Source: Glycomyces sp. L485
GTDB lineage: Bacteria > Actinomycetota > Actinomycetes > Mycobacteriales > Micromonosporaceae
Assembly (NCBI RefSeq): GCF_022548875.1
Contig: NZ_JAKZEW010000001.1
Coordinates: forward strand, 62,264 to 126,263
Direction of reading: 5' to 3'
Length of the DNA stretch: 64,000 nt
Shown here: piece by piece, positions 1-64,000 of the stretch
Layout of the letters: each line of letters starts with the position of its first letter
Position numbering within the stretch: the stretch's first letter is position 1
Made by a program: the position numbers and the translations under genes
Notes under the pieces: generated by a model
The model's input: only the letters and a program-made list of their open reading frames with translations
The model's database searches: none
Told to the model about the DNA's origin: nothing

Positions 1-1157
1 GCGCCGTCCTGATCAACGAACGCCAGGGAGGAGCTGAAGTTGTCATGCCTCTCGGCGACTTCGGAGACGCCGGCGGTGTCCTGATGGAATGCCGCCTCCT
101 CTTCGACGCCGTTCGGTCCGACCTCGAGCACGTGTACGATGCCGGCGTTCACGACCTCGCCGACGTCCTCGTATTCCGCACCGACGGCCAGGACGGCGCT
201 TGCACCCGATTCCGCTCCGGACGGGGCGTAGTCCGCCATGGCGAGGACGGCGCCGAACCGGTCGTTGACCTCGGCCGTGTCGGATAGACCTCCGACGCCT
301 TGCGAGTAGTTCCCGACGACGGAATAGGTTCCGGGAGTTGCCCCGTGTTCGAAGACATGCACTGTGCCGGAGGCGGCCACGTCGCTGGACCACTCGGTGG
401 GGTTGCCGATCGCGAAGTATCCGCTAGAGGCCGCGACCGCTTCCCCGAAGTGGTCATTTGAGCCGTTCTCGCCCCCGACCCCGGGAACATCCTCGTGGAT
501 GTCCACGGCGATCGACGGACGCATATACGTTATCTTGCCGCTGCTGTAAGTCGCGTTCCCGACCGACTCGCCGGGAGAGCCTATGAGCACGAACGGCTCG
601 CCGTACTGGTCACGGCCCGCGGCCAGCGCGGCACCGAAGTGGTCGCCGACTTCCTCGGTGCCGGGCACGAGCCCGTCGCCCTGGTGGAAGATCTCGGCAC
701 TGGACGGATCGAGGCCCTCGGGGGAGCCGTAGATCAATACGACCGCTCCAGCGCCGGAGACGTTCGCACTGTGCGACGGGATGCCGACGAACAGGTCGGC
801 GCAGCCGTCGCCGTTCCAGTCGGTCGAGTCCAACACCTCCCCGAAGGCATCGTCCTGCACCGACAGCTCCGGGATATCGGCTTCCGAGATCAGCGACACG
901 GCACCGTCGCCATAGAGGACGTTGATCCGTCCGGAGTAGTCGACGCCTTCCACCGTCGCATCTGGGTCGCCGAGCACGACATCGGCAGACCCATCGCCCT
1001 CGAAGTCGTTGAGGCTTGTTCCCGCGCATGTCTCCGCGGCGTGAACGGGGGAAGCTCCACCCGCCAGGACGGTGGTGGCCGCAACCGTGAGAGTGCCGAG
1101 GATTGCCAGACCCCTTGGCGTCCGAGGGCTGGGTTGAGTTCTTGCTGGGTCGGTCAT
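1..1157 (-). CDS. FG-GAP repeat secreted protein (partial, runs off the window edge)
   Basis: The frame is open from an ATG at 1157 down to the window edge, giving 385 codons without a stop; the C-terminus is missing. The N-terminus has a basic stretch followed by a hydrophobic Ala/Val-rich segment ending near residue 41, which reads as a signal peptide. After it come recurring units of FG-GAP/integrin-alpha type: calcium-loop-like pieces such as DFEGDGSADVVLGDP and DWNGDGCADLFVGIP, alternating with DHFGAAL and DRFGAVL. Such proteins are exported beta-propellers, often of unknown ligand. I infer a secreted or surface propeller protein. Ligand and function are unknown. Confidence 0.85.
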   Translation of the reverse strand, partial: MTDPARTQPSPRTPRGLAILGTLTVAATTVLAGGASPVHAAETCAGTSLNDFEGDGSADVVLGDPDATVEGVDYSGRINVLYGDGAVSLISEADIPELSVQDDAFGEVLDSTDWNGDGCADLFVGIPSHSANVSGAGAVVLIYGSPEGLDPSSAEIFHQGDGLVPGTEEVGDHFGAALAAGRDQYGEPFVLIGSPGESVGNATYSSGKITYMRPSIAVDIHEDVPGVGGENGSNDHFGEAVAASSGYFAIGNPTEWSSDVAASGTVHVFEHGATPGTYSVVGNYSQGVGGLSDTAEVNDRFGAVLAMADYAPSGAESGASAVLAVGAEYEDVGEVVNAGIVHVLEVGPNGVEEEAAFHQDTAGVSEVAERHDNFSSSLAFVDQDG

Positions 1158-1468
1158 GAGAGGACCTTCTTCTCGATGATGCGTCGAGGCAACGATGGTG
1201 CCGTCGAACTATTGTGCATATGGGACGATACCGACTGGATGAATCATGTCAAGACGGCGGTGTCGAACGTTTCCGGCCTCGCGTGCTCGACTACTTCCGA
1301 GCGCCGCATGCGAAGTACGCCGGACTCTGCTATCCAGCGGAGCCCAAGAGCCGCATGAAGACCTCAAAGTCCACCATGGTCGTCGGTGGGATGCGGGTCG
1401 GCAGCTGTGGGGGAGTTCTTCATCGTCTGCTGGGGGCGTTCGACTTTCCCGCAGGTGGTGGGCCGGTC
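1158..1468. other. Intergenic region upstream of the FG-GAP gene
   Basis: About 310 bases separate the stop of the septum-formation-like gene from the start of the FG-GAP gene, both on the minus strand. Open frames here lack a credible start or domain. It probably carries the FG-GAP promoter; a purine-rich AAGG lies just upstream of that ATG. Confidence 0.4.
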
Positions 1469-2251
1469 TCAGTGTTCGTTGTAGCAGAGAATGAAATTGG
1501 TGCCGCCGGAGATGAGGGCGTCCACTTCGAGCGTCGAGTCGCCGCCTTCGCAGTGTTCTGCGACGCGATGGACATCCTCGTCCGTAAGCTCGGGCAGATC
1601 CGGAGTGATGATCACGTCGATCACCGTCCCGATCGAGTGCTCGTGGTCGCACGGCACGGTCCACCATGAGTCGCTGTCGTCGAAGCAGTCGCCCACCGAC
1701 GGCATGACGGGAAGCCGCCCGGACTGGTCGGCGGTCACGATAGCCCGCATGCAGGAGAGATAGGAGATGCTCCCGGTGTCGGTGTCAGAAAAGGTGACCA
1801 CGTCCAGCCAGGCTCGACCCGGTTGAGGGTTGCCGTAGTCCTCACCGCAGACCTCCACGACCGCGGACTCATCGGCGGTGCCCTCGGCGTCCACGAACCC
1901 GTCGACCTCGTCGCTGGCCGCGTACTCGACCCAGAAGGCCTCATCCGAATCGCACTCGACGTAGTTCAACGCCGGCCAGACCCACTCGGGCTCGTAGGGC
2001 ACGCATTGGTCCCTCTCTCCTGGACGGATGTCGATTCCATCGGTCCCCGGATCCCCAGGGCGCAGCGTGGTCAAGTCGAGCGGCGGCGCACTGGCCTCTT
2101 CTTTTCCGATCAGGCCCTGATCAGCAGCGAACCACACGGCCACGAGGACCAGCGACAGCGCCGCAGCGGTGGTCGCGGTGACCACCAAGCCCCCGCGCCA
2201 GTAGCGCGGTCGCCCGCCGCTAGATGGCGAAGGTGGTGTTGATGAGCGCAA
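1469..2251 (-). CDS. Membrane-anchored septum-formation-like protein
   Basis: The product has 260 residues: a short cytoplasmic tail, one membrane segment near residues 22-43, then an acidic extracytoplasmic domain with spaced cysteines. Segments such as VGDCFDD and VPCDHEHS recall the actinobacterial septum-formation family (cysteine- and Asp-rich, 'VGDC...V.C...H' pattern). Its start lies inside the end of the upstream gene (32-base overlap), so the two are probably co-transcribed and translationally coupled. The family assignment is by motif memory and is tentative. A secreted-side role at the envelope is inferred. Confidence 0.7.
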   Translation of the reverse strand: MRSSTPPSPSSGGRPRYWRGGLVVTATTAAALSLVLVAVWFAADQGLIGKEEASAPPLDLTTLRPGDPGTDGIDIRPGERDQCVPYEPEWVWPALNYVECDSDEAFWVEYAASDEVDGFVDAEGTADESAVVEVCGEDYGNPQPGRAWLDVVTFSDTDTGSISYLSCMRAIVTADQSGRLPVMPSVGDCFDDSDSWWTVPCDHEHSIGTVIDVIITPDLPELTDEDVHRVAEHCEGGDSTLEVDALISGGTNFILCYNEH

Positions 2252-3107
2252 AGGTAGCCGCCTCGTAGTGGCTGTCGAAATGGCTTTCGGTGACGCTCGC
2301 CAGCCCGATCCAAGCGGTGGTCTCGTCGATCTCGACCAGGATGAGCTGCACGGCCTCTGAGGTGTCCTGTGTGTGGTCGCCGGGATCCCATCGCAGCATC
2401 GCCGCGGTCATCGCGCCGGTCTTGCCGTCCACCGGAAGCAACTGCGTGTCGACCCATTCGATGGTCATCCCGCTCACCTGCTCGAACGCTGAACTGTGGG
2501 CCCACGCCTCCAAAGCCGCTTCGGCAGTGCCCTCCAGATCATCGGTATCGAGCACGACCCCGTTGGCGTCGAAGACGCCGACGCTCACGCTGGACATCCA
2601 ACCGTCATGAGTCTGGTAGTTGTAGGTGTGGGCGTCCACCGACACCTGTGTCGCCTCCGCGGGCCCCGCGTACTCCTCGAATCCATCCGGTTCCCGCGTG
2701 AGCGCGCCGAGCGACCGCACACCGAGGTATCCGGCGGGAATCTCGAACTCGTCGGGGTCGAATTCGGGCGACGGTGACGGGGCGGCCGGCTCGGGCGATT
2801 CCTCAGCGGGAGACGTGCTGGGCGCGAGCGAGATCTGCGCCGCTTGACCCGCGGGGCCCTCGTCCTCACTGACGACGTAGACCAAGGTGATCGCCACTGC
2901 GACGACGAGGGTCAGTGCGGCGGACGCGCCTACGAGTGCGGCCGTGCGGGAGTGGTGTCTCGGCGGGACGGGCGGAATCGGCGAGGTGGGCATCGAGGCC
3001 ACGGGGGCGTCGCTGAACTGGTAGTGGGTCGGCTCCGGTTGGCTGCCAGAATCCGGCTTCGGCGATCGAGGCGGTGGGTCGGGCGGTGAGTTCGGGGGAG
3101 GCACCAT
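2220..3107 (-). CDS. Proline-rich single-span membrane protein, unknown function
   Basis: The product has 295 residues. The first 50 are proline-rich and probably cytoplasmic, followed by a membrane helix near residues 57-78, a Pro/Ser/Glu linker, and an extracytoplasmic domain of about 170 residues with no motif I recognise. The ATG at 3107 is the first good start. The gene overlaps the following septum-formation-like gene by 32 bases and heads this two-gene unit. The layout (cytoplasmic Pro tail, single helix, globular outside domain) is common among actinobacterial envelope proteins of unknown role. Confidence 0.75.
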   Translation of the reverse strand: MVPPPNSPPDPPPRSPKPDSGSQPEPTHYQFSDAPVASMPTSPIPPVPPRHHSRTAALVGASAALTLVVAVAITLVYVVSEDEGPAGQAAQISLAPSTSPAEESPEPAAPSPSPEFDPDEFEIPAGYLGVRSLGALTREPDGFEEYAGPAEATQVSVDAHTYNYQTHDGWMSSVSVGVFDANGVVLDTDDLEGTAEAALEAWAHSSAFEQVSGMTIEWVDTQLLPVDGKTGAMTAAMLRWDPGDHTQDTSEAVQLILVEIDETTAWIGLASVTESHFDSHYEAATFALINTTFAI

Positions 3108-3443
3108 GGGCCAAGCATAACTTTTGGGGGCTAAGGTCCCGGTTCTTCACGCGGCGCGCTCAATCGGAAGTCGGTCCCGGCCGGATAGAGGCGATCTTGC
3201 CGATCAACGCGACGCCGCGCCCGAAGCGTGCGGCCCACGAGCGGCACCGCACTTCAGCAGTTCCTTTGTCCTGCAGTCCGGGGCGGGCCCGCGGCGGCGT
3301 TAGCCTGATCGAATGGAACCGGCGAACGAGGACTCCACGAACTGGCGCGAGCGCGCCGAACCTCCTGAAACGCAACGAACCGCCTGGCAGCCGACGGAAC
3401 TACGACACAATGCCGTTGCACCGGCAGTAAGGTCAGGGAACCG

Positions 3444-3998
3444 ATGACCGTCGAGCTCGTCTACGAGACCCACTCGATCACCGAGGACAACGAAAGCGGC
3501 ATCGCGACCGGCTGGCTGCCGGGGCGGCTGTCGGCTCGGGGCCGCGAAGTCGCGGCTGAGCTTGGCCGACGTCGTCGCGACGACGGGCTCGCAGCCGTCT
3601 TCACCTCCGACCTCCGCCGTGCCGAGGAGACCACGCGGATCGCGTTCGGTGAAACGGCGATCCCCGTCTACCGCGACCAACGGCTCCGCGAATGCGATTA
3701 CGGCGATCTCAACGGTTGCCCGGTGAGCCGTCTTGCCGCCGTTCGCGCGAAGCACATCGACCAACCCTTCCCCGGCGGGCAGAGCTATCGCCAGGTCATC
3801 GACGCGACCAGGGGCTTCCTTCATGATCTCGCCGACTCGTGGGAAGGCCGACGGGTCTTGATCATCGCTCACTCGGCCAATCGCTGGGCACTCCAAGTGC
3901 TCCTCGGCGGGGCCAGGATCGAGGACCTTGTCGACGCCCCGTTCCAATGGCAGCCAGGCTGGACCTACACCTTCACCGGGCGTTCGCTCAGCCGATGA
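3444..3998 (+). CDS. Histidine phosphatase family protein with atypical N-terminal motif
   Basis: The 184-residue product matches the phosphoglycerate mutase-like histidine phosphatase fold: N-terminal strand with the catalytic His (VYETHSITEDNE, His10), the middle TSDLRRAEETTRIAF stretch, RECDYGDLNG, and a C-terminal VLIIAHSANRWAL holding the second His. The usual RHG triplet is replaced by THS, a variant I recall from a subgroup annotated as PhoE-like. An AGGGAA ribosome site precedes the ATG. It probably hydrolyses small phosphoesters in the cytoplasm; the substrate is unknown. Confidence 0.85.
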   Translation: MTVELVYETHSITEDNESGIATGWLPGRLSARGREVAAELGRRRRDDGLAAVFTSDLRRAEETTRIAFGETAIPVYRDQRLRECDYGDLNGCPVSRLAAVRAKHIDQPFPGGQSYRQVIDATRGFLHDLADSWEGRRVLIIAHSANRWALQVLLGGARIEDLVDAPFQWQPGWTYTFTGRSLSR

Positions 3999-4189
3999 CA
4001 CCGGGATGCCCTTCAACCGGGCGTCAGGACCAAACGGGCTCGCTGGATCACTTGCGGTTCGTCGGTCTTCGAGTGGGCGCTGCCTGATAGCGGGCTATCG
4101 CGGGCGCCGGACCCGCCTGGGCCCGCCGCCCGAGCCGGTCTGGGAGAAGTCGTGAACGCCCACGAACTATCGTGACGGCTGCACCGCAG

Positions 4190-4699
4190 ATGGCAGACCG
4201 GGGGGATACGGTCGATACCGTGTCCCGCAACGAATGGCTGCCTCCAGAGCAGTGGCTTGAGAGTCTGCCGAAGAACATAGCCGCGGCGTGTGCTCTGCTC
4301 ACCGATCCGGCCGGCCGGATCCTGGTCGTCAAGCCGAACTACCGCGACCACTGGCTGTTCGTCGGCGGCCAGCTCGATGAGGGCGAGACCCCCGAGCAGG
4401 CCTGTGTGCGAGAGGTCAAGGAGGAGATCGGGCTCGATGTCGAACTCGGGGGACTGCTTCTGGTCGATTGGACGCCGCCTTTGCAGAGTCGACCCCTTCC
4501 ACTGATCGTGTTCGTGTTCGACGGCGGCATCATCGAACCCGACCGGGTCCGTTTGTGCGACGACGAGCTCGACGACTACCGGTTCCTCGCTCCCGATCAG
4601 GCCCTGCCGTTGCTGTCCCGAAACGGGCGCAGGCGGATGCCAGTCGCGCTGGAAGCCCAGCGGACTGGCGCCACGCTCTACCGATCGAGCATCGACTGA
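4190..4699 (+). CDS. Nudix hydrolase
   Basis: A complete Nudix box (GX5EX7REUXEEXGU) is present, beginning at GGQLDEGE and running through REVKEEIGL. The 169-residue product (from the ATG at 4190; GTG starts at 4172 and 4220 are alternatives) begins with a beta strand feeding ILVVKPNYRDHW. Nudix enzymes cleave nucleoside diphosphates linked to another moiety using Mg2+ held by the box glutamates. The closest relative in the window is the Nudix protein at 7055-7549, with the shared VKPNYRD and EELDDYRF/EELDDFRF elements; the two are paralogues. Substrate unknown. Confidence 0.88.
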   Translation: MADRGDTVDTVSRNEWLPPEQWLESLPKNIAAACALLTDPAGRILVVKPNYRDHWLFVGGQLDEGETPEQACVREVKEEIGLDVELGGLLLVDWTPPLQSRPLPLIVFVFDGGIIEPDRVRLCDDELDDYRFLAPDQALPLLSRNGRRRMPVALEAQRTGATLYRSSID

Positions 4700-4863
4700 G
4701 ACCTGGTTTCGCGCGCTCGTGCCGATCCCAGGTCCGTGGTGGAGACTCGGATCGCGAGTCCAGCAGCGAGGTGTCGAAGTGTGGAGCCCATACAGGTTGC
4801 CGGGGAGCGGACGGCGGCACTTCGTGTCGGCGGCCCGAAATGCGCTCCGTATGCTCCAGCCCT

Positions 4864-5391
4864 ATGGACCACTCCGACGCCGTCAAGACTCATGCTGCCC
4901 GAACGCTGGCCCTCGCCGCACTCGCCGCCGTGACGCTGGCCGGGTGTGTTGCGTCGACGAAACCGAAGCCCGAGGCCATCGACGAGGCGCTGACGCTGGG
5001 TGGGGAGACGTCGGCGGCTCTGGTGAACGCCGGTCTCCCAAAGCCCGAGTTCATCGAGACGGTCGACCATCCCTGCCACGACGAGGAGGCCGTCCAGTAC
5101 CGGGCCGTGGCCAGGTACTCCATCGTGCTCGAACCGACCGAGACGACCGCGGCCCTGCGGCGGATTCACGAACTCTGGGTCGAGGACCTCGGCTACGTCG
5201 ACATCGACGACGGCGTCTTCTGGGGCCAGAGCGGCTACGCCGTCGCGCGCGCCGAGAGCGAAGAGGCGCAGTTCAGCGCCACGCGGCAACCCGACTGGTC
5301 CACGATCATCGTCGCCGTCAGCACCGACTGCTTCGAGGACCCGGACGAGGACGACTGGATCGAGCCGGCCGTTCCCACGTCCGGCGAATAA
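4864..5391 (+). CDS. Small lipoprotein, unknown function
   Basis: The 175-residue product starts at an ATG at 4864 and has a lipoprotein signal: basic start, Ala/Leu-rich core and the lipobox LAGC with Cys near residue 29. The mature domain is acidic and has two cysteines (HPCHDEE and TDCFEDP) that could pair. The same frame is open further upstream, but that part overlaps the preceding Nudix gene and lacks protein character, so the ATG just before the signal peptide is preferred. It is probably anchored on the outer face of the membrane. Function unknown. Confidence 0.78.
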   Translation: MDHSDAVKTHAARTLALAALAAVTLAGCVASTKPKPEAIDEALTLGGETSAALVNAGLPKPEFIETVDHPCHDEEAVQYRAVARYSIVLEPTETTAALRRIHELWVEDLGYVDIDDGVFWGQSGYAVARAESEEAQFSATRQPDWSTIIVAVSTDCFEDPDEDDWIEPAVPTSGE

Positions 5392-5470
5392 GCGGGACTC
5401 GGGAGCCGGTCTCCCGTCGTCGCACTCGCCTCACGGCCGTGGATCCATGCGCCCCAAGAAGATCCATTAC

Positions 5471-6382
5471 CTATGATGCGTGGGATGAGAGCAGCCGGTC
5501 GAGCGCGGCTTCACCAGCGCGCTTCCAGGTCGGTTTCCCTCCGGTCCAGCCCATCTCGCCCGCTCTGCCGATCGCGATGAGGTGCAGGGCGCGCCGAAGG
5601 GCCCACCCGCGTGCCCGGCGGATCGTGGGCTCGTCGGCCGTGCCGTACTCCTCGAGGCACCGCTGAGCCTCGCCCGCAGGGAGCAGCAGCCATGCCGCTG
5701 CGAGGTCGGTGGCCGGATCTCCCGCGCACAGCTCACCGAAGTCGATCACTCCTGCCAGCGTTCCTTCGTCGACGACGACGTTCGCCGGGTGCAGGTCGCC
5801 GTGCAGCCAAACCGGGGGCCCGTCCCACTCGGCCGCAGCGGCCGCGTCGTTCCAGATCTTCCGTAGGCCGGTGACATTCTCGGCGGGGTCCAGGGTCTCG
5901 AGAGACCGCTCGATTTCGGCGGTGAACTTCCGCAAGGGGACACCGCGATCCGGGTTGAGCGGGGCATCCTCTGGAGTCTTCTGGTGGAGGGCCGCCAAGA
6001 ACCCCGCGAGAACTTCGCCGGCGTGCCGGCCGCGGTCGATCGCAGTCCTGTCGGCCGGTGATCCGGCAACCCAGGTGGTCACCAACCAGGTCTTGGGGAA
6101 CCGCTCCGTGGGCTTGCCGAGGCGAACCGGGACCGATACCGGAAGCGGCAGGCGCGGGGCCAGCTCCGGCACCCACCGGTGCTCCATGTCGAGCAACGAC
6201 GGAGCGCGCTCGGTCCGCGGCAACCGGACCGCTAGGTCATCGCCCAAACGCCACATCTGGTTGTCCCAGCCGCCGTCCACGAGCCCCAGTTCCAGGCCGG
6301 CCAAATCCGGGTGCTGGTCGCTCAGCAGCGACCGCACAAGAGCCTCGTCAATCACCAAGTCACCCAAGAGTCCCCAACTCAT
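5471..6382 (-). CDS. Aminoglycoside phosphotransferase family protein
   Basis: The 303-residue product carries the APH kinase core: the Brenner motif HGDLHPANVVV with catalytic Asp, followed by the metal-binding VIDFGELCAGDPATDLA. The N-lobe contains VDGGWDNQMWRLG and a VRLPR lysine-strand equivalent. Such proteins phosphorylate small hydroxyl-bearing molecules; only a minority are true aminoglycoside resistance enzymes. It is a stand-alone gene convergent with the lipoprotein gene. I infer a cytoplasmic small-molecule kinase and do not claim resistance. Confidence 0.88.
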   Translation of the reverse strand: MSWGLLGDLVIDEALVRSLLSDQHPDLAGLELGLVDGGWDNQMWRLGDDLAVRLPRTERAPSLLDMEHRWVPELAPRLPLPVSVPVRLGKPTERFPKTWLVTTWVAGSPADRTAIDRGRHAGEVLAGFLAALHQKTPEDAPLNPDRGVPLRKFTAEIERSLETLDPAENVTGLRKIWNDAAAAAEWDGPPVWLHGDLHPANVVVDEGTLAGVIDFGELCAGDPATDLAAAWLLLPAGEAQRCLEEYGTADEPTIRRARGWALRRALHLIAIGRAGEMGWTGGKPTWKRAGEAALDRLLSSHAS

Positions 6383-6710
6383 TGCCGATGGCCGAATCGA
6401 TCATGACGCGGCCCAGCTTACCCATATCTCCCCGCACTGCTCGGTCGAGCCAAGCCGCTCACGGGCCTCGTCCAGGGTCTCGCCGACCGCCTCGGCGTGA
6501 GGCCGGGCGGTGCAGGGGCGGTCGACGCCTGCCCGCGGGACAAGACCACCCGCGATCCGACCGGGACCGGACCGAATGTCGCCGGACGATCCGATTTTGA
6601 TCAGCACGAGTATTCGGACTTCCAGGTCTTCAACGCGCCGAACTCATAGTTTGGAGGTGTAGACGGCACCGCGTAGCGAGCGCGTGCCGCGTCAAGGAAA
6701 GGAGCCTGGC
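6383..6710. other. Intergenic region between divergent APH and MoaF-like genes
   Basis: About 330 bases between two divergent genes. A 68-codon minus-strand frame (6401-6607) lacks a ribosome site and recognisable features, and I do not call it. The region should hold promoters for both sides; an AAAGGAG site lies just before the MoaF-like ATG. Confidence 0.4.
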
Positions 6711-7037
6711 ATGGACGGCCTCGCCTTCGCCGGCAAGAGCTACGAGATCAAGGTCGACAACGGGATGGTCTTCCACCACACGTATTCGGCCGATGGCCGG
6801 ACACTGCACTACGAGACCGTCGCCGGGCCGATGGAAGGGGCCTCGGAGGACGTCCGGCTCCGTGCGGCCGAGGTCGCCTCAGGGATCTACCTGGTCGGGT
6901 GGAACGAGATCAGCGGCTTGACCGTGGCCTTGGCCATGAACCTCAACGACAACACCGTGCATACCATCCGGACGCACGAGGCGGAAGGTGAGCGGCACAG
7001 TGAGCTGCTGTCGGGCACGATCACCGAGTCCGGCTGA
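6711..7037 (+). CDS. MoaF-like small protein
   Basis: The 108-residue product has a strong AAAGGAG ribosome site five to ten bases before the ATG at 6711, which fixes the start. The sequence is a run of beta strands (YEIKVDNGMVFHHTYSADG, LHYETVAG, IYLVGWNEISGLTVALAMNL, VHTIRTHE) as in the small calycin-like barrel of the MoaF family. Family members are found both in molybdenum cofactor clusters and as solitary proteins. No Mo-cofactor genes are nearby here, so the role is open. Confidence 0.7.
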   Translation: MDGLAFAGKSYEIKVDNGMVFHHTYSADGRTLHYETVAGPMEGASEDVRLRAAEVASGIYLVGWNEISGLTVALAMNLNDNTVHTIRTHEAEGERHSELLSGTITESG

Positions 7038-7054
7038 GGTCGAAGCCCCAGGCT

Positions 7055-7549
7055 CTAGGCGTCGCGGTGGCGGTAGGTCGGCTGGTAGAGGGTGGTGCCG
7101 GCACGGCGGGCATCGAGAGCCATCGGAATGCGGGGCCGGTTGAGCGGCGCGGAGAGCGACACGGCCTCGTCCGCTGGAACGAACCGGAAATCGTCCAGCT
7201 CTTCGGCCTGAAGCCGGATCTGGTCGGGATCCTCGATCACGCCCCCGTCGAAGAGGTAGAAGGTCTGCGGCATCGGGAGCAGGTCGACGGTCGGCTGCCA
7301 GTCGAGCGTGAGCAGCGCGCCGACGGGAACGTCGAGGCCGATCTCCTCCTTGATCTCGCGGGCGCAGCCTTCGTGCGGAAGTTCGCCCTTGTCGACCAGT
7401 CCGCCGACGAAGTACCAGTCGTCGCGGTAGTTCGGCTTGACGATGAGCACCCGGCCCTCGGGGTCGGTGAAGAACGCGCAGGCCACCGTGAAGGAGGTCG
7501 CGACGCTGTCGATCAAGTTGGATTGGGGCGGAGTGTCCGAATGCGCCAT
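7055..7549 (-). CDS. Nudix hydrolase (paralogue of the gene at 4190)
   Basis: The 164-residue product has a full Nudix box (GGLVDKGE through REIKEEIGL). It shares VKPNYRD, the DGG.IE..D.IRL loop and the EELDDFRF segment with the Nudix protein 2.4 kb away. A longer frame reaches 7594, but the ATG at 7549 (MAHSDTPP) is the more plausible start because the extension is Arg/Pro-rich. The gene converges on the MoaF-like gene, 17 bases apart. Likely a cytoplasmic nucleotide-derivative hydrolase; substrate unknown. Confidence 0.87.
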   Translation of the reverse strand: MAHSDTPPQSNLIDSVATSFTVACAFFTDPEGRVLIVKPNYRDDWYFVGGLVDKGELPHEGCAREIKEEIGLDVPVGALLTLDWQPTVDLLPMPQTFYLFDGGVIEDPDQIRLQAEELDDFRFVPADEAVSLSAPLNRPRIPMALDARRAGTTLYQPTYRHRDA

Positions 7550-7615
7550 GCCCGTCACGGTACCCCGGCCGGGCGGGCGGAGGCGGGAAGCCATGGCGGC
7601 CGAATGCGGGACGAG

Positions 7616-7939
7616 TCAGGCGCCGGCGGGTTCGGCGGCCTCTTCGGCCGCGAGCAGTTCGGTTCGCTTCCAGCGGTGGAAGACGAACGGGGCCAGCGGG
7701 ACCACTGCCGCCGCCAATGCCGCCAGGGTCGTTCCGACACCCCATCCGAAGCGTCCGCGGATCACGAGGGTCGCCACCACCAGCAGGGTGAACAGTGCTC
7801 CGTGGATCATCCCGAGCGGCATCACCAGGTCGATCTCCGAGATGCGGCTCAGCAGCGAGCCGAAGACCAGGAGCAGTACGAAGGACCAGCCCTCGGCCAG
7901 GGTCAGCATGCGGTAGCGGAAGACGGGATTGGCGATCAT
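7616..7939 (-). CDS. DUF3817 integral membrane protein
   Basis: The 107-residue product starts with FRYRMLTLAEGWSF and has three hydrophobic segments, including MPLGMIHGALFTLLVV and a final FGWG..TTLAALAAAVVPLAPFVFH. This is the pattern of the DUF3817 family of small three-helix membrane proteins (YdzA type). Family function is not established. It lies 66 bases upstream of the Nudix gene on the same strand and could be co-transcribed with it. Confidence 0.82.
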   Translation of the reverse strand: MIANPVFRYRMLTLAEGWSFVLLLVFGSLLSRISEIDLVMPLGMIHGALFTLLVVATLVIRGRFGWGVGTTLAALAAAVVPLAPFVFHRWKRTELLAAEEAAEPAGA

Positions 7940-8161
7940 GGTGTTCCTCGCATCAGTGCTCGCGGCGGGTGTGCCCGAATCGTAGGCGTGCCGTCGCAGG
8001 CCGCGTGCGGGCGCCGCGAGCGATGATGTCGGCCGTCACCGACTGCTCTTTCGCCGCAGTCCGGGCGGGATCGAGCTCATCGACGGCGCGAACCGCGCCG
8101 GTGCACGGCCGAGGCGCCTTCGACAGCCGAGGCCGATCCGTTCGGATGCACGAGACAGGTT

Positions 8162-8824
8162 CTAGGCGAGGGTGAAACCAGCCGCGACGGCGAGCTCGCC
8201 CGCGATGTCCACGGCCTGGTGAGAGGTGATCAGCGAACCCTTGAGGCTCATCAGGCCGCTCACCCCGCCCAGATCGGAGCGCCGCATGTCGCATCCGCGC
8301 GCGTCGGCGACTCGCGAGAAGTCAGCGCCGGGGAACGTGCAGTCGATGAACACCGTCTTCGACAGGTCGCCGAGGAAGCTCGCGTTCAAGAACCGGCACC
8401 TTTCGAAGACCACCGGGCCCTTCGCCCTGCCGATCGAGACGCCCGCGAAGTCTGCCCGGCAGTCGGCGATGTAGACGTCGGACGCGAGGGCGAACTGGGC
8501 CTGCCATCCGACGAGCTGGGAGTCGGTGATCTCCAGCCGCCGCGCGGTCATCTCCTCCCAGCGCCCGTTGGAGAGCACGGAGTGGTCCACGGTCGCATCG
8601 ACGATCTCCAAAGGCGACAGCACGGTACCCGACAGGTTCGCATCGCTGATCGTTCCCGACTCGAAGACTCCGTAGGCGTTCTGGTCCGACCAGTCGGCGC
8701 CCTTGAGGAGGCGCTCGCTGTACTCGAAGTCGAGATCGAGGTCCTCGGTCAGCTCGACGAGCCGCTCCGGTTCCACGTCGGGCCGCCGCATCGAACGCTC
8801 GTCGTCGATCTTCCTGAACTTCAT
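8162..8824 (-). CDS. Pentapeptide-repeat-like protein
   Basis: The 220-residue product is dominated by irregular pentapeptide-like units with a central Leu/Phe (ISDANLSGTVLS, CRADFAGVSIG, CRFLNASFLGD, CTFPGADFSR, CDMRRSDLGG), which form right-handed quadrilateral beta-helices. The start at 8824 (MKFRKIDDE) follows a GGGGGT stretch; the frame remains open to 9214, but that extension looks non-coding. Pentapeptide proteins can mimic DNA or act as scaffolds; nothing here points to a specific target. Confidence 0.78.
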   Translation of the reverse strand: MKFRKIDDERSMRRPDVEPERLVELTEDLDLDFEYSERLLKGADWSDQNAYGVFESGTISDANLSGTVLSPLEIVDATVDHSVLSNGRWEEMTARRLEITDSQLVGWQAQFALASDVYIADCRADFAGVSIGRAKGPVVFERCRFLNASFLGDLSKTVFIDCTFPGADFSRVADARGCDMRRSDLGGVSGLMSLKGSLITSHQAVDIAGELAVAAGFTLA

Positions 8825-9036
8825 AGGGACCCCCGAAGGTGTGATTGCGTGCCACCGCAGGTTATGGGAGCCCTGCGACAGTCCGGTGATCGCGGCGTGC
8901 GAGCGGTAGGCGCTCGCACGAGCCACGACCTCGACGACCCGGACGTCCATGCCTGAGGCGACGAACCCGAGCACCCCTGCTCGCCAGGCGGCACCGACGA
9001 GCCTCAGGAGTCCGGTGGGCACCGGAGGAGCGTGGC

Positions 9037-10182
9037 CTAGAGGTACTGGCCGATGGCCTGCTGCGGGATCGCAGGCTCGGTCATCGTCGGGTCGGTGCCG
9101 CTCCGGCGGGCGTACAGCTCCGCCAGCGTCATCGGGGACTTCACCGGCTCCCCGCCCAGCCAGTTGCTCGACTCCGCGGGCGACAGCTCGCCCACCTCGA
9201 TCTGCGCCAGGCAACGGCCCGGGCGCACCACGGCCGGGTGCAACCGGTCGAGCCGCTCGTTCGTCGTGATCGCGACCATGATCTCCCGGCCTTGCCCTAG
9301 CAGGCCGTCCGTCAGATTCAGCAGGCGCGCCAGCGACTGGCCCGACGCCTCCTTCGCCTCCCCGCGGATCAGCTCGTCGCAGTCCTCCAGGACCATCAGC
9401 CGCCAGCTCTCACCTTTCGGCTCGTCCTCGCCCAGGTGCATGTCCATCTCGGAGCCGATGATCACCTCCATCAGATAGGAGGGATCGGCGAAGAACGCCT
9501 CGGGATCGAGCACCGTGTCCACCTGGCACCAGTCCGCCCACTCCCGCGCGAGCGCCCGCAGCGCGGTGGTCTTGCCCGTCCCGGGCGGGCCGTGCAGCAG
9601 CACCAGCCGACCGGCCACGTCGGACGGCTTCGTCGCCATCAGCTTCCCCAGCGCCGAGCCCGTGCCCGCCGCGTAGTTCTGCTCGATCTCGGGCCACTGC
9701 GGCGCCGCGATCGACCGCGTCGACCGGAACGGCCCGCGCGCCGAGCGGTACCAGAACCCCATGTCGACCTTGTCGTCGCCGAGTTCTTCGGGCGATCCTG
9801 CCTGGTCGGCGACGAACGAGGCGATCTCCTCGGCGCGTTCCTTCGTCTCGGCGGTGACCACCGCCTGGCCCGACCCGTCGCGCCACCGCTGCGTGCGCAG
9901 CGTCCAGTGCTCGCCTCGCACCAACTGCAGGAAGGACGTGCCGGAGATCGAACGAATCAGCTCGCCGCCCTCGGGAATCAGGTCGAGGTCGTCCGCGACC
10001 GCTTCGAGCGCGCGCACGACCGCGTGCGGCTGCGTGCCTGTGACGTACCCGTCCAAGCTCATCAGATTGAGCACGTTCGAGGGATCGTCCGACCCGTCGA
10101 GAGTGAAGTGCATATTGCCGAGGACACCGCCAGTTCCGTGCATCAGGTTCAGAATGTCGCCGTGTTGTTCAATGATTCCCAT
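9037..10182 (-). CDS. DUF5925 family AAA ATPase
   Basis: The 381-residue product has an N-terminal domain of about 170 residues resembling DUF5925 (including MGFWYRSARGP), then an AAA module with Walker A GPPGTGKT near residue 196, Walker B LMVLEDCDE near 260, a sensor asparagine in AITTNE and the arginine region HPAVVRPGRC. Family members are stand-alone actinobacterial ATPases whose substrate is not known. The ATG at 10182 is used; later ATGs (10143, 10113) are possible. It is divergent from the CopD-CtaG gene. Confidence 0.87.
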   Translation of the reverse strand: MGIIEQHGDILNLMHGTGGVLGNMHFTLDGSDDPSNVLNLMSLDGYVTGTQPHAVVRALEAVADDLDLIPEGGELIRSISGTSFLQLVRGEHWTLRTQRWRDGSGQAVVTAETKERAEEIASFVADQAGSPEELGDDKVDMGFWYRSARGPFRSTRSIAAPQWPEIEQNYAAGTGSALGKLMATKPSDVAGRLVLLHGPPGTGKTTALRALAREWADWCQVDTVLDPEAFFADPSYLMEVIIGSEMDMHLGEDEPKGESWRLMVLEDCDELIRGEAKEASGQSLARLLNLTDGLLGQGREIMVAITTNERLDRLHPAVVRPGRCLAQIEVGELSPAESSNWLGGEPVKSPMTLAELYARRSGTDPTMTEPAIPQQAIGQYL

Positions 10183-10311
10183 TGCGATCCAGAATGCCTT
10201 ATGGCCCCGACATCACCGGTGCCGGTCAGTGCGGCTCGTCAGGGAGTCCTCCGCGATGACCGGCCCTACCCGGTGGGGCGTGAGCTGGAACAATCCGTCA
10301 GGATGGGTTGC

Positions 10312-12366
10312 GTGACCACGTCGACCGAGACCAGCGAAAACACCGCCGACACCATACCCGGCGTCGGCGTGCGCGCTCGACGCGACCCGAGGCCGGCCCG
10401 CCACTTCGGGTGGCGTGCGCTCGCCGGGTTCGCCGCCTTCGTGGTCGGCGCGATCGCGGCGGTCCTGGCGCTGCAATGGGGCGGCGCGGTCGAGATGGAG
10501 GACCTGCCCGGACTCTCGGCGGCCGACCCGGCCGTGACCTGGGCCTCGGGCCTGCTCAAATACGGGTACGACCTGGCAGTGCTCGCCGCGGTCGGCTGCA
10601 CCGTCGCCGCGGCGTTCTTCCTGCCCGGGCGGGACGGGGACCGGGCCCGGCTCGCCGCCCAGTCGTGGCGGTGGCTGCGCGTCGGGGCTGCGGCCTCGGC
10701 GCTGTGGGCGTTGATCGCGCTGGCGCGATTGCCGATCGAGTTCGCCGACACGTTCGCGCTGCCGCTCTCAGGCGTCGGCCTGACCGGCGCCTGGTCGTAC
10801 GCGACCCAGTCGGAGCAGGGCAACAGCCTCGCGTTCGCCGCGATCCTGGCCTCGGCGGCCGCCATCGTGGCGGCGCGGTCGTTCAGAGTCGCCGGCGCCG
10901 TCTTCGCCGCCGTGCTCGCTCTGGCCGCCGCGCTCCCGCCGGTCTTCTCGGGGCACTCCTCGGCCAACGGCAACCACCAGATCGCCATCGACGCGCTCAT
11001 CATCCACATCGTCGCCGCGTCGTTCTGGGCCGGCGGCCTGTTCGCCTTGTTCATCGCCCGAGCCAATGCCGCCGGAGCCGTGCGGCGCTACTCGAACACC
11101 GCCGCGCTCGCCTACCCGGCGATCGCCGCGTCGGGCCTGATCGTGTTCCTCGCCAACGTCGACTTCACCGATTTGTGGGAGACCGGCTACGGGCGCATCG
11201 CCCTCGCCAAACTCGCGGTCCTGGTCGCGGGCGGCCTGCTCGGCTGGGCGCACCGGCGCCGCACGCTCCCGGCGGTCGAGTCCGGAGACCGGCGCGCCTT
11301 CCTGCGGCTCGCGGCTGTCGAGCTGGCGGTCATGGGCGTCGCCTTCGGGCTCGCGTCGTCACTGTCGGTCACCCCGCCGCCCGCCGAGGAGCTCCCCGAT
11401 CCGAACACCGCAGTGCTCGGTTTCCCGACCCCCGGGCCGCTCACGTTCTCGTCGGTGGCGCTCGACTGGTACCCGTCGATCGTGTTCTGCGCCGCCGCGC
11501 TCGCCGCCATCGGCTTCTATGTCGCCGGCGTGGTGCGGTTGCGTCGCCGCGGGGACGCCTGGCCGTGGCATCGGACGGCGCTGTGGATCGGCGGGTGGTC
11601 CGTCGTCGTCCTCGCCACCTCGACCGGCCTGGGCAAGTACGGGATGGTCCTGTTCAGCGCGCACATGGTGCAGCACATGGCGCTCAACATGCTCGCGCCG
11701 ATCCTGCTGGTCCTGGCCGCGCCGGTGACGCTCGCGCTGCGGGCGATCAGGGCGAACCGTGCCGGTGGTCCGCGTGAGTGGCTCCTGGCGTTCATCCACA
11801 GCGGTTTCTCGAGGTTCGTCTCGCAGCCGCTGGTGACGCTCGCGATCTACCTGGCCAGCCTCTACGCCATGTACTTCACCGGCCTGTTCGAGTGGGCCCT
11901 CGGCTCGCACTTCGGGCACCTGCTCATGACATCGCACTTCCTGCTCGCCGGATCCCTGTTCTTCTGGGTGATCATCGGACCCGACCCCAAGCCGCGGCCG
12001 CTGACCTACCCCGCGAAGGTGCTGCTGTACTTCGTCTCGATCGTCTTCCACGCGATCTTCGGGCTCACCCTGATGATGGGCACCGGGGTCATCGCCGCGG
12101 ACTGGTACACCGGGCTCGCCATGCCGTGGGTCGACGACCTGCTCGCCGACCAGCGCGCCGGCGGCGGCATCGCCTGGGCGTTCGGCGAGATCCCGAGCCT
12201 CATCATCATCGGCACGCTCATCGCCCAATGGGCCCGCTCCGAGGAGCGCGAAGGCCGTCGCCTCGACCGTATGGCCGAGCGCGCCGGCGAGAACGGGCGA
12301 CCGGAGGACGATCCTCACGAGGTCTACAACGCCTACCTTGCGAGCCTCGACCAGGAACGCCGCTGA
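10312..12366 (+). CDS. CopD-CtaG fusion membrane protein (copper import / cytochrome c oxidase assembly)
   Basis: The 684-residue polytopic protein combines a CopD-like copper-transport half (roughly residues 45-350, with NGNHQIAIDALIIHIVAASF) and a CtaG/Caa3-type half (roughly 380-650, with His-rich FSAHMVQHMALNM and LLMTSHFLLAGS). This fusion is widespread in Actinomycetia, where it is linked to copper handling and cytochrome oxidase maturation at the membrane. The GTG at 10312 follows AGGA by a good distance; an in-frame ATG lies at 10303. The much longer upstream open frame is antisense to the AAA gene and is not coding. Confidence 0.9.
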   Translation: MTTSTETSENTADTIPGVGVRARRDPRPARHFGWRALAGFAAFVVGAIAAVLALQWGGAVEMEDLPGLSAADPAVTWASGLLKYGYDLAVLAAVGCTVAAAFFLPGRDGDRARLAAQSWRWLRVGAAASALWALIALARLPIEFADTFALPLSGVGLTGAWSYATQSEQGNSLAFAAILASAAAIVAARSFRVAGAVFAAVLALAAALPPVFSGHSSANGNHQIAIDALIIHIVAASFWAGGLFALFIARANAAGAVRRYSNTAALAYPAIAASGLIVFLANVDFTDLWETGYGRIALAKLAVLVAGGLLGWAHRRRTLPAVESGDRRAFLRLAAVELAVMGVAFGLASSLSVTPPPAEELPDPNTAVLGFPTPGPLTFSSVALDWYPSIVFCAAALAAIGFYVAGVVRLRRRGDAWPWHRTALWIGGWSVVVLATSTGLGKYGMVLFSAHMVQHMALNMLAPILLVLAAPVTLALRAIRANRAGGPREWLLAFIHSGFSRFVSQPLVTLAIYLASLYAMYFTGLFEWALGSHFGHLLMTSHFLLAGSLFFWVIIGPDPKPRPLTYPAKVLLYFVSIVFHAIFGLTLMMGTGVIAADWYTGLAMPWVDDLLADQRAGGGIAWAFGEIPSLIIIGTLIAQWARSEEREGRRLDRMAERAGENGRPEDDPHEVYNAYLASLDQERR

Positions 12367-12563
12367 TGGCGCGCTGCCTTCCGTCCGGTCTGGTCGTGGT
12401 GGCCCCTGCGCCGCGCGGCCGGCGCCTTCCGTGATGCGCTCCTGGACGTCTGGTCCGGACAGCGGCGCGTCGTCGAACGGTTGATCGGTGTGCCGAGCAG
12501 ACGTAAGTGGAAGTTAAGGACAAATCGTTGATCGTTGCTGATCGGCACCGTAATGTCGACCAG

Positions 12564-13718
12564 ATGAGCGACGATCGAAACCGGTTCGAGACCCTGGCCG
12601 TCCACGGCGGTGAGCCGAGGCCGGCCTCGAACGGCTCAGTGGTCCACCCGATCTACCAGGGCACGGTCTTCGAGACCGCTCCGGGAAGCTCAGTGGACGA
12701 TGTGCGGTACATCCGACTGGGCACCAACCCGTCGCAGCGGCACCTGCATGACCGGCTCGCCGCACTCGAAGACGCCGAGGCCGCCGTCGCCACCGCCTCG
12801 GGGATGGCCGCGATCACGACCGCGCTCCACAGCGTCCTCGGCGCGGGCGATCACCTCATCGCCGCCGGGACCTTCTACGGAGGCACGCACCGGTTCCTCG
12901 TGGAGCACGCAGGACGCCTAGGTTGGAGCATCGACGTGGTCGACCCGGCCGACCACGAGGAGTGGCGGAAGGCTCTGCGCCCCACCACGAAAGCGTTCCT
13001 AGTCGAGACGATCACGAACCCGCTCATCAGGGTCGGCGACCTCGCCGGCGTCGCGCGCTTCGCGCGCGAGCACGGCCTGACGTCGGTCATCGACAACACC
13101 TTCGCGACGCCGGTGGTCTTCCGGCCCCACCGCATCGGCTTCGACCTGGTGTGCCACTCGGCGACCAAGGCGCTCAACGGCCATTCGGACATCGCCGCCG
13201 GTGTGGTGACCGGCTCGGCGGAGCGGATCGCCTCGGTGGCGTCGGTGCTGAGCGCCTACGGCGGCAGCCTCGACCCGCACGCGGCGTTCCTGCTGGCGCG
13301 CGGGTTGAAGACGTTGGCGTTGCGAGTCAAGGCGCAGAACGCGAACGCGCTGGCCATTGCGGAGTTCCTCGCATCGCATCAGAAGGTCGCTCAGGTGACC
13401 TACCCGGGACTGGCCTCGCATCCAGATCACGCGCGGGCGGCGTCGCTGTTCGACGGGTTCGGGTCGGTGCTGTCGTTCAGGCCGGTCGGTGGCGTGGCGG
13501 CGGCGGAGCGGTTGATGAAGTCGCTCAGGCTGCCGTACACCGCTTCGAGTCTCGGCGGCGTGGAGTCGCTGGTGGTGCGCCCCGCCGCGGTGGGAGGCCA
13601 TTCGGGTGCGACGTCGGTGGAGGCCGAGGGGGTCGCTGAAGACCTGATCCGCTTCTCGGCGGGCATCGAGGCGGCAGAGGACCTCATAGCCGACTTCGCC
13701 GTAGCGCTGGACACCTGA
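12564..13718 (+). CDS. Cys/Met metabolism PLP-dependent enzyme (cystathionine gamma-synthase/lyase type)
   Basis: The 384-residue product has the family's fold and active-site lysine in CHSATKALNGHSD, the N-terminal FETLAVHGGE, NPSQRHLHDRLAALED and SGMAAITTAL. These enzymes act on cystathionine, homocysteine or methionine-type substrates in the cytoplasm. The segment usually reading Y.R..NPT is YIRLGTNPSQ, which does not decide between synthase and lyase. The ATG at 12564 lacks a clear ribosome site and has a TAATGT -10-like element just upstream, so leaderless translation is possible. An upstream in-frame start lies at 12507. Confidence 0.88.
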   Translation: MSDDRNRFETLAVHGGEPRPASNGSVVHPIYQGTVFETAPGSSVDDVRYIRLGTNPSQRHLHDRLAALEDAEAAVATASGMAAITTALHSVLGAGDHLIAAGTFYGGTHRFLVEHAGRLGWSIDVVDPADHEEWRKALRPTTKAFLVETITNPLIRVGDLAGVARFAREHGLTSVIDNTFATPVVFRPHRIGFDLVCHSATKALNGHSDIAAGVVTGSAERIASVASVLSAYGGSLDPHAAFLLARGLKTLALRVKAQNANALAIAEFLASHQKVAQVTYPGLASHPDHARAASLFDGFGSVLSFRPVGGVAAAERLMKSLRLPYTASSLGGVESLVVRPAAVGGHSGATSVEAEGVAEDLIRFSAGIEAAEDLIADFAVALDT

Positions 13719-13858
13719 GCGCGGCTTGCTGACAGCTCGGTGCCCCGGAATCGGGAGTGCTCGCCGGTTCCATAACGTCTCCGTCAGGAACGACCGGGCC
13801 GCGACGACTCACCGGGTGGTCTCACGGGCTCGCGGGCGCCGCCGACAAGGAGGCTGTG

Positions 13859-14656
13859 GTGCGACGATCTGAACGTATGCTGCTGATCGACCTCGCGAAC
13901 AGCGTGCAGGAGTTGACCGCGACGCTCAAGGAGCTGCGGGAGTCCCAGCGCGAGGTGCTCGAACGCCTCGCCGCCGTCGAACAGGGGGTCGAGCGCATCC
14001 ACGAGGTCTCGCAGGGCCGGGTCCGGACGCAGTACGCCCAGATCGAGGACCTTCTCGCCCTCTACCGCGACATCGACCCGTCGGCGTCCCTGCCCCGCAT
14101 GCGCGACTGGGCCGCCGGCCCCGAACTCCTCCGCTTCCTCTATGAGGAGGTCATGGCGCACAAGCGCACCCGCGTCCTCGAATGCGGCTCCGGCACCACC
14201 ACGGTCATCATGGCCTACGCCATGCGCTCGCTCGGCTCGGGCACCGTCACCGCCCTGGAGCACGATCCCCGTTTCGCCGAACTCACCCGCCGCGAGCTCA
14301 CCGTTCGCGGGCTCGCCGACTGGGCCGAGGTGGTCGACGCCGGACTGTCGGAGGTGGAGGTCGACGGTGACCTCTGGCGTTGGTACGACACCGCGGCGAT
14401 CCCCTCCGGCGAGCTCGACATGCTGCTCGTCGACGGCCCGCCCGCCGATACCGGCCTCCAGGCCCGGTACCCGGCGCTGCCGCTGCTCGCCGACCGGCTC
14501 GCGGGATACGCCGTGGTCGTCCTGGACGACGCGAACCGCCCCGACGAGCGCGCGATCACCGAGCGCTGGACAGGGCGGTTCCCGCAGTTCGAACTTCAAC
14601 GCCTCAAACACGAGCGCGGCACGGTGGTCCTCCGCCCGACGACACGGCTACAATGA
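13859..14656 (+). CDS. Class I SAM-dependent methyltransferase with N-terminal coiled coil
   Basis: The 265-residue product starts at a GTG at 13859 placed five bases after AAGGAGG. Residues about 10-60 are heptad-like and charged (LTATLKELRESQREVLERL), predicting a coiled coil. The Rossmann core follows with motif I VLECGSGTTTVIMAYA, ALEHDP after strand 2, LDMLLVDGPP and a late VVVLDDANR. It resembles the class I methyltransferases often placed beside sugar or cell-surface genes, but neighbours give no such hint here. The substrate is unknown. It converges on pxpC. Confidence 0.82.
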   Translation: MRRSERMLLIDLANSVQELTATLKELRESQREVLERLAAVEQGVERIHEVSQGRVRTQYAQIEDLLALYRDIDPSASLPRMRDWAAGPELLRFLYEEVMAHKRTRVLECGSGTTTVIMAYAMRSLGSGTVTALEHDPRFAELTRRELTVRGLADWAEVVDAGLSEVEVDGDLWRWYDTAAIPSGELDMLLVDGPPADTGLQARYPALPLLADRLAGYAVVVLDDANRPDERAITERWTGRFPQFELQRLKHERGTVVLRPTTRLQ

Positions 14657-14658
14657 GC

Positions 14659-14674
14659 AGATCCTATAGGATCT
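14659..14674. repeat. Perfect 16-base palindrome between convergent genes
   Basis: AGATCCTATAGGATCT is its own reverse complement. It sits in the 23-base gap between the stops of the methyltransferase and pxpC genes. It could be a short bidirectional terminator stem or a protein-binding site; it has no U-tract, so termination is uncertain. Confidence 0.4.
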
Positions 14675-14679
14675 TGTCG

Positions 14680-15570
14680 CTAGGGGCGCTCGTTCCAGTG
14701 GGGGATCGGGATCGGTGCGAAGCGGATCCTCGTTCCCGGCCTCGCCTGCGCGGCCGCCGCGAGCGCCGCCGGACCCACCACGCCGATCACCGGGTAGCCG
14801 GCAGTCGTCGGATGGTCGGCGCCGAACAGGATCGGCTGTCCGTTCGGCGGCACCTGAAGGCTCCCCGCCACGATGCCCTCGCTCGGCAGCTCCCTGCCAG
14901 GCTCTTTGTGCCGCAGTGCGGGACCGATCAGGCGCAGGCCGATCCGGTTGGAGTGCTCCGAGACCGTCCAGTCGCCCTTGGCCAGTTCGCTCACCGCCTC
15001 CGCGGTGAACCAGTCCAGTCTCGGGCCGAGGTGCAGCTTCATCACCAGTTCCTCGCTCACCCCCGCCCACGGCGCCGGCCACTGCGTCGGCAGCGGCGGG
15101 TGCGCGGGACTCGGCCCGAGCGGGATCGTGTCGCCGTCCTTGACCGGCGCCGGGCCCAGCCCCGAGAGCAGGTCCGTCGAGTGCGAGCCGAGACTCGCCT
15201 TGGGATGCAGTCCACCGGAGAACGCCAGGTAGGAGCGCACTCCGACCTCGGCGGGGCCGGCGTCGAGCACCGATCCGGCGGGCAGCTTCACCGGCTGACC
15301 CCAGGCCTCGGGGTGACCGTCGACGGTCACCGAGCAGGGTGCCCCGCCGACCACCACAGTGACGTTGCGGTGCGCGCGGATCGTGCAGCCGGTCAGTGTC
15401 GTCTCCAGCGCACAAGCGCCGGTCGGATTGCCCGCCAACTGGTTCGCCAGACGCCATGATGGACGGTCTGCGGCGCCCGATGGCGGCACGGCGAGGTGCG
15501 CCCAGCCGGCGCGACCGGCGTCCTGGCAGGTCGTCAGGATCCCGGAGCGGATGATCTCGATGTGACTCAT
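14680..15570 (-). CDS. pxpC: 5-oxoprolinase subunit C (biotin-dependent carboxyltransferase family)
   Basis: The 296-residue product begins with GILTTCQDAGRAGWAHLAVPPSGAADRPSW cut by family-typical positions and ends with LFGADHPTTAGYPVIGVV, the hallmark of PxpC/KipA-type proteins. With PxpA and PxpB it forms the ATP-dependent enzyme that opens 5-oxoproline (pyroglutamate) to glutamate in the cytoplasm. It is the last gene of the pxpA-pxpB-pxpC operon, 49 bases after pxpB. Length and order are normal for the family. Confidence 0.92.
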   Translation of the reverse strand: MSHIEIIRSGILTTCQDAGRAGWAHLAVPPSGAADRPSWRLANQLAGNPTGACALETTLTGCTIRAHRNVTVVVGGAPCSVTVDGHPEAWGQPVKLPAGSVLDAGPAEVGVRSYLAFSGGLHPKASLGSHSTDLLSGLGPAPVKDGDTIPLGPSPAHPPLPTQWPAPWAGVSEELVMKLHLGPRLDWFTAEAVSELAKGDWTVSEHSNRIGLRLIGPALRHKEPGRELPSEGIVAGSLQVPPNGQPILFGADHPTTAGYPVIGVVGPAALAAAAQARPGTRIRFAPIPIPHWNERP

Positions 15571-15619
15571 ACGTTCTCCCGCCCATCGCCGCGCCCGCGG
15601 CCCGAAACACGGATCGACA

Positions 15620-16279
15620 CTAGATCTCCACTTTCACGAACCGGACGCGGGTGCCCGGAACGAGCAGGGCCGCGGGCTCGCGGTGCTCGTTCCACAGCCT
15701 GCCGGGGTTGGTCATGGTCGCGATCAGCCGCCAGCCGCCGGGGCTCGACCGCGGGTAGACCCCGGTGTACGGCCCGGCGACGGCCACCGACCCTGCCGGC
15801 ACCGACGTGCGCGGGTCCTCCCGCCGCGGGGTGTGGTACCGCTCGGGGAGCCCCTCGAGGTAGGCGAAGCCGGGCGTGAAGCCGCAGAAGGCCGCCTCGT
15901 ACTCCACCGACGTGTGGATGTCCGCCACCTGCCCCGGGGCGACACCCCACAGCTCGGCGACGGCATCGAGGTCGGGGCCGTCGTAGCAGACCGGGATCTC
16001 GATGGCCTCGCCCGGCTGCCCGGTGTCGTCGGTGAGCACCCAGTCGGGAATCTCCGCGGCCAGGAGCTCCGGCTCCTCGACACCGTCCACGAGGACCGTG
16101 GTGGCACCGGGTACGAGGTCCGTGGCCTCGAGCGAGCCGTTGACGCGCCGGGCCTGGAGCGCCCGGTAGCAGGCCCGGGCGGCTTCGCCCGTACCGCAGT
16201 CGATGAGGACGCCGCGCGGTCCCGAAGGCAGCGGCTTGAGCCGTCCGCCCGGGGTCTTGCCGGTTCGCGGGACTGTCAC
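15620..16279 (-). CDS. pxpB: 5-oxoprolinase subunit B (allophanate hydrolase subunit 1 / KipI type)
   Basis: The 219-residue product contains the family motif FCGFTPGFAYLEGLP followed by RTSVPAGSVAVAGPYTGVYP. The start is the GTG at 16279, which overlaps the pxpA stop as GTGA, so pxpB is translationally coupled to pxpA. The frame extends upstream to 16603, but that part lies antisense-free inside pxpA in another frame and is not expected to be translated. It forms the core of the 5-oxoprolinase with PxpC. Confidence 0.91.
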   Translation of the reverse strand: MTVPRTGKTPGGRLKPLPSGPRGVLIDCGTGEAARACYRALQARRVNGSLEATDLVPGATTVLVDGVEEPELLAAEIPDWVLTDDTGQPGEAIEIPVCYDGPDLDAVAELWGVAPGQVADIHTSVEYEAAFCGFTPGFAYLEGLPERYHTPRREDPRTSVPAGSVAVAGPYTGVYPRSSPGGWRLIATMTNPGRLWNEHREPAALLVPGTRVRFVKVEI

Positions 16280-17019
16280 GAGAAGGCCTCCACTTTGATG
16301 CCTTGGTTGTCCAGTGCGGAGCGGATCGCTTCGCTGGTAGCGACGGGTTCGGGCCCGTCGCCGTGGATGCAGATCGAGTCCGTCTCGACCCGGATCCGGG
16401 TGCCTTCGACGGTTTCGACCTCGCCGTTCGCGGCCAGGTCGACCGCCTGGGCCACGGACGCCGCACGATCGAGCAGCGCGCCTGGGGCTCCTCGGGGTAC
16501 GAGGCGCCCGTCTTCTTGGTAGGCCCGGTCGGCGAAGGCCTCGCCGACGACGCGGAGTCCCGCTTCCCTTGCGGCTCGGTCGAGCTCGGAACCGAGCCCG
16601 CACAGCAGCACGTCCACCTTCGCGATGCGCATGCCCTCGATGACGGCGCCCGCCTGCGCGGCGTCGCGTCCTGCTCGATGATAAAGCGCTCCATGAGGTT
16701 TGACATAGCGGACCTCGGCGTCCGCGGCGCGGGCGAAGACCTGGAGCGCCCCGATCTGATAGGCGATCTCGGCTGCCAGTTCGGCCGGGGGTACGTCCAT
16801 CTCGCGGCGGCCGAAACCCGCCAGGTCCCTATAGGATACCTGTGCGCCGATGCGGACGCCCGCGGTGGCGGCGGTGGCGCAGACGCGCTGGATGGTGAGC
16901 GGGTCCCCGGCGTGGAAGCCGCATGCGACGTTGGCACTCGTGACGAGGCGCAGCAGCCCGGTGTCGTCGGTGAGCTCCCAGCGTCCGAAACCCTCCCCCA
17001 GGTCCGCGTTGAGGTCCAT
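16276..17019 (-). CDS. pxpA: 5-oxoprolinase subunit A (LamB/YcsF family)
   Basis: The 247-residue product opens with MDLNADLGEGFGRWE and continues with SANVACGFHAGDP and VKPHGALYHRA, all diagnostic of PxpA. It is the first gene of the operon and supplies the subunit that cooperates with PxpBC in ATP-driven 5-oxoproline cleavage. The ATG at 17019 is the natural start because the family begins exactly there. The promoter should lie in the region just above 17020. Confidence 0.93.
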   Translation of the reverse strand: MDLNADLGEGFGRWELTDDTGLLRLVTSANVACGFHAGDPLTIQRVCATAATAGVRIGAQVSYRDLAGFGRREMDVPPAELAAEIAYQIGALQVFARAADAEVRYVKPHGALYHRAGRDAAQAGAVIEGMRIAKVDVLLCGLGSELDRAAREAGLRVVGEAFADRAYQEDGRLVPRGAPGALLDRAASVAQAVDLAANGEVETVEGTRIRVETDSICIHGDGPEPVATSEAIRSALDNQGIKVEAFS

Positions 17020-17480
17020 GGCTTCACGTTACCGGAAAGCAAAAAATCCGGGCGCTTCAGGAACCGTGGGCGAAATCTCCTGAATGCGAGTTGCGAAAGG
17101 GGGTCCCGGTCGGCCCCCGGTGTGCCTGAGGGCGTCCTTACCGCGCTGGAGCGATACTGTGAGGGGCGACATTGCGGAAAACGCTCTCCAAAACTCCGAG
17201 TCGGCGCAGGGCGAATGCGAGACACAGCCTGCGTTGTTGTCGTGCCACTGCGGGTGCTCTTACGCCAAGCCGTTGCAGCGATCTCCGGCCTCCGCACATG
17301 CACCTGACCAAACCCTCGGTCACGGGTGCTTCCCGGTGCAGACCCGGCCGACTCCCTATTCGGGGAGCCTTCGCAACTCTCCCTGGTTCGCAACCGACCT
17401 CTCGAACCTCCAGGCGGGAGTGAAGGCTCCTTCGCCATGATCAAATATCAAGTGGCACAATGACATTGGGCAGAGCGAAG
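17020..17480. other. Intergenic region between pxpA and the DUF1707 terminator
   Basis: About 460 bases with no credible gene. Plus-strand frames at 17084-17440 and 17172-17423 lack ribosome sites, recognisable motifs and normal composition. The part next to 17020 probably holds the pxp promoter. Local GC content is lower than in the flanking genes. Confidence 0.4.
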
Positions 17481-17503
17481 GCCCCGCGGCAACCCCGCGG
17501 GGC
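17481..17503 (-). terminator. Stem-loop terminator after the DUF1707 gene
   Basis: GCCCCGCGG and CCGCGGGGC form a perfect 9-base-pair stem around a 5-base loop, 17 bases after the stop of the minus-strand DUF1707 gene. The U-tract is weak, as is common in GC-rich actinobacteria. Confidence 0.6.
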
Positions 17504-17520
17504 TGAAACGTCCTCCAGCG

Positions 17521-17964
17521 CTAGAAGAGTCCGAGCACGCCCGCCAGGACGAACAGGATCAGCACCACCAGCACCGTGATCGCGATATACAGCAGCAGCT
17601 GAGGGAACGCCACGATCAGGACCGTAGAGACGCCTGCCGCTATCAGCGCCACGACACCCGCCGTCTTCCACTTGCGGTTGCGCGCCGCCATGTCCTCGCG
17701 CAGCCGCTCATTGGCGCGCGAGACGGTCGGCCGGATCGGCGTCGTCGCTCGGATCGGCTGCGAGTCCTGGAATCCCGGGGGCGGCAGGCGCTGGAGGTCG
17801 GCGAGCAGCACGTCGAGTTCCGAGTAGACCTTGGCGCTCATCGCCGCGTCGATCCGCTGCTGGTACTCGGCCACGTCGAGGCGTCCGTCCTCGACGGCCT
17901 GCCGCAGCCGGTCCATCACCAGCTGCCGGTCGGACTCCGAGGCACGCATCTGATCGCGGTCCAT
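17521..17964 (-). CDS. DUF1707 (SHOCT-like) membrane protein
   Basis: The 147-residue product starts [29 protein letters not shown], the DUF1707 signature (described here in two parts: the RASDSDRE-like start and the GRL...E...R domain), near residues 6-58. Two membrane helices follow at about residues 100-145. DUF1707 modules occur on many actinobacterial membrane proteins with unsettled function. The gene is divergent from nuoD and ends in a clear hairpin. Confidence 0.85.
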
Positions 17965-18059
17965 CTGGCCACACCTCCAAAGTCGGCTGCAGGCTCAAGG
18001 ATGCCAGGCAGACGCAACATGAGGCCAAGGGCTTCCTTCCGCGAGCCGAAGCTGCGACG

Positions 18060-19211
18060 ATGGTGCCCATGGAACCGCGAGAGGAAGTCGTCGTCGGCGT
18101 CGGGGCCGCCACCGAGACCACCGACATGGTGCTCAACATCGGTCCGCAGCACCCCTCCACCCACGGCGTCCTGCGTCTGCGGCTGCGCCTCGACGGCGAG
18201 CGCGTCACCGAGTGCGAGCCGATCGTCGGCTACATGCACCGCGGCGCCGAGAAGCTCTACGAGGTGCGCGACTACCGGCAGATCATGCTCCTCGCCAACC
18301 GCCACGACTGGCTGTCGGCGTTCTCCTCGGAGCTGGGCGTGGCGCTCGCCGCCGAGCGGCTCGCCGAGATCGAGGCGCCCGAGCGGGCCGTGTGGCTGCG
18401 CACCGCGCTCGCCGAGATGAACCGGGTGCTCAACCACCTCATGTTCCTCGGCTCGTACCCGCTGGAGATCGGCGCGATCACCCCGATGTTCTACGCCTTC
18501 ACCGAGCGCGAGCGCCTCCAGGAGGTGTTCGAGGAGGCCAGCGGCGGGCGCATCCACTACATGTACAACTGCGTCGGCGGGCTCAAAGCCGACACGCCCG
18601 CAGGCTGGGAGGACCGGGCCCGAACGGCGCTCGACGAGGTCGAGCACGGCATGATCCGGCTCGACAACCTCCTGCGGCACAACGAGATCTTCGCGGCCCG
18701 CACCAAGGGGGTGGGTGTGCTGGACGCGGCCACGGCGGCGGCCTACGGGGTGAGCGGTCCGGTCGCCAGGGCCTCAGGACTCGACTTCGACCTGCGCCGC
18801 GACGAGCCGTACCTGGCCTACCCCGAACTCGACGTGCCGATCGTGCTGCGCCACGAGGGCGACTGCTACGCGCGCTTCATGGTCCTGCTCGACCAGGTGC
18901 AGGCCTCGATCGACCTCGCCCGCGCTTGCCTGGACAGAGCGGCGGCGCTCGAGGGGCCGGTCAACGTCAAGCTCCCCAAAATCTTCAAGCCGCCGGTCGG
19001 CGAGACGTACGCCTGGACCGAGAACCCCTTGGGCGCCAACGGGTACTACCTGGTGAGCAGGGGTGACAAGACGCCCTACCGGATGAAGCTGCGGTCCGCG
19101 TCGTACTCGAACGTGCAGGCGCTGACCACGCTCATGACCGGCTGTCTCATCCCGGACATGATCGCGATCCTCGGCTCGATGTTCTTCGTGGTCGGCGACA
19201 TCGACAAGTGA
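18060..19211 (+). CDS. nuoD: NADH-quinone oxidoreductase subunit D homologue, stand-alone
   Basis: The 383-residue product has the 49-kDa subunit signatures [39 protein letters not shown] and [15 protein letters not shown]. NuoD forms part of the quinone-binding site of complex I on the cytoplasmic side of the membrane. No other nuo gene is within the window: the neighbours are a DUF1707 gene and a membrane protein, so this is an isolated copy rather than part of the 14-gene cluster. ATGs at 18060 and 18069 are both possible starts; neither has a strong ribosome site. Confidence 0.9.
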
Positions 19212-19216
19212 CGTCG

Positions 19217-19852
19217 TCAGACGCAGCCGCCGTCGGAATCCTCGACGGCGAGAGGCTGCCGGGTCGAGGGCGTCGTCCAGCTCTCCAGCCGGCCGCCGCC
19301 CGGGCAGTCGACCGCGCCGAAGTTCCACGACGCGTCCGCCTCCGCCGGCGGGGCGGGCCGGAAGACACCGAGGCCGTCGGCCGGCCGACATCCGGTGCTC
19401 ACCCTGACCTGGGAGATGCCGGGATCGATCTCGGTGACCCGCACCTCGATGTAGCCCGCGGTCGTGCCGATCCAGGTCGGCGCGGCCGAGCCGGAGCGGG
19501 CGAGCCCGAACCGATCGGCGAGCCCTTCGAGCGCCACCTCGTGGCTCCGCTCGATCATGAGCGTCCTCGCCAAGGCCACACCCGGTCGCAGCGGCGTGAC
19601 GTCGCATTCGCCGACCTCCAGCGGGCCGACGCTGAGGAAGTAGACCTCGCCGGTCAAGTACAGCGCGGCCTCGCCGATGACCGCGTCCATGTCCTCGCGG
19701 GCCCGCGGGGCCTCCACCTGCTCCCGTACCGATGCGCCCGAGGCGAGGAACGCGACCGCGACCAGCAGCAGCGCCCACGCCGCGACGATGACGCGCAGGC
19801 GCTTGCGCCATATCGGGGAGAGGTTCGAGAACACGCCAACAGTCTGCCTCAT
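19217..19852 (-). CDS. Single-span membrane-anchored protein, unknown function
   Basis: The 211-residue product has a basic N-terminus (PIWRKRLRV), a membrane helix near residues 21-40 and an extracytoplasmic remainder with cysteines at GECDVTP, STGCRP, VDCPGG and the C-terminal GGCV. I do not recognise the domain. Its stop lies five bases after the nuoD stop, convergent. The even number of outside cysteines suggests disulfides, which is an inference. Confidence 0.65.
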   Translation of the reverse strand: MRQTVGVFSNLSPIWRKRLRVIVAAWALLLVAVAFLASGASVREQVEAPRAREDMDAVIGEAALYLTGEVYFLSVGPLEVGECDVTPLRPGVALARTLMIERSHEVALEGLADRFGLARSGSAAPTWIGTTAGYIEVRVTEIDPGISQVRVSTGCRPADGLGVFRPAPPAEADASWNFGAVDCPGGGRLESWTTPSTRQPLAVEDSDGGCV

Positions 19853-19923
19853 CGATTATTGAGACGCCGACCACAATCGGTGCTCGTCCGTCACACTTCG
19901 GCCGCTCGTCTCGTCCTCCTGAC

Positions 19924-20041
19924 ATGAACGAACCGAACGCCACCGCCGCAGTCTTCGAGGACCTCAGACCCCGCCTCGTCGGTGTCGCCTACGGCCTCCT
20001 CGGCACCGTCGCCGAGGCCGAGGACGCGGTCCAGGAAGCGG
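19924..20041 (+). pseudogene. ECF sigma factor, N-terminal remnant (SigJ-like)
   Basis: Residues 1-39 read as the start of a sigma-70 region 2 of the SigJ-like ECF group: FEDLRPRLVGVAYGLLGTVAEAEDAVQEA. At about 20041 the match stops and the frame runs on for 66 codons of non-protein-like sequence that is antisense to the ABC transporter gene. A complete factor of this group has around 280-300 residues. The remnant lacks promoter-recognition regions and is almost certainly inactive. The break coincides with the end of the ABC operon. Confidence 0.75.
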
Positions 20042-20043
20042 CC

Positions 20044-20712
20044 TCAGCCCGTGTAGTCGTCGACGGCGACGACCTCGTCGCACTGGTCGCGAACCCAGTC
20101 GTCATGGGTGGCGATCACCACGCACGCCCCCGCATCCGCCATCTCTCGCAGCAGCTTCACGACCACTTCGGAGTTGCCGCGGTCCAATGCGCCGGTCGGT
20201 TCGTCGGCGAGCACAATGCTCGGCTCCTTGACCAGTAGGCGGGCGAGCGCCACGCGCTGCTGCTCGCCGCCGGAGAGGCTGTTGACCCGATCACGTTCCC
20301 TCCCGCGGAGGCCCACTCGTTCCAGGGCCTCGGCCGTCGCACGCCTCGCGTCGCCGCCGCGCCTGCCGCGTGCCCGCAGCGCCACGCCGAGGTTCTGCGC
20401 GATCGTGGCGTTCTCCACCAGAGCGTAGTTCTGGAAGAGGTATCCGAGCGCATCGCGCCGGAACCTCCTGGCCGCGCCGGGTCCCATTCCGGTCAGTTCA
20501 CGTCCGTCGAATCGGATCGCCCCGGTGCCGGGGCGTTCCAGGATGCCGATGCAGTTGAGCAAAGTAGACTTTCCCGAGCCGCTCGGCCCGGTGAGAGCGG
20601 CCATCTGCCCCGACTTGACCGTGACGCTCACGCCGGACCACAGTTCCCTGCTGCCGAAAGATATCGCCAGGTTTTCGGTCTCCAACACGGTGTCTCTCCC
20701 GTTCGCAGTCAT
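20044..20712 (-). CDS. ABC transporter ATP-binding protein (LolD/MacB or bacteriocin-export type)
   Basis: The 222-residue product has Walker A GPSGSGKST at residues 42-50, Q-loop FQNYALVENAT, signature LSGGEQQR, Walker B IVLADEPTGALD and H-loop IATHD. The EPTGALD ending and NYALVENATI resemble ATPases paired with FtsX-like or DUF1430-like permeases. It is the last gene of a three-gene operon with two membrane proteins (3-base gap to the upstream gene). It should power export or extraction of a peptide or lipid at the membrane. Confidence 0.9.
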   Translation of the reverse strand: MTANGRDTVLETENLAISFGSRELWSGVSVTVKSGQMAALTGPSGSGKSTLLNCIGILERPGTGAIRFDGRELTGMGPGAARRFRRDALGYLFQNYALVENATIAQNLGVALRARGRRGGDARRATAEALERVGLRGRERDRVNSLSGGEQQRVALARLLVKEPSIVLADEPTGALDRGNSEVVVKLLREMADAGACVVIATHDDWVRDQCDEVVAVDDYTG

Positions 20713-20715
20713 TTC

Positions 20716-20982
20716 CTATGCCTCGCTCACTCCGCCGCGGACGACACGGTGATGGGAGCGGACCAGGGCGGCCAAGGTTCCTCCGGCGACCACCGCCGCG
20801 AGGAGTCCGATCGCCGCCCACTGGCCCGCTGTCATCGACACGGCGTCGTCCGGAACCGGCATCCCCATCTGCCGGTAGGCGTCCACCTGGCGCCCCAACG
20901 ACCACACCTCGTACGGAATCAGGCCGACCAGTACCAGCAGCACCAGTGTTTCGAGGGCCAGGATTACGCGATGAACGGCCAT
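20716..20982 (-). CDS. Small two-helix membrane protein of the ABC operon
   Basis: The 88-residue product has two hydrophobic helices (about residues 5-25 and 52-72) separated by an outside loop. It overlaps the end of the upstream large membrane protein by 19 bases and ends 3 bases before the ATPase gene, so translation is probably coupled. I do not recognise the family. It could replace the missing C-terminal helices of the upstream permease-like protein; that is inference. Confidence 0.65.
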   Translation of the reverse strand: MAVHRVILALETLVLLVLVGLIPYEVWSLGRQVDAYRQMGMPVPDDAVSMTAGQWAAIGLLAAVVAGGTLAALVRSHHRVVRGGVSEA

Positions 20983-22526
20983 GAACCGCCAGCCGTTCGT
21001 ATGGCGCGCGAATATCCATTGGGAGTTCCGCTTCGTTCGCCGAGCACGACTACCACTGGATCGGTCACGTATGCCTGTGGAGCGGTGAACTCCACGGCGG
21101 CCACCGGAGTGTCGGACGGGGGGAGATAGGTGAAGAACTCTTGTCCGTCTGCGATGGCCTTCGGCTCGTACTCGACGGTCTCGGCCGCGCTTTCGATCAG
21201 TTTGGGCTCCAGGCTGAGTTCCTCCGCCAGGTCGGCCCGGTCACCCCAGAACGCGGCAGGGACCAGCACGTCGATTTCGCCTTCGTCGGCGACGCCCTTG
21301 TAGCCTCCCCCGTCTTCCATGCGGATCTCCTGGCCCGCGAGGAACGTTTCGTTGACGTACAGCACGGTCCGGCCGTTCAACCCGGGGTCGGGGCTGGAGA
21401 TCCTTCCCTGTTCGACCAGTATCACGTTCTCTTCGCGATCCTGGTCGCGCAGCCACGGTCCGACCACTCGGTCGAGTTCACTCTGATCCTCGACGGAGTA
21501 GGCGTTCCCGAGTTCCAGGCCTGCGATGTCTCCCATGCGTTCGTAGGCGTCATAGGACCGATCGCGCTCTGCAACGTCAAGTCCCGTCGTGATCGCTGTC
21601 GCGGCAGAGCTGATCGCGACGTACACCGCGGCCAGCCGCAACGCGTACGCGATGGTCGAAGCGCTGCGTCCCGGGAGTTCCCCCTTGAGGGCCGATTGGA
21701 TTCGAACGTTCATGACCAGCGCCAGCACCAGGGCGTTCGCGAGGAGAGCCGCGGTGGTGAGCACCAGGTCGACCGCGATCATCCCCATGAAGAAGGCCGC
21801 CGGCGAGGAGAAGCCGTTGTACACTCCGATCGCGACCGCCGCCAGAGCCGTGACCCCTATTCCGGACAGTGCCCAGATTCCGGCGGCTCCGCGGATGTCG
21901 TCGAAGAGCAGTTGGCTGTAGGAAAGCCCGTGGAGTCGGCCGACTCCGTAGGCTTTGACTCCGGAGAGGACCCCCGCCCCGACTACGGCCATGGTGAAGA
22001 AGACCATGATCGCCAGGGCCGTGTACACGGTCATGGAGACGCCGCGCGACGCGCCGTACCGGACGACGTCGGCCTCCATTCCATGCTCGGAGAAGAACCC
22101 TTGCAGCTCAGCGGCTTCGGCAGCGTCACCGAAGACGTAGTACCTGCCGATCGGGGTGTGGTTCCCGAGTTCTTCGAAGTCGTCAATCCGCGTTGTCACG
22201 GCCGAGGAGAAGTCTCTGTAGCCTCCGGTCAGCCAGTCTGATCCCGTGGACGGGTCGCCGTCCACCAGGTAGAAGTGGCGCACCGCGTGCCGCTCGTCGA
22301 GGTCGACCACTTCCTGCGCGAACGTGATCTGGTTCTCGCGGGCGAAGTCCTCGGCCTCGGCCCTGAACTCCTCGACGCTGGAAGAATCGTCCCACGTCAG
22401 CACGGTCAGGGAGGCCTCGGCGGGCAACGGCGAATCCTCGTCCCATTGCACGACCACGACGAACGCAAGGAACGCCGCGGCTATCCAGTTCGCCAAGTGC
22501 AGGAATCTCACGCTTCTGTTGATCAT
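20964..22526 (-). CDS. Bacteriocin-associated (DUF1430-like) integral membrane protein, apparently short at the C-terminus
   Basis: The 520-residue product has one N-terminal helix, an outside domain (about residues 30-160), a cluster of helices (about 164-320) and a second outside domain to the end. This FtsX-like plan resembles the DUF1430 'bacteriocin-associated integral membrane' proteins that pair with an ATPase. Those are usually longer, about 650 residues, and finish with a further helix cluster, which is absent here. A GGAG site lies seven bases before the ATG. Family assignment rests on layout and partner genes. Confidence 0.7.
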   Translation of the reverse strand: MINRSVRFLHLANWIAAAFLAFVVVVQWDEDSPLPAEASLTVLTWDDSSSVEEFRAEAEDFARENQITFAQEVVDLDERHAVRHFYLVDGDPSTGSDWLTGGYRDFSSAVTTRIDDFEELGNHTPIGRYYVFGDAAEAAELQGFFSEHGMEADVVRYGASRGVSMTVYTALAIMVFFTMAVVGAGVLSGVKAYGVGRLHGLSYSQLLFDDIRGAAGIWALSGIGVTALAAVAIGVYNGFSSPAAFFMGMIAVDLVLTTAALLANALVLALVMNVRIQSALKGELPGRSASTIAYALRLAAVYVAISSAATAITTGLDVAERDRSYDAYERMGDIAGLELGNAYSVEDQSELDRVVGPWLRDQDREENVILVEQGRISSPDPGLNGRTVLYVNETFLAGQEIRMEDGGGYKGVADEGEIDVLVPAAFWGDRADLAEELSLEPKLIESAAETVEYEPKAIADGQEFFTYLPPSDTPVAAVEFTAPQAYVTDPVVVVLGERSGTPNGYSRAIRTAGGSWPFIA

Positions 22527-22654
22527 TCATCTACTCCGCGCCTACGGCCCGCAGGCGGTCTCCCGCCTACAAGCACCTGGAGGCAGATGATCACCTGCTT
22601 CTGGCGGGCTGAAAGGTAGTCGCTTGGTTCCAGGGCGGCGGCATGGGAGTCCAC
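22523..22654 (-). CDS. Possible small ORF coupled to the ABC operon
   Basis: A 43-codon frame from a GTG at 22654 ends in a TGA that overlaps the ATG of the large membrane protein as ATGA. An AGAGGA site lies about eight bases before the GTG. The peptide contains SDYLSARQKQVIICLQVLV and a basic Arg/Pro tail; it has no signal peptide and no Trp-rich lactococcin-972 features. The exact stop/start overlap argues for real translation, but the length allows chance. Confidence 0.35.
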   Translation of the reverse strand: MDSHAAALEPSDYLSARQKQVIICLQVLVGGRPPAGRRRGVDE

Positions 22655-23129
22655 GTAGTTGTTCCTCTGAGGCGCCGGGTCGTCCAGGGGCGGGAGTTAT
22701 CGTCACTTTTCGGAGGAAAGCCTACCAAGGACAGCCATGAAGCGTGTGCACGCGGATATGAAGTAGCTCATATCTGCCACTCACAGTGAGAGTTCAGACG
22801 CATATGGCACGTATCGCAGAGCGCGCGACGGGATGGCTTCAGTGCCGACGAGCTCCTTCGACATGGTTCAGCGACAGGGATCGGCTCGGGAACGCCAAGC
22901 GGGGGCACTGCGCGGCGGGAATGATGCCGCGCCTTGTGCCCCCGCCCGGGCTTCATGCCGGGGCGGTGCCGTCGCCGAGGCTGCGTCGGGGAGCGTCGTT
23001 GCGCTGGTGCCGCACCCGCCAGAGGGCGACCTCGAACGGTGTGCCATCGCCCGGGAAGGGCTCTCGCCCCTCGGGTTCGGCCGCCGGTCGGGCTCGGGCT
23101 GGCCGGGCTGTCGTGGTGGCTCACTCAGG
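22655..23129. other. Intergenic region upstream of the ABC operon
   Basis: About 475 bases in which a bacteriocin precursor gene would be expected if the ABC operon were a standard lactococcin-972-type locus. None is visible: the open frames here are Arg/Pro-rich and lack signal peptides. The region should hold the operon promoter. Confidence 0.4.
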
Positions 23130-23652
23130 CTAGGCCTGCCCCTCCTTGAGCGATCCGGGTCGCAGACGATTCGATCTGGGCTCGGCGGCGGTGACGACCA
23201 CGGCCAGACTGAGGAAGTCTGTGACGATGTGGCGCTGCGGCCCTTGATCTTCTTGCCTACACCAATGCCCTGGTAAGACTCGGGGACGTCGGACGAGGTC
23301 TTGACCGGCTGGGCGTCGGCGATCGCCGAACTCGGGCGGGGCGCACGTTTGGAGTGCTTGCGTCGAGCGGTGGGCAGCGCGTCGTTGATTCGCTCGGTAA
23401 GGCCTTCGTTCTTCTAAGCGGCGCAAGAGTAGTAGACCGTTTGCCAGAGTGGGAAGTCGTGGGGCAGGCGGGCCGGCAGCCGGTCCGGTTGAGGTACAGG
23501 ATCGCGTTCACCATCTGGCGCAGGTCATGACCTGGCCGTTGATCCCTGCCCGCTCGGCTCAATCGGCCCGCCAGGCGGAGGCGATCGGCTCGATCAACGC
23601 TCGCCGCTCAGCGGAGAGATCACCGGTATATGCAGGGCGTTCGCCGGTCATA
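23130..23652 (-). pseudogene. IS5-family transposase remnant, frameshifted and truncated
   Basis: Starting from an ATG at 23652 (MTGERPAYTGDLSAERRALI) the frame stops after about 30 codons. A second frame continues with HDLRQMVNAILYLNRTGC, and a third carries the DDE-domain section RHIVTDFLSLAVVVTAAEP. These pieces in order match an IS5-type (IS427-like) transposase, so at least two frameshifts and a missing C-terminus separate it from function. No intact terminal inverted repeats were identified. Confidence 0.75.
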
Positions 23653-23662
23653 TCAAGCAAAA

Positions 23663-23692
23663 TGAGCGAGCCTCATCTGAGGCTCGCTCATC
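23663..23692 (-). terminator. Rho-independent terminator after DUF1416
   Basis: ATGAGCGAGCCTCA and its exact complement form a 14-base-pair stem with a two-base centre; on the minus strand the stem is followed by TTTTGCTT. It lies 35 bases after the DUF1416 stop and should end the sulfurtransferase-DUF1416 transcript. Confidence 0.85.
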
Positions 23693-23727
23693 AGGACCGA
23701 TTCATCGAACCGGGACCAAGAACTCTC

Positions 23728-24042
23728 TTAGCGGCTCACGGCCAGCTTGGTCTCGTTGAGACCCTGCGCGGCCTCGACCTCGCCGGTGGCGTCGCCGAAG
23801 CGCGACAGCGCCCGCAGCGTCCACTTGCCCGGCGCGGCGAAGAAACGGAACTGGCCGCCCTCGCCCGTCACCACCTCGGCGGTGAACTCGCCGGAGCCGT
23901 CGAGCAGTCGCACGTAAGCGCCCTGCACGGCTTCGCCCTCGTCGTTGACGACCGTACCGGTCAGCACGGTCTCCTTCTCGATGTCGACCGACGCCGGAAG
24001 GGCCGTGTCCTGTGCGGGTGCACCGCATCCGTCTGCAGCCAT
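23728..24042 (-). CDS. DUF1416 family protein
   Basis: The 104-residue product begins MAADGCGAPAQDTALP and contains TVLTGTVVNDEGEAVQGAYVR and GQFRFFAAPGKWTLRAL, as in the actinobacterial DUF1416 family, a small beta-rich domain with a conserved cysteine near the start. It is invariably found behind a thiosulfate sulfurtransferase gene in actinobacteria I know of, and here follows it by 30 bases. A role in sulfur transfer with that enzyme is inferred from the pairing. Confidence 0.9.
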   Translation of the reverse strand: MAADGCGAPAQDTALPASVDIEKETVLTGTVVNDEGEAVQGAYVRLLDGSGEFTAEVVTGEGGQFRFFAAPGKWTLRALSRFGDATGEVEAAQGLNETKLAVSR

Positions 24043-24072
24043 TGGCTTTTCCTCTCGTTTCCGTCGCCGGGG

Positions 24073-24924
24073 TTACTTCGTGCCGGGCTCGTCGCCGAGC
24101 GCGATCGGCACGCCGACGAGCGAGCCGTACTCGGTCCACGAACCGTCGTAGTTCTTCACGTCCTCGTAGCCGAGGAGCTCGCGGAGCGCGAACCAGGTGT
24201 GGCTGGAGCGCTCGCCGATGCGGCAGTACGCGATCGTCGACTTGTCCTCGTCCAGGCCGGCTTCGCCGACGTAGATCTCGCGGAGCTCGTCGTTGGACTT
24301 GAAGGTGCCGTCCTCGTTGGCCGCCTTGCTCCACGGCACGCTCAGCGCGGTCGGGACGTGGCCGGCGCGCTGGCTCTGCTCCTGCGGCAGGTGGGCCGGG
24401 GCCAGCAGGCGACCGGCGTACTCGTCGGGGGAACGGACGTCGATGAGGTTCTTGGTGCCGATCGCGGCGGTGACCTCGTCGCGCAGCGCGCGGATGGAGG
24501 CGTCCTGCGGCTTGGCCACATAGGTGGTGGCCTCGCGCTTGACGACCTCGGTGGTCACCGGGCGGGCGTCGAGCTCCCACTTCTTGCGGCCGCCGTCGAG
24601 GAGCTTGACGCTAGCGTGGCCGTACAGCTTGAAGTACCAGTACGCGTAGGCGGCGAACCAGTTGTTGTTGCCGCCGTAGAGGACGACGGTGTCGTCGTTC
24701 GCGATGCCGCGCGCGGAGAGCAGCTGCGAGAACTGCTCCTGGTTGACGAAGTCGCGGCGGACCGGGTCCTGGAGGTCGTCCTTCCAGTCGATCTTGACGG
24801 CGCCCTTGATGTGGCCGGTGTCGTAGGCGGAGGTGTCCTCGTCGACTTCGACGAACACCACGCCCGGGGTGTCGAGGTTCTCTTCCGCCCAGTCGGCGGT
24901 TACCAGCACGTCTTCACGAGCCAT
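24073..24924 (-). CDS. Thiosulfate/3-mercaptopyruvate sulfurtransferase (two rhodanese domains)
   Basis: The 283-residue product has two rhodanese domains. The second carries the catalytic cysteine near residue 233 in IAYCRIGERSSHTWF; the first has an inactive loop around VVLYGGNNNW. The CRIGERS loop is the actinobacterial thiosulfate sulfurtransferase type (often named CysA or SseA). It moves sulfane sulfur from thiosulfate to a thiophilic acceptor in the cytoplasm. The ATG at 24924 follows AGGAGAGAA. A cysteine-containing leader peptide lies 204 bases upstream. Confidence 0.92.
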   Translation of the reverse strand: MAREDVLVTADWAEENLDTPGVVFVEVDEDTSAYDTGHIKGAVKIDWKDDLQDPVRRDFVNQEQFSQLLSARGIANDDTVVLYGGNNNWFAAYAYWYFKLYGHASVKLLDGGRKKWELDARPVTTEVVKREATTYVAKPQDASIRALRDEVTAAIGTKNLIDVRSPDEYAGRLLAPAHLPQEQSQRAGHVPTALSVPWSKAANEDGTFKSNDELREIYVGEAGLDEDKSTIAYCRIGERSSHTWFALRELLGYEDVKNYDGSWTEYGSLVGVPIALGDEPGTK

Positions 24925-25128
24925 GTTTGTTCTCTCCTGAACGTAAATGTGACTGAAGTTTGATTTCACTGAGTTCGCAAGGAGGGCCCGGCGCTTGAGC
25001 GCGGAGAAGATCGAGCAGGGATCATCCAGGCGGAAGCTTGCCGTGGACGGGGATTGAAGCCTTGCTCTAAGATTTTGCGCACGCCTGGGCCGCATAGCGG
25101 CGACTGTCCTGCCTGGGGGACGAGCCGC

Positions 25129-25206
25129 CTAGGGCATTCGACAGAGCGTGGTCGCGATCGTGCAGAAGTCGATCGCACGCCTCTTGGTGAGCATCGGCTT
25201 GCGCAT
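25129..25206 (-). CDS. Cysteine-type regulatory leader peptide upstream of the sulfurtransferase
   Basis: A 25-codon frame from an ATG at 25206 to a TAG reads MRKPMLTKRRAIDFC and then a short Thr-rich stretch ending TLCRMP. The LTKRRA(I/V)D.C.....LC.. pattern is that of the small leader peptides found before sulfur-assimilation genes in Streptomyces and mycobacteria, where cysteine codons are proposed to sense cysteine supply. A TAGCGT -10-like element lies seven bases before the ATG, suggesting a leaderless start. Its stop is 204 bases before the sulfurtransferase ATG. Confidence 0.75.
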   Translation of the reverse strand: MRKPMLTKRRAIDFCTIATTLCRMP

Positions 25207-25286
25207 GGGCAGAACGCTAGCAGACTTCCCGCCCCCTGGCCACATGCCTTCTCGGCATGCGGACTGTGGGCTGTCGCGCAGCGCCG

Positions 25287-26015
25287 TCAGACTAGGGCCA
25301 CGTCCGGCGCCGAGCCGGAGATCTCCACGTTCCCCTCAGCGATCGCGATCTCGGTGAGCTGAATGCCCCACGGCAGCTCCGGCAGGTCGATCACGGTGGA
25401 CATCTCGTCTCTGACCCGTTCGACGAACGCGTCCGAGCCCGGCGGCAGGCTCTCGGTGAGCGCCTCGACGATGTCCGGCGAGAAGCGGATCGCGCCTTCG
25501 CCCAGTTCGATCGCCCCGGTGCCCTCCACCTCGATCTCGAACCCGGCGGCCTCCGCGACGGCCGTGACCGAGGCGGTGCCGTCGTCGTTGACGGTCATGT
25601 CGTAGCCGGTGCGCTCGCGCAGCAGCGTCTCCAGGGACTCGACCGAGACGGTGCCCGAGACGTCGACCCGCGCGGCCGTGATCTCGGAGGTGCCGTCGGC
25701 GATCTCGCGCCAGTCGGCGTCCACGTCGTGGGCGACCATGTCCAGCGAGGGGAACGTCAGGCCCTCGGCGCCGACCTCGCGCATCTCGATGTCGATCTGC
25801 TCGAACTCGCCCGACCAGGCCTGGGTGAGGAACGGCCAGCCGTGGATGGTGACGTCGGGGCGATGGTCGGAATAGGCCCCGTGCTCGGCGGCGGTGTCGG
25901 CCACCTCGGTCGCGACGCGCCGCTCGGCCATCGCGTTGGCGATCCGGTCACCAAGCGCCACAAGGGCGACGACGATGACAAGGGGGACGAGGATGCGGCG
26001 GAGGATCTTGCCCAC
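25287..26015 (-). CDS. DUF2993 (LmeA-like) protein
   Basis: The 242-residue product begins with a single N-terminal helix (residues about 5-20) and then the DUF2993 domain, recognisable in DVTIHGWPFLTQ, DIEMREVGAEGL and GIQLTEIAIAEGNVEISG. Relatives such as mycobacterial LmeA sit at the cell envelope and affect lipomannan elongation. The start is taken as the GTG at 26015; a much longer frame upstream is a shadow of the next gene. It is 14 bases downstream of the membrane protein gene. Confidence 0.85.
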   Translation of the reverse strand: MGKILRRILVPLVIVVALVALGDRIANAMAERRVATEVADTAAEHGAYSDHRPDVTIHGWPFLTQAWSGEFEQIDIEMREVGAEGLTFPSLDMVAHDVDADWREIADGTSEITAARVDVSGTVSVESLETLLRERTGYDMTVNDDGTASVTAVAEAAGFEIEVEGTGAIELGEGAIRFSPDIVEALTESLPPGSDAFVERVRDEMSTVIDLPELPWGIQLTEIAIAEGNVEISGSAPDVALV

Positions 26016-26029
26016 GGAGTGGTCTCCAC

Positions 26030-27073
26030 TCAGTCGATGATGTAGTAAGCACTCAACAGATACACGACCGGCCCCGTGATGGCGAACGCGAGGAGCGGTC
26101 CCGCAACGTCGGTCACGGGGTGCGGGGCGGTGCCCTCGCCGTCGATGCGGCGCGCGGCGGCCATGTAGCCGCAGGCCAGGTCGACCAGGACGGCGGTGAG
26201 CGCGATGAGGAGGCCGCCGATGGCGGCGTTGCGCGGCTCGGGGCCTTCGATGACGAGCCCCGCGTAAGCGGCCGATGCGGTGCCGCACATGGTGCCGATG
26301 ACGACGCCGAACGCGCCGCGCGTCACCTGGCGGTTGATGCGCGGATCGGGCATGACCAGGTCGACGGCGCGGGCGGCGAGTATGGCCGTGCCGGCTGCGA
26401 CGACGGCCGAGTACATGGCCGGCGGGGCCGCGCCGAGGCGCGACAGGGCTATATAGCTGGCGTAGCCGGTCACGGCGACGCACAGCAGCATCGTGAATCC
26501 GACGCTCTCGATGACGCCCGCGTGCTCGTGGCGCACGAGCTGCGCGGCCGCGGTCGCGACGAACGCACCCGCGAGCAGCACCGTGATCGGCATGAGCGAG
26601 ACCGGCGTCCACGCGACCGCGGCCCAGTCGGCGGCGATCGCGAGGCCCGCGCCGACCGCGAGGGTGACCCAGGTGCCGTCGATGCGTCGCGTCCAGGTCA
26701 CGCACAGCAGCATCGCCAGCTGCAGGACCGCGATTCCGACGGCGTAGGCCGGGCGTTCCAGCTGTGCGCCGAGGATGAGGCCGGCGCTGATGACGACCGT
26801 GGCCGCCAGCGGCGGGAGGCGGTGCAGCAGGTGAGGGCTCGGCGGCGGCATGGTGTGGTCCGGGTCCGCTTCGTGCTCGCCGGTGCGCGGGGCGGGCTCG
26901 GGGGCCGGCTCGTCCGAGGCGCGGGCGGACCGACGGGAGCGCATGGAGCGGCGCCGCCCGGGCCGGGGCGGTTCGGCGGGTGGTTCCTGCCCGCCCCACG
27001 CGGGGCCGTCGGTGGGCCGAGCGGGCTCTGGGGGCTCGTAGCCCCAGGACTCGTCGGGTCGGCTGTACGACAC
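26030..27073 (-). CDS. Polytopic membrane protein with proline-rich N-terminus
   Basis: The 347-residue product has a cytoplasmic Pro/Arg-rich region of about 85 residues and then about eight hydrophobic helices. No family motif is obvious. The GTG at 27073 is preferred to the ATG at 27166, whose extra residues are of mixed composition. It shares an operon with the DUF2993 gene, and the pair is divergent from glnR, an arrangement I recall from Streptomyces. Function unknown. Confidence 0.75.
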   Translation of the reverse strand: MSYSRPDESWGYEPPEPARPTDGPAWGGQEPPAEPPRPGRRRSMRSRRSARASDEPAPEPAPRTGEHEADPDHTMPPPSPHLLHRLPPLAATVVISAGLILGAQLERPAYAVGIAVLQLAMLLCVTWTRRIDGTWVTLAVGAGLAIAADWAAVAWTPVSLMPITVLLAGAFVATAAAQLVRHEHAGVIESVGFTMLLCVAVTGYASYIALSRLGAAPPAMYSAVVAAGTAILAARAVDLVMPDPRINRQVTRGAFGVVIGTMCGTASAAYAGLVIEGPEPRNAAIGGLLIALTAVLVDLACGYMAAARRIDGEGTAPHPVTDVAGPLLAFAITGPVVYLLSAYYIID

Positions 27074-27334
27074 GATGGACAGCCTACGGCAAGGCCCCCA
27101 AGAACCGTTCACCTTCGCTCCCGTGAGGAGGGGGTGTCTGGGGGATGAAGTGTTCTTTTCGGTCACCGCTCACCGCTGTGATCCCGCATGGTGAGGTTTC
27201 GGGAAGGTGAAGCTGGTCTTTTGCCTGGTGACCGTTTACACTTATCCAAGACTCCACCTACCGTCTGTAAAGCCGCCCGCCGTCGACGTCGGGAAGCGAA
27301 GACCGCGTGTGCTCAAGATCAGCGGAGGACTGCT

Positions 27335-28057
27335 GTGGAAATACTGATCCTCACCTCGAATCCGGTTCCGGAGTCCCCTGAGTCGATCCTGCCCTCGCTC
27401 GAACTGCTGCCCCACCGCGCCCGCTACGCGGGCCGCGACGTGCGTGCGCTCCTGAGCGGACCGAGCCCGGACGCGGTGATGGTCGATGCCCGCACCGAAC
27501 TGGCCGACGCCAGGGCCACGTGCAGGGTCCTCCAGGCGACGGGGCTGACGGTGCCTCTGTTCGGGATCGTCACCGAGGCGGGCTTGGCGGCACTCCAGGC
27601 CGACTGGGGCGTCGACGACTTCCTGCTCGCCAGCTCGGGGCCGGCCGAGGTGGAGGCGCGGCTGCGCCTGGCCACCGGGAAGCCCAACGCCGCCGCCGCG
27701 GCGGGCCCGGCGGTGATCCGAGCCGGAGACCTCACCGTGGACCCCGACACGTACGCCGCGAAGCTCAAGGGCCGTCCCCTGGACCTGACCTACAAGGAGT
27801 TCGAGCTGCTGCGCTTCCTCGCCCAGCATCCCGGGCGGGTCTTCACGCGCGAGCAGCTGCTGCGCGAGGTGTGGGGCTACGACTATTTCGGCGGCACCAG
27901 GACCGTCGACGTCCACGTGCGGCGCCTGCGGGCGAAGCTCGGCAGCGAGTACGAGTCGATGATCGGCACCGTCCGCCAGGTCGGCTACAAGTTCGTCGCC
28001 CCGCCGCCGGAGAACCTCCGCGAGCACGAACCGGAGCCCGAAAGAGTGGATGCGTAG
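27335..28057 (+). CDS. glnR: GlnR-like orphan OmpR-family nitrogen regulator
   Basis: The 240-residue product has an N-terminal receiver-like domain (about 1-115, with [12 protein letters not shown] and [19 protein letters not shown]) and a C-terminal winged helix (about 135-230: [40 protein letters not shown] cut at family-typical points). These features match GlnR, the master regulator of nitrogen genes, which lacks a partner kinase and is thought not to depend on Asp phosphorylation. A GGAGG site lies six bases before the GTG at 27335. Neighbours (DUF2993, sulfurtransferase) agree with the usual glnR environment. Confidence 0.88.
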
Positions 28058-28065
28058 AACGTCGG

Positions 28066-28107
28066 CCGGGGCCGCGATCCGAAAGGATCGCGGCCCCGGT
28101 TTCGTCT
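28066..28107 (+). terminator. Strong terminator between convergent glnR and GH43 genes
   Basis: CCGGGGCCGCGATCC pairs perfectly over 15 bases with its complement across a GAAA tetraloop, followed by TTTCGTCT. It starts nine bases after the glnR stop; because the stem is symmetric it could also serve the convergent GH43 gene. Confidence 0.88.
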
Positions 28108-28117
28108 AACACCAGGT

Positions 28118-29596
28118 TCATTCTCCTGAGGGCGTCGGGAGGGTCACTCCGTTCGCTATGGGGGAGCCGAAGTTCGGGGTGCCGTCGGCGTTGAAGGTGA
28201 ACGGTTGGACGCGCGTCTGGCGGGTGCTGCCGCAGCCCTGGTCGGGCGAGGTGTTGCCGTGGTAGACCAGCCAGTGCTCGGTGCCGTCCGGGGAGGTGAA
28301 GAAGCCGTTGTGCGCGGCCCCGTAGACCCCGTTGCCCTGCTGGAAGACCGGAGTCGACCGCTTCGACCAGGAGCCGGGCTGGAGCGGATCGCCGCCGGTG
28401 TACGTCAGCAGGCCGAGCTTGTAGTCGGGCGTGTTGCAGGAGGAGGCCGAGAACGTGATGAACGTCTGTCCGTCATGCTGCAGTACGGCCGGGGCCTCGT
28501 TGACCCGCGCCCCGACGGTCTCCCAGCTGTGGGAGGGCCGGGCGATCGTGCTGTGCGAGCCGGTCACCGTCCACGGGTTGGACATGAGCGCGATGCGGAC
28601 GGTCTGGTCCGAGCCGATCCACTCCGACCAGAGCAGGTACAGCTGCCCGTTGAGTTCGAGGTAGGAGCCGTCGATGTTCCACTGGTTCGGCAGTGGGGTG
28701 GCCATGAACTCATACGGCCCCATGGGCGTCGAGCTGGTCGAGCGCAGCACGTGGAGCTTCTGGCCGTCGAAGTTCGTCTGGGAGTTCCCCGAGGTGTACA
28801 TCAGGTACCAGGTCCCGTCGATGCGGTGGAACTCAGGCGCCCAGTGCGAGCAGCAGCGGTTCGAGACGCCCGAGTCGTCCCAGACGACGGTGTCGGAGGC
28901 GGTCTTGAGGCCTTCGAGGGTGGTGGCGCGGCGCATGATGACCGTGGAGTCCCACGTCGTGGTGGACAGGTAGTAGTAGCCGTCCCAGTACTCGATCCAC
29001 GGGTCGGCGCCGTTCTCGCGGATCGGGTTGGTCAGGTTGGAGGTGGAACCGTCGCCTACGGTGTCGAGCTCCCATTTCTGCACGGCGTCGCCGGTGTAGG
29101 TGTACTGGGAGATGCGGGCGCCGGGCTCGGTCGAGAAGTCCCACAGGTCGAGGGCCTTGTCGGAGAAGCGGTTGATGAAGGAGTAGGAGCCGTCGTCGTG
29201 CTCGGTTACCGACCACTGCTGGTTGGTGCCGCCCAGGTCAGTCCACTGGGCGATGGTCGCGCCGTCGTCGGCGTTCCACTCGTAGACGTCGAGCACCTGG
29301 TTGGAGTGACGAGCCTGGATGCGGTAGTAGCCGTCTCCGGCGTCGATGAAGCGGAACTGCTGGTTGGTCGCGTCGGTGCGGTTCCACTGCGTCAAGATGG
29401 CGCCGGTCTCGGTCGAGGCGCCTTGGATGTCGAGGGCGAGACCGGAGTGGACGCTGGTGATGACGTACCAGGTGCCGGGGGTGACAGAGGCCTGCGCCGG
29501 AGCCTGGGAGGCGGCGGCGAGGCCGAAGGCGGCCATGGCCGCGGTGAGCGCGAGCGCGATCAGATTGCGCGCGCGTCTGCGAATGGGTCTGGACAT
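28118..29596 (-). CDS. Secreted glycoside hydrolase family 43 enzyme with ricin-type lectin domain
   Basis: The 492-residue product has a signal peptide (to about residue 36), a ricin B-like (CBM13) trefoil at about 40-175 with repeated Q-x-F/Q-x-W elements (NQQFRFID, NQQWSVTE, VQKWELD), and a GH43 five-bladed domain. The likely catalytic base Asp is in NGADPWIEYWDG near residue 197, and the general acid Glu in RVNEAPAVL near 365. GH43 enzymes act on arabinose- or xylose-containing polysaccharides outside the cell. It is followed upstream by a second GH43 gene on the same strand, 82 bases away. Confidence 0.88.
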   Translation of the reverse strand: MSRPIRRRARNLIALALTAAMAAFGLAAASQAPAQASVTPGTWYVITSVHSGLALDIQGASTETGAILTQWNRTDATNQQFRFIDAGDGYYRIQARHSNQVLDVYEWNADDGATIAQWTDLGGTNQQWSVTEHDDGSYSFINRFSDKALDLWDFSTEPGARISQYTYTGDAVQKWELDTVGDGSTSNLTNPIRENGADPWIEYWDGYYYLSTTTWDSTVIMRRATTLEGLKTASDTVVWDDSGVSNRCCSHWAPEFHRIDGTWYLMYTSGNSQTNFDGQKLHVLRSTSSTPMGPYEFMATPLPNQWNIDGSYLELNGQLYLLWSEWIGSDQTVRIALMSNPWTVTGSHSTIARPSHSWETVGARVNEAPAVLQHDGQTFITFSASSCNTPDYKLGLLTYTGGDPLQPGSWSKRSTPVFQQGNGVYGAAHNGFFTSPDGTEHWLVYHGNTSPDQGCGSTRQTRVQPFTFNADGTPNFGSPIANGVTLPTPSGE

Positions 29597-29678
29597 GATT
29601 GCGCTCCAAAGGGAGTCGTTGCTGTGGTGTGAGGGCGGGTCGCCCCGGCCGCGGGGCCGGGGCGACCCGGGGTGAAGG

Positions 29679-31181
29679 TCAGTTGCCGTCCAGGACCGGC
29701 CAGCCGGCGGCGTTCCACTGGATCTGCTCGATGCCGAGCGCGAACCCGCCGCTCGAGCCGTACGAGTGGTAGGCCATCAGCCCGCGATGGAGCGACTGGC
29801 CGCCGGAGGCCACGAAGCCCCCGTGGCCTGCGAGCACGACGGTCCCGCCGCCGTTGCGCATGTCGACGCCGTTCGAGTCGAGGAACGGACCGGTCGGGGA
29901 GGTGGAGCGGCCCACCGCGATCTGATAGGTCGATTCGGCTTCGGCGCAGCAGCGGCCCAGCGAGACGAACAGGTAGTAGTAGTCGCCGCGCTTCATCATC
30001 GAGGGCCCTTCGATGCCGCCGTCCTTGGTCGCCAGCCGGATCGGCGAGGCGCCGGAGGCGGGCTTGCCGGACGGCCAGTCGAGCTCGATGGTGTGGATGC
30101 CCCGCCACCAGGAGCCGTAGACCATCCAGCGTGTCCCGTCGTCGTCGACGATGATGTTCGGGTCGATCGCGTTGTAGGCGTCGCCTTCGCGTGACTCGAA
30201 CACGATGCCCTCGTCGACCCAGCGGTAGCCGGGAGCGGAGGGGTCGAGCGTGGTGTTGGTGGCCAGGGCGATGAGCGAGCGCTGCGAGCCGAACGTGGAG
30301 GCCGTGTAGTACAGGTAGTACTTGCCTTGGTCGGCGTCGTAGTGGATCTCAGGGGCCCACAGGTTGTCGACTCCCGGGATCTGCTGGGAGAGCCAGGCGG
30401 GCTTGGTGTCCCAGACGTGGCCGAGGTCCCGCCATGTCCGACCGTTGTCGGTCGAGCGGCGGATCGGGATGTTGCCGTCGCCGAACCTGCCGTCGCCGGT
30501 GGCGAAGACGTACCACGGCTCTCCGTCGCAGCCCGCCCACAGCGCCGGGTCGTGGGCGCCGAGGCTGCCGCTCAGGTTGCCCGGCTGGCTAGGCGGGTTG
30601 TCGCAGTCGGACGGGCCGGGTTCCGGGTCGGGCTCGGGGTCCGGGTCGCCGCCGCCGATCTCGACGAGCTGCCACTGCTGGTTGGTGCCGCCGGTCGGGT
30701 CGTACTGCGAGATGCGGTCGCCGGGGCTGGTCGACCACTCCCAGACGTCGAGCGCCTTGCCCGAGAGGCGGTTGACGAGGGTGGCGTAGTCGCCGTTCTC
30801 GGTGACGCTCCACTGCTGGTCGGTGGCGCCGGTGTCGCTCTCCTGCACGACTTCGGCGCCGTCGGCGGTGTTCTGGTCGGCCAGGCCGAGCACTTTCCCG
30901 CTGTGCCGGGATTGAACGCGGTAGTGCCCCTCTCCTGCGTCGACGAAGCGGAACTGCTGGTTGGTCGTGTCGGTGCGGTTCCACTGGATCAGGGCCGCGT
31001 CGTCTTGGGAGGAGGCGCCCTCGATGTCGAGGACCAGGTCGGAATGGCGGCTGGTCAGGACGTACCAGGCCTCGGGGTCGACCTCGGCATGGGAGGCCGT
31101 CGGGCTCAGGAACGCCAGGCCCGCCGCTGCGAGGACCGCTGCGGTGAACCCGGCGAGCAGCCCTGCTCTTCGTCTTCTCAT
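29679..31181 (-). CDS. Secreted GH43 endo-arabinanase-like enzyme with ricin-type lectin domain
   Basis: The 500-residue product has a signal peptide (RRRRAGLL then a hydrophobic core, ending near SHAEV), a ricin-like trefoil with NQQFRFVD, DQQWSVTE and NQQWQLVE repeats, a D/P/E linker, and a GH43 domain resembling endo-1,5-alpha-L-arabinanases: GAHDPALW (base Asp), WAPEIHYD, NAIDPNI and DGGIEGPSMM (acid Glu near 388). An AGGTGA site seven bases before the ATG at 31181 fixes the start. It and the downstream GH43 gene are likely co-regulated for arabinan breakdown. Confidence 0.9.
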   Translation of the reverse strand: MRRRRAGLLAGFTAAVLAAAGLAFLSPTASHAEVDPEAWYVLTSRHSDLVLDIEGASSQDDAALIQWNRTDTTNQQFRFVDAGEGHYRVQSRHSGKVLGLADQNTADGAEVVQESDTGATDQQWSVTENGDYATLVNRLSGKALDVWEWSTSPGDRISQYDPTGGTNQQWQLVEIGGGDPDPEPDPEPGPSDCDNPPSQPGNLSGSLGAHDPALWAGCDGEPWYVFATGDGRFGDGNIPIRRSTDNGRTWRDLGHVWDTKPAWLSQQIPGVDNLWAPEIHYDADQGKYYLYYTASTFGSQRSLIALATNTTLDPSAPGYRWVDEGIVFESREGDAYNAIDPNIIVDDDGTRWMVYGSWWRGIHTIELDWPSGKPASGASPIRLATKDGGIEGPSMMKRGDYYYLFVSLGRCCAEAESTYQIAVGRSTSPTGPFLDSNGVDMRNGGGTVVLAGHGGFVASGGQSLHRGLMAYHSYGSSGGFALGIEQIQWNAAGWPVLDGN

Positions 31182-31227
31182 GTGATGATCACCTAACTCG
31201 ATAGTTTTATGGATAAACATGCCTCGA

Positions 31228-31241
31228 TGTTAACGTAAACA
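31228..31241 (-). promoter_or_regulatory. LacI-type operator-like palindrome upstream of the arabinanase gene
   Basis: TGTTAACGTAAACA matches its own reverse complement at 12 of 14 positions and has the central CG with A/T-rich arms typical of LacI/GalR-family operators. It lies about 47 bases before the arabinanase ATG, in an unusually AT-rich stretch. No LacI-family gene is in the window. Confidence 0.5.
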
Positions 31242-31277
31242 GATACGAGCGATCAATCCCGGATCACGTGAAAAGGC

Positions 31278-31301
31278 GCCCGCCGCGAAACCGCGGCGGG
31301 C
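31278..31301 (-). terminator. Stem-loop terminator after the subtilase gene
   Basis: GCCCGCCGCG and CGCGGCGGGC form a 10-base-pair stem with a four-base loop; on the minus strand the stem is followed by GCCTTTTCAC. It lies about 20 bases after the subtilase stop. Confidence 0.75.
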
Positions 31302-31321
31302 ACCTCGTTCAGTAACTCGGT

Positions 31322-34300
31322 TCAGGTCGTGAGATTCACGACCGTCGAGTCGATGTGCTCGCCTTCAGCATTGAAGTCGACGGTGCCCAGGTACCGGGCG
31401 TCGGCTTCGAACCCCGACCAGGCAAGGTCCACTTCGAACGCCCCGCCCAGGCTAACGCCCTGCTCGGCCGGTGAGGCCGTCAGGTTCCCCTCACCCGAAC
31501 TCGGCACGATCCAGGCGTGCAGCGTCGTGTCGACGCTCGCCGCCCCGGCCCACAGGTCGACGAACACCACGAAGGTGCGGCCGCCCGGCAGGGTCACGGT
31601 CTCGTCTGACGTTCCCGTCGCCGAGCTGCCGACCAGCGCCAGCGAGCCGTCGTCGGCCTTCTCGTAGACGAACAGGTCGAGGTCGGTCCCCGCCGGATGG
31701 TCGTCGCCGAAGGTCGAGAACCGCACCAGCGCGGCGTCCTCGGACGTCGCGAACTCGAACGACGCAGCGTGCGGGCTTTCGACCGGGGCGTCGCTGGGGA
31801 ACGTCGAGCTGTCCGGGTCGGTCAGCGTCACCGTCGACTCCTCCGAGGGCACCAGGCCCGACACCGAGGCGCCGAGCGTGCCGTCGAAGCCCGAAGTCCC
31901 CGAGAGAGTCGACTCGCCCGAGGCGCCGCTCAGGGCGATCTCGGCGTCCACGCCCAGTTGCGAGGGTTTGACGACGATCGGGGAGCGGACCTCGTTGCGG
32001 TCCCATCCCCAGGTCCCGTACTCCTTCCAGGTGAAGTCGCCGAACGCCCACTCGCCGAACGCGCCGTCGGTGCGCTCGATCGTGAGGGTGTAGGTCGCAG
32101 ACTCGCCCGGTTTGATGTAGAGGTACCGCTTGTCGACCTTGACCGTCGTGCCGTCCGGCGCGTCGATCTTGGCCTTGTAGAAGCCGGCCTTGTCGTCGAC
32201 GTTGGTGACCGTGCGGGTGACGGTCGCGACGCCGGTGAGATCCGCGACCGAGATCGACGGGTAGTTCAGCTGCGAAGGCTCGATCGGGTCGAAGTTCTCA
32301 CAGGTCGACGGGATCTTCGCCGACTCCGAGGTGCCGCAGATGTACTCGATCCAGTCGGTCGGGCCGGACTCGTAGACCAGGCCCGGATCGAACATCTCCC
32401 TACCGTCGACGTGGCCGGCGCCGTAGTCGAACGGAGTGGCGTCCTCGCCGCCGCGCTGGATCGGCCGGCGCGAGGAGTCGGTCTGGTACGCCGTGGTCAT
32501 CAAGGCCGACTTGACCGCCATCGGCGACCAGTCCGGGTGCTCGGAGACCATCAGCGCGGCCAGGCCGGCGATGTGCGGGCTCGACATCGAGGTGCCCTGC
32601 GCGGCACCGTAGTCGTTGCCGCGGTTTCCCTCCGGGGTCAGACCCGCGAGGATCTCGACGCCGGGGGCGGTGATGTCGGGCTTGAGCAGGTTCTGACCGG
32701 CCGACTGCGCCGGACCGGAGGAGGAGAACGCGGCCATCGACGGCGCGACCTGCTTCTCGCGTTCCGAAGTGGTGATCGAGACTGCCGGGTCCTCGGTCGC
32801 CGCGACCCAATCGGCCAGCTCCAGGCCGGAGGTGTAGTCGAGGTGGACGGTCGGCGCCGGCTGCGAGGTGACCACGCTGGCGGGCCCGCGCTCGTTCTGG
32901 TCGCGGACGATCAGCGCCAGGCCTCCGGCCGAGACGACCTCGTTCGCCATGTCGGTGAACAGGTTCCCCCGCTCGCACAGGATCGCGAAGCCCTCGGCCT
33001 TCGCCGGGTCCAGACTGCCGGGGTCGCAGCCCACGGCGGCGTCGGAGTCGGCGCCGTCGACGGCGGCGTCGGCGGCGAGCTTGATCGGCCACTCGGCTCC
33101 GCCGTTGATCGCGGCGACGGTGACGGTGGTGTCGCCGAAGGTCAACTCCGAGCGGTAGGTCATGTCGTGAGTGGAGGCCGCGACGGTGGTCGTCCACGGC
33201 TCCTGGTGGGCGACGGTGACCGGGCCGCTGTTCCCGGCGCTGGCGGACACGAACACCCCGGAGGCGGCCGCGTTGAAGAACGCGATCGTGACCGGGTCGA
33301 GGAAGTCGGCGGTGTTGGTTCCGCTGATCGAGTAGTTGATGACGTCGACGCCGTCGGCGACGGCGGCTTCGACGGCGGCCACCAGGTCGGCGCTGGCGCA
33401 GCCGCCCCAGCAGGCCTTGTAGGCGGCGATACGGGCGGCCGGGGCCATCCCCGAGACCGTGCCGTACTCCTCGCCGTCCATGACGACCTCGGCCTGGTAG
33501 TTGCCGGCGGAGGTGGAGGCGGTGTGAGTGCCGTGGCCGTCCTGGTCGCGCGGCGAGGCGTAACCGTCGGCGGCTGCGCCGCGGGAGTCGAACCAGCGGG
33601 CGCCGATCAGCTTGTTGTTGCAGGTGATGTTGGCGGCGGGGTCGTCGTCGGTTCCCTCTTCGCACTCGCCGTTCCACTTGGAGTCGATGAGGTCCTGGTC
33701 CGGGCGGGGCTCGGGCAGCGCCGCGAACGAGGGGTTCTCGGGCCAGATGCCAGAGTCGATGACGCCGACGACGACGCCTTCACCGGCCTTCTCGGGGTCG
33801 CCGAACTGCCACTTCCAAGCGCCCCATCTGCCTTCGAGGCCGAGGAAGTCCGGAGTGGTGGCGGTGTCGAGCTGGTAGATCTTGTCGGGGGCGACGGACA
33901 GGACCTTGTCGCTGGCAGCGAGCGCCTCGGCCTCTTCGGCCGTCAGCTGGGCGGCGAAGCCCGTGAACACCGTGTCGTATTCGACGACGGCTTCGACGCC
34001 GTGCTCGTCGAGGACTTCCCGGCGCTCCTCAGCGAGGTGGTCGCGGTACTCTTCGACCTCGGGCGAGTCGAAGTCGATGGCGTCGCCGTCTTCGGGGGCG
34101 GTGGCCGCGATCCCGGCCTCGTCGCCCTCATAGGTGGCGATCGGTTCGTCCGGCAGCTGGACTACGTAGTAGCCGTCCTCGTATTCGACGGGCTCCGCGG
34201 GGGCTTCCTTGTAGTGCTCGGGCGAGACCTCGGGCAGCGAGGCGGGCTGGGCTGAAGCCGGTCCGGCCGTGGTGGCGAGTCCTGCGATAACCATGGGGAC

Positions 34301-34387
34301 GGTCGCTGCCGCCAGTGTGATCCTGGCTCCGGATCTGACGCGCGCCTTCGCGCGTCTCCCGGAGAGATGGGGGGACGAAGATCCCAT
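31322..34387 (-). CDS. Secreted subtilase (S8) with PA and C-terminal beta domains
   Basis: The 1021-residue product has a signal peptide (to about residue 40), an I9-type propeptide (about 70-165), and a subtilisin catalytic domain with Asp in GVIDSGIWPE (near 209), His in DGHGTHTAS (near 284) and Ser in GTSMSSPH (near 600). The long gap between His and Ser holds a protease-associated (PA) insert around residues 395-530, as in plant-type cucumisin-like subtilases, followed by a fibronectin-III-like domain (TRTVTNV) and another beta domain. The ATG at 34387 directly precedes the signal peptide. It degrades protein outside the cell. Confidence 0.92.
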   Translation of the reverse strand: MGSSSPHLSGRRAKARVRSGARITLAAATVPMVIAGLATTAGPASAQPASLPEVSPEHYKEAPAEPVEYEDGYYVVQLPDEPIATYEGDEAGIAATAPEDGDAIDFDSPEVEEYRDHLAEERREVLDEHGVEAVVEYDTVFTGFAAQLTAEEAEALAASDKVLSVAPDKIYQLDTATTPDFLGLEGRWGAWKWQFGDPEKAGEGVVVGVIDSGIWPENPSFAALPEPRPDQDLIDSKWNGECEEGTDDDPAANITCNNKLIGARWFDSRGAAADGYASPRDQDGHGTHTASTSAGNYQAEVVMDGEEYGTVSGMAPAARIAAYKACWGGCASADLVAAVEAAVADGVDVINYSISGTNTADFLDPVTIAFFNAAASGVFVSASAGNSGPVTVAHQEPWTTTVAASTHDMTYRSELTFGDTTVTVAAINGGAEWPIKLAADAAVDGADSDAAVGCDPGSLDPAKAEGFAILCERGNLFTDMANEVVSAGGLALIVRDQNERGPASVVTSQPAPTVHLDYTSGLELADWVAATEDPAVSITTSEREKQVAPSMAAFSSSGPAQSAGQNLLKPDITAPGVEILAGLTPEGNRGNDYGAAQGTSMSSPHIAGLAALMVSEHPDWSPMAVKSALMTTAYQTDSSRRPIQRGGEDATPFDYGAGHVDGREMFDPGLVYESGPTDWIEYICGTSESAKIPSTCENFDPIEPSQLNYPSISVADLTGVATVTRTVTNVDDKAGFYKAKIDAPDGTTVKVDKRYLYIKPGESATYTLTIERTDGAFGEWAFGDFTWKEYGTWGWDRNEVRSPIVVKPSQLGVDAEIALSGASGESTLSGTSGFDGTLGASVSGLVPSEESTVTLTDPDSSTFPSDAPVESPHAASFEFATSEDAALVRFSTFGDDHPAGTDLDLFVYEKADDGSLALVGSSATGTSDETVTLPGGRTFVVFVDLWAGAASVDTTLHAWIVPSSGEGNLTASPAEQGVSLGGAFEVDLAWSGFEADARYLGTVDFNAEGEHIDSTVVNLTT

Positions 34388-34584
34388 TCGATGAGCTCCT
34401 CTCAAAGGGACGAGCGCCGCGCAGGGTGGAAAGCGGCGCACGAAAGCGAGCCTATGGTGAGCATGACTCGCTGTAAACCCTCATATGAGGAGAATTCGAC
34501 GTTCGACCGATACTGTTACGTGGCTGTGACATTCGCCGTGCGGGCAGGCTGTGAAAGAAGCGGCTCCGAACTGTCGGCGAGCGA

Positions 34585-35187
34585 TTACCAGCGCCACCAA
34601 AGGAAACGATGCTGAAACCGGATCTTGACCGAGCTGGCCCTGGCCTTTCCGGTTACGTTGAAACGCAATCCCTGCATTCCCTTGTATTCACACAGGTTCT
34701 TGACGGCACCCGCCATGAGGTCGAGCTCGTCGTCCGCATAGGCGCCGTCGGGCAGGATGAGCTCGACCGACGAGGCTCCGGCGTCGATCTCGACGTCGAC
34801 CTCGCGGGTGCCGATGACCGCGCTTGAGAAGTCGAGCTTGACCGAGCTGGCCTTGGCGTCCAGCACGATGCGGCGGGGCGCCAGCCACTCGCCCTTGCGC
34901 TGGATCGCGGAGGCCTTGGGCGACAAGCGGAGTTCGGCGGGAGTGTTCGCCGCGCGCCGCGCCTCCGGGGAAGCTTCCCCGCGGGCGGCGAGCTGCCCGT
35001 CGGTGTCGGGCAGGTCCGCGAGGAGGCCCTCGAGCTCGCCGTAGGTCCTGGCGGCGTAAGCCTCGCGGGAGCGCTCGGCGAACTCGTCGAGTTCGAGCCG
35101 GCCTTCTTCGGTGGCGGCGTGCAGCTTGGCGATGATGGATTCGCGCTCGGCGTTCGAGACGCGCATGCTCGGGTCGGGCGTTGACAT
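34585..35187 (-). CDS. DUF1707 protein with C-terminal beta domain
   Basis: The 200-residue product carries a DUF1707 domain at about 8-60 (RVSNAERESIIAKLHAATEEG, GRLELDEFAERSREAYAARTYGEL in two parts), and a C-terminal beta-rich domain (about 105-200) with repeated KASSVKLDF, GASSVELIL and RASSVKIRF elements, resembling the DUF2154-like or adhesin-like cell-wall-sensing domains. No membrane helix is seen, so it is probably cytoplasmic. An AGAAGG site precedes the ATG at 35187. The same frame is open to 35256. Confidence 0.83.
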   Translation of the reverse strand: MSTPDPSMRVSNAERESIIAKLHAATEEGRLELDEFAERSREAYAARTYGELEGLLADLPDTDGQLAARGEASPEARRAANTPAELRLSPKASAIQRKGEWLAPRRIVLDAKASSVKLDFSSAVIGTREVDVEIDAGASSVELILPDGAYADDELDLMAGAVKNLCEYKGMQGLRFNVTGKARASSVKIRFQHRFLWWRW

Positions 35188-35636
35188 GTGCGTAACCTTC
35201 TGGTCGAACCGGCGGCCAGCCGCCGCGGCCTGCGAACGAGCCCGCCGTTGCACCATTCATCGTAGTCGAACAGGTCCGGTTGGCGGATGAGCGCCTTGGT
35301 GTTGGCGGCCCACAGTCCAACATACTGGTCACGCGTCCCCTGCGCCTTGTCGAGGAGCTTGTCGACGCGTTTGCGCGAGTGCACGCGGAACTTCGTGCGC
35401 ACGGAGTCGCCCGCGTAGATGTAGAGGACGTGCAGGGCGAACGAGCGCTTCGGGCAGGTTGCGTCGCCGGCCAGTTCGAGCCAGGTGTCGATGAGCTCGT
35501 CGGTGGCGAGCGTCAGGTCCCACTGGCGGCCCTCTGGGGCCACCGATGCCGGGTCGAGCGCCCAAGCCCGGATCTCGTCCATGGTGGGGACCGCCGGGTG
35601 CGCGAACCCGGTGAAGGACGTTTCCGACACACGCAC
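34653..35636 (-). CDS. Hypothetical protein whose frame runs on through the DUF1707 gene
   Basis: Residues 1-130 look like a real compact protein (MDEIRAWALDPASVAPEGRQ, ATCPKRSFALHVLYIYAGDSV, LFDYDEWCNGG), similar in style to a small actinobacterial family that ends shortly after the DYDxWC motif. Here no stop follows; the frame continues for about 190 codons of Ser/Pro/Arg-rich sequence overlapping the DUF1707 gene in another frame. That extension is unlikely to be functional. Either a stop was lost, or there is a frameshift near 35240. The supported part is about 35230-35636. Confidence 0.5.
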   Translation of the reverse strand: MRVSETSFTGFAHPAVPTMDEIRAWALDPASVAPEGRQWDLTLATDELIDTWLELAGDATCPKRSFALHVLYIYAGDSVRTKFRVHSRKRVDKLLDKAQGTRDQYVGLWAANTKALIRQPDLFDYDEWCNGGLVRRPRRLAAGSTRRLRTCQRPTRACASRTPSANPSSPSCTPPPKKAGSNSTSSPSAPARLTPPGPTASSRASSRTCPTPTGSSPPAGKLPRRRGARRTLPPNSACRPRPPRSSARASGWRPAASCWTPRPARSSSTSQARSSAPARSTSRSTPEPRRSSSSCPTAPMRTTSSTSWRVPSRTCVNTRECRDCVST

Positions 35637-35711
35637 TCCTGACGGCCGACTGCGGGGGACTCGAACAATGTTCGCCCCGATCGTAGCGTGGCTCCGCAGT
35701 GACCGCCGCGC

Positions 35712-36533
35712 TCATTCGACGCCCATGGCGTCGACGACGGCGTCGATGCGGGCGCCGATATCGTGCAGGACCGAAAGGTCAGGGGCCCAGCCGCGTTCGA
35801 GCAACGCCTCGCGCAGGCCGACGAGCCAGCCTCGCGGATGCTCCATCACATCGGAGCCGGTGAGGACGAGAACCTCCCAGCCGAGGCCTCGCAGCGCCTG
35901 GTGGCGCCGCCGGTCGCCGGTATCGGCGGCGAAATCGACGCGGGTGGCCGTGTCCTCGTGCTCGACGCCGACCTTCCACTCTTCCCAGCCGAGCCCGAGG
36001 ACGGCCGAGCGCCCGCCGGGAGTTCCGACCCGCAGATGCGGCTCAGGCGCAGGGAGGCCCGCGTCGCCGATGAGGCAGCGGGTCCACGACTCCATGGGCG
36101 ACTCGGCCCTGGGGTCGGCGGCGAGCAGGGTCGCGTTCGCTCGGCGCAGTCGGTCGCCGCGCAGCCGTTCGAGGACGGCGGTCAGGCTGCGCGTGTCGAC
36201 GCCGGCCCTGAGGAACTGGTCGGCGGCGGCGACGGCTTCGAGCCGCGGCAGGCCCGCTGCGCAGTCGACGAGGGTGCGGGCCCGGCAGGTCACGGGCAGG
36301 CCGTCGACGACGGTGGTGTCGGGTGCGGGCAGATCCGAGGCGCATTCGAGAGGCCAGTCCGATTCCTCGGATCCCGGTGGCAGGATGTCGAACCCGTGGA
36401 TCCACGCGGCGGTGCGGCCGGTGGCGACGATGGAGGGATCGGACTCGAAGGCGTCCTCGAAGCGCTCGCGCAATCCCGTGCCCGAAGCGAGAGAGGTCTG
36501 TGCGACGGTGCGGTACATAGGTATCTGGAGCAT
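35712..36533 (-). CDS. AbiEi-like / DUF559-type protein
   Basis: The 273-residue product has an N-terminal region of the kind found in actinobacterial AbiEi-antitoxin-like proteins (RTAAWIHGFDILPP; VTCRARTLVDCAAGLPRLEAV), and a C-terminal half with restriction-endonuclease-fold features: ESPMESWTRCLIGDAGLP, then GWEEWKVGVEHE (acidic and Lys active-site candidates) and WEVLVLTGSDVMEHP. These proteins are common, often many copies per genome, and their role is not settled. No partner toxin gene is adjacent. The ATG at 36533 is used; one at 36518 is also possible. Confidence 0.75.
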   Translation of the reverse strand: MLQIPMYRTVAQTSLASGTGLRERFEDAFESDPSIVATGRTAAWIHGFDILPPGSEESDWPLECASDLPAPDTTVVDGLPVTCRARTLVDCAAGLPRLEAVAAADQFLRAGVDTRSLTAVLERLRGDRLRRANATLLAADPRAESPMESWTRCLIGDAGLPAPEPHLRVGTPGGRSAVLGLGWEEWKVGVEHEDTATRVDFAADTGDRRRHQALRGLGWEVLVLTGSDVMEHPRGWLVGLREALLERGWAPDLSVLHDIGARIDAVVDAMGVE

Positions 36534-36690
36534 GCATCGAGTGTCACGGCGTGAACACGCATCGTCAAGGATGGAATCTCGGCCTGTGGATAACTTCCGG
36601 CGAACCGGGGCGATCCGCTGTGGATGGAGCGGCGATGCCCGCGCCCGGACCTCAGGCGAAGGTCAGGGCGCGGCCGGATGCCGTCAGGTC

Positions 36691-37497
36691 CTAAGACCCG
36701 TACTCGGCGTCGCACAGTTTCCACTGACCGTCCTCTTCCACGACGGTGTAGGTGTAGCCGCTGTCCATGTCGTCCTCGTCCGGCGCTCCGTCGTCCCAGG
36801 TCCAGTTCGCCCAGGCCAGCGTGTCGCCGTTCTCTTCGCGGGAGACGCTCCAGATGATGAAGTCGTAGCCCGCCCCGCCGTACTCCTTCTGGTAGTCGAG
36901 CTGCCACTCCATGTCCGAGGTGGGCTTCGCGCAGATAAGCGAGTCGAGAGTGTCGTTGTCGCCCTTGTCGGCGGCCACGACCCAGGAGATCGCGGCGCCC
37001 TCGGGCGAGTTCGGTTCGAAGTCCTCGGAGCTGACCGGCTCGCCCCAGCCCTGGAGCTCGCCAGAGTCCTCCTCCTCGGAGGGCTGCTCTTCGGCCTCGG
37101 TGGTGTCCTCGGTCGCAGGCTCATCTTCGGTTTCGGTCGTCTCCCCACCGCTCGCGACGGGATCGTCGTCCTCCAGCATGCCGGGGACGATGAGGACCGC
37201 GGCCACACCGAGAAGCACCACGAGGCCGACGATGACACCGAGGACGATCCCGAGGTTCGGGCCCTGCTGGGCCGGCGGGATCGGCGGCGGCAGAGGCGGG
37301 CCCTGCGGGTAGCCGGGCTGGACGCCGATGGGCGGCGTCATGTTCGGCGGCGGGTACTGGGCGGGCCCCGGGCCGTAGTTCGGCTGAGGAGGGGGAGCGT
37401 TGTACCCCTGGGCATAAGGGTCGCTGGGCTGCTGCGGGGGTTGGCTCGACACGTGGTACTGCTGCGGGTCGTAGCCGCCGGCGGGCGGGTAAGTCAT
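36691..37497 (-). CDS. Membrane-anchored protein with Pro/Gln-rich N-terminus
   Basis: The 268-residue product has a cytoplasmic tail of about 80 residues rich in P, Q, Y and G, one membrane helix (about 82-106), an acidic Glu/Thr linker and an outside domain (about 155-268) with an NTF2/DUF4878-like feel (SPEGAAISWVVAADKGDNDTLDSLICAKPT, given here only as its start and end: SPEGAAISW, SLICAKPT). A role as an extracytoplasmic binding or sensing protein is inferred. Start is the ATG at 37497. Confidence 0.75.
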   Translation of the reverse strand: MTYPPAGGYDPQQYHVSSQPPQQPSDPYAQGYNAPPPQPNYGPGPAQYPPPNMTPPIGVQPGYPQGPPLPPPIPPAQQGPNLGIVLGVIVGLVVLLGVAAVLIVPGMLEDDDPVASGGETTETEDEPATEDTTEAEEQPSEEEDSGELQGWGEPVSSEDFEPNSPEGAAISWVVAADKGDNDTLDSLICAKPTSDMEWQLDYQKEYGGAGYDFIIWSVSREENGDTLAWANWTWDDGAPDEDDMDSGYTYTVVEEDGQWKLCDAEYGS

Positions 37498-37754
37498 CGC
37501 TCTCTGTGGCCTCGTCTGCTCTGGGGGGCTCTAGGTGGTGGTCACCGGGGTCCATCGATCGTACAGCGGGGCGGCTACACGCAGTTGCCGCGCGCGGTGG
37601 GCACCACTGCGCATAGGCCGCGCGAGCAGAGCCCGTCACCGTCGGTCGCACACCCAGTGCGACTTGCATTCGCCTTGGGGGGCTACGATCTATGGCCCCA
37701 GCACCCCACCTCCGATTCCCGGTTTCCAGCCGACTTCAAACCGAGGTTCAACGT

Positions 37755-38864
37755 ATGGCGACTGTCCCTCCCATTGGATTGTGGACGGCCCGGCTCTCCA
37801 GCGTGCTCGCACCGCTGCCCGTGGTCGAGATAATCGGCGTCAACCGCCTCTTGGGCTACGGCCTGATCTACCCGGCTCTCGCCGCGACGTGGGCGACATG
37901 CCGCTGGCAGCGGCGACGACGAAAGGCGCAGAACCCCAAGCTCGACAAGGAGATCAGGCCGCGCGACTCCTTCTGGCCCGACGAGGTCGCCGAGCCCGTC
38001 GACGCCGCCGCGGAGGTGCGCCCGCCCGAGCGGCGCGAGCGGGCGATGAAGAACCTGGTGAGCAGCATCAAGAACGAGGGCGTCGAGCCCGATCTGCGCA
38101 TCCAGCTCATCCAGGACCTCGTCGACCTCGGCGGCGGCGACATGGCTCTGCGGCTCAGGCCGGTGGCCGAGTCATCTGAAGTGGACTGCGAAGTGCGGCT
38201 CGAGGCGGCCGAGCACATGGTCCGCTTCAGCGCCGAGGACGGCACCCGCGCACTCGAATCGATCGCCACCGACGCCGCCGTCGACGACCAGTACCGCCTG
38301 GACGCGGCCAGCGCGCTCGTCGACTTCGCGACCCGCGCAGCCGGGAACGCCCTCACGCAGTTGGTCACCGACGACGCCGTCTCCGAGTACGTCCGCCACA
38401 GCGCGGCGAACACGCTGCGCCGCATCGACCGCGGATCGGCCGCGACGGCGTTTCGCCACTTGGCCACCGCGCCGCTCATCACCCCGCGGCTGCGGATCAT
38501 CTGCGCCGAGCAGCTGGCCGAGGACAGCGTCCCTGCCGCCGAATGCGCACTGTGGCGCATCATCAAGGGCGTCGAGTCCAGCATGGACTACAACCTGGGA
38601 GTCGACGCGGCCGAAGCGCTGCACGGGATCTGCCCCGATAGCGGGATCGAGGCCTACTCGGCGCTGGCCGTCGACGCGAACTTTCCGTGGTACGGACGCA
38701 TCGAGGCCGCCTACCGGCTCGGCAGGCTCGGTGTCGAGGACGGCTTCGACCTGCTCAGCGACTTCGCCCGTGCCGAGGGGCTCGCCGACGTCTACGGGAT
38801 CGCGGCGCTCGACCGGCTCTTCCGGCTCGAAGCCGAGACCGGCACGCTCGACGCCGGCGACTGA
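37755..38864 (+). CDS. HEAT-repeat-like protein
   Basis: The 369-residue product has an N-terminal hydrophobic segment (about 30-50), a basic charged region, and then about seven helical repeats of HEAT type from residue 95 (LRIQLIQDLVDLGGGDMAL, VRLEAAEHMVRFSAEDG, YRLDAASALVDFATRAAG, VRHSAANTLRRIDRG). Such solenoids mediate protein contacts. The ATG at 37755 is chosen because residues upstream are low-quality; the frame is open to 37692. No neighbour suggests a partner. Confidence 0.78.
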   Translation: MATVPPIGLWTARLSSVLAPLPVVEIIGVNRLLGYGLIYPALAATWATCRWQRRRRKAQNPKLDKEIRPRDSFWPDEVAEPVDAAAEVRPPERRERAMKNLVSSIKNEGVEPDLRIQLIQDLVDLGGGDMALRLRPVAESSEVDCEVRLEAAEHMVRFSAEDGTRALESIATDAAVDDQYRLDAASALVDFATRAAGNALTQLVTDDAVSEYVRHSAANTLRRIDRGSAATAFRHLATAPLITPRLRIICAEQLAEDSVPAAECALWRIIKGVESSMDYNLGVDAAEALHGICPDSGIEAYSALAVDANFPWYGRIEAAYRLGRLGVEDGFDLLSDFARAEGLADVYGIAALDRLFRLEAETGTLDAGD

Positions 38865-39260
38865 GCTTGAGGCGCGATGTGGGCGGCGTCTTCTGCTGCG
38901 GAACAGGATTCGTATTGGTTTGCACCTCGAATCCTATGTGGCCGACAGCGTGTCCTTTTCCATACCCCCAGCTCGGGTGCCCCACACTCTAGAAAAGAGC
39001 TCCATTTCGCCGTCAGAGCCCGGTTGCAGATGACGGGCTGCTCGATGCCTGCGATTGGACGGGGGGATCCCATTCCGAGCGTCTCCTGCGTGATTTCACG
39101 AATCCCAGGTTGGAGAGCGCCAGGAAATCTATCGTGGCAGAGAAAGCCGCCCGGCCGGTGTCAGACGCAGTTCGCCAGTAGTTGACCGGCGGCAACTCGG
39201 CCGAACTTCGCGCCCCGCGATCAGTCCAGGTGACTCAGTCATCCGTAGAGAGAGGTCAAC
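38865..39260. other. Intergenic region upstream of the YCII-type gene
   Basis: About 400 bases of lower GC content with no supported gene. A 60-codon minus-strand frame at 39013-39195 has no ribosome site and no recognisable features. A GAGAGAGG ribosome site sits just before the YCII gene. Confidence 0.4.
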
Positions 39261-39599
39261 ATGCCGAAGTTCGTCTACATTTACCACGCACCGACGCCGC
39301 CCGCCGACGCCGCCCCACCGGACCCGGAGCAGATGGAGGAGGTAATGCGGCAGTGGATTGCATGGAGTCAGCGGGTCGGCAAGGGGCTGGTGGACTTCGG
39401 GACACCGCTCGCGGGAGGCACACGCGTCGACGCGAGCGGAGACACGCAGCCGAGCACTAGTGATGTCGTCGGCTACACCATTCTCGAAGCCGACAGCCGT
39501 GATGCTGCGGTGGATCTGGCGAGATCCCACCCGCACCTGCAGATGTCCGGTGGGTGTGTGATCGAAGTCCACGAATCACAACCGATGCCCGGAATGTGA
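39261..39599 (+). CDS. YCII-related protein
   Basis: The 112-residue product has the dimeric ferredoxin-like YCII/DGPF pattern: MPKFVYIYHAP at strand 1, a helix with MEEVMRQWIAWSQRVG, GTPLAGGTRVD, and the C-terminal GYTILEADSRDAAVDLARSHPHL then IEVHESQPMPG. YCII proteins are small, often of unknown catalysis, and are frequently tied to ECF sigma factors in actinobacteria. Here it is stand-alone. A GAGAGG site gives the ATG at 39261 strong support. Confidence 0.85.
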   Translation: MPKFVYIYHAPTPPADAAPPDPEQMEEVMRQWIAWSQRVGKGLVDFGTPLAGGTRVDASGDTQPSTSDVVGYTILEADSRDAAVDLARSHPHLQMSGGCVIEVHESQPMPGM

Positions 39600-39707
39600 A
39601 CGCGCTCGGTCAGGTCTCCTCGGGGAGTCTCGCTACGGGCCCCACTGGCCGCCGCATGACTGTCTCTCGTTTCGGGGCTCTTCCGGCGGCTCCCGGCTCC
39701 GGCGGCG

Positions 39708-40586
39708 TCATCCATCACTCGAGCCAGGGCTGACTCCCATGTAGATCGACTGGATCTCCAGGTGGTGGAGGTCGCGGCGTCTGCCGAGCCAGTGCGGGCT
39801 GTCCTCGTCGAGCAGGGTCTCCCAGACGACCTGGTCCTCGGCGTCGATGAAGTCCTCGAACCAGCCGACCCGCGACGACAGGACGTGCAGCGCCCGCTTC
39901 AGGGCTTCGCCTTCGAGCGGGGCGGGCAGCGCGGTGACGTCGTTGATCACGCTGACTTCGGCCAGTCCCGCCCGCTCTAGAGCCAGGTTCCAGCCGTACG
40001 GCATGGGTTCGGCCCTGTGTTCGAGGTTCTCGGCCTCCATGCGTCGCGACCCGGCCTCGGCCAGGCGCAGTTCCAGGCCCGGACGGCCGATGCCGACATT
40101 CCAGGGCAGGAACTGCGAGGCCACGCCGCCCTCGCCGATGGCGAGCCGCCCGCCCGTGGCGAGGAGACCGGCCAGTGTGTCAAGCGCCGCTTGCTGATCG
40201 GCGGCGTGGTGCAGGACGTGCCCGGCCCAGACGAGATCAGCGGGCGCGCCGACGGCCTTGGCCAGACGCTCGGGTTCGTCGATATTGGACACGGCGGTCT
40301 CGACCGCCAGCCCCGCGTCCTCGGCTCGTTCCCGGGCCAGGTCGACCAGGGCTTGCTCGGCATCGACGGCGATCACGCGCGCACCAGGGTGCGACGCGGC
40401 GAGCGCCAGGGCCATGCCCCCGGCTCCGCAGCCGACGTCGACGATGACGGCGTCGCTCTCCCGGGAGATCCGGGCGGCCGCGCGCCGCTCCCCTTCGGCC
40501 TTGTCGTCGGCGTGCTCGCGGAACCGCTCGGCCTCTTCGCCGAAGTCGATCACCGCGCTGGACTCATGGGACGAAACGTGTGCCAT
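39708..40586 (-). CDS. Class I SAM-dependent methyltransferase
   Basis: The 292-residue product has motif I in VIVDVGCGAGGMALALA (about residue 47), an acidic residue after strand 2 in VIAVDAEQAL, and DLVWAGHVLHH as post-motif II, so SAM binding is well supported. The C-terminal third holds helices with RRDLHHLEIQSIYMG. The methylated substrate is unknown. It is divergent from the membrane-protein operon starting near 40671. Confidence 0.85.
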   Translation of the reverse strand: MAHVSSHESSAVIDFGEEAERFREHADDKAEGERRAAARISRESDAVIVDVGCGAGGMALALAASHPGARVIAVDAEQALVDLARERAEDAGLAVETAVSNIDEPERLAKAVGAPADLVWAGHVLHHAADQQAALDTLAGLLATGGRLAIGEGGVASQFLPWNVGIGRPGLELRLAEAGSRRMEAENLEHRAEPMPYGWNLALERAGLAEVSVINDVTALPAPLEGEALKRALHVLSSRVGWFEDFIDAEDQVVWETLLDEDSPHWLGRRRDLHHLEIQSIYMGVSPGSSDG

Positions 40587-40670
40587 GGTGCCGAACCTAC
40601 CAGCGTCGGGGCCGGTCGCGGGGCCGCGAGTTTACAATCGGTGCCACCCCGACGAGGCAGGAGAAGAGCG

Positions 40671-41981
40671 CTGAGTACGACGCCGAATCCGGAGGTCTCC
40701 TCGCACCCCGAATCGCCTTTCCACGTCGTCACCGGACGGCCTCCGGACCGCGTCGGCAGCGGCTACGGGCTTTTGAAGGTACGTCTGCGAAAAGCGACCA
40801 GGGCGGACAGACCGCTGAACAGCGGGCAGCCCCGAGGGCACGCCGCGGTGCGTCGGTTCCCGCTTCCCGGCGTGCCCGTGCTGATGGTCGACTCCCGACC
40901 GGTGGCGCAGGGGGTAGGGACCGCCTGGGTGCGACTGCCGCCCGGCGACTACCGCTGCTCCGTCCAGGCCGGGGGCTTCGCCGGCTGGTGGACGGTGACG
41001 GTCGCCGAGGGCGAGACCGTGGCCCTCGACTCGCACCCGGATCGCGCCTGGCCTTCCGCGGACGTCGAACTGCCGCTGGAGCCCGACCGGTTCGCGCGCC
41101 GGATCCGGTACTGGACGGCGGTGTTCTACGGACCGCTCGCCGTCGCGATCGCGTTGCTGATCGTCGCGCTCCCGGGCTGCCTCATCGGCGCGCTCGTTCC
41201 GGGGCTGGTGGACACCGATCGGGAGAGGCTCATCGCGGGCGGCGCGTTCGGTCTGCTCGTCCTCGCCTTGTGGGCGGCCATGACCGTCCACCACGTCGGC
41301 ACCATGCGGCGATCGAAACGCCATCGGCGCCAGCAGGAGCGGATCGCTGTCGAGCCTCGGGACACCGGTGGCCCGAGCGTGTACGAGTTGCCGATGACGG
41401 CCTCGAAGATCGCCGATGCGACACCGCACGGAGGCGGTGTGCTGCTCGACTTGACCTGGGAGGTCGTCTGGCAGCGCATCGACAGGAACGAGAGCATCGA
41501 CTGGTACCTGCTCGAACATTACGGCGAACCCGAGGTGACCGGTCACCGGCCCTGGATGCCCGATCCGACCGTCGTGATCGGCGGATCGGACCTTCATCTC
41601 TCCTGGGGACGCTGGTGGATTCCGCTGCCGCAGGGCGCGCACGAGGTCGAGCTCGCCGCTCCGCGCCAAGGCGAAGGCGAGCGCGCCTGCGACGACGACC
41701 GCTTCGTCACCTGGGACGACACGGTCGAGGTCAAGCCGGGATGGGTCACGCACCTTCGCCTCAACGGCACGGTCATCCAGCACTACGAGAACGACATCTA
41801 CTCGCTGCGCCTGACTGGTTTCGAATCGGAGGCCCGCGCCTACGGCATCGACGGCAATCTGATCGGCTTCCGCAAGCGCCGCCTTCCGCGCAGGCCGCTG
41901 GACGGCCAGACGGATGAACGGTTTCACCACAGCCTCTTCCACGAGCGGGTTCGTCGCGGTGAGTTAGTCTCGCCGTCATGA
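40671..41981 (+). CDS. PEGA-like membrane protein heading a WXG100-type operon
   Basis: The protein has about 436 residues if started at a CTG at 40671 after GGAGAAG; an ATG or GTG start in this region is not visible, so the start is uncertain. It has an N-terminal beta module (about 55-120, MVDSRPVAQGVGTAWVRLPP), two membrane helices (about 145-170 and 185-205), and a large C-terminal region with a second beta module (SDLHLSWGRWWIPLPQGAHEVEL). Paralogues lie at 60297 and 63298. The stop overlaps the YbaB gene as ATGA. Function is unknown; the association with WXG100-type genes suggests a role at the secretion membrane. Confidence 0.7.
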   Translation: MSTTPNPEVSSHPESPFHVVTGRPPDRVGSGYGLLKVRLRKATRADRPLNSGQPRGHAAVRRFPLPGVPVLMVDSRPVAQGVGTAWVRLPPGDYRCSVQAGGFAGWWTVTVAEGETVALDSHPDRAWPSADVELPLEPDRFARRIRYWTAVFYGPLAVAIALLIVALPGCLIGALVPGLVDTDRERLIAGGAFGLLVLALWAAMTVHHVGTMRRSKRHRRQQERIAVEPRDTGGPSVYELPMTASKIADATPHGGGVLLDLTWEVVWQRIDRNESIDWYLLEHYGEPEVTGHRPWMPDPTVVIGGSDLHLSWGRWWIPLPQGAHEVELAAPRQGEGERACDDDRFVTWDDTVEVKPGWVTHLRLNGTVIQHYENDIYSLRLTGFESEARAYGIDGNLIGFRKRRLPRRPLDGQTDERFHHSLFHERVRRGELVSPS

Positions 41982-42361
41982 GTGACCGCAATTCGAGCCG
42001 GCCGTCGATCTTCGAGGACCCGGAGGCCTACTTCGAAGCCTTCCAGCAGCGGAACCGTGCCATGCAGGAGCGCGCCCAGGACCTGCAGGCCGCGATGGCC
42101 GAGGCCCATGCCACGGCGGAGTCCCCTGACAGCGAAGTGTCCGTGACCGTCAACGTCTCCGGTGGACTCGAGGACATTCGGTTCACTCCGGAGGTGCGCC
42201 GCATGGCCGCCGAGACGCTGCGCCAGACGGTCCTGGAGACGTACCGGAACGCCATGCAGCAGGCTGTGCAGAATCTGGACTCGGTGATGGAGTCGGTCCT
42301 CGGCGCGGACTCCGAGACGATGTCCGTGTACCGCAACGCGACCCGGCTGAACGAAAGGTAG
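41978..42361 (+). CDS. YbaB/EbfC-like protein
   Basis: The 127-residue product has an N-terminal helix (PEAYFEAFQQRNRAMQERAQ), then a strand region with VTVNVSGGLEDIRFTPEVRR and a C-terminal helix (LRQTVLETYRNAMQQAVQNL), the layout of YbaB/EbfC nucleoid-associated proteins. Actinobacterial members are often placed next to WXG100 genes and may act in secretion rather than on DNA. It overlaps the preceding gene by 4 bases and is 4 bases ahead of the EspC-like gene. Confidence 0.8.
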   Translation: MSDRNSSRPSIFEDPEAYFEAFQQRNRAMQERAQDLQAAMAEAHATAESPDSEVSVTVNVSGGLEDIRFTPEVRRMAAETLRQTVLETYRNAMQQAVQNLDSVMESVLGADSETMSVYRNATRLNER

Positions 42362-42365
42362 GCAC

Positions 42366-42695
42366 ATGGGACAGGGAATCGACGTCGAACCCGAGACGCT
42401 GGCGCAGCATGGCGCGAACATCGCCAGCGTCGTCGGCGGGGTCGTCAAGGAATGCCGCGCGGCGGCCGATATGGCCGAGGGCGGCGGATTCAACGAGAGT
42501 TACGGCGCCATCATCAGCCCCATCGCCGTCCCCGCCATGGAGCTCGTCACCTGGAACGCGAAGAGCGCGATGGACGCCGCGATCGGCTTCAACGACGCGC
42601 TCGCCGAGGCCGTGGCGGGCACCGCCGCCGTCTATGACAGCATCGACTCCGCGATCGCCGAGGACTTCGACAAGATCGCGGAGGCGATGGAATGA
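42366..42695 (+). CDS. EspC-like small helical protein (type VII secretion associated)
   Basis: The 109-residue product is all-helical with an Ala-rich profile and the EspC-like start IDVEPETLAQHGANIASVVG, followed by a long second helix. EspC-type proteins are co-secreted by ESX/type VII systems. It lacks a visible WXG motif. It overlaps the next gene by 4 bases (ATGA). A second copy of this gene type lies at 62788-63117. Confidence 0.72.
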   Translation: MGQGIDVEPETLAQHGANIASVVGGVVKECRAAADMAEGGGFNESYGAIISPIAVPAMELVTWNAKSAMDAAIGFNDALAEAVAGTAAVYDSIDSAIAEDFDKIAEAME

Positions 42696-43876
42696 GCGAC
42701 AACGCCTTCTATGTCAGCAATGACGGTGACGGGGACGGCTTGTCGGACCCCGCGCCGCTCGCGGGCAGCCGTTTCGCCGAAAGCCTGACCAACGTCGGGA
42801 CGGACCTCTCCGCCGCCGGCAGCGAGGATTGGGACTGGTCTAATTTCGCCATCGACGGCGCGGTGGCCGGCCTCGATGTGCTCGCCTTCGCGCTCAACCC
42901 GTTCAAAGAACTGGTCATGGCCGGAGTCGGCTTCCTCATCGAGCACGTCGACTTCCTTCGCGAGCCGCTCGAGTGGTTCACCGGCGACCCGAACGCGATC
43001 TCCGCGCTCACCGAGACCTGGTCGAACATCGCCGGCGGGCTCCAGGCCTCCAGCGGTTCGGTGGCCGAGATGATGGCCGAGGTGGAGGGCTGGAAGGGCG
43101 ACGCGGCGGACGCCTACAAGTCGGTCGGAGCGGCCTATTCGGAGCTGCTCGACGGGACCGCGTCCGCGGCCCAGGCGGTGTCCCAGTGCTACATGGTCAT
43201 CGGCATCATCGTCTCGACGCTCAAGGCCATTGTGCTGGAGCTGCTCTGTGAATTCGTCTCCCGCGCGATCATGATCGGCCTGGCGGCCCTCGCCAACGCC
43301 GCGTGGTCCTTCGGCGGCTCCATCGGCGCCGGGATCGCGATGACGATCACCAGCGCGATCCAGACTTCCGCGAAGATCGGCACCAAGGTCTCCAAGGGCC
43401 TGGCGAAGGTCGCGGAGGCGCTGAGCCAGATCAAGCACGCCGACAACGCCTTCGGCAAGATGATCCGCAGCGTGTCGCAGATGGCCGACGAGTTGGCGGG
43501 AGGTATCGCGAACAACATGAGGGCGCTCGACATCCCCTTCGACAAGCTTAAGGACAGGTTCCCGGTGCTCAAAGGGGACATGTTCAACTTCAACGGCGGG
43601 TACAACCTTCCCCAGCCGTACATCCCCGGCTACGGCCGCGTCGGCGGGCCGACCTCGATCGCGGACGATGTGGGGGACGCCTACGGTTCGGTCAAGAACG
43701 TCTGGGACAACGGTCTCAAGTGGGGCGAGAACGGTTCCGGCCTGGCGTACTTGGCCGAAGTCGCGGGTGGCACCGGCGCCACCGGTCTGCGCGGCTTCCT
43801 CGGCGGCATGAAGAACAACTACGCCGCCGGCGAATCGGGCCAGGACGCGGAGGAATCGACCACCGAGCGCATCTGA
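42692..43876 (+). CDS. Long WXG100-like protein
   Basis: The 394-residue product contains a WXG-type turn in EVEGWKGDAADAY near residue 130, preceded by a helix and followed by hydrophobic helices (about 166-186 and 193-219) and a Gly/Asn-rich tail with GGTGATGLRGFLGG. It is long for WXG100 proteins, as in multi-domain or toxin-like LXG/WXG proteins. No toxin domain is recognised in the C-terminus. It is the fourth gene of the operon and overlaps the EspC-like gene by 4 bases. The best match in the window is the 409-residue protein at 61559. Confidence 0.72.
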   Translation: MSDNAFYVSNDGDGDGLSDPAPLAGSRFAESLTNVGTDLSAAGSEDWDWSNFAIDGAVAGLDVLAFALNPFKELVMAGVGFLIEHVDFLREPLEWFTGDPNAISALTETWSNIAGGLQASSGSVAEMMAEVEGWKGDAADAYKSVGAAYSELLDGTASAAQAVSQCYMVIGIIVSTLKAIVLELLCEFVSRAIMIGLAALANAAWSFGGSIGAGIAMTITSAIQTSAKIGTKVSKGLAKVAEALSQIKHADNAFGKMIRSVSQMADELAGGIANNMRALDIPFDKLKDRFPVLKGDMFNFNGGYNLPQPYIPGYGRVGGPTSIADDVGDAYGSVKNVWDNGLKWGENGSGLAYLAEVAGGTGATGLRGFLGGMKNNYAAGESGQDAEESTTERI

Positions 43877-43910
43877 GGTCCTCCTGTCGGAATGGCGCGG
43901 TCCGGAGGCG

Positions 43911-44591
43911 TCAGCGTCGGCCGGGGCGCGTGTCGTCCGGGGCTTCGGAGCGCGCCCGGCCCGTCTCATACGCCCACATCGCGGCCTCGACTCGGTTGCG
44001 CAGGTCGAGCTTGGCCAGGATGCCGCCGATATGCGTCTTGACCGTTCCGAGCGAGAGGAAGATCCGCTCACCGATCTCGACGTTCGTCAGTCCGACGGCC
44101 AGCAGCGCGAGCACGTCCTCCTCTCGGGCGGTGAGCGGCGAGACCGGCTGCCGGACCTGCCGACGCGGGCGTGAGAACTCTTCGAGCAGCCGGACCGTGA
44201 TCCTGGGCGAGATGAGGGCGTCGCCGTTCGCCGCGGCCCGTAGGCTTTCGCCGATCAGCTGCGGCCCGGCGTCCTTCAGCAGGAATCCCTTGGCACCGGC
44301 GCGAAGCGCGCCGTGAACGTACTCGTCGAGGTCGAAAGTGGTGATGACGACGACCGCGATCGGATCGGCGACACCCTGGCCCGCGAGCAGGGAGGTCACC
44401 TCGATGCCGTCGAGTCGGGGCATCCGGATGTCAAGGAGCGCGACGTCGGGCCGGAGACTTCGTGCGAGCTCGACGGCCGCCACGCCGTCTGCGGCCTCGC
44501 CGACGACCTCGATGTCCGGCAGCGTCTCCAGCAGCATGCGAAGACCCGTGCGCACGCTCTCCTGGTCGTCGGCGACCACCACCCGGATCAT
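43911..44591 (-). CDS. NarL/FixJ-type response regulator
   Basis: The 226-residue product has a receiver domain (about 1-120) with acidic pocket VVADDQ, phosphorylatable Asp in ALLDIRMPRLDG (near residue 54), Thr in VVITTFD and Lys in GFLLKDA. A LuxR-type helix-turn-helix follows (about 155-215: LTAREEDVLALLAVG, IFLSLGTVKTHIGGIL). It is the last gene of a DUF2306-kinase-regulator operon and overlaps the kinase stop as ATGA. The partner is the adjacent kinase. Confidence 0.92.
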   Translation of the reverse strand: MIRVVVADDQESVRTGLRMLLETLPDIEVVGEAADGVAAVELARSLRPDVALLDIRMPRLDGIEVTSLLAGQGVADPIAVVVITTFDLDEYVHGALRAGAKGFLLKDAGPQLIGESLRAAANGDALISPRITVRLLEEFSRPRRQVRQPVSPLTAREEDVLALLAVGLTNVEIGERIFLSLGTVKTHIGGILAKLDLRNRVEAAMWAYETGRARSEAPDDTRPGRR

Positions 44592-45727
44592 GCCGCACCT
44601 CTGACCGGGATCGTCGCGCGCAGCGTCCAGCCTCCGGCCGAGTCCGGGCCAGCGGCGACGTCCCCGCCCAGGAGCGCCGCCCTCTCCGACATCCCCCTCA
44701 GCCCATGCCCCTCGCCCGAGGCCGGGCGTGCGGGGGCGCCGTCGTCGTGGACGACGATGCGTGCGACTTCCGGGCCGACGGTGACGGCGACGTCGATCGC
44801 CTTGGCGGCCCGGGCGTGTCGGCGCGCGTTCGTGACGCCCTCCTGCGCGATCCGGAACAGGCTCGACGCGACGACGGCAGACGGCGAGTCCGGCGCGTCG
44901 ACCCGCACGGTGACGCTCGGCGGGCCGGGGTCGGCGAGGCCGGCCAGCTCGGCGAGTCCCGCGGAGGGAGCGTAGTCGGCGGAAGCGCGGAGGGTGCCCA
45001 CGAGCGCGCGCATGTCGGCGAGGACCGTCTGCGCTTCGCTCTCTATGACACCGAGGGACTCCGCTACGCGTGCCGTGTCGCGCGGGTCGGCGGCCGCCGC
45101 CTGCGCGCGGATCACGATGGCCGAGGCGTGGTGCGCAACGGTGTCGTGCAGGTCGCGGGCTAGAGCCTCGCGTTCGGACGCGCGGACGGCCTCGAACTCC
45201 CGTACGCGTGACTCCACACGCTCGCGCCGCAGCGCACCGATCAGACACGTAACTCCGACGATCGCGACCCCGGCGACGGCACCGGGGAGCCCGTCACCGC
45301 CGAGCGCGATCGAGAGCGCAAGGCCGGCTGCGAGAACCGCGCCGCCTGCGATACGAGCCCGCCCCGATCCCCAGCGGAACACGGCATAGGGAACCGCGAG
45401 CAGCGCGAACATCGTCACGAGCGCGTTCGGTTCTACTCCCGCAGCGGCCTGGGCGATCTCGAATCCCGACGTCGTGAGTGTCGTGGCCGCCACGACGATG
45501 AGCGGTCGAGAACGTCGCCACGGCAGTCCCGCCAGGAGTGCGAGCGTCAGGACTGTGGTCGCGAACGGCCAAGACAGGTCCGAACGGACGGTGCTTTCGA
45601 GGACGGTCGTCGCGGCCAGCGCGATCACGAGCACGGCATCCCGCGGCTTCGGGCCGTCCGCGCCCGCGGCGGCCGGACGAGACCACACGGACCTGATCAA
45701 CCATCGCACGCTCGGGATGCTACTCAT
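44588..45727 (-). CDS. Sensor histidine kinase (HisKA_3 type)
   Basis: The 379-residue product has about five membrane helices (about 28-155), then a HisKA_3 dimerisation region with the phospho-acceptor His in ALARDLHDTVAHHASAIVI and an ATP-binding domain with GHGLRGMSERAALLGG. The start is the ATG at 45727, overlapping the DUF2306 stop as ATGA; a much longer upstream frame is a shadow. The signal it senses is unknown, but the DUF2306 membrane protein in the operon may modulate it. Confidence 0.9.
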   Translation of the reverse strand: MSSIPSVRWLIRSVWSRPAAAGADGPKPRDAVLVIALAATTVLESTVRSDLSWPFATTVLTLALLAGLPWRRSRPLIVVAATTLTTSGFEIAQAAAGVEPNALVTMFALLAVPYAVFRWGSGRARIAGGAVLAAGLALSIALGGDGLPGAVAGVAIVGVTCLIGALRRERVESRVREFEAVRASEREALARDLHDTVAHHASAIVIRAQAAAADPRDTARVAESLGVIESEAQTVLADMRALVGTLRASADYAPSAGLAELAGLADPGPPSVTVRVDAPDSPSAVVASSLFRIAQEGVTNARRHARAAKAIDVAVTVGPEVARIVVHDDGAPARPASGEGHGLRGMSERAALLGGDVAAGPDSAGGWTLRATIPVRGAA

Positions 45728-46380
45728 GTCGCGCTCAGCGCGGGTCGGTGCCGACGGGCGATTACCCATTCCGCCACGGCGGCATTGATGAGCCAACCGG
45801 CGCTCATCTGCGCGAAGCGCCAGAAGACGTCGGGTTCTCCGAAGATCAGCAGGAACGGGCCCGATGTGAGCACTTGGGTGCCCGCGCCCATCGCCAGGGC
45901 GTAGGCGCGGATCATCCACGGCCCATGCGCGGCGACGTCCCGCCGGGCGATCGCCGCGACCCCCAGCGCGATGAAGGCGATCATGAGCGCGCCGACGATG
46001 TATCGCGAGACCGCGAGCGCGACGCCGTCGGAGGGAGGCATGTCGTAGAACGCGGTCATCCACACCCCGCTTGCGGCCACTGTGAGCCCGGCCGGTACAA
46101 GCAGGTACCGCCCGGCGAAGCGATGCCAGGCGTTGTGCCGCAGCCGCAGTCCGGGGAGGAATTGGAAGGCTCCGACGATCGAGTAGACGAGCGCGCCGGT
46201 GATGTGCAGGACGACCGGCAGCGGCATTCGCAGGAATCGGGAGTTGGCGGTCGTCTCCGCTGCGCCGGTGGCGATCTCGCCGATACGCATCATCCCGGCG
46301 AGGGCGGGAACGAGGGCGAGCAGGATGAGGCCGGCAGCGATCAGCCACTCGCGGCGAGGAGGGTTCCGAGAAAGGTCCAT
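45724..46380 (-). CDS. DUF2306 membrane protein
   Basis: The 218-residue product has about six membrane helices, with family-typical His-bearing elements VLHITGALVYSIVGAFQFLPG and WHRFAGRYLLVPAGLTVA (given in short pieces) and an RAYALAMGAGTQ segment. DUF2306 proteins often sit beside two-component genes and may bind haem through histidines; this is inference. The ATG at 46380 is used; an upstream ATG at 46422 gives a longer cytoplasmic start. Confidence 0.82.
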   Translation of the reverse strand: MDLSRNPPRREWLIAAGLILLALVPALAGMMRIGEIATGAAETTANSRFLRMPLPVVLHITGALVYSIVGAFQFLPGLRLRHNAWHRFAGRYLLVPAGLTVAASGVWMTAFYDMPPSDGVALAVSRYIVGALMIAFIALGVAAIARRDVAAHGPWMIRAYALAMGAGTQVLTSGPFLLIFGEPDVFWRFAQMSAGWLINAAVAEWVIARRHRPALSAT

Positions 46381-46507
46381 ACCGTGATCCTGCTGGCCGC
46401 GACGTTCGGGCGCTTCGGCCATGTGGCCGAATGTCTCGCTGCGGCCTGTCGCGATGCGGATAGGGTGAGTGTCCATTCTCGTGGATCGAGGAGAGGCTCC
46501 GGTGGAG

Positions 46508-47446
46508 ATGAAAGCGGTTGTGTGCGAGCGATACGGGCCGCCCGAGGGCCTCGCGCTGCGAGAGGTTGACAAGCCGGAGCCTGCGGCCGGCGACGTGCTG
46601 GTCAAGGTGTTGGCGACGACGGCGCATGTCGGTGACACCCGGATCAGGAGGGCGGACCCGTTCTTGGCGAGGCTGGTCTACGGACTTTTCGCACCGAAGA
46701 AGAACCTCGTGCTCGGACTGGAGTTGTCCGGTGTCGTCGAAGCCGTCGGGCAGAACGTCACGTCTTTCACGGCGGGCGACGAGGTGTTCGCGTTCACCGG
46801 GTTCGGGCTGGGCGGATATGCCGAGTACCGGTGCCTGCCCGCCGTGGACAACGGCCGTGTCCAACGGACGGGGCTGGTGGCGCCGAAGCCCGCGAACCTG
46901 ACCCATGAGGAGGCGGCCGCCGTACCTGCGGGAGGACTCACCGCGCTGAAGAACCTCCAGAAAGCGCGGGTCGGTCAAGGCCACAAGATCCTGATCAACG
47001 GCGCCTCCGGCAGTTTGGGAACGTACGCCGTCCAGCTCGCCAAGCACCACGGTGCGGAAGTCACCGCCGTCTGCGGCACCGGGAACCGTGACCTGGTCGT
47101 CTCCCTCGGCGCCGACGAGGTCATCGACTACACCGAAGAGGACTTCACCCGGACTGCGAACAGGTACGACATCGTGTACGACGCCGTGATGAAGACCAGT
47201 GCGGCGCGTTGTCGACGAATCCTGAAACAAGGTGGCGTCTTCGTGAACAACTCCCGCCTCCCGAAGATCGAGTATGCCGACCTGTTGCACTTGAAAGACC
47301 TGATCGAACGGGGCCACCTGCGACCAGTCATCGACCGGACGTACCCGATGGAGGAGATCGTCGAGGCGCACCGATACGTCGATAAGGGACACAAGAGGGG
47401 AAACGTGAGCATCACCGTATCCTCGACCCCACCCCCAGCTGCCTGA
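46508..47446 (+). CDS. Zinc-free MDR-family NAD(P)-dependent oxidoreductase
   Basis: The 312-residue product has the MDR fold: GroES-like N-terminus (MKAVVCERYGPPEGLALREV), the substrate-side PAGGLTALKNL, and the Rossmann loop LINGASGSLGTYAVQLAK with the AxxGxxG-type dinucleotide turn. It lacks the Cys/His set for the catalytic zinc, so it belongs with the quinone-reductase/enoyl-reductase-like members. The ATG at 46508 follows GGAG. Substrate unknown. Confidence 0.87.
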   Translation: MKAVVCERYGPPEGLALREVDKPEPAAGDVLVKVLATTAHVGDTRIRRADPFLARLVYGLFAPKKNLVLGLELSGVVEAVGQNVTSFTAGDEVFAFTGFGLGGYAEYRCLPAVDNGRVQRTGLVAPKPANLTHEEAAAVPAGGLTALKNLQKARVGQGHKILINGASGSLGTYAVQLAKHHGAEVTAVCGTGNRDLVVSLGADEVIDYTEEDFTRTANRYDIVYDAVMKTSAARCRRILKQGGVFVNNSRLPKIEYADLLHLKDLIERGHLRPVIDRTYPMEEIVEAHRYVDKGHKRGNVSITVSSTPPPAA

Positions 47447-47767
47447 AGAGGGCGACCGGGTCAACTTCGCCTACCGGTTCGTATACAACGGCGAGTCTCT
47501 GTCGGACGTCGGCTGGACGCGTGTGCAGTAGACACAGATCGGGTAGCGCTGACTTGTGCGACCGTATACTCCTTTGAAGCGTGGCAGGAGTCCGACGGCG
47601 TGTTCACGGGCGACGGCTGGCTCAGTCTCGAGCATCCCGAGCGTGCTGCCGAAGCGCTGCTGATCCCCAACAACATGGCCGAGAGCCAACGCACCTGCGA
47701 GGACGACCCGAAGGACGGCGGCGGGACACACCCTCCTGCGCACGTTGCAGCCGGAGATCAGTTGTGA
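47447..47767 (+). pseudogene. Possible decayed gene fragment
   Basis: Two adjacent stretches on the plus strand look protein-like but lie in different frames and lack starts: GDRVNFAYRFVYNGESLSD ending in a TAG near 47531, and SFEAWQESDGVFTGDGWLS continuing to a TGA at 47767. Together they may be the leftovers of a disrupted gene. The evidence is composition and readability only. Confidence 0.3.
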
Positions 47768-47904
47768 GGCTGTGGAACCTCGCCCGCCCTACCACTCGTA
47801 TGCGAGCCTGTGACCAGGCATGATACTGGTAGAGCAGGCCCTGACATCGCGCTGGACAAACTGATACGACCCAACTGGAATGCCAAGCGGCTTGTCGACC
47901 GCGC

Positions 47905-47927
47905 GGGCCGGGGCGAAGCCCCGGCCC
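47905..47927 (-). terminator. Stem-loop terminator after the 47937 gene
   Basis: GGGCCGGGGC and GCCCCGGCCC form a 10-base-pair stem with a GAA loop, ten bases after the stop of the minus-strand gene at 47937. No U-tract follows. Confidence 0.6.
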
Positions 47928-47936
47928 GTCAGCAGT

Positions 47937-48302
47937 TCAGCGGTCGCAAGCGCGCTGGTGGGCGGCCCAGATGCGGGCAGCGGTGTCGGCGATTGCAGAG
48001 GAGTGTGTTGCGCTCCAATCCATATGGACGGGTGTTGCGACCCGCAACTCCGGGCGGTCGCCGTCGAGGCCGATGATCGATCCGAGGACTGCCGGTTCGA
48101 TGTCGGCAAAGGTGACGCGGAGCCGTGGCTGGGCTGGGAGCGTGGCGAATCGGAGCGTTCGGCCTCCGATGGTCTCGACGGCGAGGACCGGAAGCCCATC
48201 TGGATCGGTGCTCTCAACAGCCTCGGCAAGGACAGGCAGCGCGGTGAGCGCGACGAAGTATCGGCGGCGGACTTGTCGTGGCGTGCGGCGGGAGCGGCTC
48301 AC
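47937..48302 (-). CDS. Hypothetical protein, second gene of a two-gene operon
   Basis: The 121-residue product starts at a GTG at 48302 that overlaps the previous stop as GTGA. It is basic at its N-terminus (SRSRRTPRQVRRRYFVALTALP) and then forms an apparent beta-rich domain (DGLPVLAVETIGGRTLRFATLP is split here by family-neutral wording). I do not recognise it. Translation is coupled to the upstream 282-residue protein, so the two should act together. Confidence 0.6.
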   Translation of the reverse strand: MSRSRRTPRQVRRRYFVALTALPVLAEAVESTDPDGLPVLAVETIGGRTLRFATLPAQPRLRVTFADIEPAVLGSIIGLDGDRPELRVATPVHMDWSATHSSAIADTAARIWAAHQRACDR

Positions 48303-49147
48303 CGGACACCGCCTCCCGATGCCGGGTGGAGTTGGTCGAAGTGCCGCTCCCACTGGAGGACGTAGGGCGCTTCGGACCTGGGGTGCGGGCTGGGCCTGTT
48401 GGCCGGGACGTGCCGCATGTCGACCGGGTTCGTGTTGGCCGGCGGGTCTGAGGGTGCTGCTGCCTCTGGCCCCTTGAGTACCACGACGATCCACCAGACG
48501 AGACGGAGCAGGGCCGCGATCGTGCGCCCGCATTCGCGTTCAGTCGCCGAAAATGTGGACTTATGGGCGGCGGCGAGCGGCTCGGAGTCGACCAGCCACC
48601 GGTCCCAGGCATCCTCGCGCAGGTTCGAGAACCGGTACGGCTCTTCGCCGCCGAGGTCTTCTTCGCTCAAGACCCGGCGACAGCTCGGGGCCGGGCTCGG
48701 CCTTGCCTCGGCGACCGGATCGGGCTCTTTCTCCCACGGGGGAATCGGATCGGGCAACTCCCCGCGACGATGGCGGCCGGTGCGCCGGTCCTGACGCCAA
48801 CCCGGCGTCCCGTACGGACCCGTGTCCTCCGGGTCGTGGGGGCGGTTGGCATCGATGATCCAGGTATCACCCGGCTGGTGCCGCAGGTGCGGCGGTTCGT
48901 AACGCGGCGAAGCCGGATCAGAGTCCGGCGCTTCAACATCGCACAGGTCCGGACGCGTTTGATACCGGTACGCACCAGGCGTAGCCGGATCGGGTGAGCC
49001 GTCGGGAAGGAACAGGCGGCGGCCCGCCCAGTCGAAGTACCCCTGGCCTGGGACTTCACTCAAGCCGGGGTTGTCGGGATGCGGGTAGTCGTACGAGTTT
49101 CGCTCTACCGCCTCGGGGCGTTCTTGACGTACGCTGACAGAGACCAT
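48299..49147 (-). CDS. Hypothetical acidic/proline-rich protein, first gene of a two-gene operon
   Basis: The 282-residue product starts at an ATG at 49147 after a GGAAGGAAA purine tract. It is rich in Pro, Asp and Glu, with readable segments (SYDYPHPDNPGLSEVPGQGY, GDTWIIDANRPHDPED, EEPYRFSNLREDAWDRWLVD) and a single hydrophobic stretch near residues 220-235 (TIAALLRLVWWIVVVL). It has no signal peptide at the N-terminus. No family is recognised. A long AT-richer region lies upstream. Confidence 0.62.
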   Translation of the reverse strand: MVSVSVRQERPEAVERNSYDYPHPDNPGLSEVPGQGYFDWAGRRLFLPDGSPDPATPGAYRYQTRPDLCDVEAPDSDPASPRYEPPHLRHQPGDTWIIDANRPHDPEDTGPYGTPGWRQDRRTGRHRRGELPDPIPPWEKEPDPVAEARPSPAPSCRRVLSEEDLGGEEPYRFSNLREDAWDRWLVDSEPLAAAHKSTFSATERECGRTIAALLRLVWWIVVVLKGPEAAAPSDPPANTNPVDMRHVPANRPSPHPRSEAPYVLQWERHFDQLHPASGGGVR

Positions 49148-49776
49148 GGAGGGTTTCCTTCCGATGGTTTGGGTTGGCGGGCCGCCGGTCAGATTGGCGT
49201 TTGAAGGGCGGCCCGCCGCTTCCGTATTCAGTTGGTCTTGGAGTCCGCGCACTGCGCGTGCACAAAAGCGTTACACACCTGTACTAGTGCTTTCAAGCAA
49301 TGACACGCCAACCAACCAAAACCGTCTAGCGTCTCTGGCGTCACATTTCGCTTGCTCGGTGAACCTCATTGGCCCCCATGTCTATTGAGCTCATCAGACA
49401 AACTCTCATGTTGTCCCCTGTTGTTCACCGGGGCAGAACTTCCGAGAGCAGGTTCAATCGAATGCAAGGGAAGGCGACCGTAAGTGGTGACGAGACCGCC
49501 GCAGATGCTCGGACCGAACAGAATCCACAGGAGCACCACGGCGGCCCTACCCGTCCCAGGCATGCTGGATAGTCCTGAAGTGGGTTCGTACGGCGACTGC
49601 TGCAGCGACAGCGCTGGAGGCCAGATCCGATTTCGGGTTCAGGGGCGGAACTGGAGATGTCGGTCATGAAGCATGGCTTCAGGCGGTTAGGGTGCCACCA
49701 AGCTTGAGACGGCGGTTCTCGGATCGCATGCGGTCGAGCTGAGCGCGCGGGACCGGGCTTCGGTACGGTAGTCATC
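49148..49776. other. Long intergenic region, lower GC
   Basis: About 630 bases between a divergent operon and a plus-strand gene. The part from 49280 to 49450 is clearly AT-richer than its surroundings. No frame here has protein character or a ribosome site. It should contain the promoter of the 49147 operon. Confidence 0.4.
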
Positions 49777-50673
49777 GTGGGCGAAGGCACGAAGCGCAGG
49801 TTCAGGTTTCAGCCGGTCGATGACGACGGGCCGGACTTCGGCGACCCGCCGAGGAACTGGGGCCGGGTCGTCTCGATGGCCGGCGTCTGGACCGTGGTGC
49901 TGCTCGGCGGCGCCTGGATCGCCCCCGGCTTCGCCTCCGGCGGAAGCTCCGCCGCCACCGATGTCCGCGACCAGCCCGCCACCGACGAGATCAACGCCGC
50001 CTCACGCTACCTGCGCTTCGGTAGTGACGACGACGTAGACCGCGCGGAGCAGGTCCTCTGCGACGGAGCCTCGCCGGGAGTGAAGCCGGCCGATCTCGTC
50101 GAGCTGCGTGCCTTCTATGAAGAGGAGCTAGGAAGCTATCCTGAGACGGAGGTCAAGACCGAACTGCCGGAAATGACGGCTCAAGGGGCCGAGGTCGATG
50201 CGACGATCTCTTATATAGCAGGGAATTCCTTCCGCGAAGAGTCCTTTTCAGTCACCGTCAAAGAGTCCGATGGCGACTTCTGCGTGACTCAAGCGGTTCG
50301 GCACGAACAGGAGCAGGACGAGCCCGGATCGGCCGGTGATCCGCAAGAGCTGGCCGCACGGTATCTGAGCGCGGTCTTCGTCGCCCGCAACATCGAGGCC
50401 GCTGCCGGCCACCAGTGCAGGGAGTACGAAGGGGTCGAGCCGCGGGAACTGAGTGACGCTCTCTCTGACTGGGAAGTGCTCTTCGGCGAGGCCAGCGCGA
50501 TCCAGAGCTTCGATGGTGACCCGGTCACGTCCACTGGTTCGACCGTGGTGCCGATGAGCGTAGAGCTCAGTTCCGGCCGAGCAGTCGAAACCTTTTCCTT
50601 CGAAGTCACTGTGGAAGGCGATTGCGCCGCAGCTCTATCCGGAGGGGAAGCGCTGCTGGAGACTTCAGACTGA
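49777..50673 (+). CDS. Membrane-anchored protein with two NTF2-like domains
   Basis: The 298-residue product has a short cytoplasmic start, one helix (about 31-50, SMAGVWTVVLLGGAWIAPG), and two outside segments of similar plan, each with a helical start, a cysteine (EQVLCDG; GHQCREYE) and strand pairs, like duplicated NTF2/DUF4878-type domains. The start is a GTG at 49777. It is alone, and its role at the outer membrane face is unknown. Confidence 0.72.
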   Translation: MGEGTKRRFRFQPVDDDGPDFGDPPRNWGRVVSMAGVWTVVLLGGAWIAPGFASGGSSAATDVRDQPATDEINAASRYLRFGSDDDVDRAEQVLCDGASPGVKPADLVELRAFYEEELGSYPETEVKTELPEMTAQGAEVDATISYIAGNSFREESFSVTVKESDGDFCVTQAVRHEQEQDEPGSAGDPQELAARYLSAVFVARNIEAAAGHQCREYEGVEPRELSDALSDWEVLFGEASAIQSFDGDPVTSTGSTVVPMSVELSSGRAVETFSFEVTVEGDCAAALSGGEALLETSD

Positions 50674-50910
50674 TATAGGTTCTCAGACCGAGCCTCCGCG
50701 GAGGACGATCATCCGAACCGCACGGAGCGGGCCGCTCCGGCCATGAAGCATGGCCGTTGCAGGCCGCATCGACAAGTCCAACGACCCGTAAGCCTGGCCA
50801 CGTGGTCGCACACTCCTACGGTGCGATCGCCGCTTCTTCGCAGATCTTGGCTTGTCGGTAAGGTCGTGAGTCCTGGTCGTCGTCGAGTTTGTGCGCGTAA
50901 GGAGGACATT

Positions 50911-51423
50911 GTGGTCAGTACCCCGGGTCCGGTGCTTTTGCTGACAGCGGCTGTGATCTGGTCCGAAGGTCGGGTCCTGCTGGTCCAGGAGCGCGGTGAC
51001 GCAGGAGGTCCCGAACGGTGGGGTCTGCCGGGCGGCCAGGTGGAGTCGGGGGAGTTGGTGATCGATGCGCTTGTCCGTGAAGTCGCCGAAGAGACCGGTC
51101 TGCGGGTTCGCGACGTGGGTCCCTTGGCGTTCGTCACGCAGCATCGGACGCATCGGCATCCGGGCACCGCGCTGGTATTGACCCATGAAGTGCTCGAGTT
51201 CGACGGTGAGCTGGCGCCGCGGGACCCGGACGATCAGATTATGGTGGCGGAGTTCCTCTCTCGGGAGATGGCAGTTGAGCGTGTGCGCGCGTTCGGGAGT
51301 GGGCCGCAAGTGGATCCGCTGGTCGATTACTTGATGACCGGTCCGCAGGCCGCGGGCGCGAAGAGTTGGTTCTGGCATATGGATCGGGAAGGACCGTTTT
51401 CAGTCAGGGTCGTGCCGGGCTGA
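50911..51423 (+). CDS. Nudix hydrolase
   Basis: The 170-residue product has a complete Nudix box (GGQVESGE through REVAEETGL). A strong AAGGAGG six bases before the GTG at 50911 fixes the start, so the upstream open frame is not used. It differs from the two sister Nudix proteins near 4-7 kb by lacking the VKPNYRD element, and resembles MutT/NUDT-type general members. Substrate unknown. Confidence 0.9.
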
Positions 51424-51662
51424 GCGCTAGCGGGCCAGTCTCCGTTTGGGGATGGGTTCGGCATTCCGAACGAGCAGGCGACGGATCTCGGGCTGCTTGA
51501 GGTAAGCCAGGCCTGTTCGCCGGGTTCGGTGGGCCGCATCTGCTCATAGCGGTTTCCGCGCGGGAAGACGACGGCAATCTCAACAGCCTGGCGGAACCGC
51601 CACCTCTACCGATTTGGCAATGCGGCACCGATAGTCCTGATGAGAACCTACACTCGACGATT

Positions 51663-52796
51663 TCACTCCAATGGAGCGCCGACATTGCTCATGAACGCGA
51701 CCGGGTCGACCGCGCCCTCGGAGGACCGGTCTCCGTTCAGGTGCACCTCGTAGTGCAGGTGCGGCCCCGAAGAGCGGCCTGAAGAGCCGACGTATCCGAG
51801 GATCTGGCCCGCCCGGACTACGTCTCCCTCCTTGACCAAAGGTCGAGAACTGAAGTGGCAGTAGCGGGTCAGGTAATCGCCAGCGTGCAGGATATTGATG
51901 TACCAGCCGCATCCGGCGACCGACGGCGATCCGTCCACATCGCACGAATAGGGGCTTCCGTCCGGTCCGAAGGCATTGCACTCCGAGGTGATGACCGTCC
52001 CGCTGGAAGCCGCCACGACCGGTGTGTCCCGGGGCGCGCCGATGTCGACGCCCTGGTGGGTCGGGCGTGCCGCCGTCCGGAAACCGGACCAGATCGGTCC
52101 CTGCACGGGGATGATCCAGCCCGCCGCCGAAAGTTCGCCCGGCCCCGCGCATTCGCCGAGGCTCACGTTCACCGCCGAGGACCTGCCGCCGCCCCCTGTC
52201 AGCGTGTTCACGATGTCCGTGGCATCGGGCTCGTGCTTCGCATACGCGAACGGATACGCCGAGATCTGCACGCGCTGAGCGGCCTCGGTAAGCGCCATGC
52301 CCTCCCAGCCGTCGATCGTCTTGAGCTTCTCGTAGAACTTGGTCGCTGCGTAGACCGGATCCTGGATCTGCTCGGGCGTCCCCCAGCCCGAGGACGGCCG
52401 CTGCTGGAAGAGGCCGAGGGAGTCGTGGTCGTTCCGGTCGCCGAGGTGTCCCAGGTTCGTCAGTCGCGATTCCTGCATCGCCGTGGCCACGGCGACGATC
52501 CAGCCGCGCGCCGGGATCTCCAATTCCTGGCCGACCGAGACGATGATCGCCGCGTTGTAGACCTGATCCTCGCTCCAGACACCGACGGACGGCAGGTCCG
52601 CGTCGGGATCCACCATCACGTTGTTGCCGCAGCCGGCCAGCATCATCTGGTTGCCGCCGTTGTCATCGTCCGACTGGTCGGCGAGCAACTGGATCACCAC
52701 GCCGGCCGCGCCGAGGCAGCACACCGACACCAGCGCGACGCCCCACATCCAGCGCCGCCACCAGCGTGGGCGCCTCGGAGACTCCAGCGTCGTCAT
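51663..52796 (-). CDS. Two-domain cell-wall hydrolase (lysozyme-like plus M23 peptidase)
   Basis: The 377-residue product has one N-terminal helix (about 17-37), a lysozyme/lytic-transglycosylase-like domain (about 65-165) with the likely catalytic Glu in ATAMQESRL and GLFQQRPSSGWG, and an M23 metallopeptidase domain (about 215-370) with zinc ligands in HQGVDIG and HLHYEVHL. Similar proteins open the peptidoglycan for conjugation machinery. It is the last gene of the type IV-like operon and overlaps the preceding gene as ATGA. I infer that it makes room in the wall for that apparatus. Confidence 0.88.
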   Translation of the reverse strand: MTTLESPRRPRWWRRWMWGVALVSVCCLGAAGVVIQLLADQSDDDNGGNQMMLAGCGNNVMVDPDADLPSVGVWSEDQVYNAAIIVSVGQELEIPARGWIVAVATAMQESRLTNLGHLGDRNDHDSLGLFQQRPSSGWGTPEQIQDPVYAATKFYEKLKTIDGWEGMALTEAAQRVQISAYPFAYAKHEPDATDIVNTLTGGGGRSSAVNVSLGECAGPGELSAAGWIIPVQGPIWSGFRTAARPTHQGVDIGAPRDTPVVAASSGTVITSECNAFGPDGSPYSCDVDGSPSVAGCGWYINILHAGDYLTRYCHFSSRPLVKEGDVVRAGQILGYVGSSGRSSGPHLHYEVHLNGDRSSEGAVDPVAFMSNVGAPLE

Positions 52797-53362
52797 GCGG
52801 CCTCCCAGTCGATCGCCGACACCAGCCACGCCTGCGAGGCCCACGAGTTGTCGCCCTCGATCATCGTGAGGATCAGCGTGCCGGTGTCCATCGGGATGAG
52901 GACTTCACCGCCGTCGGTCTCGGCCTCACCGGTGATCTCGGCGGCGGGCACTCCCGAGGGGTCGACGCCTCGCATCAACTCGGCGGCCTTCTCGGTCAAG
53001 TACGGCTGCATGCTCTGGAACCAGGAGTTGGCGTCCTTGCCCTCCCCGCCGATCCACGCCTCGGCGAATTCGAGAGCCTTTTCCACGGCCTCGTCGGGAA
53101 GCCCCTCGTCCTCATAGGGATCATGGAGCGGCGAGTCGTCCCCATCGCACTCGTCTCCCTCGCATTCGGGAACGGTGATGCCGTCGTCGACCGTGAGCTC
53201 CTGCGACGGAGAGTCGGAGGCGGAGGACCCGTCGTCCGATCCGCCCGAACTCAGCGGAAAGTCCTCGCGCCCCTGGGTCAAGGCGAGCGCCCCGACCACG
53301 AGCAGCACGATGATCACGACGATGCCGTATCGGGAGAAGATGATCCGCAACGCCGTGCGCAT
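52793..53362 (-). CDS. Single-span membrane protein of the type IV-like operon
   Basis: The 189-residue product has a helix at about residues 12-30, an acidic/serine linker, and an outside domain of about 110 residues (EKALEFAEAWIGGEGKDA, WFQSMQPYLTEKAAELM) that would suit an NTF2-like VirB8/TcpC fold. The fold is inferred from layout and operon position. It is separated by 2 bases from the VirB6-like gene and overlaps the hydrolase gene by 4 bases. Confidence 0.75.
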   Translation of the reverse strand: MRTALRIIFSRYGIVVIIVLLVVGALALTQGREDFPLSSGGSDDGSSASDSPSQELTVDDGITVPECEGDECDGDDSPLHDPYEDEGLPDEAVEKALEFAEAWIGGEGKDANSWFQSMQPYLTEKAAELMRGVDPSGVPAAEITGEAETDGGEVLIPMDTGTLILTMIEGDNSWASQAWLVSAIDWEAA

Positions 53363-53364
53363 GA

Positions 53365-55227
53365 CTAGTCCCTCCTTGGCGGGGTGTACACGCCCCCGCC
53401 TGCCGAGGACGATGCGCCGCTCGGCTGCTGACCGGGCTGCTGCTCGGGGGGAGCCGCCCGGCCCTCACTTCGATCCGTCTGTCTGACTTGGCCGACATCG
53501 GATCTCGACTCCGGCCGGGTCTCGCCCTGGCGGACGGTCTCGCGGCGCCGCTCGATCTCGGTCTCCTTGCGTCGCTCCTTGTCGATGGTGCGGCCGAAGA
53601 GCGCGTCGGTGGGTCCGCCCGCGCCCTGGAAGCTCGAAAGCCGTCGGAACGGCCGCAGCAGCAGCCACGCCGCCACTCCGACCAGGCCGATGAGCATGAC
53701 CTGCATCCAGCTCGGCAGGTTCGCCCCGAGTATTCGGTCCGCGGCGAACAGGTAGATCACCGCCGCCACCGCGAACACGATGACGTTGATGACCGCCGCG
53801 AGCACGATGTTGACGAGCCGCTTGAACGGCCCGCCGGCCGGCCGCAGGATCGCGACCGTCCCGATGATCGGAAGCGCGATGACCGCGAAGCGCACGATCA
53901 TGAAGCCCAGGATGATGAGCACCGACGCCGTGAGGTCGAACAGCGAGAAGAACAGCGAGGTCAGGAGCGCGAGAAGGCCGGAACCGGTCCGTTCCCACGC
54001 TCGGCCGCCCGTCAGGTGCTCGTAGGCCTCCGGGTCCTCCTGCTGGATCAGCGTGGCCAGCTTCCGCCAGTTCTCCCGCTTCTCCTCGATGATGTCCGCG
54101 CGCTCGCCGGTCGATTGCTCGGACTGTTCATTCTCGGTCCACGACATCGCCTGCGCCGCATACAGTGCCGGGCCGAACTTGTAGGCGGTGTTCGAGCTGC
54201 GGATCTGCGGATTGCCGTCGTCGTCCTCGAGATCCTCGCCGTTCACCTGGTTGAAGGTGACCTCTTCGCCCTGGCCGAGCATGGCGCGCAGCCAGTTCTG
54301 GTACAGGACGTCGCCGGTCGACATGTCCGAGGCCTTCACCGCCGCGCTCCGCGTGTCGATGCAGTCCGCGTCCGGGTTCGCCCGACGGGTCTCGCGGTAC
54401 TCGCTGTTGCTCAAGCCAGGCATGCTGATGCAGCCCTCTGCCGCCTCGTCCTGAATCAGACCCTGACTCAGGTTCAGACCGGCGGACATGCCCTCGTCGG
54501 CCCAGCTCGCCGCCTGCACCGGCCAGCGCGCCACCGCCGTCACCAGCACCAGGATCAGCACCGCCCAGGCCGTCGTGGTCACCGCGTTGTTCATGTCGGC
54601 CTGCCGGCTGCGCCATAGCAGGTACAGGCCGACGACGCCGACCGTCACCGCGCCGAAGATCGTGAAGACCTGGCTGTACACGGCTTCGCTGCCGGTCTCC
54701 ATGAACTCGTTCGACCAGCCCCACAGCCGCTGCGGGTCCCAGGCGGCCTGGCGCATCGAGTTGGAGGCGCCGATGACGGCCGTCGAGGTGTTGAACTCCA
54801 TGTTCGCCAAGGCGTTCGCCGTGTCGGCCCCGTCGGGCAGACTCAGCGAGTCGATGCATTGGCCGCCGACGCTCAGCTCCTTCGAGGCGTACATGGGCAG
54901 CTGGTATCCGGCGTAGCCGTAGCGGCTGTACTGGCCGATGCCTTCGCCCTTGTCCGGCAGGCTCGGTTCGGCGAACCAGCCGGCCATGCCGGAGTCCGGG
55001 CTGGACGGGGTCGGCGCCTCGCTGCATTCGACCTCGGGGGAGTCGGAGATCTTGTCGAGGCACTGCTCCCATTCGTTGTGCCACTCCCAGTCCGAGCATC
55101 CGCTGCTGTCCTGGGCGTTCGCGCCGCCCGGCGCGAGGACGAGCGCACCGCACGCGGCCACCAATATCAGGAGGAAGCGGGCGAACCGGCCCGTGTGGCG
55201 GGCCGCGGGACTGGAGGGGTCGGTCAC
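53365..55227 (-). CDS. VirB6/TrbL-like polytopic membrane protein
   Basis: The 620-residue product has a signal-like first helix (about 14-38, ending GGANAQ), a cysteine-bearing outside domain, and then about seven helices in two groups (about 185-255 and 425-545), with a charged, Glu/Arg-rich cytoplasmic tail. The order resembles VirB6/TrbL channel components. The GTG at 55227 overlaps the VirB4-like stop by one base. It probably forms part of the membrane channel. Confidence 0.8.
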   Translation of the reverse strand: MTDPSSPAARHTGRFARFLLILVAACGALVLAPGGANAQDSSGCSDWEWHNEWEQCLDKISDSPEVECSEAPTPSSPDSGMAGWFAEPSLPDKGEGIGQYSRYGYAGYQLPMYASKELSVGGQCIDSLSLPDGADTANALANMEFNTSTAVIGASNSMRQAAWDPQRLWGWSNEFMETGSEAVYSQVFTIFGAVTVGVVGLYLLWRSRQADMNNAVTTTAWAVLILVLVTAVARWPVQAASWADEGMSAGLNLSQGLIQDEAAEGCISMPGLSNSEYRETRRANPDADCIDTRSAAVKASDMSTGDVLYQNWLRAMLGQGEEVTFNQVNGEDLEDDDGNPQIRSSNTAYKFGPALYAAQAMSWTENEQSEQSTGERADIIEEKRENWRKLATLIQQEDPEAYEHLTGGRAWERTGSGLLALLTSLFFSLFDLTASVLIILGFMIVRFAVIALPIIGTVAILRPAGGPFKRLVNIVLAAVINVIVFAVAAVIYLFAADRILGANLPSWMQVMLIGLVGVAAWLLLRPFRRLSSFQGAGGPTDALFGRTIDKERRKETEIERRRETVRQGETRPESRSDVGQVRQTDRSEGRAAPPEQQPGQQPSGASSSAGGGVYTPPRRD

Positions 55228-58200
55228 TACTTGTCCTCCCCTGGCGTGGTGTTCAGGTAGTCGAGCAGGCCGCGAACCCAGCCGAAGTCGGCCCTGATGC
55301 GCTGCACGCGGCCGTCGACGTCGCGCATCACGAACTCGCGGTACGGGAGCCGCTTCGTCTCGGTGGCGTCGACTTCGCTCAGCGACGCGAGCACGCCTTC
55401 GTAGCCGACGCCGGTGGGCACGCGCAGCAGCTTGAGGGCGTCCTCGGCGACGTCGGTGTCCTCGGCGATCCGGCCGACGAAGACGGTGCTGACCAGGTTC
55501 TGCACGTCGAGCCCCAGGATGTCCTTGGGGTTCTGGCTGGCCACGAGGGCGGACAGGTTCCACTTGCGGGAGTCGCGGGCGAGGCGCACCAGGAAGCTGC
55601 GCCCGGACTTCCAGCCTTCCATGAAGTGGGCCTCGTCGAGGCCGACGAGCTTGCGGCGGTTCATGTCGCCGCCGTAGGCGCGCCGGACGGCGAGGCGGTG
55701 CGCGGTGTGGAGCATCGGGAGGGCCAGGGCCTCCTCGGCGCTCCAGTATTCGCGCTCGATCCCCAGATCCGGCAGGCGAAGACCGGACATGGTGATGACG
55801 GTCAGCGCGGTGTCGTCTTCGAGGACGCCCTTGTCGGCGTTGCCGAAGAACAGCTTGGCCAGCGGCATCTCGGCGGTGTCGAGCAGAAGCGCCGCCAGCT
55901 CGGCGCCGTCGCCGGAGACGTGGTCCTCGGAGTCCTGGAGGCTCGCGACGATGTCCTCGAGCGAGGCGTCCTCCTCGGCGGGGACGTGACGGGCGGCGTG
56001 GCGCAGCAATCGGGCCGTCGCGGCCTCCCGCTGGACCTGCGGGGGCAGCAGCATCGCGCAGATGTCCTGCACGAGCATGCGGCGCTCCGACCGGGCGTTG
56101 GAGACGGCGATGTCGTAGTCGCGCTGGCCCTCGGGGCTGTCGTCGTAGTGCTCGCGCCGAGGCGACGGGATCAGTGCGTACGGAGCGAGCGTGCCGTATT
56201 CGGAGCCGGTGAGGTTGAGGACCCGCGAGTACGGCTTGAGCTCCGGCATCTCGCACAGGCGCGCGAGTGGGCCGGACGGGTCCAGGAGCGTCACCTGGAC
56301 GCCGCGCCTGGCGGCCAGGTAGCCGAGGGCGCCCATGAGCGTGGACTTGCCGCCGCCGGGTTCGGCGACGAAGACGCTCAGGCCGGACCGCTCGCGGACC
56401 TCGGTGGCGAAGTGCAGGTCGAGGAAGACCGGCCTGCGGCAGGTCCCGGCGGTTCGTCCGATGAGGTCGCCGCGCTGGTCGCCCACGGTGGAGGCGGCTT
56501 GGGGGAGTGCGGCGGCGAAGAGCTTGACGGGCATTCTGCGGACGTAGCCGGTCGAGGCTACGGGCTCGCCGGGGATGAACTCGCGTGCGAGCCAGTCCTG
56601 GTTCTTCGGGTGCTGGAGGCTGATGCGCATCTCGCGCTGGTACATCTGCATGAGCACGCGGGCGCGCTCGAGGCACTCTTCCTTGGTGTCGGCGGTGACG
56701 GCGATGCGGTGCCAGCCGTGTGCGCGCGCGGCGTCGATGGGCAGGCCTGTGGTCATCTCGTCGCCGACGTTGAGCGCGCGCTCGGCGAGTCGCTGGAGCT
56801 CGGGCGGGGCGTCCATGGCGTGGTCGTCGTAGTCGCGCTGCTGGCTGCGGATCATCCGCAGCCGGTGGTCGAGGTCGCGGAAGGCCTCGCCGGCGCCGAG
56901 GACGTCGACGCGGCTGGAGATCTCCAGCGGCCAGGGGCAGCGCTCGTGGAAGTGCAGCCACGGCTCGTGCCGCTGGGGGATCTCGAGTTCCTCCATGCGG
57001 CCGACGGTGAGCACTGCGGTGTGCTTCTCCTCGCCGGTGAGTCGGTTGATGAGCTTGACGGTGGAGCCGTAGGGACTGCGGTAGCGCTCGATGGCCTCGG
57101 AGAGGGCGAGGACGTCGCCGGTCTCCCATTCGCTGTTGGAGCCGGAAAGCAGGCGAGGCGGTTCCATGCCGAGCGCCACTGACCGGAAGATGAGCCATTC
57201 GAGTTCGGCTGTGGTGACGCGGCGGGCCCTGACGCCGAAGGATCCGAGGACCTCGTCGAACTGGAGGCTGCGTTTCTCGATGCGCTCGCGTTCGGACAGT
57301 TTGGTGCCGCGCCCGAATACGCGGCCGACGCGTTCGCCCAGGTTGTCGAACATGGAGCGGCGCGCGAAGGTGATGCCGAGGTAGGTCTGGCCCTCGGCGT
57401 GGGAGAGCGAGTGCAGGTGGCGCTGCGCGGCGACGAGGTGCTCGGACCAGCTGGTGCCGCCGGGGACGGTGCGCAGCGGGTGGGCGGTGTTCTGGTCGAC
57501 GGCGCGGGCCCACTGGTCGGCCGGGAACGGCTGGGTGGTGCGCCGCAGGTGGATCCGCATCCCGGCGAGGCCGGCGTACTGCTCGGCGATGGCGGTGATG
57601 AGGGCCTCGCGCTCCAGGTCGGGGCGGAAGGACCAGCGCACGCCCGTCAGTGCGTACCAGGCGGTGACGGTGGTGGGCGTGAAGGTGGCGTGCCCGGCGA
57701 TCTCGGTCAGCGAGAGTTCGCGGAGCGGTTGGCGCTCCTTGTCTTTCTTGACCGGTTTGGGGACGCGGCCGGGCTTGCTGTCGGTCGTCTTGACGACGGC
57801 CTCTTTGTGGGTCTCCTTGAAGGGGACGAGCTCGCGCGAGGGCGCGTGCCGCGAGTCCGGATGGCCCGCTTTGGGCGCTCGGGACTGACCTGTGGAAACA
57901 CTTCCGCGTCGCTGGTCAGTGCCCTGTGGATAACTTGTGGCTCTCTGTGGATAACTCCCTGCGTTCTGTGGATGACCCTGTGGATTCCCGCTGGTCGGGG
58001 CCTGTGGGTAACGCTGTGGACGACCCTGTGGATAACTCGGCCGTTCCTGTGGATAACCCTGTGGAGAACCTGTGGACCGCGGCGAGGTCGGCGCAGGTGG
58101 AGACGTGTGTCGAGTCGACTCGGGCGGCGACTGCTGCGGGCTCGGCGGCTCGGCCTTGCCCTGGCCTGTGACGGGCTCGGCTCGGAACACCGCGTCCGCG

Positions 58201-58313
58201 AGGGCGGTGGCGTCGTCGTCGAGGTCTCCCGCGCGTTCGCGTTCGCGCACCGGGGCCGGTGGGCGGGGGGCGGAGAACTTGGCGACGGGCTGTCGGCGAT
58301 CCTCGCCGCTCAT
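55227..58313 (-). CDS. VirB4/TraC-like ATPase with long Pro/Gln-rich N-terminus
   Basis: The 1028-residue product has an N-terminal low-complexity region of about 190 residues containing a chain of PQ-ending units (SYPQ, RYPQ, GNPQ, GHPQ), then a conserved region. The ATPase part has Walker A AEPGGGKSTLMGAL near residue 649 and Walker B KLVGLDEAHF near 887, with ASQNPKDILG after it. VirB4 ATPases power pilus assembly or substrate transfer in type IV systems. The stop overlaps the VirB6-like start by one base and the start overlaps the previous stop as ATGA. Its N-terminus encodes the box array described separately. Confidence 0.9.
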   Translation of the reverse strand: MSGEDRRQPVAKFSAPRPPAPVRERERAGDLDDDATALADAVFRAEPVTGQGKAEPPSPQQSPPESTRHTSPPAPTSPRSTGSPQGYPQERPSYPQGRPQRYPQAPTSGNPQGHPQNAGSYPQRATSYPQGTDQRRGSVSTGQSRAPKAGHPDSRHAPSRELVPFKETHKEAVVKTTDSKPGRVPKPVKKDKERQPLRELSLTEIAGHATFTPTTVTAWYALTGVRWSFRPDLEREALITAIAEQYAGLAGMRIHLRRTTQPFPADQWARAVDQNTAHPLRTVPGGTSWSEHLVAAQRHLHSLSHAEGQTYLGITFARRSMFDNLGERVGRVFGRGTKLSERERIEKRSLQFDEVLGSFGVRARRVTTAELEWLIFRSVALGMEPPRLLSGSNSEWETGDVLALSEAIERYRSPYGSTVKLINRLTGEEKHTAVLTVGRMEELEIPQRHEPWLHFHERCPWPLEISSRVDVLGAGEAFRDLDHRLRMIRSQQRDYDDHAMDAPPELQRLAERALNVGDEMTTGLPIDAARAHGWHRIAVTADTKEECLERARVLMQMYQREMRISLQHPKNQDWLAREFIPGEPVASTGYVRRMPVKLFAAALPQAASTVGDQRGDLIGRTAGTCRRPVFLDLHFATEVRERSGLSVFVAEPGGGKSTLMGALGYLAARRGVQVTLLDPSGPLARLCEMPELKPYSRVLNLTGSEYGTLAPYALIPSPRREHYDDSPEGQRDYDIAVSNARSERRMLVQDICAMLLPPQVQREAATARLLRHAARHVPAEEDASLEDIVASLQDSEDHVSGDGAELAALLLDTAEMPLAKLFFGNADKGVLEDDTALTVITMSGLRLPDLGIEREYWSAEEALALPMLHTAHRLAVRRAYGGDMNRRKLVGLDEAHFMEGWKSGRSFLVRLARDSRKWNLSALVASQNPKDILGLDVQNLVSTVFVGRIAEDTDVAEDALKLLRVPTGVGYEGVLASLSEVDATETKRLPYREFVMRDVDGRVQRIRADFGWVRGLLDYLNTTPGEDK
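57925..58068. repeat. Array of DnaA-box-like 9-mers inside the VirB4-like gene
   Basis: TGTGGATAA (complement TTATCCACA) occurs perfectly at 57925, 57946, 58027 and 58048. Variants with one mismatch lie at 57967 (TGTGGATGA), 58003 (TGTGGGTAA) and 58060 (TGTGGAGAA), and with two at 57979 and 58015. All face the same way at spacings of 12, 21 or 24 bases. On the minus strand the motif is read as Tyr-Pro-Gln (TAT CCA CAG), so the array is also a peptide repeat. TTATCCACA is the classical DnaA box. Confidence 0.8.
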
Positions 58314-58699
58314 AGGCGCTCCTCTTGTCGGACGGTCTCCACGAGTGTGGGACGCAGCCTGATCGATCGGGTGGAATACGCCGGGATTCGCGTCTCGGCG
58401 CCCGCGTCACGGGTGTGCTTCCAGTCGGTGAGCAGCGTGCGGACCACTGTGGCGGCGGGGCGGTCGGCGTCCACATAGCGGAAGATCAGCGAAGTGGCCA
58501 CGAGGGCGAGGGAGATCTCGATTGAGGGGAAGAGCTCGACCTCGCGGGTGAAGAGCCAGCGGACGAACATGAACAGCGCGAGGAGGGCCGCGAAGACGCC
58601 GTATTGGGCGTACGGCAGGTGGACGGGCAGCGTGTAGCCGGGCGGGCCGAGGTAGAGCAGCCTGGCGCGGTAGATGTCGTCGTCGGTGCGCAAGCGCAT
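58310..58699 (-). CDS. Small membrane protein of the type IV-like operon (VirB3/PrgI position)
   Basis: The 129-residue product has two central helices (about 32-49 and 61-76), a cytoplasmic start and a basic C-terminal tail. VirB3/PrgI-type proteins are of this size and sit just before the VirB4 gene, as here (ATGA overlap). Sequence similarity to that family is not clear to me, so the assignment rests on position and layout. Confidence 0.75.
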   Translation of the reverse strand: MRLRTDDDIYRARLLYLGPPGYTLPVHLPYAQYGVFAALLALFMFVRWLFTREVELFPSIEISLALVATSLIFRYVDADRPAATVVRTLLTDWKHTRDAGAETRIPAYSTRSIRLRPTLVETVRQEERL

Positions 58700-58729
58700 G
58701 GGCGTCCTCCAACCGGGCTGGGGAGTCGG

Positions 58730-59023
58730 CTATTCGCCTTCGCTGAAGAGCACGTCGACGAGCCCGCCGCCGACGGCGACGAGGACGACTGCTCCTGCGA
58801 TGAAGGCGATGCCGAGGATGGCGATGGTCGAGGAGGTCAGCACGCGGCTGACCTCGCCCTTGTTGGCGCGGGCGATGAAGATGAGTCCGAGGATGGCGAG
58901 CAGGATCGGGGCGATCCGGCTCAGGAAGAAACTGATGATGCCCTGGGTGTTAATCTCGGCGTCTTGAGCCTGGACCTGCTCTGCCACTGTCCAGAGTGTC
59001 TCTTGAATCATCGTCAATCCCAT
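58730..59023 (-). CDS. Small two-helix membrane protein, first gene of the type IV-like operon (VirB2-like position)
   Basis: The 97-residue product has a short N-terminal part and two hydrophobic helices (about 31-49 and 62-88). The layout (small, two helices, first gene) is that of VirB2/TrbC-type pilin-like subunits, though Ala/Gly content and a cleavable signal are not obvious. It precedes the next gene by 30 bases. A second ATG at 59011 is a possible start. Confidence 0.7.
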   Translation of the reverse strand: MGLTMIQETLWTVAEQVQAQDAEINTQGIISFFLSRIAPILLAILGLIFIARANKGEVSRVLTSSTIAILGIAFIAGAVVLVAVGGGLVDVLFSEGE

Positions 59024-59443
59024 CTCGTCGCTGAGGTCACTTTGGCCTCAAGTAACGCAACTTTCACTCATGAATCTTGTCTCCCAACCCGTCACGGGGT
59101 CTGTGTTCATCATATGCCGGGCACCTGACGGAGCGCATCGTCGTCGGCTCGATGCGCGACTGTCAATTCCGGCACTCACAAGTGAACCGTGATCGCGCAA
59201 CTGTTTCAACGCCCCACCACCGGTCACCCCGTGTCGGGAATACGACACTGAAGTCGGGCTCGTCGATGTCCTACGCTCGGTGTCGGTGGGAGAACGCAGA
59301 ATAAGGCCTGGTGGCCAGTCGCGGCGAAATCCGCGAGCCGTGAATTAGCATTGCTGATGACGAGGTGACACGCACGCACACTCACCGCTGGCCACATCGA
59401 CGACCACGCAAGAACGATCACGCCGAGGCACGGAGCAGCCACC
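59024..59443. other. Divergent intergenic region upstream of the type IV-like operon
   Basis: About 420 bases between the type IV-like operon and the 59444 gene, AT-richer in places. No frame is convincing. It should hold the operon promoter. No long inverted repeat, tRNA-like attachment site or further TTATCCACA motif was seen. Confidence 0.45.
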
Positions 59444-60238
59444 ATGGACAACCTCGATGACATCGCCGGACGGCTCACCGTCGCGGCGATCGCCTTCGCC
59501 GTCGCAGGCCTCGCACTGGCCGCGCTCTCGGCGGTGGCCTTGGGGGGCGTGCGGGCCGCCGAGAAGTGGCCCTCGGCGCCGCGCCCTCGCGCGAGCCGGC
59601 CCGTGGCCCTGGCAGGGGCCATGCTCGGCCTCGTCGTCTTCGCCCTCGCCGCGGGCCTGTTCTCCTTGACGCGCATCGGCACCGGACTCGACCCCAACCT
59701 GCGGGTGCTCCTCGCCGTCGGCGTCGACCTGCTCGCCTTGGGAATCGGGGTCGTCGGCGTCAACCTCTACGCCGGGAAGGTCGAGGTCCGCGCACTCATC
59801 GCAGTACCCGACCAGCCCGTGACGCCTCCGCCGATCCCGGTCTCGGGCGACCCCACCCGCTATCAGGTCCCCGACGGCACCGAGTTCCCCGCCGACGCGA
59901 ACGGCACCCCGCACACGCCCGAACCCCGGCAACCCGCGCCGCCGTTCGCGCCGGACACGGCCGCCACCACGGGCCTGCGCACCTCGCAGCGCACCGGCGT
60001 CCCGACCATTCCCACCGACACCAGGCCCGGCTGGGTCTTCCAGGACCGCGGCACCGGCGCCTACTACGCGGCCGTGGCGCAGAGCCGCGGCGGCATCAGC
60101 CTGCTCGCCCTCGACGACTTCACCGTCGCCCGCACCGCGTCCCTGGTCGGGCCGCTCGAACTCGTCGGCTCGGTTGAGGCCACCGTCTGGCCTTTGGAGA
60201 ACGGCAACGCCGAGACGAGCACCGAGTCCGCCCACTGA
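59444..60238 (+). CDS. Membrane protein with Pro-rich linker, unknown function
   Basis: The 264-residue product has three hydrophobic helices (about 12-35, 52-72 and 85-107), a proline/threonine-rich linker (about 125-190) and a small C-terminal domain with VFQDRGTGAYYAAVAQSRGG. A GGAG site eight bases before the ATG supports the start. It lies between the type IV-like operon and the second WXG100-type operon and converges on the latter. It may be a membrane accessory; this is inference. Confidence 0.7.
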   Translation: MDNLDDIAGRLTVAAIAFAVAGLALAALSAVALGGVRAAEKWPSAPRPRASRPVALAGAMLGLVVFALAAGLFSLTRIGTGLDPNLRVLLAVGVDLLALGIGVVGVNLYAGKVEVRALIAVPDQPVTPPPIPVSGDPTRYQVPDGTEFPADANGTPHTPEPRQPAPPFAPDTAATTGLRTSQRTGVPTIPTDTRPGWVFQDRGTGAYYAAVAQSRGGISLLALDDFTVARTASLVGPLELVGSVEATVWPLENGNAETSTESAH

Positions 60239-60296
60239 GCGAGGAGGGGACTTCGCGAAATCTCCGTGAACATCCGGAGACGACTCGGCTTCGCCG

Positions 60297-61559
60297 TCAC
60301 CGCATGCGGGCCGCGTAGCGTTCGAGCTCCCAGCCGTCGTGCCCAGGGACCATCTCGATGACGGCCATCGCCTCGATCGCGACCGGCGCCGCCTCGCTCA
60401 GCGTCACCTCGCGGCTGAGCGCCCTCGCAGGCAGATCCACTTCGGTCTCCGCACTCACCAGCACCTCCGGCGGCGGCGGGAGCTCGACCTCGACCCGATG
60501 CCGGCCGGAGCCGAGACGGTACTCGTTGACGCCCCAGATCGCCGGTACGGCCTCGCCGTCCACTCTCACGCGCGGAGCGCCGACCCACGGCCGCACCTGC
60601 GGCGGGTACTCCTCGCCGAACTGCCGACGCCTGCGGGCCGAGGCCCGCACCGCCTCCTCGTCGTACACCCGACCGGGCGCTTCGACGGCCGGCGCGGGCG
60701 CCTGCGCATACGCGATGGCGAGCCGCAGCACCCCCGTGCCGCGCTCGACCGCGGGGGTCGACTCGTCCCGCGGATCGACCGGGCGCCACGTGCCGCCCGG
60801 GCACGGTGCCACGCGGTGCTCGCCGACCGGGAGGCGAAGCGCCAGGCGGGCCTCGGCGGCCGTGTTCCACACCTTCTCCAGCAGCAGCCCCAGTCGGTGA
60901 CCGAGCACCGCCCCGACCGTCGCGGGCACGAGGAACACGAGGAAGAACAGGAGCCTGAGGAAGGTCGCGTCGGGCAGCGACATTCCGGCGGCGGACGCGG
61001 CCAAGGCGCCCGCGGCGAACCCGGCGAAGCCTCCGACCGCGGTGAGCGCCTTGGTGGGCCGGCGGCCCAAACGGGGAGGTATCGAGCGGGCGGGGGCCAG
61101 CACGAACTGCCGAATGAACCCGAGCGGCGGCTCCTCGTCCAGGCGCTGGGACACGAACGAGGTCAGGCGAGTGAACCGTCCTGGCCCGATGTCCACCGGC
61201 CAGTACGCGCCCGAGGCGCCGCACTGCACCTGCACCAGGTGGCGGCCCGGATCGAGGCCGATGTGGCCGCGCCCGAAACCGGTCACGACCGGTTCGCCGT
61301 CGACGAGCACCACCGGAGCGAACGGCCGCACGGCATCGGCATCCGTCTCGACGATCCCCCCGCGCAGATCCGACTCCAGCACCAGGACGCCCTCGCCCCG
61401 GCCCGGCATCTTGCGGGAACGGGAGACGGCGCGGAGGTCGACCGAGTACAACTCGTCCGCGAATACCGAGGCCGGGCTCCCGAGCGGATGCTTCGCGAAC
61501 TCGTACGGAGCGGCGCCCTCCCGACCGAGCGCCCGCAGCCAGCGGAGATTCAGGCCCAC
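60297..61559 (-). CDS. PEGA-like membrane protein, third gene of the second WXG100-type operon
   Basis: The 420-residue product parallels the protein at 40671: an N-terminal beta module (VLVDGEPVVTGFGRGHIGLDP, written here in its key part), two membrane helices (about 170-215), and a C-terminal beta module with PRVRVDGEAVPAIWGVNEYR and HRVEVELPPP. The start is a GTG at 61559 overlapping the previous stop by one base. The 63298 protein shares the last module. It probably sits in the membrane next to the WXG100-type proteins. Confidence 0.75.
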   Translation of the reverse strand: MGLNLRWLRALGREGAAPYEFAKHPLGSPASVFADELYSVDLRAVSRSRKMPGRGEGVLVLESDLRGGIVETDADAVRPFAPVVLVDGEPVVTGFGRGHIGLDPGRHLVQVQCGASGAYWPVDIGPGRFTRLTSFVSQRLDEEPPLGFIRQFVLAPARSIPPRLGRRPTKALTAVGGFAGFAAGALAASAAGMSLPDATFLRLLFFLVFLVPATVGAVLGHRLGLLLEKVWNTAAEARLALRLPVGEHRVAPCPGGTWRPVDPRDESTPAVERGTGVLRLAIAYAQAPAPAVEAPGRVYDEEAVRASARRRRQFGEEYPPQVRPWVGAPRVRVDGEAVPAIWGVNEYRLGSGRHRVEVELPPPPEVLVSAETEVDLPARALSREVTLSEAAPVAIEAMAVIEMVPGHDGWELERYAARMR

Positions 61560-62788
61560 TACGACCAGGCCTGCTCCGCGACTCCGCCCGCCAGGTTGAT
61601 CAGGTTCTTGTTACTGGAGAAGAAGCTGAGCACCGGCTTGAGATTCTGGATGCCCTGGAGGATCTTGTTCACCACCTGCGCAGCCTCCGAGGCGGTGCTG
61701 ACCACCCTCGAAATCGAGCTGAGCGCCTTCAGCACCAGCGACGCGACCTTCGCGATGCCCTGGGCGACCATGCTGGCCGCCCACGCGCCGAACGTCGCCA
61801 CCGCCGCCGCGGCCTGCGGCAGCAGACGGGTGAGCATCCACGAGACACCCTTGGCGATGAGATCCACGATGTCCTGACGCAGCAGCTTCGCGATGTCGGC
61901 CATCTGCAGCAGCAGCGCCTCCATGCCCTCGGCCAGGAAGCCCATGCCCTGCACGGACGCCCCCATCTCGTCGACGCGGGTGCGAGCGGCGTCGCCGTCG
62001 TGGCCGACCCAGTCCGACAGGGCGTCCACCCCGGACTGCTGGATGTGCTCGCCGACCTGCTTGGCGCCGGTCGCGACCGTGTTCCACATCGAGGCCGAGT
62101 CCTTCATGCGGGTCTCGTTGCCCGACACCAGGCCCACCAGGTCCTCCAGCGGCTGGAACGCCTGGATGAGGAAGTCGATGAGCGTGCCGGCCAGCCACTG
62201 CACCGGGTCGAACTTCGGGTTGGTGATGTGCTCGACGAACGCGTTGTACTCATCGACCATGTTGCCGACCGCCGCCAGGTCCCCGGCCAAGCCGGTGGCG
62301 AGGCCCGTCCAGCCGTCCCAGTCGTTCAGGCTGTCGATCTTGCCGATGTTCTGGATGGTGTTCTGGCCCAGAGTGAGCGGTGCCGCGGCACTCTGGAGCA
62401 TGTTCATGCCCGTGGCGCTGCTCTGCGGTCCGCCCTCATAGCGGATGTCGCCCCCGTTCGGGTACCGGCCGCTCACTCGCTGGGAGTTGTCGACCGTGTC
62501 ACCGTCGGTCCGGATGTGCGCCGGCAGGCCGCCGAACATGCCGAAGCGCTGGTGGGTGTTGGTGTACTCCGTGTCCGCATCGTTGGGGATGAACCCCGTT
62601 GATATCTCCGGAGGGACGATGGCGGTTTCCTTGTCGAAGCTGGCGTTGCGCGAGCCCCCGCCGGTGACAGCGTCGTAGTAGTTCTTCCAGTCACCGCCCC
62701 ATGCGCCGTCCTCCGCGACGGTCGGCTTCTGGTTCGGGGCGTTCTCGTCCCAGTCGAGGTTGTCGGAGTTCGTCTCCTGGTCGGACAT
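61559..62788 (-). CDS. Long WXG100-like protein, second copy
   Basis: The 409-residue product has a polar N-terminal region of about 120 residues, then helices with the WXG-type turn in LSDWVGHDGDAARTRVDEMG near residue 265 (shortened here), and hydrophobic Ala-rich helices near 340-370. The plan resembles the 394-residue protein at 42692. The C-terminus has no recognised toxin domain. It is coupled by one-base overlaps with the EspC-like gene before it and the PEGA-like gene after it. Confidence 0.7.
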   Translation of the reverse strand: MSDQETNSDNLDWDENAPNQKPTVAEDGAWGGDWKNYYDAVTGGGSRNASFDKETAIVPPEISTGFIPNDADTEYTNTHQRFGMFGGLPAHIRTDGDTVDNSQRVSGRYPNGGDIRYEGGPQSSATGMNMLQSAAAPLTLGQNTIQNIGKIDSLNDWDGWTGLATGLAGDLAAVGNMVDEYNAFVEHITNPKFDPVQWLAGTLIDFLIQAFQPLEDLVGLVSGNETRMKDSASMWNTVATGAKQVGEHIQQSGVDALSDWVGHDGDAARTRVDEMGASVQGMGFLAEGMEALLLQMADIAKLLRQDIVDLIAKGVSWMLTRLLPQAAAAVATFGAWAASMVAQGIAKVASLVLKALSSISRVVSTASEAAQVVNKILQGIQNLKPVLSFFSSNKNLINLAGGVAEQAWS

Positions 62789-63117
62789 CAGGCCCCTCCT
62801 GTCTCGAGCTCGTCGGCGATCCTGGCGAGGTCGCCGGCGATCTCTTCGTCATTGCCCTCGTGGTCGTCGGCGCACTTCTCGAGGCTCGCGGCCAGGCCCT
62901 CGATGGCGTCCACCGCCTCCTTGAACGCAGGGTGGACATGGCTTTCGGCGATGTAGAAGTAGGCGGCGGCGAATGCGAGGCCTCCCAGTCCCCACGTCCA
63001 CCAGTCGGGGTCGGCCTCCTGGGCATAATCCGCGAGCGAGGCGGCCTCCGCCGACACTCCGCGAAGGGAGGTGGCTGCCGCTCTGAGTTGCGCTGCGTCG
63101 ATGTCGATCGAGCTCAT
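62788..63117 (-). CDS. EspC-like small helical protein, second copy
   Basis: The 109-residue product is exactly as long as the EspC-like protein at 42366. It starts with SSIDIDAAQLRAAATSLRGV, has a hydrophobic patch (DWWTWGLGGLAFAAAYFYIA) at about 38-57 and an acidic C-terminal helix. It heads the operon and overlaps the long WXG100-like gene by one base. A secretion-associated role is inferred from gene order. Confidence 0.7.
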   Translation of the reverse strand: MSSIDIDAAQLRAAATSLRGVSAEAASLADYAQEADPDWWTWGLGGLAFAAAYFYIAESHVHPAFKEAVDAIEGLAASLEKCADDHEGNDEEIAGDLARIADELETGGA

Positions 63118-63297
63118 TCGGGGGCTCCTCGATGTGCCGACCTCCGGCTGCGGCCGGACCGTTCCTCGAAGCCCGGGCCGTCGGAGTTCAGCTTGGGACG
63201 GACATTGGCATCAGCCTCGGTGGTCGCGACGAAGCGTCACGTGAATCGGGCTTGCAGTGAATGATAGGGAGTCGCCGCAACCCGGCATCGACCCGTG

Positions 63298-63900
63298 TCA
63301 ACCCGAGTCACTCCAAGGGCCGCGGACGGCCCGGATCCGGCCGGAGTACTCCGTCAGCGCGGTGCCGTCCTCGTTCATACGCGTCCGCAACCGGGCATGC
63401 GCCTCGATCGTCGTCGTGGTGCTGGCCTCGAGATCGAGCTCGTACAACAGCGTCGCGTCGCTTCGCAGACCGACCGCCGTGCCCCGGTCCAGGTGCCCCG
63501 GCGGCCCGGGGACCGCGATCTCCACGAGATAGCTCCCCGCGGGCAGCTCATACTCGTTCTCGCCCCAGATCGCCGGGAGCTCCCCGTCCTCGACCGTGAC
63601 GCGAGGAGGGGCGATCCAGGGGGCCGTCCAACGGTTCGTCTCCTCCCGCTCGCCGCGGCCCAAGGCCCGCAGCAGAGCACGCCACTCCCACTTGAGCCAG
63701 CGCGCGAATCCCTCCAACTCTTCGGCGAAGCCCCGATCGCGGTCGCCCGGAAGCGGCTGCGAGCCGACCGGAACCGGGTCGGGCCTCGACCTCCGGCCTC
63801 GGCGACCAGCGTCCGGGCCGGCCGACTCGTGCTCCAGGACCGCGTGGATCCGGAGCAGCGCCGTGCCCGGTCCCGCGTCGCTGCGGCGTTCGTGCGGCAA
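63298..63900 (-). CDS. PEGA-like protein, third paralogue
   Basis: The 200-residue product starts at a TTG at 63900, supported by a strong AGGAGG five bases upstream. After a charged N-terminal half it has the same C-terminal beta module as the 60297 protein: WIAPPRVTVEDGELPAIWGENEY and an AGSYLVEIAVPGPPG strand region. It lacks the membrane helices of the two larger paralogues. It lies 180 bases upstream of the second WXG100-type operon on the same strand. Confidence 0.75.
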   Translation of the reverse strand: MPHERRSDAGPGTALLRIHAVLEHESAGPDAGRRGRRSRPDPVPVGSQPLPGDRDRGFAEELEGFARWLKWEWRALLRALGRGEREETNRWTAPWIAPPRVTVEDGELPAIWGENEYELPAGSYLVEIAVPGPPGHLDRGTAVGLRSDATLLYELDLEASTTTTIEAHARLRTRMNEDGTALTEYSGRIRAVRGPWSDSG

Positions 63901-64000
63901 TGGAACCTCCTGAGGTCACTCCGGCCAGGCTATCCGCCCGATGTCCTCACACGCTAAGTCCGGAACGGATTCGGCTATCGTCAGACCCACTGCCCGAGCG

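Follow-up and report, generated by a model that had tools for sequence, protein, structure and literature searches.

The window analysed here, a stretch of 64,000 nucleotides from Glycomyces sp. L485, carries on its minus strand a gene (24073..24924) for a CysA2-like sulfurtransferase with two rhodanese domains (PF00581 in two stretches, 4.7e-35; the match to NF008557 lies below its cut-off). The gene has a Shine–Dalgarno sequence, AGGAGAG, at 24932..24938 and is followed on the same strand by that of a DUF1416 protein (23728..24042; PF07210, 5.5e-38), the second gene of the presumed operon. Just 3′ of the DUF1416 gene, at 23257-23660 of the minus strand, two overlapping frames look by eye like the broken N-terminus of an IS5-type transposase (LIEPIASAWRAD and DLRQMVNAILYLNRTGC). 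Upstream of the sulfurtransferase gene, the minus strand contains at 25206..25129 a frame of 25 codons and a stop (ATG to TAG) that encodes MRKPMLTKRRAIDFCTIATTLCRMP; 204 nt lie between its stop and the ATG of the sulfurtransferase gene at 24924. A leader peptide of this length and at this distance, with the motifs LTKRRAIDFC and LCRMP, had been predicted from the sequence of the window, and the frame is present as described, on the minus strand. Further 5′ lies an LmeA-like gene for a phospholipid-binding protein (25287-25910, minus strand; PF11209). Distant actinobacteria, too, have an LmeA-like gene (judged by eye) 5′ of the leader; it recurs before leader and sulfurtransferase gene in loci of family f4 and in those of the mycobacterial type.

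Likely start site and conservation of the leader frame

The sequence in front of the leader ATG reads TGC-TAGCGT-TCTGCCC-ATG. The -10 element thought to look leaderless in the original prediction is thus an extended one, TGC-TAGCGT (25214..25222, minus strand), which ends 7 nt before the start codon and is kept in all 22 Glycomyces genomes. Throughout the window, only 29 of 3378 ATG or GTG codons (0.9%) have a TAnnnT ending 5-9 nt before them. Among 104 distinct orthologous leaders, counted after a prior filter for 4-10 nt, the spacing is 6-8 nt, and 74 of these carry a TGn. A consensus scan for sigma-70 promoters returned none, such scans being poorly suited to GC-rich actinobacteria. This layout suggests that the transcript begins at or beside the AUG and that the frame is translated leaderless; the spacing is compatible with the leaderless transcripts of the polycysteine attenuators. 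An in-frame ATG at 25245, which would give a peptide of 38 aa, lies upstream of the -10 element and is mostly missing in relatives, and 25206 is therefore the likely start. A different arrangement is seen in six paralogous leaders (L246, L254, L264, L266, L283 and L298, two genomes' worth of loci), where the usual TAnnnT spacing gives way to a TAGGAA-like word 10-20 nt upstream of the start.

Among the short frames of the window the pattern RRx[VIL]D-x8-C is confined to the leader, its three matches being nested starts of the same frame. All 22 Glycomyces genomes searched, the one analysed here included, possess the sulfurtransferase gene, and in every one a near-identical leader peptide with the same -10 element and gene order lies 197 to 307 nt upstream of it. 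Loss of the peptide in close relatives, which had been named as an observation that would speak against a leader, was not encountered, and this retention in 22 of 22 genomes confirms at the sequence level that the frame is real, far beyond chance.

Conservation extends well outside the genus. We sampled 126 sulfurtransferase loci in the source family and in named actinobacteria and found a leader with both motif and promoter at 117. The nine others comprise three where a gene that by eye is DUF4395-like lies immediately upstream, five in Nocardioides and its family and one in Saccharothrix. Searched with a profile built from 15 leaders, 313 of the 393 genomes of the class gave a match; they belong to 92 of 123 genera. 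Across 89 distinct orthologous leaders no change is seen in the residues L, T, R, R, D or the terminal Cys, while Arg and Asp are spelled by various synonymous codons, which argues for selection on the amino acids. Such strong amino-acid conservation might also befit a small protein acting in trans, an idea that we consider highly improbable given the fixed position before sulfur genes, the occurrence of paralogues before several different genes and the codon-level constraint at the last Cys described below. One paralogue is encoded in the same genome outside the window (G000:C129:41552-41611, minus strand, locus L059); it has the same layout (RRHVDFC-RVFSAA-C), lies 5′ of a sulfite-reductase-like gene and has UGU as its last Cys codon. 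The leaders L217-L226 of family f7, for example MSSTWLTKRRAVDHCRVRSSLCRMS, have His or Asn after the Asp, a position occupied by Leu, Phe or Tyr in others, and their last Cys is still UGU.

Relation to known cysteine leaders

By its sequence and position the leader is a homologue, in variant form, of the mycobacterial pre-cysA2 leader, of which LTKRRAVDLCRVAGCCCCCCSC is one of the named orthologues. At this same locus a small ORF with a Cys cluster shows ribosome occupancy in M. smegmatis (Shell 2015, PMC4633059). Later papers credit Canestrari 2020 with cysteine-responsive attenuation through contiguous Cys codons. The Glycomyces leader and the family of the Cys-rich leader Ms5788A (NF042933) have in common the downstream gene, the LTKRRAxDxC core and the leaderless-type promoter layout, and the position directly upstream of a sulfur gene, here a CysA2-type sulfurtransferase gene, is that required of the polycysteine attenuators. 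Mycobacteria, however, have a run of Cys codons, whereas the Glycomyces leader contains only Cys15 and Cys22, separate from each other and the last one UGU. We call it a variant because the polycysteine tract is absent and because its score against NF042933 (E=2.8e-9, 36.5 bits) does not reach the curated cut-off of 45. The RRxxD core is also shared with NF042934, a model of putative leader peptides (cis_reg_atten) which the paralogous leaders resemble and against which the peptide obtains 17.2 bits, under the curated cut-off of 27. The original remark that such a frame is easily missed by annotation thus needs qualifying: NCBIfam models for the class do exist, but this leader falls below the cut-offs of both. 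No Rfam family matched the leader at a useful score.

Short Cys leaders identified by runs of Cys codons have been predicted before actinobacterial cys operons, terminators being absent and Rho being suggested instead (Seliverstov 2005, PMC1262725). The Glycomyces leader is like them in preceding sulfur genes and in having no intrinsic terminator, and unlike them in its lack of a Cys-codon run. No cysteine leader is among the leader peptides listed by a transcriptome-based survey of S. lividans. Cysteine sensing with few Cys codons has a parallel in uORFC-8-2, the cysS leader of Rhodobacterales (PMC8632094), which belongs to another phylum and differs by its tandem and mostly UGC Cys codons and its intrinsic terminator. 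Homology, gene order and conservation make the assignment of the frame as a cis-acting cysteine leader peptide well supported.

The terminal cysteine codon

The original prediction proposed stalling at the Cys codons when cysteine is short. A cysteine leader it appears to be, but the two codons are not equivalent: the second one, Cys22 (UGU followed by C; 25141..25143, minus strand), looks like the sensor, while Cys15 (UGC) seems replaceable. Of the 149 distinct leaders that have no Cys run, 148 spell their terminal Cys as UGU (these are counts of distinct sequences, not of independent events), and the sulfurtransferase genes of the same set of loci have UGC for the catalytic Cys without exception (171/171). 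The first Cys codon, where there is one, is UGC in 97 of 104 leaders, and in 25 window genes only 9 of 90 Cys codons are UGU. Where a leader has a Cys run, either codon may stand at the same position (14 UGU, 15 UGC). Since the leaders were searched for by protein sequence, the search itself exerted no selection on codon choice. The first Cys is replaced in two orthologues and in most of the paralogous leaders before other genes; the terminal one stays. Among 50 paralogous leaders, drawn from ten genomes of three families plus the source genome, 48 have a Cys 13 residues past the first R, a spacing partly favoured by the search profile, and in 47 its codon is UGU. We found no published account of this pattern in the literature searched. 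The cysteine leader before cysA2 was already known; the UGU rule for its terminal Cys is new here.

The context of the codon is similarly constrained. The base 3′ of the UGU is C in 140 of 149 leaders, and where the residue after the terminal Cys is not Arg its codon still starts with C in 26 of 35 cases; for the first Cys the figure is 3 of 12 (Fisher p=0.005). The pattern of a single UGU as sensor is strong, and its presumed cause is that wobble reading together with an unfavourable 3′ neighbour would leave this codon most sensitive to scarce Cys-tRNA. The preference for C irrespective of the encoded residue might equally point to a constraint at the RNA level, through pairing or a UGUC-binding factor and not slow decoding, and in Glycomyces the UGU bases are indeed paired within the hairpin described below. 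We think an explanation of this kind rather unlikely: the flanking RNA varies between families, and base pairing alone, which would permit UGC with a matching partner, is an unlikely cause because that combination is almost never seen (once in 149).

The invariant RRxxD residues raise the further question of whether the nascent chain takes part. With the UGU in the A site, the D would lie 8 and the RR 11-12 residues from the P-site residue, and one may imagine that RRxxD in the exit tunnel is needed for the pause, peptide and codon sensing cysteine jointly. R, R and D are invariant in the 89 distinct orthologues despite their synonymous codon variation, and their distance to the UGU Cys is kept in 48 of 50 paralogues, which often lack the first Cys; but the profile used to collect the paralogues partly favours that spacing, homology alone could preserve RRxxD, and the motif could partly serve an RNA hairpin within the frame (columns 4-26, invariant in Glycomyces). 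In the E. coli arrest peptide TnaC, whose output is linked to Rho, conserved nascent residues stand at a similar distance from the stall site; TnaC, on the other hand, senses free tryptophan at a stop codon, and action of the nascent chain is hypothetical for the Glycomyces leader. A joint role of peptide and codon, which would extend the attenuator explanation developed below without excluding it, is therefore put forward tentatively. An equally tentative generalization would be an actinobacterial class of leaders in which a single UGU, through wobble and the following C, is the sensor and RRxxD 9 to 13 residues upstream turns slow decoding into a regulatory stall in the exit tunnel, the mycobacterial polycysteine leaders being one elaboration of it.

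Leader RNA structure and a model for attenuation

Codons 19-25 and the stop region of the leader are predicted to pair with the downstream sequence AGTCGCC...GCGGCCCAGGCGTG in an extended hairpin (25080..25150, minus strand). RNAalifold found this Glycomyces pairing, with AGTCGCC...GCGGCCCAGCGTG, unprompted, and 97% of cells pair compared with 24-49% in slid versions. Covarying stems in relatives had been suggested as a check; they lend the hairpin weak support because most pairs never vary, and the two-sided changes, seen in 2 of 28 pairs, are matched by 35 of 500 shuffles. The apical stem (25129-25123 with 25105-25099, minus strand) starts with the final base of the stop codon. In the folding model the value for this stem, P4, is 0.88 in the free RNA, 0.84 with the UGU in the A site and 0 once a ribosome occupies the stop codon, the last of which raises an alternative hairpin from 0.05 to 0.45. 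When all families are taken together, the first 60 nt 3′ of the UGU show slightly more structure than shuffled sequences (mean z -0.60), which does not hold for the following 60 (0.27). Micromonosporaceae leaders such as L017 and L074 have a long conserved structured stretch (GTCGCAC...GTGCGAC, CGCCCGGCAGCGGCG) between leader and sulfurtransferase gene that differs from the one in Glycomyces.

The idea that stalling alters the folding of the leader thus holds, in the model, for the hairpin at the stop codon and fails for the Shine–Dalgarno sequence. This bears on translational attenuation of the mycobacterial type, where the stalled ribosome would block structures that otherwise hide the Shine–Dalgarno sequence of the next gene, as published for the polycysteine leaders according to citing papers. 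The Shine–Dalgarno sequence is about 29% unpaired (mean of 22 species), and complementarity in the sequence indicates a possible anti-Shine–Dalgarno arm, CCCTCCTTGCGAAC (24973..24986, minus strand), which is weak since shuffled controls reach 36%. Access to the Shine–Dalgarno sequence, however, remains near 0.3 in the folding model of the 22 species, whether there is no ribosome or one at Cys15, Cys22 or the stop codon, and hence the release expected of a polycysteine attenuator is not seen; the distance from the leader to the Shine–Dalgarno sequence is, moreover, 204-307 nt in most. Translational attenuation of this kind seems doubtful to us. A classical transcription attenuator would need an intrinsic terminator, and a consensus scan of the leader, poorly suited to GC-rich actinobacteria, detected none. 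In all 22 species the leader contains more C than G, its C-richness being moderately above background.

We propose a ribosome-mediated attenuator that responds to cysteine and controls the sulfurtransferase-DUF1416 operon, with the frame as its leader peptide and one weak Cys codon as its sensor, a reading that we regard as very probable. It is founded on the frame itself, its promoter spacing, conservation and gene order, the codon bias and a hairpin that, in the folding model, depends on where the ribosome stands. With plentiful Cys-tRNA, the ribosome would reach the stop codon and cover the 5′ arm of the stop-codon hairpin, and expression would be low. When Cys-tRNA is scarce, the ribosome would pause with the Cys22 UGU in its A site and leave the hairpin in place, and expression would rise. 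A single weak codon, read by wobble and followed by C, would in this way take the place of a run of Cys codons. For the output step our first guess is Rho-dependent termination in the C-rich leader, the alternative being control of initiation. The transcription start, translation of the frame, pausing, a response to cysteine in the stated direction and the output are the conjectural steps of this model, and several observations speak against it: there are only two Cys codons, Shine–Dalgarno access is constant in the model, no terminator was found, covariation is weak and the C-richness is moderate. Taken as a whole, the original prediction is partly supported.

The 25-residue leader, widely conserved across actinobacteria, is probably a cysteine sensor. 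Should the codon rule hold, a synonymous exchange of UGU for UGC in a leader ought to alter cysteine sensing, which would be a very cheap way to learn how codon choice sets the sensitivity of an attenuator. The rule also prompts the question of whether the nascent chain must assist where there is just one sensor codon. Were the rule true, many short actinobacterial frames now known as putative leader peptides would become recognisable as cysteine sensors and could be linked to their operons.
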